Of a DNA stretch of 33,813 nt, positions 1 through 33,813 are shown piece by piece. This stretch comes from Fragilaria crotonensis. Taxonomy: Eukaryota; Bacillariophyta; Fragilariophyceae; Fragilariales; Fragilariaceae. The translations under genes and the position numbers were made by a program. The DNA is taken from assembly GCA_022925895.1 (NCBI GenBank), contig JAKSYS010000670.1, positions 1-33,813 of the forward strand. The letters are read 5' to 3'. Under the pieces are notes generated by a model. That model was not told the DNA's origin. It searched no databases and was given only the letters and a program-made list of their open reading frames with translations. Within the stretch, counting starts at the first letter, position 1. Every line of letters starts with the position of its first letter.

Positions 1-3000
1 AGATCAACTTACACATCCATGTTGAAGGTCTGATTTAGTGCCATCAATATTGACTTATTTAGGTGCTGATAGGTGCAATGGCCCAGTTGGTGTCTTGAAT
101 GGGACACCCCTGTTGATGGTGAGTATTCCAGCTAATCCTCCTTCAGTTAACAAATTAGAGTTTTTTGGGTTCTGACTGCTGGTGGGGCACAGAGTACCGG
201 TACAGGTACTTGGAGTATTATACAGTATACAGTGCCCTTGAATCTTGCAAATCACAGCATTGTCATCCACAACAGCAACAACTTGCTCAACATCCAGCCA
301 CTTGCTACATAGAACTGAAGAAGATACTGTACCTGGTGATGAGATTCTGTGGGTAGACTTTGATGATACTGCCGCAAATGTCAAGAATATAAGGTTTAAA
401 AGACAGTAAGTTGGTGGATCATTATACCTGGTACCTGATATGGTATGTTTCACTTTTAACCTCCTTATCATACAGATGTTTACTATTTATACTACCTACA
501 CAAATTTCTTAAGTAATACTTGACACCAAATTTCTACAATCAAACGGCCTCGACCACACTCTTCACCAAAACAAGCTCAACCATATCCATTCTACTTCTT
601 CTAATTGGTGTTTGCTTGCTTCAGCTCTGAATGGGTGAAGCCTCGGTCAAAGTCAAATACACACTTGTGGCATTTGAAGACTTTCTGAAAGCGTATACTC
701 TCCGAATAGAGAAGTTCTCGCTTCGTTGCTGGTGGTGCGCTCGCAGCATCCGATTATCTTTCGCTGTTGCTGCTCGTTGTTGCTGCTCCAAATGATGGTA
801 TGTACAAGAATTGTATGCAGGTACCCTTGCGGCAAACTTTTCAATCTGGACTTATGTTAAAACAGTTTCAGTGCTTGTACAGCCGTTGATAGGCTGTTCC
901 AAGGTTTCTCTGCCTTGCTTTTGCAAAACCGGCATTCTTTGGTAGCAAAAGGCTCATGAATGGGCCCAGCTGTATTCCACACCTTCACCTGCAACTTCTG
1001 CATGGAATTTTGGCGTCTGGTGAAATGCCACTCTGGCTGAAGTGAGTTGCTAGGTATTGTTGTAAAGTTGTTTCATCTCATCTTCTTTTACGAGGATGTG
1101 CCGAAACGACAGTTGTAAGTCAATATTTCAGTTATAGGACCTGTCTGCCCATCAAATATGTACTTTTCTCATGACTTATCAATCTGACCTCTCTCCTACA
1201 AAACTTGCAAGAGACCTTTTGTTTGACCCTGCCAGTCCGAGATAATCGTCTCTCGTTCAAAAATATCAATGGTGTCGGAAATGCAAACTCTTGAAGCTCA
1301 GTTTAGTAGCCGTGTTGCCTTTGAAGCAAATGCTAATGCCTTGTTCTATAGCCAAGCTTGCAAGATTCATGATTGCAAATGCAACAATTTGATCTTTTGC
1401 TTGCATCCAGACGAAACACCTCAAGAAGTCTTGGTAAAGGATGCTAACCATGGCGGATGTATGGATTTGGGTGTGACGAGAAGCACTCACACCACTGCTG
1501 GAAAGTCTTGTTCCACCCAGCAATGATGGTCTTGTAACATGTACCCGCCCCTGCATCATGCCAAGCCCATTCAGTTGCTTGATCACGTCACCCCTCCTGA
1601 CAGCACTTGAAGCATGTCCATTGGTTCATGTGTGTCAGTATCAGTTGATATGAACAGCACAACAAAAGTTGCTCATTGTCAAAATTCAAAAACCTCTGCC
1701 TTGCTTAAGCAGAAGTTATTGACATCTCTCCCAAGAATCACATTCTGCCAGCTATCTTTGCTCTTGTTCACAGACTGCAATACTCTTATGCAAACACCAC
1801 TCCATTGCTGCGGCCTCTCTTGGAAATTCGGTATTTGTCGCGAAACTGCTTGTAGTTTTCCTGGGCAAGAATAGTTTGCTGGACTACATGGTCAGTAGTA
1901 TGAATTGTTATCATTCACTCTCTGTCCCTTATTTGAAGACTCCTCATTCTCTTTGGTGTGTGTTGCAACTACAGTCATGGCCAGTAATTGCGGTTTTATT
2001 GTTGGTTGGTCCGGTGGCATCTGTTGTACCAGCAGTACTAGAACCAATGTTCAGTCATGCTCTTCTTGTGTCGGAGGTATTGCTCGCAAGAATGTTAATT
2101 CCTTCACACTTGAAGGACTCTTTCTTCCAACAAGAAGCGCCATTCAATGGAATCAGGTATGGACCTTGCCTCTTCAAATCTGCAAAGAAGTAGTAATATT
2201 GTTTTCCAAGGCAAATATGGAAGACACCTGCATGGTTTGAGCCATCAAAACGCGTCACCATATCTTCAAAGAAAAGCAGCTGACTTTGCAATCATTTAAT
2301 TTCCAAGCGTCAATTGTCACAGTGTCATCAACATGACTGGATTTAAAAATTGATTCGGCAAAAGTTGCTGCTGGGAGCCAAGTGTTGGATAGTTGTGGTC
2401 TGAATATCTTGTCAAGCGCAGAACAAAGAGCGAACCGCCACTGCCCTTGAAGCCTTGATATGATAACATTTATTCGGCCATTACAAACTGCATCACTCCC
2501 TCAGTTTGATACTACTTATGGAGGGATACGATGGAGGCAGGGCAGTTATCAAGGAGTGTATCTATTGCAAACAACGGCATGCAATACAATCGTGCAACTC
2601 ATGCTTTTAACATTATTTGTAAATTCTTTCCTCTCACATGATAGAGTTTATACAGTCTACCACCTGTCCAAGCTGAAACCTGTCATACTGTAAAAATATG
2701 ACATGAGTGCGATGGTCTTGTACCAGATACTCGATTATATCACACTCTATGCATACTAGCTAGAGTACTCGAGTACACAAGAGTAGAGTACTGCATGTGT
2801 GATATACATGTATGATATTCATATGGTGGATATGTATGATTGTCACAAATCAAATGGGATCCGATTAACTCTAATTTTGTCATCATACGACATCATTCTA
2901 CATAAAGCTGGTTGCAATCTAATGATGACTTTAGTAGGTTACATAGGCTCTCGTATATATTGAGTTATCCAGTCAATTGTTTGAAGTGTCTCCAATGAAT

Positions 3001-3693
3001 GAACATCTGCAAATTGAGTGCAAACGCACCAACGCACCAAACATAAATCTCATATCACGATGGCTTTCTGCTGTGCCATACTCGGAGTTCATCTCAATTT
3101 CTTGGCTGAATAACCAGGCAAACTTACACCAGTACATGATCTATTATGAAGATTGGACACTCGCTCCACTCCTCGGAGAACAAGCCTGGATCAGTGTGGG
3201 CATGCATTCAGCAGAAAAGGAGGCAATTCTCTGTGTCCTCGGTGGTCACACGAAAGAGCAGCAGGAGCATCTTCATTTTTCCCTCGGTCTGTTCCTTTTC
3301 CTAAACCTTAGCCACCAGGGCTTCTACTATAATTCGACAAGCAGTAATAAGGGGATAAACAGCATCGAGGGCAAGGAAAGGAACCGATTCACTCAAATTG
3401 ATTTGGCTGAGGCAGCCGCCCTCGTAAGGCTGCTGTTGATTTGTCCAGCTTTGAGTCTACCAACATGCCGAGTATAAACTTTGCGGTGAGCCTGCTGCAC
3501 AAGAGATGTTGGAGAGAGAACCACTAAAAATTTCAAGCCTGCAATGCACGATGCCAACTCGTGTGGGGACTTCGAGAATGTTGAGCTCAAGGTTGCAGAG
3601 GCTTTGCAGGGCAGTTCTTGACGAAAACCGCCCACAAATACCTGCCAAACATACCTGATTGCAATTGCATTTACAAATTCCTAAAAAGAAACT
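1..3693. other. No recognisable gene; possibly old decayed transposon sequence
   Basis: I see no gene I can name here. The longest open frame is on the plus strand at 2977-3477 (166 codons); it has no recognisable domain and no supporting context. Minus-strand frames at 55-471, 1266-1586 and 2055-2291 read in short protein-like pieces separated by stops, which would fit an old decayed element, but I cannot assign a family. The stretch 2690-2980 is AT-rich and contains the palindrome GTACTCGAGTAC at 2765-2776. A copy of the dispersed motif TACCTGGTAC is at 425-434. Confidence 0.5.
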
Positions 3694-6423
3694 TTAATCG
3701 GGCTGTGCCTGGAAATTCAGCATCCTTGAAAGTGCTGTGATTGGACTAGAATCATGTTGAGGGTTGCCCGAGTCAATGAAAGTTGCCTTGCAGAAGGATG
3801 TGTCAAAATCGAGAGCACAGCGGTGAGTCTTGAATTGTTTGACTACCTTCTTGATGTTGATGGGATCAGCTGTGAAGTGTGTCACCATTCCAACATTGTT
3901 TTGTATCCGATCCTCATCTTGTTGTGATTCGTTCAAACTCATCCAGATTTTGAAGTAGGCATATTTGTATTGTCTGGATAGTTGTGAAAAGTGTATGGTC
4001 CTTGTTTTTGTTAAAACATTTTCTGTTGACATAGCTACTCTCGCGCACCACCGACCTTAAGTCCTCTTTTCTATGCTTTCTCCTGCGGGTATCTCGGCGG
4101 TAGATATTCTTGGCACAACCCCAAGAATACTCGATCCCTTTGCCTGCAAGTTTGCAATTACATTTTGGAGTTCGGTCAACGAGTGCACCCACTTCCCTTC
4201 CCATTGATTGCAACAGAGTCTCCACTTTTTCAAAATCGAGGCAGTTGCTCATCAAGGACTTCAATGAGAATGCCGTTTGCACAAATCCGAATACATCTTG
4301 CTTTCCACGCAATGTGTAATTATCCAGCTGTAATTCATCAACGAAGCCTCTCTCCCAACATACCTGCAACAGTCCCTTCGCTTTGTTCTCCCATCCTCCA
4401 ATAACTCTAGGTTTTGTCTCTTGGATTCATAAGTTGTGCTCTCATGCCTTTGCCTGTATGGATTGTTTCTTACCCTTCGCAGCAATGCCCTTCTCCTTTA
4501 GCTGTTGAAGTAGCTCATTTTTTGTGAACTGTCTCGTAATCGTTTGCCTTCCACCACAGTGTCATGTCGTCGTTGCTCTCACTGTGTTTGAGACATCCAA
4601 AAGGGGCCAATATCATCTGCTTTGAATACCATCAATTGAGTATCCCGGGTTCCAGCTTGAGTGAGTATGGTTCAAGGTATCCTTGCTTTTGTTTTATGAC
4701 AGTGCTTCTAAGCAGTGTTTGTGCACCACCAAACATCTTTCTCATTCGTTCAACATTGAGGCCATCCTCTTTCTGCTGATCATGACCTCAGGAATGATCA
4801 AATAGGAACAAGAACTGGTATTGAGGGTATAGTACCTTGAGAACGTCAACACTATCTTCGAGCTGCAATACCATGTGCTGATATGTCCAGTTGCCTTCCG
4901 AGGTAGCACCGTATTCAAATTCTCTAATAAATGGTGTCGTTGTAAGTTCCAATTTGAACATATTTTTCCTTGTGTCATTTGCTGCTTGCTCATCCTTGTA
5001 TTTTGTGCCATCCCTAGACTCGTTCACACGTTTCAGATCTTGAACTGTTAGATGCATTCCAAAACCAAATTCTCAACTTTGGAAAGCTGATATCATTATT
5101 CCCATCCCTTCGTCCTTGGGGACAATATAGGATTCCTTGTTGGGCCCGTACCACTGTTTCCCTGGCATGGTGAATTGCTTGAAAATGCATTCATCGTGAC
5201 CAAAGATTATAGGGGTTTTACTGGCTGGTGCTGGGATTCTTATGCTTAAGTCTCCACCAAACGATGTTTCTTTCAGCTTTGGGATTGACAGTATTGACAT
5301 GATATTCAACAATGTTACCTTGCTTATATCCCGAGCCATTAGCTACGTCACCGTTTGCTTCCAAGATTGCGGCTTCAGTTGTGGTTACCTGTATCCAACG
5401 ATGCATCCGTTGTTCGTAGCTGAGGTATCGCTTGCAGAAATCCCAATGGTATTGAATTGTTGCAGGCTTTGCGTGCCCATCCACATAGTACCCTTTCTTC
5501 CGCGCGGCATATTGGAATCCCAACCGAATCATCCAGCAATAGATTGTGCTGGGGCTGACACATGTAAGTCCATGCGGGACAAGTATTTGTTGCAACATGG
5601 ATTGGTACTCTTCTGAGTCCAAATCAAATATGGCAGCCACCGCACTCACCCTAAGCTTCCGCAAACGTCATCTGTGCTAGCATGGGAAGAGCTTTGTCGT
5701 GAATATATTCCGACAACATCTCAATCGACAGTGTTTCAAGGATTTCCTTTGCGTATTTCTTGATTCGGGTGCAGATATCAGGGTTGGCATGCAGGAATGG
5801 TGGGAGATTGTCTTTGGCAGAGTTCACTGGTATGACAAACGTTTTGTGCTTTCGGAAATGGCGGTACCATTTTGTGACAACACCTGCATGTGTGTCGAGT
5901 GTGAGCCCCTGTTTTGCCAGTCTTTGGACCCCAACATTGCAGCAGTGATACCATGTCCATCGATTCATATTTCTCTTGCAATTTGGAGGGCAAGGGCAAT
6001 GTATTGGCACTTCTGTTGGAGTGCCCATATCTGGTGCTGGCTGATGTTGTCTTCTACATTGACAAGATGGCTGTTCAGAATCATGGTGATGTATCCCAAG
6101 CTTGAGCTGTTAGTAGCTTTCTTAAGGGTTTCAATTTGGTTGTCGATTGTCATCAGAGTGGATTCATTACCAAGGGGCAGAAGAGTTTGTTTGCTTTTAG
6201 AGGATTCCCAAAACGTTGTTGGTGTTCTTTGATGTACAGTGTTGATGTTGCTGTCCGTCGGGGTTCTCATGACCGGTTGCAGTTCGTTTTCCTCCTTGTC
6301 GTCTGCGAGTTCAATTCCTGGTGGTAGTAAACAATGTGATTGAGGCAGGAACGCCAAAGTGTTGAGCTGGAGGACGCTTGAAATGAGTTCAAAGCCCTCG
6401 GATTCAGCATTCTCCTCGCTCAT
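3694..6423 (-). pseudogene. Decayed DDE-type transposase-like gene
   Basis: Read on the minus strand from about 6423 down to 3694, successive open pieces join into one protein-like series: 5965-6423 (weak), 5651-6028, 5218-5664, 5073-5339, 4788-5057, 3914-4369 and 3694-4032. The N-terminal half contains a helix-turn-helix-like stretch (STIYCWMIRLGF) followed by KKGYYVDGHAKP. The core has IFGHDECIF (Asp codon near 5195) and, after YGATSEGNWTYQHMVLQLED, the segment FLFDHS (Asp codon near 4799). These fit the first two acidic residues of a DDE catalytic site. A later piece has EYSWGCAKNIYRRD. From memory this matches a transposase-like family common in diatom and other stramenopile genomes, possibly IS630/Tc1-like; the superfamily is uncertain. 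Neighbouring pieces overlap in different frames, which indicates frameshifts, and an in-frame TGA follows FDHS. No TIRs were found at the edges, so it is a dead relic. Confidence 0.72.
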
Positions 6424-7251
6424 CAGTAGATGTTCATTGTCGCTTATGAGAACTCATTTCTGGAGCAGCAGGCATGATTGTCACTTCACGGAAAAGTTGC
6501 CGCCGCTTTCTTCCACTCCTCAGCTCCCTTTTTGATGCAACACAGTTCTCCTCCCATTCCGATGAATTTCAATATGCTGGAAGACTTGGCAGAGTAGCTG
6601 CAGTGTTTCCTGTTATGTAGAGGAATCGTCTCCTTCCTTCTTGTTGCATTCAAGGGTCTTCACGTCATTTGCATCCAATGATGATCGAGGAAACAATGTG
6701 TTCAAATGTCAGACAAGTAAGTTTGAATCAAAATTAATGGCATCACCATTGGGATGCTTTGCACACAGGTGTTCACTGAATTGGCCCACAGATAACCATC
6801 GACCATGAATGGTGGGGTGGATGATAGCGACCATAACTGATGTATAGCCATAATTTTTGAATTTCACTGCTGCGGTGTTTCCTCAAAGGGATTTCACTCA
6901 TGATCTCAATAATAAGTCCGGAAGCTCTTGAGGAAACACGGGAGCTCAAGAAACGGCGACAATCTTGAGAGATCTTTGAGCGCCATTGTGTGCCGATAGA
7001 AGCATGCAATTTGGCGCGATGGCTTAAGGTCTATAGGGTTAATGCTATCATTTTGGACTAGCTCTACGTGGGGTACTATACTTTTCCTGTGAATGCAACC
7101 AGCCGTATGCATATGGACTTGCGAGTACTCCCTACTCCCTACATTACTGGAATACAATACTGTTATTACATGTAACAGTATGGCTACAACGAGTACTCCA
7201 GTACTGTAGAGAGTACTCGCAATGGGACAAGTAGAGTGTCGTATGATGAGC
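6424..7251. other. No clear gene; possible upstream remains of the transposase relic
   Basis: The minus strand between about 6860 and 6470 has short protein-like runs broken by several stops, lying directly upstream of the transposase relic. They may be its lost N-terminus, but no motif supports this. From about 7080 to 7251 the sequence is rich in GTACT/AGTAC words and looks intergenic. Confidence 0.4.
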
Positions 7252-7260
7252 ACCTGTAAA
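7252..7260. repeat. 9-bp target-site duplication, left copy (ACCTGTAAA)
   Basis: ACCTGTAAA directly precedes the left terminal inverted repeat and recurs exactly at 8300-8308 after the right one. This defines the ends of the element at 7261-8299. Confidence 0.93.
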
Positions 7261-8299
7261 GGGAATGCCTAATGCACTAAAACTTAAGGAGCAAACTAAA
7301 CACTAAACCAATCAGAATCCGCGGAGACGTCATCATTTCGAGTTTCGTCCTCAATGACTATTTGCACCCCCCTCTCTAAATAAAGCACTTCGATCGAGGC
7401 TTTGAAAAATTCGATCATGCATATTCGTATACATACATAATCTTAGACACATGTAAGAGAGGATCTTCATGTGCATTCGAGTTTTGAACTCACATTCATT
7501 TATGCAAATGCATGGGCATACGATATATACGATATACGTAATCTGTATGCACAAGGACTTGTATGCATACATTGTACCAGGTTGGCGTGTCTTCGTACAA
7601 ATCGGCTCCTGAAATACTACGAAGACAAATCAACGATCGTCTGATACTGGATGTCTACGGGAGTTTGTCGTCGTGTACTACAGTAGCACGTGACATGTAT
7701 TGATATGAAAACAGTAAATCGATACGAATGCAACTACTTCAGTACGAGTAATGCTACTACGACAGTACGCCATACAACATGTTTCCGTACGCCGGTGTTG
7801 TTGTCAGGTGAGACCCTTGGAAAAAATGCGATGAAAATCAATCAAAACAGCTTCACTCCCATGGTCACTACAACTGACAGACTACAATTGCTACATGAAT
7901 AGAGGATACAGATTGGAAAGTTAAAAGGGTCAACTACAAGAGAATGGACCCTCAACTGTCAACAGTTGAGGGTCCATATCACAAAATACAATTTAATTGT
8001 TTTGTGCTCATCCGGATGCGTACCAGTCTTTCAAGACCGTTTCACGTGATTCTACCTACTGTGGACTACGTAAGTTTAATAGTGCAGTACTATTTTCCTT
8101 ATCTAATTTCAAAACTGGACGTTGAAAACGTAGCGTTGCGATGCCGGCGTGCAATTTGAATATACATTTATATGCATGTATAAGATAACGATCACCTCAG
8201 ATGACTATTTTTACCCCTCTCCCCTATGACGTCTCCGCGGATTCTGATTGGTTTAGGGCTTTAGTTTGCTCCTTAAGTTTTAGTGCATTAGGCATTCCC
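7261..8299 (+). mobile_element. Non-autonomous TIR DNA transposon, copy 1 (1,039 bp; Mutator-like by TSD length)
   Basis: The element begins GGGAATGCCTAATGCAC and ends with its reverse complement. Terminal inverted repeats of about 73-74 bp run 7261-7333 and 8226-8299 and differ only at a few bases near AAACACTAAACC versus AAAGCCCTAAACC. It is flanked by a perfect 9-bp duplication. A second, nearly identical copy in the same orientation is at 15030-16078. No transposase is encoded: the longest open frame is 70-73 codons and resembles nothing. Known families: a 9-bp duplication with long TIRs is typical of Mutator-like elements, so a non-autonomous MULE is the best guess. Both TIRs carry a TGACGTC-type word (7326-7333 and 8227-8233). 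Differences between copies are mostly 1-3 base indels, indicating recent movement. Confidence 0.9.
7944..7977. repeat. Perfect 16-bp-arm palindrome inside TIR element copy 1
   Basis: ATGGACCCTCAACTGT is followed by a 2-base centre (CA) and then its exact reverse complement. The same hairpin is kept in copy 2 at 15720-15753. It could form a cruciform or an RNA hairpin; no function can be assigned. Confidence 0.9.
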
Positions 8300-8308
8300 A
8301 CCTGTAAA
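8300..8308. repeat. 9-bp target-site duplication, right copy (ACCTGTAAA)
   Basis: Exact match to 7252-7260, directly after the right TIR. Confidence 0.93.
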
Positions 8309-9002
8309 AGTGCGACATGTGCATGCGGTCGTTTGATCTTCCGACGTCAGCAATCGATCAGAACTCTGCGGAACTCGATTGACACTGATGACGTGAGTCG
8401 TCGACATGTGATACTTTAACGACTACTGGTAGTATCATACGCATCAACGGCAGACACTTCACTCGTCACTCGTCACACACACACCAGAATCTCGCCTTAC
8501 CGTGCAGTAATTTAGTATCGAGTGTTAAGGAGTACTCGAGTACGGAGTTGTACCATCCCACGCATTTTGACGTAGTACTGTACTCGGAATTAGGTTTTAC
8601 AGATGCTAATCTCGTCCAAGCTTTGAGGTTTCGGCTGAGTCGTGGGCATTGGGCATCCTCTTGTCAGCGGGTGTCGGATGTTGAAACCGAAGTGCTACCT
8701 TCGTAGTTCATGGATACGGTATGTCATACGTCCCAGGCGCCTTTCTGCTGTCTGGACATGACGACTGGCGCTGGGCATTGAACTGAAATGTTGTTACTAG
8801 CATTCATTCGTTACAGTCTATAGTAGTGCAACACGTTATACTTCGACGCCAGGAAGCCTGAAGAGTCTTAAAATCGTTGGCATCACAGTCACAGTCATCA
8901 TCACCTTCTCATTTCTTATTAGCAGCACATGTATCTTATTATTCGTTCTTTGTAGCGTTTATCAGCAGGTTTGTTTTTGTACATATAGCGTCGCACCTTG
9001 TT
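8309..9002. other. Intergenic, no gene seen
   Basis: No supported open frame. It contains GAGTACTCGAGTAC at 8530-8543, the same 14-mer as at 2763-2776. Part of it would be the 3' untranslated region of the minus-strand gene that follows. Confidence 0.5.
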
Positions 9003-9467
9003 TTACTTGAGGCGTCGGACCCAACGGGCGGCCTTCCTGATGGGACCCAATGGCCCGACGCGTTGTTGCTTCGACGGGCTGCCCGACGAGTCGTACGATG
9101 GCCAATTGTTGCCTGCTGAGATGAGAGTGTAGTCATATGGCACACTGTAGGCAGAGAAAAAGTGCAAAATGAGAAAGGCTACGATGGCAAAGGGCACATG
9201 AGAATAGTCCACATATACTTACTCCTCATACACTCTCTTTCCTCGGTTTGGATTGGAAACTGTATACCAGCTGTTGGTAATGTCCAAAATGGGTAGCTGC
9301 GGAGAATTAAACATAGCGGCAGTGTTCCATGAGGTCATGTCTGTTGGCATCGACCAGGCTTTCAACGCTGTTGACGAACTCTTTCGGCGAGTAGCCGTGA
9401 AGGCTTCAGTATAAACGATTGCAAAAATCGCCAAAGTCAGGAGCATGTAGAACTTTTGGAGTGCCAT
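9003..9467 (-). CDS. Putative plastid-targeted small protein, two exons
   Basis: Proposed CDS on the minus strand: exon 1 at 9467-9223 (245 nt), a 78-bp intron at 9222-9145, and exon 2 at 9144-9003 (142 nt), giving 128 residues. The intron starts GTAAGT and ends TTTTTCTCTGCCTACAG, a strong donor and acceptor. Joining the exons keeps the frame and replaces an immediate stop with ...RVYEDVPYDYTLISAG. The N-terminus has a hydrophobic signal-peptide core at residues 6-20, then TEA|FTATRRKSSSTALKA. Phe at the predicted cleavage site followed by a Ser/Thr/Arg-rich stretch resembles the diatom ASAFAP-type plastid presequence. The mature part is Trp/Asn/Pro-rich with a basic C-terminus (RKAARWVRRLK). 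I do not recognise the family. An upstream in-frame ATG exists at 9677, but the one at 9467 puts the signal peptide at the N-terminus. Confidence 0.68.
9145..9222 (-). other. Spliceosomal intron (78 bp)
   Basis: GT-AG intron with donor GTAAGT and a pyrimidine-rich tract before CAG. It interrupts an Asp codon after the second base (phase 2). Without it the upstream frame stops at once; with it the frame continues for 47 codons. Confidence 0.75.
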
Positions 9468-10499
9468 GATTGCGAAGTGTCTGTTTGAAGTGGCTTTGGA
9501 GAGGTGCTTTTTTTGTTTTATGAGCTTAATGAACTGTTGGTTGTGATCAGGAACGACTTCAGGAAATCGGACAGTGGCTGTTAGTATGACAGCTATATTC
9601 TGAGGCAAATGGGATTGGGAGTTGAGAATGAAAGCTCGTGTGTTATCAGAATGGAAATCAAAGTGAAGTACGTCCATTCCTAGTCACCCTATGGAGGTGT
9701 CAAGGCCGAGAAAACATGGTGACACCGAATTCCTGAGTAAACCATGTCATCTGGCGTCGCCTGGACATCAGTATTGGACCATAGCACGAAAAAGTCAATC
9801 CGAAATGTCTCTCGATCATTTTTGTATGACCAAATAATGGATGTCAACAACGTTGGCTAAACCTTGCCCATGACGTACTCGGAGGACGTAGGGAGCGATG
9901 TAGAGGTACCAGGTAGTTATGTAACGGAGTAATATATGATCTCTATATATCATACCCATGCCACGCGGTATGTCATACATACATGTACGACGTAACTCTG
10001 ACAAATGCATGGCCGACGCAACGGAAAGCGTTGAGGGTGATATCGCGCCCCCGCCAGAATTTTCACAATATATATGATATACGTAACCGTCGCTCCCGAG
10101 ATCAAGGAAAATGCACGAAAGCGTGAACTTGTTATGACGCATGAAGGCGTTACATATTTAACCACAGTTTTGGTCCAATGGAGTACTTATATTTTTGCTT
10201 TGATTTCTGTACGACGTACTGTATCATGAATCACGTCGTCAATGCTTGGATGAAAAATCGTCGAACGTCAGGTATGTTCTGTACTGACGACAATGACGAC
10301 AAACCAATGCGACTGAAGGCGGATTCGATTGCGTATGAACATATGATACATGATACATATGATATGACATATGCATGTGGAGGGTATGCGGGTATTACAG
10401 TACCTGGTACTCCAGCGAACTCGGTGTACTGCAGCGCTGGTGTTACCAGTATGTCATATGCATACAACAAAATTACGATAAAACCTACTACGGGGTATA

Positions 10500-10534
10500 C
10501 TGTAGACTGTAGACTGTAGACTGTAGACTGTAGA
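10500..10534. repeat. Heptanucleotide tandem repeat CTGTAGA x5
   Basis: Five perfect 7-bp units, followed by a degenerate partial unit (CTGTGCA). Confidence 0.95.
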
Positions 10535-12125
10535 CTGTGCATCGCAGGGGCGCTCTCGACGACAAACGCATCGTCACCCTTGCATAGAATAGAGGCTGTC
10601 GTGATAACAAAGTAAACATATGCCCCAAATGAATAATAATCCACTTCCATTCATGTCTGGCTGGCATTAAACTGGATCTGCCAGCATGATTGTTCTGCCA
10701 ACATGTAGAATAAATTGCTTACAAAACTTGCTGACAAGAAGGAAATATATATAAATAAACTAATTATAGGGTTAGCACCTTCGCCGGTCTGTCGTCAAGG
10801 CCAGTGTGTGTACCCTGTCAAGAAGGAAATATATTGTAAGCAAAATTTTGGTTACAAATTTACTTACGGAGAATCAAACTTACTTATGGAGAAACAAATA
10901 AGCTAGGGAGAATCACACTTGTTTTTCAAAAGCAAAGAAAAATTGCTCACATCAAAATTTTGCTACAGAATTTGCTTAAAAGTCTGGCATGCACAGCTCA
11001 AGGGTCTCGACTTAATTTGCTGGAACATGCTTAGGCCAGACCTTCCAGTACTCCAGAACGTGGGTACAAACTACAATCGTTGGGACAAGCTTCAGTGTGA
11101 GGACACAAATGCAACATTCTTGATGATGTCTCTGAAATTTTTTTTTGGTGACTCCTTATGAGAACTCAAGGGTAACACAATACAAGCGAACTCCTATGTG
11201 TCAATACCAATCAATGATGAAGGGATCATTCACAGCCATTTATCAGGCAATATTTGCATCTCCTTTTGATGAGGTGGGCATGATTGAAGGTTGAATGACA
11301 AGCTGCTGCTTCTCCGATAAGGAAGATATCTTGGCTTTTGTATGAGAGAAACCTCACAATAAAGCCGCTGATCATTGAGACATTTTACACCCATAATTTG
11401 AGAGCCATTTGAGGACCTTATGATTGAATAATTAAGCAAAATCTTGAGCTAAGAAAAATGCATTGTTATTTTACCACACATTGTTGACCATGACATCATA
11501 TCATCTTACTAGAGCTCTTTATGTGAAAATGAAATTGTGCTCAAAAGTGACAGAAATAGTGCTCATATAATTGCTGAAGCAAGGGATGATGAGAATGGGA
11601 TCCATGTAATCTCAATTTTTGAGTAGCCATACATGCTGCAACATGAACTTTGTTTAATTTATTGAAACAATGAGATCATTCAAAAATGGTGGCAGTTCAT
11701 TAAGTATTCCACTCGTCCTTCTGCACATGTAAAGTTCTTATTCACATGATGCCAGGTAGTAGACCTTCAAAGATGCATTTAAAGATCATATGAGGTGGCC
11801 AACAGCGTGGCATTTGAGGATTGCATCACATTTCTGGGTCTGGACTGACATTTCTTTGGCTTTATCAACATCAGCAATGGGCCATTTAGAACATCTAGCA
11901 GCATGAATGATTTAGACATGTAATCTGATTTAATCTGCAGTGGCTTCATCTTGACCATCATGGTCAACACCATGAGTTGATGGCAGTGTACACAACATAG
12001 ATAGGATAAGTGACAAGTGCACAGGGCTATTGACTGCAGACATAGTAGCTGCTCCGAGCGTCGAGTATCTACTGCAACAGCAGCATAGTACAGTACATGA
12101 CAAACATGACAAATACAGCACTCAT

Positions 12126-12160
12126 GCGGCGAGCGGCGAGCGGCGAGCGGAGAGCGGCGA
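12126..12160. repeat. Heptanucleotide tandem repeat GCGGCGA x5
   Basis: Five 7-bp units; the fourth is GCGGAGA. It lies about 300 bp upstream of the SKP1 start codon. Confidence 0.93.
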
Positions 12161-12462
12161 GTACCTGGTACTTGAATACTGGAGTACTGGTATATTGTAC
12201 TGGAACGCAGAGTGTTGAGATGCATGCAGCGGTGCTGGTACCAATACTACAGTACGACTCTACCTAGCACGAACCTCGTAAACCAGCTGCAAAGTACCGG
12301 TACTTGTACTTGCATACAACGTAGTGTGGCTTCATCCGTTTTGTGTCTGTCTCGTGTCGAAACAGCTCAAATTCTTTTCACTGTGTTTCATTAAGACAGA
12401 ACTGGGTTCTTCATTGCCTTCATCGTCGTCGCGTTCAAAGAATTGTCTATTTCCTGTGCGCA

Positions 12463-12972
12463 ATGGTTGAGGATGCATTGAGTGACGAGGATATGGTGAT
12501 CTTGCGTAGCAAAGATGGCACAGAATATGAATTGTCGGCCGATGCGGCTAATCTGTCGGACTTCGTCAAGGAAGCCTTCTCTGACGGCGACGGCACGGTG
12601 GAGGTCGATGTTCTGCGCGTCAATTCCGATACATTGGGAGAGGTTGTGAAGTTCCTGAATCATTATAAAGAGGAGGCAATGAACGAAATTCCCACCCCTT
12701 TGAATGGGACTTCGTTTCTTGAAATCGTTACACAGGTTTGGTACAGGGATTTTATGGCAGACAAGACTCGGGTGCAAATTTTTGATATGTTGACTGCAGC
12801 TAACTACATGGGGATCAAACCTTTGCTAGATTTATCTTGTCTCAAGGTTGCATTTGAACTCACTGGAAAGTCCGCTGAGGAAATTCGAGAGATTCTCAAT
12901 TTGCCTGTCTTAACTCCGGAGGAGGAGGCAGCAGCTCGGCAAGAACACAAGTGGATCTTCGAAAACAACTAG
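12463..12972 (+). CDS. SKP1: SKP1-like adaptor of SCF ubiquitin ligases
   Basis: A 169-residue intact single-exon gene. SKP1 links F-box proteins to cullin-1 in SCF E3 ubiquitin ligases in the cytosol and nucleus. Residues 10-70 form the Skp1-type BTB/POZ fold (VILRSKDGTEYEL at the start). Residues 105-167 are the Skp1 C-terminal domain that contacts F-box proteins, with the hallmark AANYMGIKPLLDL (112-124), GKSAEEIREILNL (135-147), then TPEEE and a terminal KWIFENN resembling the usual WAFE end. Length matches the family (about 160-170). The start at 12463 gives the normal SKP1 N-terminus; the frame is open 40 codons further upstream, but that extension is Cys/Arg-rich and unlike the family. 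A relatively long acidic loop (about 36-48) and NHYKEEAMNEIPTPL occupy the variable region. The upstream 600 bp carry heptamer and GTAC-rich repeats. Confidence 0.93.
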   Translation: MVEDALSDEDMVILRSKDGTEYELSADAANLSDFVKEAFSDGDGTVEVDVLRVNSDTLGEVVKFLNHYKEEAMNEIPTPLNGTSFLEIVTQVWYRDFMADKTRVQIFDMLTAANYMGIKPLLDLSCLKVAFELTGKSAEEIREILNLPVLTPEEEAAARQEHKWIFENN

Positions 12973-13720
12973 TGAAAGGTTGAGCAATGATTGATGAGGT
13001 TCGTATCAAGACATTTGGCCGTGTACCTGCGCAAACATCCATAGTCAGCGTCCTGTCGCCTGAAGTTGCGTAAAGAACATGTTATTCATCAATGAGTTGG
13101 TGCCAGTCCCTGCTCTTCCTAAATGTAATGCTCTTCAACATCTCTTTTCTCCAGACTATAGAGCCTCGCAGCTGCCCGGCGAGCTACTATGATGACAATG
13201 TCTTGTCTTGTTCATGTTGCAATAGTAATATGCTACTAGAGCAAATAGCTAACTGAACAGCAGTGCCAGGTCGTAAATAAGTGTATGTTGAAAACCAGGA
13301 GCGAACAACGGACTGAGGATCAGGCACCCAGGTTACAACAGAGAAAGGTCAGGTATGAAGAAGAAAAATACAAAGAACAGAGCGAAAGATGACGGTACAA
13401 AACGTACGTTTGCGGATGCAGTGCGTAGAATTAACCGCCCACCCAGAAGGCAGCAAGCCAGATAATGATTCTCTCGAAAGCATCCCATTAAAAGATCTAA
13501 GTTTGACTGACTTTGTTCTACTTTTGTTCTTATAGTCAAGCTCGTTTTGTCTCCCCACAGTACGGTACTTCGTTCATGGCACATTACACGGGAAAAACGA
13601 TAGTTCAACAGAGGAATTTCATATATGCATGCATATACCTTGTACTCGGAGTACATGCCATTTTGTGGCAAAATAGTATGGGCTGTGGGAACTCTCGGTA
13701 ATCTGGGGACACTACTAGTA
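12973..13720. other. Intergenic region downstream of SKP1
   Basis: No supported gene. Minus-strand open frames between 13333 and 13737 are hydrophobic or low-quality and show no domain. The region ends at the left inverted repeat of the next mobile element. Confidence 0.5.
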
Positions 13721-13744
13721 GAGACCATTCGACCCATTAGGCCG
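13721..13744. repeat. Left terminal inverted repeat core (24 bp)
   Basis: Exact reverse complement of 16444-16467. Confidence 0.9.
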
Positions 13745-14457
13745 CGTCCCGATTACTGGTTATGAGCCGTATTTCGACCCTAATTTTAACGTCTTCTCAG
13801 AAATGCATCATACATCTTCTGAGCAAAATATTAAATCTTTTTGTTTAAGTAAATTGCCGGCCATGACCACTCTTCCGTCGGCGCGCATTTTTGTAGGCTT
13901 GAGCTCTCGAGCAAATCTGCGTTCCTCCACTCAGATGCCGTACTTGCACTACGGTGATGGACAATGATGATGGCACACTAAAGGAAGCCACCATCGTCAA
14001 ATGTTGAAAACACACCATCAAAGTAGCTACGAGATATCTTAATAATATTAAGCAGCAGCTAATTGCAGAAATACATGATCCACAATGCATTCTTCCAAAA
14101 TACTCAATGATACTACCTGTAGGTGGTGGACCTGCAGGACCAACTAGTAGACAACGTGATCCAGACTTGTTTGTGCCGATACAATGTCATGGACAGCTCA
14201 TGGCCATCACCCTTCTTGCCCTTTTCAGAGTCTCCTCCCTTTCCCATTCCATTTCCAGAATTGTCATTGGCGTCACCTCCTTTGCCTCCCTTGCCCTTAC
14301 CATAGTAGTCATGGTTGTCAGTTCCCCTTCTGTCCATTCCAGAGTCTCCTCCCTTTCCGGCGTCATCATCGTCACCTCCTTTTCCTCCCTTGTCCTTACC
14401 AAAGAAGTCATTGTTGCCATCACCCTTTCCAGAGTCTCCTCCTTTCCCTTTGCGTAC

Positions 14458-14489
<32 letters not shown>

Positions 14490-15020
14490 ACTTCCTTTGC
14501 CCGTGGTACCACATTCGTCATCGTCGTCTCCCTTGTTCACCTTTGCAGAGTCTTTGCCATCTCCCTTTCCAGAACCTTCTTGCCCTTACCATCATAGGCG
14601 TTATCGACGTCGCCCTTCTTGAAGGAGTCCCTTCCGGAGTCATCGTTGTCACCTCCTCCTTTGTCGATACCGTAGTCTTCGTTGTCGTTGCCCTATCCAG
14701 AGTCTCCAGCCTTACTAACCTTTCGGAATCATCATCGTCGTCACCTCACTTGCGCACCCTTTCCCTGCGAAGGTCATCGTCGTCGTCGCCCTTCTTGTCC
14801 GTTCCGGAGTCCCCTCCCTTTCTCTTTTGGAATCATCATGGTTGTCGTCTCCCTTCTTGTTGCCCTGCTTCCGGAGTCTTCTCCCTTGCCCTTACCAAAA
14901 ATTGTCGTCATCGACCTTGTTGTTGTTTGCCTTTCCAGAGTCCCCTCCCTTTCCGGAATCGTCGTCGTCGTTGTTGTGGTTAATGAGCAATCGCTCAACA
15001 GATTGCTCATTGTCAGTTAG

Positions 15021-15029
15021 TGTTTTGAG
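15021..15029. repeat. 9-bp target-site duplication, left copy (TGTTTTGAG)
   Basis: Exact match to 16079-16087 on the other side of the nested element. Confidence 0.93.
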
Positions 15030-16078
15030 GGGAATGCCTAATGCACTAAAACTTAAGGAGCAAACTAAACACTAAACCAATCAGAATCCGCGGAGACGTC
15101 ATCATTTCGAGTTTCGTCCTCAATGACTATTTGCACCCCCCTCTCTAAATAAAGCACTTCGATCGAGGCTTTGAAAAATTCGATCATGCATATTCGTATA
15201 CATACATAATCTTAGACACATGTAAGAGAGGATCTTCATGTGCATTCGAGTTTTGAACTCACATTCATTTATGCAAATGCATGGGCATACGATATATACG
15301 ATATACGTAATCTGTATGCACACCAAGGACTTGTATGCATACATTGTACCAGGTTGGCGTGTCTTCGTACAAATCGGCTCCTGAAATACTACGAAGACAA
15401 ATCAACGATCGTCTGATACTGGATGTCTACGGAGTTTGTCGTCGTGTGTACTACAGTAGCACGTGACATGTATTGATATGAAAACAGTAAATCGATACGA
15501 ATGCAACTACTTCAGTACGAGTAATGCTACTACGACAGTACGCCATACAACATGTTTCCGTACGCCGGTGTTGTTGTCAGGTGAGACCCTTGGAAAAAAT
15601 GCGATGAAAATCAATCAAAACAGCTTCACTCCCATGGTCACTACAACTGACAGACTACAATTGCTACATGAATAGAGGATACAGATTGGAAAGTTAAAAA
15701 AAGGGTCAACTACAAGAGAATGGACCCTCAACTGTCAACAGTTGAGGGTCCATTGTCGCAAAATACAATTTAATTGTTTTGTGCTCATCCGGATGCGTAC
15801 CAGTCTTTTCAAGACCGTTTCTACGTGATTCTACCTACTGTGGACTACGTAAGTTTAATAGTGCAGTACTATTTTCCTTATCTAATTTCAAAACTGGACG
15901 TTGAAAACGTAGCGTTGCGATGCCGGCGTGCAATTTGAATATACATTTATATGCATGTATAAGATAACGATCACCTCAGATGACTATTTTTACCCCTCTC
16001 CCCTATGACGTCTCCGCGGATTCTGATTGGTTTAGGGCTTTAGTTTGCTCCTTAAGTTTTAGTGCATTAGGCATTCCC
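15030..16078 (+). mobile_element. Non-autonomous TIR DNA transposon, copy 2 (1,049 bp)
   Basis: Same element and orientation as 7261-8299, with the same GGGAATGCC ends, about 74-bp inverted repeats and the internal palindrome. The 10-bp length difference comes from several 1-3 base indels (for example four versus seven A before GGGTCAACT), plus a few substitutions near the palindrome. It is inserted into the coding part of the Gly/Lys/Asp-rich pseudogene inside the larger TIR element, so it arrived later than that element. Confidence 0.92.
15720..15753. repeat. Perfect 16-bp-arm palindrome inside TIR element copy 2
   Basis: Identical to the hairpin at 7944-7977 although the bases directly after it differ between the copies. 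Confidence 0.9.
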
Positions 16079-16087
16079 TGTTTTGAG
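16079..16087. repeat. 9-bp target-site duplication, right copy (TGTTTTGAG)
   Basis: Exact match to 15021-15029. Confidence 0.93.
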
Positions 16088-16209
16088 TGTCCCTTTCAAC
16101 AGAACCTTGAAATTCTCTGTGACCAAGAATTTTTGTTCGCGTACAATGTACGTGGGAATTGGTACATTTTCAATATGCTTCCACGTGGAATAGTTGTTTT
16201 GAGGCGCAA

Positions 16210-16303
16210 ATCGACTTCGTCAAAAAGTCGATCCAAGAGAAGTCCGTGCATCTCCTCATACCTCATACCTCAATGAGGACACATGTGCACGGCCTTCTCT
16301 TGG
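16210..16303. repeat. Two adjacent hairpin-forming inverted repeats
   Basis: ATCGACTT at 16210-16217 pairs with AAGTCGAT at 16225-16232. Immediately after, CCAAGAGAAGTCCGTGCA at 16233-16250 pairs with 16286-16303 (17 of 18 bases), with TCCTCAT/ATGAGGA pairing again inside the loop. It lies at the 5' side of the decayed gene within the larger TIR element. Confidence 0.8.
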
Positions 16304-16443
16304 TTCGGGAAATTGGATGAGGTATTGCGATTTCAATTGCGGCAAAAACGGTTATCGACTCTGTGAGATAGAATCCAGGTTTGAAGTATACAAAAATTAG
16401 AGTCGTAACGGTACTTTAACGAGAGCTTGGCTGGATCGGCACA

Positions 16444-16467
16444 CGGCCTAATGGGTCGAATGGTCTC
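16444..16467. repeat. Right terminal inverted repeat core (24 bp)
   Basis: Exact reverse complement of 13721-13744. Confidence 0.9.
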
Positions 16468-17329
16468 CACTAGTGATAACTCTGGATTCTACTACCGGTA
16501 GCTACTAGCTAGTACCTGGTACTACCGTAGATATGCACCCTTCAATGACGCACAGACCGCTTTGTACTGTGCTGTGTTGTACAGTACTGTCCAGGAACAG
16601 GTCATTGCATTTCATCCGCATGCCGCATGCCGCATGCCGCATACCAGTACCGCATACCGCATAGCTCATAACTGCCGGTAGTTCCTCATATCCTACTACA
16701 GTAGTTTGAACTTTACTCATTGCTACTATCGTTGAATTGCCTTTATCACTTGTTCTTACTGCTGCTGAGGAGAGTAGGAAGAGCCATCATGATATGCAAT
16801 AATGCCTTCATCTGTTGATGCCTTCTTCATAACAAAGAAATGAGAGCAAAGTTGCTGCCTGGCAGCTTTGCTTGTTTTCCAGCAAGTGTCCCTCTTGCTT
16901 TTTGCATCATTTTTGTCATCAGAACATTCCAAGCCTTCCATCAAACAGACATTCACCATTTTGGTCTAAAGAACAAGAAGCAAGGGCGGCCAAGAAACAG
17001 CACACAAAAATAACTACCAGTAATGTGTGATCCTTGTTTTGTTGGCGAGTTTGATTGTGTACATTCTCACCAGGAGCTACGTAACCTATAGATCCTTTCC
17101 AAAACAAAGAACCATCTCATTAATGTGTAGTGATTGAAAAAGTAGAGAAACAATTGGGTCTGCACATCAATTATTGACACACTCAAGCACGCATGAAGAA
17201 GTTTTGTGTTATCTCCTCCTGTCAGTTCTGCTGGTTTGAGAGAACTAGCTAGCTCAGTACGGGAACATCTAAGGCACAGTTCATGTCATACATTATTGAT
17301 TTTGCCATTCCACTGCAGTCCAGTCTCTG
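16468..17329. other. Intergenic, no recognised gene
   Basis: Contains a TACCTGGTAC motif at 16513-16522 and a heptamer repeat. A 67-codon minus-strand frame at 16756-16959 is Lys/Ser-rich with a Gln-rich end and has no recognisable domain; I do not call it a gene. Confidence 0.5.
16616..16663. repeat. Heptanucleotide repeat CCGCATG/CCGCATA, six units
   Basis: Three CCGCATG units and one CCGCATA unit are followed by a 6-base spacer (CCAGTA) and two more CCGCATA units. Confidence 0.88.
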
Positions 17330-17772
17330 ATTGATCTGTGTTGAAAATTGGTGCCAGTTTCATTGCTTCACAGCAGCCCTCAATGTGATTCCAGCGCTTG
17401 CTGGGTCATCTGCACTTCTTTTTATGTGGACTACGACTAAATTGAGGAATGTTTGTATTGTCAAATTCTGGACAACCAACAGCCAGTCTTCATTGAGACC
17501 GATACATCACTCGGGTTCAGGGATCAAGAATGCATCTATGAGCACAAAGATTTGATCACCAAAGTTGAGACAATTGCCCAAACATGGTCAAATCTATTGG
17601 AACTCTCCGGAGGCTCTCTAAATTTCAAAAAATGATGTATCATCTATTGGGAATGGTGAAAAAGACACAATTAAAACAAAAGATCCCAAAAGACCCGACA
17701 GTTACACATCCAGGACTTGCTGAAACACAAACTCCCACAAAAATAATGGAAATTGCGGATCTTAATCAATAG
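17330..17772 (+). pseudogene. Reverse-transcriptase fragment (decayed retroelement)
   Basis: Frame pieces on the plus strand read TDTSLGFRDQE, then KVETIAQTWSNLLELSGG and SLNFKK, and after a frame change HLLGMVKKTQ...AETQTPTKIMEIADLNQ. From memory the order (D)DT..., AQTWxxLLxxSGGxLNxxKC, then a Thr/Pro-rich segment, matches the region downstream of the catalytic YVDD in a reverse-transcriptase family frequent in diatom and related genomes. The fragment is short, has a stop after NFKK where Cys is expected, and lacks the rest of the polymerase, integrase and LTRs. An upstream piece (about 17380-17450, IPALAGSSALLFMWTTTKLRN) may belong to the same protein in another frame. Confidence 0.5.
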
Positions 17773-18102
17773 ATATTGTGTTTCTAACATGACAGAATAA
17801 ACATCTTAGTGCAATGTAATTTGCTCCACAACAACTGAACTGTCCAGATTTAAGTCAAGGAAAATCTTGAAAAGATAAATTTGAGTAATCGTATCTTTAT
17901 TCATAAACATCTTTACTTCACTTTGAGTAGCTAAAAAGAAAGCCCTTTATGAGATCTATCGTTTGCTGCCATTAGAAGTTGGTTGTACAGTGTGCCAACA
18001 TAGTAGCGATACTTTTTTTCTTGTCCCATTACTATGGTTGTCTGCACTCAATCCTAGCTATCTTGCCGAAAAATCATGATCAATTGTTAATGAACTGTAA
18101 CC
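17773..18102. other. AT-rich stretch, nothing recognised
   Basis: No open frame of note between the retroelement relic and the heptamer satellite. Confidence 0.5.
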
Positions 18103-19171
<1,069 letters not shown>

Positions 19172-19230
19172 ACACAAGGCGATGGACACTGTGCAGTACC
19201 ACCACAATTGGAACGGTGTGCGGCGGGGAT

Positions 19231-19398
19231 GGCGTATGGCGTATGGCGTATGGCGTATGGCGTATGGCGTATGGCGTATGGCGTATGGCGTATGGCGTAT
19301 GGCGTATGGCGTATGGCGTATGGCGTATGGCGTATGGCGTATGGCGTATGGCGTATGGCGTATGGCGTATGGCGTATGGCGTATGGCGTATGGCGTAT
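19231..19398. repeat. Heptanucleotide satellite GGCGTAT x24
   Basis: Twenty-four perfect units, separated from the previous satellite by 62 bp of unrelated sequence and ending 301 bp before the EMC2 start codon. Open frames through it are artefacts of the 7-bp period. Confidence 0.97.
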
Positions 19399-19462
19399 GG
19401 CCGTCGTTCACTTGCAAAATCCACCAGCAATTTCTGACGAAAGCGTAGAAGTCTCTAGTAGA

Positions 19463-19486
19463 GTACCAGGTACCAGGTACCAGGTA
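19463..19486. repeat. Heptanucleotide repeat GTACCAG x3, overlapping a GTACCAGGTA motif cluster
   Basis: Three perfect units plus GTA. This creates three overlapping copies of the 10-mer GTACCAGGTA, which is dispersed elsewhere in the window. Confidence 0.9.
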
Positions 19487-19699
19487 GCACGTATTCATTC
19501 GAGTATAACTTGCACTGTATGCATACGTAGTAGAGGCCAATCTCATTGTCTCTACTACCCTAGTCGCACTGTACAAGTACAAGTACAAGAAATACTGCAC
19601 GTCTATACTGCATACTCTGGTATGTTGTCCTGTGCCGCGCTGCAACTTTACACACCGTCATGCTGATCGTATACATCAGTAACAGTAGAATCGTCGACC

Positions 19700-20596
19700 A
19701 TGGCGGCTCCAGACGACGACCTCCCGACACTTCTGAAGCGAAACGATCATTTGAATGTGTTGAGGTACATTCGTGCCCATCAACTTCGAGAACCGGAGAT
19801 TGTTGTATTGCACGGCAAGGCATTGTTAGGACCTGACTTTTCTCGTAGACTGTCGGATGAAACAGCGCAGCTGGCAGCTCTGGAACAGATCACCTTGGCA
19901 TCTCTTGATTTGCAGCATCACGACGATGCGACGAAGTGCCTTGATCGTTTGAAGTCCTCTATAAGTCACGAATCTGTCCGCTTTCGCCTGTTGGTGGGAC
20001 GTTGTTTGGAAGCTGCAGGTGACGTGGATGGTGCTCAGAAAATTTATGATGACATTCTTGCTTCCAACCCCTCAAATCTCACGGTCTTGAAACGCAAGTA
20101 CTGCTTATCAGAAGATCCAGTTGAAAGAACGGCAGCTTTGAACGTTTATTTGCAGCAAAATATGGCTGATTCAGCTGCCTGGTTCGAAATGGCTAACTTG
20201 CGCATGCAGCTCGGGGACTTTGTCGGAGCTTCCTTTGCCCTGGAAGAGGTTGTCCTTGGATGCCCAATCGATGCTCCGATTCACATTCAACTCGCTGAAG
20301 TTTATGCAACGATTGGAGGTCTTGAAAACCTTTCGCTAGCACGCAAGCACATGGCTCAAGCGTTGGAATTGGATGCCAGTAATAAGAGAGCCATGTTTGG
20401 GTTGGTGATGGTTTCAAATGCTTTTCTCGCTACAGCTGCGAATGCCACTAAAAAGCAAGTAGTAGATGAACACTCAGTTGACGTTGCTAAGGAGTTGGTC
20501 AAATTTGGGGCTGACAAGCTTCTCAAACAATACAAGGGCTCAAAAATGTTCGGTGCGGTGCAAACCGTGATGGCTCAGTATACGAAGGGTTTGTAA
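19700..20596 (+). CDS. EMC2: ER membrane protein complex subunit 2 (EMC2/TTC35 family)
   Basis: A 298-residue intact single-exon gene. EMC2 is the cytosolic TPR scaffold of the ER membrane complex, which inserts tail-anchored and multi-pass proteins into the ER membrane. TPR-like helical pairs are at about 93-126 (RFRLLVGRCLEAAGDVDGAQ), 159-192 (AWFEMANLRMQLGDFVGASF) and 196-230. The family signature YATIGGLENLSLARKHMAQA (202-221) and the following NKRAMFGLVMVS are clear. Length equals the usual EMC2 (about 295-300), with no signal peptide or membrane span, as expected for a peripheral subunit. The start at 19700 sits in ACCATGG, a good initiation context. The gene ends in TAA and converges on the BTB gene. 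Heptamer satellites occupy most of the sequence 300-1600 bp upstream and may affect its promoter. Confidence 0.93.
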   Translation: MAAPDDDLPTLLKRNDHLNVLRYIRAHQLREPEIVVLHGKALLGPDFSRRLSDETAQLAALEQITLASLDLQHHDDATKCLDRLKSSISHESVRFRLLVGRCLEAAGDVDGAQKIYDDILASNPSNLTVLKRKYCLSEDPVERTAALNVYLQQNMADSAAWFEMANLRMQLGDFVGASFALEEVVLGCPIDAPIHIQLAEVYATIGGLENLSLARKHMAQALELDASNKRAMFGLVMVSNAFLATAANATKKQVVDEHSVDVAKELVKFGADKLLKQYKGSKMFGAVQTVMAQYTKGL

Positions 20597-21098
20597 GGAG
20601 ACGGAAAAACAAGACTAGATTCATGCACTAACAGGCAGGAAGCAGCTGGTGCCTTTCTCGTAATAATACAAGTCACGTTAGGTGTCAGTTATTCTTTGTC
20701 TCGGCTCTTTTGGTTTTGGTATAAACACTCGGTGTCTTCCAAAGCTATAGTACCACAAATTCTCTTAAATTTTAGTTGGAATCAAAGGAACGTGCCACCC
20801 AATTAGCAAGCCATTTCACATTATGCAGAAGCTAAACTGTGCGTCTCTCCAGTGCTCAAAATGAGTTGTGGACTAAGAATGAGCTGCACATTCGAGTAAA
20901 CATGTTTTATGCCATCCATGTTACGAGGAGACACGCGTAGGTTATTGTCATGCGACAAAGGCGATGCCGTGAGAGATAAAAGTGACGGTGTAGGAGTGTT
21001 GCATAGTTCAGGCACGGATGATGTGCTAAGCTATACCAGGGAACAAAAGGCACGCACCGGCTCAAATATCAATACACCCAGACCTCATTTCCAACATT
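20597..21098. other. Convergent intergenic region between EMC2 and the BTB gene
   Basis: About 500 bp holding the 3' ends of two convergent genes. A short plus-strand frame at 20909-21163 overlaps the BTB gene and has no features. No other gene is seen. Confidence 0.55.
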
Positions 21099-21911
21099 TT
21101 AGGACGCTGCGGAGACTTGCCTCTTTTCCAACTTGTCACCACCACCCATGGTTGGCAATTTAAATGAACGGTCGCCAAGCATTTTGTCCAAATCTGCTTG
21201 GAGATTCGCCACGATCCCTTCCGTCGTGCCCACAAAGGCGACAGCAGACCAGGTCCTCAATCGCTTGAAAAAATCACTAGCTTGCTGATACGGATTTCCA
21301 CCACCTCCAAAGTAACTGAAAACAGTTGTAACAAATGATGCTTCACAGAGCTGCCTTTGAAGATCATAGATTTTATAGTGGGATGCCTCGACGTACAAGT
21401 CTTGGAGCACCCCCGCATCTTTCGGTAAGCGAACATACTTCGGTTTGTGGGATAATTTTTCGTGACAGTCCTTCCTAGTGAACGTGGAGTTGTACGCGAT
21501 CCCTTCCATTCTGTTCCTCAGGAACGTTAGGATCACGCCAAAGTGTGTATGATCCCGATCAATGAAAACTGCACCACCGTTAAATTCACTGTTGGCTTCG
21601 GCTCGTGCGACATAGTCAGCAAGCACAGCGTTGGACTGAATTGTACTCCGAAGCGTCAAAAACTCCTTGCCGCCAACATTGAGCTTGACGACACCGTCAC
21701 CAGGTCCGTGCCGCACAAGCGATGTAGCAGGCTCGTCACACTTCACAATGACATTGGATGACGATGCGAAAGGGAATGGTCGACGAGTGGTTACAGCAGA
21801 CGTAGCCTTAGAACGTCGCAATAATAGGAATCCACCGCTCCTGATGCTCATCCTGGGGTACGTCGCCTTCAGGAATAGCAGGGTACTAGTACTGCTAAGA
21901 CAATTGTTCAT
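21099..21911 (-). CDS. BTB/POZ (potassium-channel T1-type, KCTD-like) domain protein
   Basis: A 270-residue intact gene. Residues about 74-187 form a T1-type BTB domain: VKLNVGGKEFLTLRSTI (75-91), VFIDRDHTHFGVILTFLRN (115-133) and the helical end LYVEASHYKIYDLQRQL (172-188), all hallmarks of the BTB_2/K-tetra family. Such proteins form oligomers and often act as cullin-3 adaptors; there is no channel pore here. Residues 1-55 are basic and Ser/Thr/Arg-rich with few acidic residues (RSGGFLLLRRSKATSAVTTRR), which could be a mitochondrial or plastid transit sequence; an alternative start is Met21. The C-terminal part (about 205-250, FFKRLRTWSAVAFVGTTEGI) is unassigned. The gene converges with EMC2, and its 5' end is about 200 bp from the retrotransposon. 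Confidence 0.82.
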   Translation of the reverse strand: MNNCLSSTSTLLFLKATYPRMSIRSGGFLLLRRSKATSAVTTRRPFPFASSSNVIVKCDEPATSLVRHGPGDGVVKLNVGGKEFLTLRSTIQSNAVLADYVARAEANSEFNGGAVFIDRDHTHFGVILTFLRNRMEGIAYNSTFTRKDCHEKLSHKPKYVRLPKDAGVLQDLYVEASHYKIYDLQRQLCEASFVTTVFSYFGGGGNPYQQASDFFKRLRTWSAVAFVGTTEGIVANLQADLDKMLGDRSFKLPTMGGGDKLEKRQVSAAS

Positions 21912-22116
21912 ACTCCGAGTTCCGAGTAGTCTCTGAACACTCTCTGGTCAATGCTCGAGCTAGTGTGATAGTGTGATCAAGAAGATACGGAATGTCTTTC
22001 CCTCACAAGCAAGATTTGGTTTGGGTTGTCACAGGAATCAAAGGTATACAGTATCACGCAAGCACGCGGTACCAGTACACAGTACACGTACCCTGGAACC
22101 CTGGTAAGGCTGCGTA

Positions 22117-22121
22117 CTCTT
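22117..22121. repeat. 5-bp target-site duplication, left (CTCTT)
   Basis: CTCTT precedes the 5' LTR and recurs at 33798-33802 after the 3' LTR. Confidence 0.93.
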
Positions 22122-22720
22122 TGTTAGAGATCTACTGTCACTCTGTCACACTGTCACTCGTAATTACTGTAAGGTTAAATACCATACGGTAATACGGTAG
22201 ACAGTCCTTTATTTTCCTTCGTCTGTCCGTGACTCGTGCCATTAGTTCTGCGAATCAGAACTCTGGATCCCGCGACCACACAAGGAATTTAAATCATGTT
22301 GCCCTGAGTTTCCCTAAGTATTCAAATCTGTTATGTTGTCAATTTTATTGACAACACAACTTTTACTATGGGATTCATAACTCAAACACCACTCAACAAG
22401 TGGGATTAAAGCAACATAACTTTTGTGAGACTCCAACTAATATTGGAGATCTCACTTTCATTTTTCATCTACATTTTAACTTATAATTTCCACAAACCAA
22501 AAACAGTAAAGGCCTTTACTACTTAGTTCTACATCTTCTACATATTTGTAACAACAAATCTACCATCATGGTCCACATCTTCAGGACTCCTACGCCCAAA
22601 GCTGGACGATCCGTCACGTTCGCTTCCTCTCCGTCAAGTCCGACGGCAGACTTCTAGGTCCTACTAACCTTAAGTCTACCGTCGGCCAGTACTCGCGTAC
22701 CGATCACACGAATACTGTCA
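22122..22720 (+). repeat. 5' LTR (599 bp)
   Basis: Begins TGTTAGAGATC and ends AATACTGTCA. It contains an ATG at 22568. The frame from this ATG closes at TAG 22655-22657 because one C is missing at about 22631 relative to the 3' LTR. Confidence 0.96.
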
Positions 22721-23208
22721 TGGTTGCTCGCCTCGTACCACCGGTCCAAGGCTCTACCGTCGAGGAAAAATACTCGACCAATGTCTCCGATCATTGGTCG
22801 AATCTACCTACGGCCGTTAAGAACCTACGCTTAACTGCTATTAATTTCCCTCGCCTTTTGGATTCGCCAGCAACGGATTTAAACTCACCCTTGAAGGCAA
22901 CAGAACTTTTTAAGTCCACCATGCAGAACTTACCTCCGCCCTCCCTTGCCCCTCGCGCCTCTAGGTCCGCCTCCAAAGGCGCTAACCCTGACGCGTTCGA
23001 CGCTAACGTCGACTACCCCGCCGAACTCGGCGCATCTCCTGTCCCTCCTGACACGCCCACCCATCCCGCCCTCTACAAAGGTGCCCTAGCCTATGGATCT
23101 CCGAAGAAATCCAAGCTCCCCTCCCGTGTCCGTTACATCCCTTCTCCAACCACTACCCCTGATGACGATCAGGACCTCCCAAACAACAAGAAGAAGAGGC
23201 ACCTCTGA
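22568..23208 (+). pseudogene. N-terminal part of the retrotransposon leader/Gag ORF, starting inside the LTR
   Basis: The ATG at 22568 lies in the 5' LTR. With the base present in the 3' LTR copy restored, the frame would cross the LTR end and primer-binding site in frame with the ATG at 22720 and continue to TGA 23206-23208. In this copy the intact part is 22720-23208 (162 codons). The product is Ser/Pro/Lys-rich and basic near its end (NNKKKRHL) with no known domain. A Gag ORF that starts in the LTR is known from yeast Ty1. The next ORF overlaps in the +1 frame, so a second shift near 23200 is needed to connect them. Confidence 0.7.
22721..22735 (+). other. Primer-binding site position (TGGTTGCTCGCC...)
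   Basis: TGG directly follows the 5' LTR, as expected for pairing with the CCA end of a tRNA primer. I cannot identify the tRNA from sequence alone. Confidence 0.45.
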
Positions 23209-25774
23209 GAAAGGTCCCGCCTATTTTGACGTCTGCAAGTTAACCTCCGACGACATCGATGATATTATTGAAGAGGATCGCAACCTCCACCCCGACGAGC
23301 GCAAGCAGCAGGCTTTTGCAGCTCCACCACAGCAGGACACTAAAGTTAGCCACAGGGCTACTTCTACCACCAAGAAGGCTGCAAAGATGCAGACCACTAC
23401 AACCACAACTACCATGGACAACTACTACAACAAAATGGGCGAAACTACAAACAAAAACGGTCCAACTACCTTACCTGCTGCATCTACCAATGTTATGAGC
23501 AATAACATTGGACCTACTGATGTTTTACTACAGAGGAGCACACTACTACCGCCGCCAAGCGCCGCACTAACCCGAAGACACAACGTAATCGATCTCACCG
23601 ATGATACAAACGACTTGAAAACGCCCCAGAAAGCTCCAAATTCGCCTCCCACGCTCACCTACAAGTCCAGAGCCAACACTCCAAGCATTCCAACCGCAAA
23701 AGTTACCACCTTGACCAACTTTGCCCAACCTGCTCACAATCCAATTTTTCAAGCTCCCGGGTGCATGAATCCATCTGGCTTCACCACCCTTCAGAAGACA
23801 TGCAAAGATCTCCATGACTGTCTCTTTGCTCATCTCTTTAACCTCCCATTCCATCCTTCACCATCAAGGTATCAGCCTCCCCCAGCCAGAAAGCAATGCC
23901 AGGGAGAATCCAAAGAACCTCCCACACTCATCCACCCCAGTCATCCTGGCCTGGAGTCAGAAATCGCCACTTTTACCCACAGAATTGCTTCCTTCGGTTA
24001 TGCTCCAACCCTCACTGAGTTTACTGGCTTTCTACAGCATCATGAGGACCTTGAAGACCTTGTCATAATTGCCATCAAGATGACTGGAGATGAACAGTTG
24101 ATGCCCATTCTTGATTTGCTCATCCTCGTTCGCAGCGTAATCGGGCAACGAAACTCACACTCCGTGCCGCCAGCACACCGTATGGTCGACATCCTGGCCA
24201 AATTTGAGCGAATTCCGACAGATGGTTCTCGAGAAATGACTGTTCAAAATTTTCCCTCGCCCCCGCGCGTATTGGTGGACGTCGACAACTCTGCAGCCTC
24301 GCGAACGCAAACTATGACGTGTCATGACCGCAGTGCTGAACTCGGGACTCGTAATTTTTGTGCCGAAACTCCAGATTCCGTCCAAACTCCCTTCGCGTCA
24401 GCGCCACAGTCCCCCGACAACCGCCGTATTTACAGTCCGTGTTATCCCGAGACACCGTCCCCGCGTCCCAACTTCAATGACCATTCTGCCGATGACGCAT
24501 CCACTCGACCATTTTCCCAGCCCGCTTCGCCTACCGATGACTCGTTTGATATTGACCCTTTTGTCCACTTTGCACCACGCGGCCCCCTAACTGCTGAAGA
24601 AAAGGCCTTGGAATCGTACTGTGATGATGATGATACTGTCGAGTTTACTGTCGTGGACGGTACGGCGATCCAATCCAGTCCACCCCAGTGTGCCTACAGA
24701 GCCCACAATCCCACTGATCCCAGCCTTTCCTCCACTTCCTTGAGTGTCCAGCATCCTGTTCCTATCAAATTGGAAGATTTACCCCTCTTCCCTGACCCTG
24801 ATTGTGCTGATGTTGGTGAAAATTATTACTCCCCCAGTGATAATTCACCAACTAAGCCATCTGTTAACTTTTACCCTGCTTCTGACCCTGTTCCTGACCC
24901 TGAAGTCTTACCAGAAGTTGAAATCATGCCAGAACCCATGATCATTGAAAGCATTGAAGAGGAATTTGTGGAAGAAACAGCAACTAACCCAATTTTGGAA
25001 GCACTAAATGAGCTACCCAAAGCAGCAACTCAACAACCAGTCCGGATGCTACCCCCACTTTTTCCTGAACCGCCCCTAAGGCATTTGAATCCTCTTGCCC
25101 CAGTTCACCAACGCCCTTATGCAATGTTCCAGGACCCAGCTCACCATCCATCATCGGCCTTGATGTTCTCAGAAGCTACGCTGGACGACCCACTGAACGG
25201 TACCATCCATCTACGCGACCTACCGCTTTGCATCGAAATCAGCACCACTATCGCAGCTTTCTGTCTCAACTTTCTCGCCGCTCCACCGGAAGTTCATCAC
25301 ATTCGCGACATCACGTCATCCGACATGAAGCCTATATCGCGCCACATCACTCTCAGACATCAGATGCCAAGTCCTAACTCCCCTCGGTATTCCCGCGACG
25401 ACAAGTTCTACCTACTCGGCATGATTCACACTCTGAACCGTGCTACCAACTTGCTAACCCAGCATTTCACCGACGAACAACGCTCCCTTTTGACCTTCGG
25501 CATCCCGGATAAGTACTACGACATCACCCGCGACTTCTACGAAAACCCTCCCCACTGCCCGATGGAAACGCAATGTGCTGTCGGACTCATCTACGCGCTC
25601 CGACTCTACTACATAACCCACCACCGCCACAGCACATACCACCGACACGGATTTCGTCAACACGACCTCTACCCGAAACACTTGTTCCAGATCGCCAAAG
25701 ATATCAAGTCTACCGCTGCCGCTCTAAGTTTGTTCCTGATACCACTACTTTTCGGACGCTCCCCGCTTTGCTAA
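23093..25774 (+). pseudogene. Large leader ORF of the retrotransposon, unknown function (893 codons)
   Basis: The longest open frame of the window. The likely functional part starts near 23205, after a frame change from the preceding ORF: EKGPAYFDVCKLTSDDIDDI. It is Pro/Ser/Thr-rich and partly acidic, with VIDLTDD (residues 165-171), a good SUMO-interacting-motif match. A Thr-rich run lies near residues 100-110 and an acidic DDDDT patch near 510. The C-terminal third (about 700-880) is more ordered and helical, with a His-rich patch (HHRHSTYHRHGFRQH). No zinc knuckle, protease or polymerase motif is present. The frame is lost at 25774 but protein-like sequence continues in other frames. It lies between LTR and Gag, where copia elements normally have nothing. 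It could be an extended Gag N-terminus or a captured gene; neither is proven. Confidence 0.6.
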
Positions 25775-27817
25775 CCATGCCTTCTTTGAAGCCGATCTTT
25801 TCCTGCCTTTGCATTCCTTATCGCGGATTGAAACGCTATCGGAAAATGTTTCGCGTGGACTTGAATTTCGCGCGCGAATCCCTATCTTGTCGCATACACG
25901 AATTCTTTTCGATTGGACGACGAACAACGATCGATTGCCTTACGAACTGCCCAGACAATCATCCGCCTTGCCTTATTCGAACATGGTCTCATTAATCGCA
26001 AGACGCGACGACGATCGAGGGAACCAGAATTATCCAACAACCGCTTCCATATTGGCAACCTTCCACCTGCAGATCTATTCTTGTCCAACTTTGCAACCTG
26101 CTTCCCCATGATTACCAGGCCCTCCCTTGTTCAATTGGATCTTGATGATGTCAATGATGACACACTTGCAATCAACTATGTGGTCTGCCAACCTCTGGAC
26201 TTCCTCCAACTGTTTACCCTGCAACCAACTGAAGCAAATGAGGAAACCTACTACATGGATGTCTACTCTGACCTCACTCCAGTCCCTACCAACGGCATCA
26301 ACTTCTCGATTGACTTCCTTCCGCACTTCGAGTATATCCTCTACCGAGTTGCGCAACTTGTGAATCCAAAGGACCCGACCGGCATTCTCCCAGGAACCAT
26401 CCTCCTCCCCACGTTATCATGTTCCAAGGCTCCCACTTGCGTCCAACTCCTACTCTAATGGTTCATCAACTGAGATTGCTAAACCTACAGCAAGAGCAGG
26501 AATCTTCCCCACCACTTTCAACCATGATCAACAACCAATCATCAGCAACAGAGATGGAGAACCCTACAACAGATTGTCAGTCCAAGCTTTGTTCAAAGCC
26601 CAACTTGCCAAACCAATTCTTTCCTATCACATTGGCGACCCGACTGGATTCCAATCAGCGCCGCTAACCTGCGTCGCCACCCTGATTCCAGTAAGTATCA
26701 CGTCGCTCGCGATCCCAAAACGGTCCCCTTTTCCTTGGCTATTCGCATGATACCAGTTTTCACAACTGGTCCACTTGAGGAATCAATCTATCAAGCCTGG
26801 GCATTGCCACATCTCATTGATGCCCTCCGTGACCCTGAGATCCAACTTTTCAACAATCATCTTTCTTATTATTACAATGAGAAAGAGTCTCATCCTGAGT
26901 TTCCATTCATTGATCAAATGGGACCTGATTCACCCTTTTCAGCCAATGGCTACAATGGTGAGTCTAGTCTACAATGTCTGTCTTATCCTGGTTGTTATGC
27001 TGGTTACTTACCTTTTTCTATCTGTGATAGCCTAGGCTGTCCCAATCAGATGGAATTAGTTACAAGTAACAACATAATTACCTTCCAACAGGATAAAACT
27101 ACATTTTCTGGACCACATTTCGCATGTCTTGCCGTAAAACTCGCCGTTCCGCTTTATTTTCCGATCCGACTCGAACCCCGGACCCCAGCACGAAATTTCT
27201 GCACAAAACGACCCACAAAACGAAAATCTTGCAGAAACGAACCTGAAACTACAGTTTTCACGCACGATGAACCTGACAGCGAAATTTACACACAAACTGA
27301 CACTACCAGCGAAAATCCAACACAAAACGACGCGCACAGCACGGAAACTCAATCCCAACAGCTAATTTCCGACGCGGAAACTACATACGACGAACACGCA
27401 CAAGAAACTCAACAACTGCCCGGAACTCAACCAAATCTCGCATTTTTACCACCAAACTCGCCCGAAACAAGTAGTTCACACACCGAAACACCCTCTAACT
27501 CGCCTCCAACTGCGAAATCAACAACTGGACCTCTAAAACGCTTCTCCGATGCATTTTCAGGCATCCTCACGCCGAAAAACGTAAAATTACCTCACGATCC
27601 GGCCACAACCGACTCGAACCCACAACCTCCGATTTCAACAACATTTTCGACGACGCCCAAAATTATACCTTCCAAAAACTTACCACCCCGAATTCGAACC
27701 TCAACCACCAAATCCATCACAAAATCTTTCGCAACCCCAAACTCAACAAAGCAAAATTATTCAACCCCCAATACGAAACCTACCAAATCTACACAAAAAC
27801 GGCCAATTCTGAAATGA
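25775..27817 (+). pseudogene. Continuation of the retrotransposon leader protein in shifted frames
   Basis: After 25774 the best protein-like reading moves between frames: 25809 onwards (LSRIETLSENVSRGLEF), then 25913-26458 (TAQTIIRLALFEHGLINRK, NDDTLAINYVVCQPLDFLQL), then another frame near 26460-26700 (AGIFPTTFNHDQQPIISNRD), then 26700-27817 (PFSLAIRMIPVFTTGPLEES, ending in a Thr/Ser/Pro-rich, basic tail). The last piece has no ATG until 26747. Composition and spacing suggest one long ancestral protein continuing the preceding ORF. No domain is recognised. Confidence 0.55.
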
Positions 27818-29346
27818 TCACCAAACTCCCCAGAAAATCAAAAACTCGCTTCCGCGCCCAACTCCGCGCCAGGCGACCCATGCCACTTTGCATACCCACC
27901 AACTGTCGACACCTTCTTTGACGACGACACCGATCATGATTCAGAGCAAGACCCAAAACACATCCAGCACACATCACCTGATGCACTCACATCCTCCACG
28001 CGACCGACTTCACTTACCCCCAATTGAAGACCTAACCAAGACGCTCTTGAAGTACGCCAAAATGCAAACCTTCGCAAATTGGCTTACCCAACCGACCTTC
28101 AACACGCCGCCGCCATTTTAACACCTTCATCGACAACCTTCGAATTGTTTGCAACATTTCCCCGTGGACGCGCCAAGTCTTTGATCTTTGGCCACAACAA
28201 GTCTCTTATTCACACCCATTTGTTGGCACCGCACTTTACAACCTGATCTTTACAAACGTCTGCGACCCTTGCCAAAAACACATCATTGATGGCCCACCAG
28301 ACGCCCGCACCGCGATTCTTACTCTACGACGCCATTGCGCACCGCTAACTCCTGAGCGAACTCGCGAAGCCTTTTGTTCCATCAAACAACCACATCATGA
28401 AGTCGCCACCTCTTACCTTAACCGCATCCGCATCCTTACGCGCGACTGCTATCATGCTGGAATCCCCAACACCGACGCCGAACTCATCAAACGCACCGTT
28501 CGTGGTGGAAGCAATCACTCCTTTTACGCCGCATCTTATCAACGCTTCGACGCCGATATCCGTCGAGCTGAACTAAACGACGAAGCTCTGCCACCATTCG
28601 CCGAACTTGAGAGCCATCTCCTCAACATTGACGAATCCCGTGGTCTCACACTACCGTCTCAGAATCAACGCAACTACAATCAGCACGCACATTCTACCCG
28701 TCAACAATCTCACCATTTTCAATCGCGCCACCCCCAAACTACCCATCGTGTTTTCACACAACGTCAACAACAAGCTTTCAGCTCCATCCTTCGCCCATAT
28801 TCAAACCCTAATGGCAACAATCAAAACCGAAGTCATCCACCAAGACCACCGCAAAACCATTCGCGCCCGTTCCGACCACCTACAACTCCTTCGCGACCAC
28901 CCTTCAACAATCCAAATCAACGACGCCCACCACCTCCTTCACCGCGCCCGTCCAACCAACACCAACGAAACAACCGCCCCCCTTTCCGACCAACGTCGAA
29001 TCCAAATCAACGACCATCACCCAATGGATCTAACATCAATCAATCGCGCAACTCTGCATCCAACGCCGCTACCATCGTCTGCAATAACTGCGGACGCCTC
29101 GGCCACTATTCGCGCAACTGTACCAACCCGCGCCAAAACAATCGCGCATCCAACCCGCAACGTTCAACCAACAATGAAAACGCTGCTCCTCGCAATCAAC
29201 AACGTGCTTACTTTGTCACTGACTCTAGTCAAGACTCCCAAAATCATTCAAGATACCATCACCAAGCTTTCAAAGCTTCTTCCTTGATCACCTTGATGAT
29301 CAACCAGACTACATCCCATGGCCCAATCCCAACCTACCTCAGATGA
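27818..29346 (+). pseudogene. Gag with CCHC zinc knuckle
   Basis: Reading starts near 27888 (frame with PPIEDLTKTLLKYAKMQTFA) and moves to another frame by about 28120, which stays open from 28051 to TGA 29344-29346 although it has no early ATG. The helical part (NTFIDNLRIVCNISPWTRQV, AILTLRRHCAPLTPERTREA, ATSYLNRIRILTRDCYHAG) looks like a copia Gag capsid region. It is followed by a long Asn/Gln/Pro/Arg-rich linker and then the nucleocapsid knuckle CNNCGRLGHYSRNC at 29080-29121, a perfect CX2CX4HX4C. Gag packages the RNA and forms the virus-like particle. Beyond the knuckle a frame change near 29275 leads into FFLDHLDDQPDYIPWP and the protease region. Confidence 0.82.
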
Positions 29347-29481
29347 CTATCAATCAACCCCTACTTGATAGAGATTATCTTCCAACTGCCAACCATGCTC
29401 CTCCCAACTCTGGAGCCACAGCTTATTTCCTGATGATCCCCAATCACCATACCAAAGATTTGGTCCCCACTCCTGGCAAAC

Positions 29482-29709
29482 TGGCTACCTGACAGTGGTG
29501 CTACCAGCCATTACACACCACTTTTCAGCGACCTCAGTGACGTTGTACCCTGCAGTGTCCCAATCTCCCTAGCTGATGGCAGCACCAAGATGTCTACCCA
29601 CAAAGGCACAACTGAATGTCACTTCACCACTGATGATGGCCTCAAATCCATCCTAGGTCTCACTGATGTCTACTTTGTTGAAGGCCTAAGTCACAGACTA
29701 CTCTCCTGA
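29482..29709 (+). pseudogene. Retrotransposon aspartic protease domain
   Basis: WLPDSGATSHYTPLF contains the catalytic D-S-G-A at 29491-29502, the usual copia form of the D-T/S-G active site, followed by a typical SLADGSTKMSTHKGTTE segment and GLTDVYFVEGLSHRLLS. It processes Gag-Pol. The frame ends at TGA 29707-29709 and the protein continues one frame over (LLTALSCTQNFSVLIKN). The upstream piece is also in a different frame. Confidence 0.85.
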
Positions 29710-30787
29710 CTGCTCTATCATGCACTCAAAACTTCAGTGTCCTGATCAAGAACAGAGCTACCACCATTCAACTCCCAAATGGCTCCACCTACACTTGGCC
29801 AATTCTCACCAGAGAAGTACCAAACCCACCAAGCCTTTTCAACCACTTCCAACCCCAAAGAACCCTTTGACCTTGACTCTGAACCAGAAGAGCAACACTT
29901 TGATGACACTACAACCCATTGACACTGATCAACGCCGCTCAGTCACCGCTTTACCTTTGGAACTGATTTATCGACGACTTGCTTACCGCAATTTTCGAAA
30001 TCTCATGGTTGGATCCCTTCACCAAACATGGAATGATCATGTTCTCACACCTACTGTTGACCACAATTCCTGGCCTCTCCGCATTTCCATCAGTCAAAAC
30101 GCGCCAGAAACAAAACACCTCAACGCCAAGGCACGAACCCTTCCATCGCCTTCATCTTGACCTTATGCGCAATCCTTCCGCTATGGTCTCACCACCAATT
30201 CCAACTACTCAGCCTATCTGTTTATTGTCACAACCCCAGGCAAACTAACAGGTTGGATTGGTCTTCCAACTGAAAGCACAACTTCCATCCTTATTGCTCT
30301 AAAGCAATGGCTTACTGACACAGAACTCCTTGGCACACAATCCGTCCGTTTCATCCGCACTGATGCTGGATCTGCTTTTACATCAACAAAATTCATCTCT
30401 GAATGCACCTCACTTGGTATCAAAGTTGAAGCTGCAGCCCCTGAACATCAAGAAATGAATGGTATTTGTGAAGCAAAATGGCGTGAAGTCCACAACACTG
30501 CCAACATTCTCCTCAACAATGCAAGACTTGGAGGTGCCTTCTTCCATCATGCCCATGCCTATGCAGTTCAAATCCTAAATGTCTGCCCTGCCAAGAATGT
30601 TATTGATCAAGATGGCAACCCAACAACTCCCTATCAATACAGCTTCCAACGCAAGCCTTCCATTGCCAACTTCCGCGTCTTTGGATGTCCTACCTTCTTC
30701 AAACGCTATGAACCAACTTTCCGCAACTCATCACCTACAAGCAACAACTGCAACGAGCCTCTCGCGGCATTTTCCTCGGTTTCCTGA
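29710..30787 (+). pseudogene. Retrotransposon pre-integrase and integrase domains
   Basis: A pre-integrase stretch (LELIYRRLAYRNFRNLMVGS) precedes the catalytic core. The three acidic residues are visible: Asp in HLDLM (30159-30161), Asp in FIRTDAGSAF (30362-30364) and Glu in PEHQEMNG (30452-30454), then KWREVHNTANILLNNARL and NFRVFGCPTFFKR. Integrase inserts the cDNA into the host genome. The region uses at least four frame changes (near 29709, 29870, 29922, around 30100 and around 30165). The long uninterrupted part is 30161-30787, and the protein continues in another frame at about 30760 (FPDNSAGWLVYSPDQ). Confidence 0.85.
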
Positions 30788-32476
30788 CAACTCCGCAGGC
30801 TGGCTAGTCTACTCCCCAGACCAACCCCAAAGCCTCATCATCACCCGCGATGCCTACTTTGATGAAGACTTCAATTCAGCTCTATGTTTTGATTCCAAAC
30901 CCTTTGCTGGAGCCATCCCCATCCGCTCCCATTTCAACCCAAATGGACTTTGCAACACTCCTGAAAACTCTGAACCATCTACTTTTCACCAAACTGGATC
31001 TGCAGCCAACCTTGGCAATCCACCATCAACCTTCATTGATGACACAAATCCACTGCCCTCCCTGACTGCCATCCCTGAATCAACTGATGACAATACTGAT
31101 GAACAACCACCTGCTGGACCATGCCTAACCCAACCCATGCTGACCATATCAATACAGCAATCATCCAACATGGTCCAACACCACCCACACCACATCAAAT
31201 CAACTTTGTCACCCATCAACAACATCATTCCCAACTCCACAAGATGATGACCATCTACTTCCAAGAATGCAATGAAGATCTACCAACCATTGATCCCATT
31301 CACTCTGCCATGATGACAATTGACAACTCTCCCAGCAACAATTCACAAGCCAACCCCCAGGAACCTGTGGACAAATATCTTCCAGAACCTCAGTCTCTCA
31401 AAGCTGTTCTCAAACTTGATGATAATGTCCGCAATGCTTGGCTACATGCAATCAAAATGGAAATCAAGAACCTCATTGACCATGATACCTTCATCCTTGG
31501 ACAAACCCCACACAAAGATGAACTCATTATCCCAGTCAAACTTGTGCTCAAAGCGAAACAAACTGCATCTGGAAAACTTGACAAACTAAAAGCTCGCCTT
31601 GTCGCCCGTGGCGACCTGGAGAAACGTCTCCTGAAAAGAGTTAAAGCCATCAACCAACAACGACTCCTCGAACAACGTCAAGAAATTGCTGAATCTGCTA
31701 CCTCTTCACCTGGCACTCCAAAACCTATACCTGTTGAACCACTCATGTATGAAGACACCTGGTCACCCTGTGCATCTGCAAGAGGGGTCAAGCTATTCAT
31801 TGCAACCATCTGTGCATCCAGAAGAAGTGTCAAGAGTGCTGACTTCATTGGTGCCTACCTCCAAGCCAAAGTTATTGGTCGCCACTTCGTGAAACTGCCA
31901 TTGGAATACGCCTATCACTTCCCTGAATACGCTAAATTCTTTGGCTCCCCAATGTTACTGAACAAAGGAATCTACGGTCTGTCTACTCCGGCAAATATTG
32001 GAACATTGAATTTTCGGAATGGCTCTATTCCCAAGGCTTCATTCAGTCTCCTTCCGAACCGTCCTATTTTGTCCGATACGACAAACACAATCAATGGCTC
32101 CGCCTACTATTTTCGTCGACGATATGCTCTACGCTGGAAGCAACGATTCCATCGAAAAACAATTTGAAGATTCCGTCCGCAATCGCTTTGATGTCAAATT
32201 CCTCGGCCCTGCGCAATGGTTCCTACAAATGCGTATCCACAAACATTCCGACTCAAGCTACACCCTCGACCAGCACCGCTATGTTTTGAATACTCTTCAA
32301 CGATACGATCCAAACTCCGAATTCCCAGAACGAGATACTCCCTTCCTCCCGATTATACTTTCAGCAAGGATAACCGCCCGTAACCGCCTCCGACCTGACT
32401 CGTCGAACAAAAGCAACAACGCCTTCCGTTCCGCTCTGCTGTCTGCACTCTCCTCTACCTAGCATACAACACAAGA
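30760..32476 (+). pseudogene. Retrotransposon reverse transcriptase domain
   Basis: The linker reads SAGWLVYSPD...TRDAYFDEDFNSAL up to about 31120. The polymerase then runs in the frame 31121-31980: NAWLHAIKMEIKNLI, KARLVARGDLEKR, EDTWSPCASARGVKLFIA and SADFIGAYLQA, with the first catalytic Asp at 31841-31843. After two frame changes come YWNIEFSEWLYSQGFIQSPS and then FVDDMLYAGSND (Asp-Asp at 32118-32123), equivalent to YVDD. KFLGPAQWFLQMRI and the thumb region HRYVLNTLQRY follow. All expected motifs are present, only the frame is broken. Confidence 0.88.
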
Positions 32477-33197
32477 GCTGACATCCTATTTGCTGTCTGC
32501 AAACTTGCTAAAGCATGCATCTCTCCTGGCATACCTGATTTTCGAGCTCTCACCTGGCTCATTGGCTACCTCCGACGTCGTCCCTACTATGCCCTCAAAT
32601 TCTATCCCGATGGCACTTCAAACCCCATCTATGACATCTGCATCCATCATCGCATTCCATACACTGATCTCACTGTCTTCTCTGATGCCAGCTGGCAAGA
32701 CTGCCCCGATACTGGCCGATCTACTGTTGGATACATGATCTTCTACAATGGTGCTCTTATTGAAGCAAATTCTACCATGCCAACACCTGTTGCCATGTCT
32801 ACCTCTGAAGCTGAATATATGGCTGCATGTTCCGCAACCATGGCCACCTCACATCCGAATGCTTCTCTATGATATGCTCTATCTTGGCACCAAACAATGG
32901 CGTGAAACCAAACGTCTCCCTTCTATCCCTGCCATCCTCATGATTGACAATGAAGCAACTGTTCAAATCGCCAAGAATGGCAAACTCACTCGCAAAACTC
33001 GCCACATTGAACGCCGTTTCCACTTCGTCCGTCAAGGCCAACAAGACGGCATCCACCAACTTCATTGGATTCCCTGTGACTCCCAACTTGCCGATATCCT
33101 CACCAAGACTCAACACTCCGGCAAAATTGATCCTCACCTCACCAAGATCTTCTGTGTCCCCGACCACATGCTTTCATCACCGGGACCAGAGATCTGA
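32477..33197 (+). pseudogene. Retrotransposon RNase H domain and pol end
   Basis: ADILFAVCKLAKAC and a typical FSDASWQDCPDTGRS start the copia RNase H. MSTSEAEYMAAC, then (after a frame change near 32850) LMIDNEATVQIAKN, KTRHIERRFHFVRQ and QLADILTKTQ complete it. The stop codon is at 33195-33197, ten bases before the 3' LTR. It degrades the RNA strand during cDNA synthesis. Confidence 0.88.
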
Positions 33198-33200
33198 TCC

Positions 33201-33207
33201 AAGAGGG
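33201..33207 (+). other. Polypurine tract (AAGAGGG)
   Basis: Seven purines directly before the 3' LTR, in the standard position for plus-strand priming. Confidence 0.75.
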
Positions 33208-33797
33208 TGTTAGAGATCTACTGTCACTCTGTCACACTGTCACGTAATTACTGTAAGGTTAAATACCATACGGTAATACGGTAGACAGTCCTTTATTTTC
33301 CTTCGTCTGTCCGTGACTCGTGCCAGTAGTTCTGCGAATCAGAACTCTGGATCCCCACACAAGGAATTTAAATCATGTTGCCCTGAGTTTCCCTAAGTAT
33401 TCAAATCTGTTATGTTGTCAATTTTATTGACAACACAACTTTACTATGGGATTCATAACTCAAACACCACTCAACAAGTGGGATTAAAGCAACATAACTT
33501 TTGTGAGACTCCAACTAATATTGGATCTCACTTTCATTTTTCATCTACATTTTAACTTATAATTTCCACAAACCAAAAACAGTAAAGGCCTTTACTACTT
33601 AGTTCTACATCTTCTACATATTTGTAACAACAAATCTACCATCATGGTCCACATCTTCAGGACTCCTACGCCCAAAGCTGGACGATCCGTCACGTTCGCT
33701 TCCTCTCCCGTCAAGTCCGACGGCAGACTTCTAGGTCCTACTAACCTTAAGTCTACCGTCGGCCAGTACTCGCGTACCGATCACACGAATACTGTCA
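33208..33797 (+). repeat. 3' LTR (590 bp)
   Basis: Same ends as the 5' LTR. Relative to it: 2-bp, 5-bp, 1-bp and 2-bp deletions, one extra C and one T-to-G substitution. Its ATG at 33644 opens a frame that reaches the end of the LTR. Confidence 0.96.
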
Positions 33798-33802
33798 CTC
33801 TT
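33798..33802. repeat. 5-bp target-site duplication, right (CTCTT)
   Basis: Exact match to 22117-22121; 11 bp of flanking host DNA follow to the window end. Confidence 0.93.
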
Positions 33803-33813
33803 GTGTACAGTAC

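What the first reader, a model, noticed from the sequence alone, without database searches (positions are those of the whole stretch)
22720..27887. Copia-type retrotransposon with about 5 kb of extra coding sequence before Gag
Seen: between the 5' LTR and the Gag capsid/zinc-knuckle region lie some 5.1 kb that are almost continuously protein-like, including an 893-codon open frame, with no copia domain. Known: Ty1/copia elements are usually about 5-6 kb with Gag close to the LTR. Inference: this is either a greatly extended Gag or a separate protein (captured host gene or accessory factor), the most novel candidate in the window.
Basis: partly seen in the sequence, partly recalled or inferred. 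Interest (0 to 1): 0.72.

Follow-up and report, generated by a model that had tools for sequence, protein, structure and literature searches.

The report
Copia retrotransposon with giant Gag leader
In a diatom genome, a family of copy-and-paste mobile elements carries about 1,800 extra amino acids in front of its capsid protein, read as one long frame with the rest of the element, kept under selection in several related families, and resembling no protein in the libraries searched.

Summary
The element runs from 22122 to 33797 (LTRs 22122-22720 and 33208-33797, TG..CA ends, 5-bp duplication CTCTT). The "leader" is not a nested insertion: all 21 further near-identical copies that I looked at (of 24) carry LTR, leader and capsid in one piece. 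Real copies show overlapping open frames in register from a start codon inside the LTR through leader, capsid, zinc knuckle and integrase into RT; one copy holds leader and capsid in a single 2,284-codon frame. The leader is therefore a Gag extension of about 1,820 codons. Frame breaks in the window look mostly like nanopore indel noise. The leader has a fast-evolving, probably disordered half (dN/dS about 0.5) and a conserved ~690-residue module (0.2-0.3) without credible Pfam, NCBIfam, PHROG or PDB relative. The module lies upstream of 107 of 137 related capsid places. One sister element (C354) keeps only the module's recognisable tail. The host is a diatom; assembly figures match Fragilaria crotonensis. 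Function is inferred, not shown: most likely a matrix-like, particle-associated Gag domain released by the element's protease. Verdict: a new variant of a known kind (Ty1/copia), moderately interesting.

The parts
22117..22121 (.). Target-site duplication CTCTT, left (right copy 33798-33802)
   Evidence: flanks GTACTCTT / ACTCTTGT
22122..22720 (+). 5' LTR (TG...CA)
   Evidence: alignments of the other copies begin at 22111-22123
22568..22570 (+). ATG inside the LTR where the long frame starts; a like ATG context stands in the LTR region of family B (L029), read by eye
   Evidence: first Met is residue 28 of the frame that begins at 22487; for L029, whose LTR end was not mapped
22721..22734 (+). 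Putative primer-binding site (TGGTTGCTCGCC...), crossed by the reading frame; tRNA not identified
   Evidence: sequence; inference
22568..25088 (+). Leader part 1: fast-evolving N-terminal half, about 845 residues, 64% P/S/T/D/E/N/Q/G/K/R, probably disordered
25089..27160 (+). Leader part 2: conserved module, about 690 residues; 33% identical between families A and C over the aligned 751-residue stretch; no credible known relative
27161..27999 (+). Leader part 3: polar linker to the capsid
28000..28740 (+). Gag capsid region (90% identical between families A and C; weak Retrotrans_gag match in family C, E 0.0018, under the cut-off)
   Evidence: naming it capsid is by position and this weak match
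29080..29121 (+). Zinc knuckle CX2CX4HX4C
29491..29502 (+). Protease active-site motif DSGA
   Evidence: motif meaning recalled
30161..30784 (+). Integrase core region (rve, weak; SH3-like region above cut-off in copy L018), upstream of RT as in Copia
31103..32459 (+). Reverse transcriptase region (RVT_2 match under the cut-off; FVDD at 32112-32126)
   Evidence: motif recalled
32399..33197 (+). RNase H region; frame ends 10 bases before the 3' LTR
   Evidence: motif reading recalled, no Pfam match
33199..33207 (+). Purine-rich stretch before the 3' LTR (likely polypurine tract)
   Evidence: inference
33208..33797 (+). 3' LTR; against the 5' LTR 1 substitution and 5 indels

Best explanation
This is a recently inserted Ty1/copia-type LTR retrotransposon, 11.7 kb long, of a diatom. 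Its Gag carries an N-terminal extension of about 1,820 codons. SHOWN: one reading frame starts at an ATG inside the LTR, crosses the primer-binding site and runs through the leader into capsid, zinc knuckle, protease region and integrase and into the RT region. The leader is present in all 21 further copies examined, is under purifying selection as protein, and occurs in at least three diverged families upstream of the same capsid. INFERRED: the LTR-driven transcript is translated from the LTR ATG into a polyprotein of about 3,540 residues. The element's protease cuts it, and the leader sits where retroviral Gag carries its matrix domain. Leader part 2 (about 690 residues) would be a folded, particle-associated domain that serves assembly, RNA selection, or intracellular targeting. 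Part 1 would be a disordered, rapidly changing arm, perhaps for host contact. The frame breaks in the window's copy are mainly long-read assembly indels in an unpolished repeat. My confidence is about 0.95 for the architecture and about 0.45 for the matrix-like, protease-released role.
For: 20 of 20 fetched copies align to the window in one stretch from the LTR through the leader at 96.8-99.0% identity, 19 into pol and one to its contig end at window position 28763; C840 adds a 21st to 29030. A chain of in-register overlaps without gaps: L010-L015 298 aa 98.3%, L015-L023 415 aa 98.6%, L023-L022 260 aa 99.2%, L022-L014 258 aa 96.9%, L014-L017 208 aa 96.2%, L017-L018 657 aa 97.1%, L018-window 254 aa 98.8%. 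C840 has leader and capsid in one 2,284-codon frame. Family C (C658) has both in a 2,498-codon frame; the part fetched is open through the zinc knuckle to the protease motif. dN/dS: N-terminal half 0.47-0.57, module 0.19-0.33, linker 0.35-0.37, capsid 0.03-0.17. Module upstream of 107 of 137 capsid places and of 39 of 42 gag-pol rows. LTR pair: 1 substitution, 5 indels. Indels between copies are mostly 1-2 bases long (1,156 of 1,282) and no rarer in coding parts (6.2-7.2 per kb) than in LTRs (3.6 per kb). Published assembly data: MinION R9.4.1, Canu, Pilon (PMC9476933, part 1 of 2 read).
Against: No copy that I read is open over the whole 3,540 codons, and the last kilobase of the frame (RT end to RNase H) was not followed in register. 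Many other pairs of overlapping pieces align with gaps or at 30-95% identity, since some open pieces (parts of L010 among them) slip into another frame for a stretch and stay open. No structure, transcript or protein data. In the one family D element read (C354) most of the module is missing or unrecognisable while the frame into the capsid stays open, and 30 of 137 capsid places have no module match upstream, so the module is not needed in every lineage. Substitutions between copies (7.7-22 per kb) exceed those between the LTR pair, and indels are about twice as dense in coding parts as in LTRs, so part of the indels may be real decay.
Confidence: 0.6

Rival explanations
1. The leader is a separate accessory protein (ORF1), expressed on its own before Gag, as in Ogre-type elements; the open junction to the capsid reflects read-through or lack of stops rather than a fusion protein used as such.
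For: Upstream ORFs are known: a 550-codon ORF before gag in Ogre (PMC1142308, passages), and an ORF1 looked for in diatom copia elements (PMC2806351, passages). The module behaves as a self-contained conserved unit.
Against: The junction of leader and capsid is open in A (L037, L017, L020), C (L038) and D (L039); a separate ORF would not be expected to keep it open in all of them.
Confidence: 0.2
2. A host gene was captured between LTR and gag (transduction) and now serves as an accessory factor.
For: The module is conserved, folded-looking and without retroviral relatives in the libraries searched. The presence/absence pattern between families A-C and D leaves a gain possible. 12 of 119 module places have no listed capsid match downstream.
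Against: Other eukaryotic genomes could not be searched.
Confidence: 0.12
3. The leader is an env-like or membrane protein that makes the element virus-like.
For: Large extra coding region; env-like ORFs are known in other LTR elements (PMC7264820, part 1 of 3 read).
Against: It lies before gag, not after pol. No convincing membrane segment: the best 19-residue hydropathy is 1.76 in A and 1.42 in C, at different places.
Confidence: 0.03
4. The extra 5 kb is a second element nested between LTR and gag, or decayed non-coding DNA.
For: Several frame breaks in the window copy.
Against: 21 of 21 other near-identical copies looked at have it contiguous; codon-level selection; open frames of 2,284 and 2,498 codons.
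Confidence: 0.02

Closest known systems
CoDi elements (Ty1/copia of diatoms; Maumus et al. 2009, PMC2806351)
   Same: Diatom host, copia domain order, TG/CA LTR ends in most families (23 of 26), a search for an ORF1 upstream of the polyprotein ORF2.
   Different: Full-length elements there measure 5,182-8,062 bp (section 18); this one is about 11.7 kb with a ~1,820-codon Gag extension. I could not read their Additional file 1, which describes ORF1, nor place this element on the CoDi tree.
Ogre / Tat-type Ty3/gypsy elements of plants
   Same: Large coding region of unknown function between 5' LTR and gag (550-codon ORF; PMC1142308, passages).
   Different: Ty3/gypsy, with a separate and much shorter ORF; here copia order and in frame with Gag.
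Burro giant gypsy-like elements of planarians (PMC6431247, passages)
   Same: Giant single polyprotein (4,873-aa ORF1) with extra domains.
   Different: Gag is at its N-terminus and the extra domains follow it; here the extra part precedes the capsid.
Ty1 of yeast (recalled, no call)
   Same: Gag start codon lies inside the 5' LTR; copia order.
   Different: Ordinary short Gag (about 440 residues, recalled); Pol reached by frameshift, whereas here gag and pol share one frame.
LGA elements of the brown alga Ectocarpus (PMC3145265, passages)
   Same: Stramenopile LTR element named after a large Gag.
   Different: Only a ~400-aa ORF is described in the passage seen; no giant leader.

Membership tests
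Ty1/copia (Pseudoviridae-type) LTR retrotransposon | LTR pair with TG..CA ends and 5-bp target-site duplication | tested here: met
   (window copy only)
Ty1/copia (Pseudoviridae-type) LTR retrotransposon | Order PR-IN-RT-RH (integrase before RT) | tested here: met
   integrase motifs at 30356-30481, RT FVDD at 32112, RNase H motifs from 32804; Pol_BBD and SH3_retrovirus above cut-off in L018; rve and RVT_2 below cut-off. Motifs recalled
Ty1/copia (Pseudoviridae-type) LTR retrotransposon | RT matches the copia RT model RVT_2 | tested here: inconclusive
   27.9 bits, E 2.2e-6, under the curated cut-off of 31.6; frame-broken piece
Ty1/copia (Pseudoviridae-type) LTR retrotransposon | Gag capsid followed by zinc knuckle | tested here: met
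   zf-CCHC E 4.2e-6, over the cut-off; Retrotrans_gag only weak, in family C, E 0.0018, under the cut-off
CoDi (diatom copia) | RT groups with the CoDi lineages in a tree | not tested
   no CoDi reference sequences at hand
CoDi (diatom copia) | Diatom host | tested here: met
   19 silicon-transporter matches, 18 over the cut-off, best E 4e-193; 61 chlorophyll a/b-binding matches
Ogre-type upstream ORF | Separate ORF before gag in a Ty3/gypsy element | tested here: not met
   leader in frame with gag and copia order

The most novel reading that the evidence does not exclude
The conserved ~690-residue module is a protein family with a fold not yet described, built into Gag of a diatom copia clade. 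It makes a second particle layer or host-interaction (matrix/tegument-like) protein, so that these elements build particles unlike known copia particles. Its core has been gained or lost between sister lineages.
Probability: 0.2. Interest if true: 0.75.

Novelty: new variant of a known kind. Interest (0 to 1): 0.52.

Why it matters
Copia Gag proteins are usually small and simple (recalled). A clade whose Gag is roughly five times longer, with a constrained module of unknown ancestry and a fast-evolving arm, asks what an intracellular retrotransposon gains from about 200 kDa of extra protein per Gag (mass estimated from length). It offers a natural test: leader-bearing families and a sister lineage without most of the recognisable module live in one genome, of a diatom that, if it is F. 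crotonensis, is in culture. It also warns annotators that such leaders may be called host genes or separate ORFs when long-read assemblies break the frame.

Tried and rejected
Nested element and copy-specific insertion: rejected. Duplicated capsid inside the leader: profile comparison of module and capsid gave probability 0.1%; low-stringency comparison of leader and gag pieces gave at best E 0.038 over 55 residues of polar sequence. Env-like membrane protein: disfavoured. Relatives in IMG/VR: none for the 893-aa ORF, the L018 gag-pol piece, A3, the family C module and A4 (222 and 132 pattern hits were not relatives). Pfam hits to leader pieces were chance-level: Lin-8 E 0.28, C5orf34-like E 0.17. 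PDB hits were weak and not credible: none by phmmer; best E 0.55, 1.5 and 0.43 by profile. NCBIfam gave nothing and PHROGs one chance hit at E 0.11. No tRNA found in 30 loci (the window itself not scanned), so the primer tRNA stays unknown. An rRNA pattern found nothing, so the species rests on silicon transporters and assembly figures. RT of other copia elements: of the first 54 RVT_2 rows, 4 lie within 9 kb of a module place, none on the same strand in element order by the rows. Papers: nine searches listed no title or abstract start that describes such a leader in a copia element; this covers only the listed rows of this open-access library, and Additional file 1 of PMC2806351 was not readable here.

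Rows dropped before counts: one search used the first 42 of 59 gag-pol rows (the other 17 lie on contigs already among the 42), 116 leader places made from 145 rows, and the first 54 of 150 RVT_2 rows. Searches used 119 leader places (three added). One search used 137 capsid places made from the rows listed (159 matches, not all listed; 150 of 300 candidates scored), joining or dropping second pieces of one place. One search used 113 of these 137; the 24 left out are among the 30 that one search had shown to have no module place within 3.5 kb upstream, so they could not change the count.
Full report
OBSERVATION. The finding is correct in substance. The element has LTRs at 22122-22720 and 33208-33797 with TG..CA ends and the duplication CTCTT on both sides, so it is about 11.7 kb. 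The 893-codon ORF is 23093-25774. Long open pieces cover nearly all of 22720-28000 on the + strand, and none of the five leader pieces scanned matches Pfam convincingly. Downstream are zinc knuckle, protease motif, integrase, RT and RNase H in copia order (some by recalled motifs only).

HOST AND SEQUENCE QUALITY. The genome holds 62.1 Mb in 881 contigs, 61 chlorophyll-binding matches and 19 silicon-transporter matches up to 646 bits, so the host is a diatom. Size and contig number fit the Fragilaria crotonensis SAG 28.96 assembly (61.85 Mb, 879 contigs, MinION R9.4.1, Canu, Pilon; PMC9476933, part 1 of 2 of the text read). This is a match of figures, not a proof of identity. The two LTRs of the window element differ by 1 substitution and 5 indels, and a second repeat pair in the window by 2 substitutions and 7 indels. 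Between the window and 20 copies, 1,156 of 1,282 indels are 1 or 2 bases long, and they are no rarer in coding parts (6.2-7.2 per kb) than in LTRs (3.6 per kb); the share in multiples of three is 2-7%, but 24% in gag. Most frame breaks are therefore best read as nanopore errors left in a repeat that short reads cannot polish. Real decay is not excluded, since copies also differ by 7.7-22 substitutions per kb and coding indels are about twice as dense as those of LTRs.

COPIES. A DNA search with the 893-codon region gave 59 matches. 25 of them, the window included, cover the whole query at 97-100% identity. I fetched 20 of the other 24; all 20 align to the window in one stretch from the LTR through the leader into gag, 19 of them on into pol, one to its contig end at window position 28763. 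A 21st copy, C840, does so to 29030. Three (C252, C38, C331) were not fetched. The segment is thus part of the mobile unit.

ONE FRAME. Each fetched copy is broken at different places, but a chain of open pieces overlaps in the same register without gaps: L010-L015-L023-L022-L014-L017-L018-window (overlaps of 208-657 residues at 96-99% identity). Together they cover 22487-32164. Other pairs in those calls align with gaps or poorly, because some pieces slip frame for a stretch and stay open. In the single copy C840 the frame is open from the LTR through leader and capsid: 2,196 codons to the end of my locus, 2,284 by the whole-genome search. L017 and L018 hold the zinc knuckle, the Pol_BBD domain and integrase matches in one frame of 1,228 and 1,093 codons. 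The first Met of the frame is inside the LTR at 22568; a like ATG context stands in the LTR region of family B (read by eye; its LTR end was not mapped), and the LTR-encoded residues are conserved (dN/dS 0.47-0.55 over 41-51 codons, few changes). From 22568 to the stop before the 3' LTR is about 3,540 codons; the part after 32164 is inferred.

FAMILIES. Family B (L029) keeps the leader at 34-51% protein identity in its main long matches, and 66% and 81% over the pieces that hold capsid to integrase. Family C (L038, C658) has a 2,498-codon open frame. Its module is 33% identical to A, its capsid 90%, and its N-terminal half is no more alike than shuffled sequence (14-30% per 50 residues against 20-22%). 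The 167-residue core of the module (26636-27136) has 145 matches from 100% down to 28% identity. 39 of the 42 gag-pol rows that I used have it upstream; three have not: C252 (whose gag-pol row lies 7 kb from the capsid row of that contig), C33, and C70, which begins near a contig end. With the capsid as anchor, 107 of 137 places have the module 0.4-1.5 kb upstream and 30 have not; from the module side, 107 of 119 places have a listed capsid match downstream and 12 have not, of which C91 and C369 are fetched copies that do have it. Ten of the 30, one of them partial, have capsids 79-80% identical to A. For one of these, C354, I read the 2,151 bases that end at the capsid. The frame is open throughout and fused to the capsid, but only the tail of the module is clearly recognisable (35% identity, E 3e-15). 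The 552 residues before it score against C's module core higher than all but 1 of 200 shuffles, a hint of remote likeness, and against C's N-terminal part, A's N-terminal part and A's module core no better than chance (17, 69 and 176 of 200 shuffles reach the score). So leaders differ between lineages, and the module core was gained in A-C, lost in D, or has diverged in D beyond recognition.

SELECTION. By Nei-Gojobori counts of the C840 copy against L030 and L029, dN/dS is 0.47-0.57 in the N-terminal half and 0.19-0.33 in the module; against L029 alone it is 0.35-0.37 in the linker and 0.03-0.17 in the capsid (with and without a local-identity filter; the filter lowers dN). An earlier count with broken pieces gave 0.22-0.65 in the leader, 0.31 in the L017 piece and 0.18 in the L018 piece, leaving out two leader pieces of 287 and 112 codons where dS was saturated. 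Between A and C dS is saturated.

WHAT THE LEADER IS. No credible relative in Pfam, NCBIfam, PHROGs, PDB sequences or IMG/VR. No duplicated capsid. No convincing membrane segment. 64-66% of the N-terminal half is made of ten polar or disorder-promoting residue types, against 53-57% in the module. Position (N-terminal to capsid, same frame), constraint and lack of enzymatic or membrane marks make a matrix-like, particle-associated Gag domain the most likely role. This step is inference, at about 0.45.

COMPARISON. Diatom CoDi elements are reported at 5,182-8,062 bp, and the authors looked for an upstream ORF1 (PMC2806351: section 18 and passages read; supplement not read). A study of LTR elements places CoDi-like elements in four clades (PMC2774666, passages). 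Ogre has a 550-codon ORF before gag (PMC1142308, passages). Burro has a giant polyprotein with the extra domains after Gag (PMC6431247, passages). Additional ORFs in plant LTR elements are most often between pol and the 3' LTR (PMC7264820, part 1 of 3). LGA elements of Ectocarpus have a ~400-aa ORF (PMC3145265, passages). A paper on long-read re-examination of two diatom genomes (PMC8147415, passages) gave CoDi counts but no such leader in what I saw. The element is a copia by order of domains, LTRs and duplication, with a weak RVT_2 score. Its leader makes it a new variant.

Noticed in passing
window 7261-8299 and 15030-16078: A second direct repeat pair of about 1,050 bases, 2 substitutions and 7 indels apart; probably the LTRs of another young element of about 8.8 kb.
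   Followed up: partly
window 18002 to at least 18703, and 19229-19410: Long tandem arrays: a 14-base period in the first, (ATGGCGT)n in the second, in stretches of higher G+C.
   Followed up: no
window 22001-33000: Strong C-over-G excess on the sense strand of the element (GC skew -0.21 to -0.45 in all 11 kilobase windows), reached elsewhere in the window only at 14001-15000.
   Followed up: no
G000 C350:56466, C515:125246, C79:20390: Other copia elements of the genome with RVT_2 inside open frames of 2,203-2,211 codons, longer than an ordinary copia polyprotein (recalled); they may carry leaders of their own.
   Followed up: no
G000 C97:29749-33762: Three silicon-transporter matches in tandem in one open frame of 1,456 codons.
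   Followed up: no
L039 (C354:8150-10300): Sister element whose leader keeps only the recognisable tail of the conserved module but stays in frame with the capsid.
   Followed up: partly
G000 C18:58069-60392: A rearranged leader-related copy at 81%, with one piece (72%) inverted.
   Followed up: no
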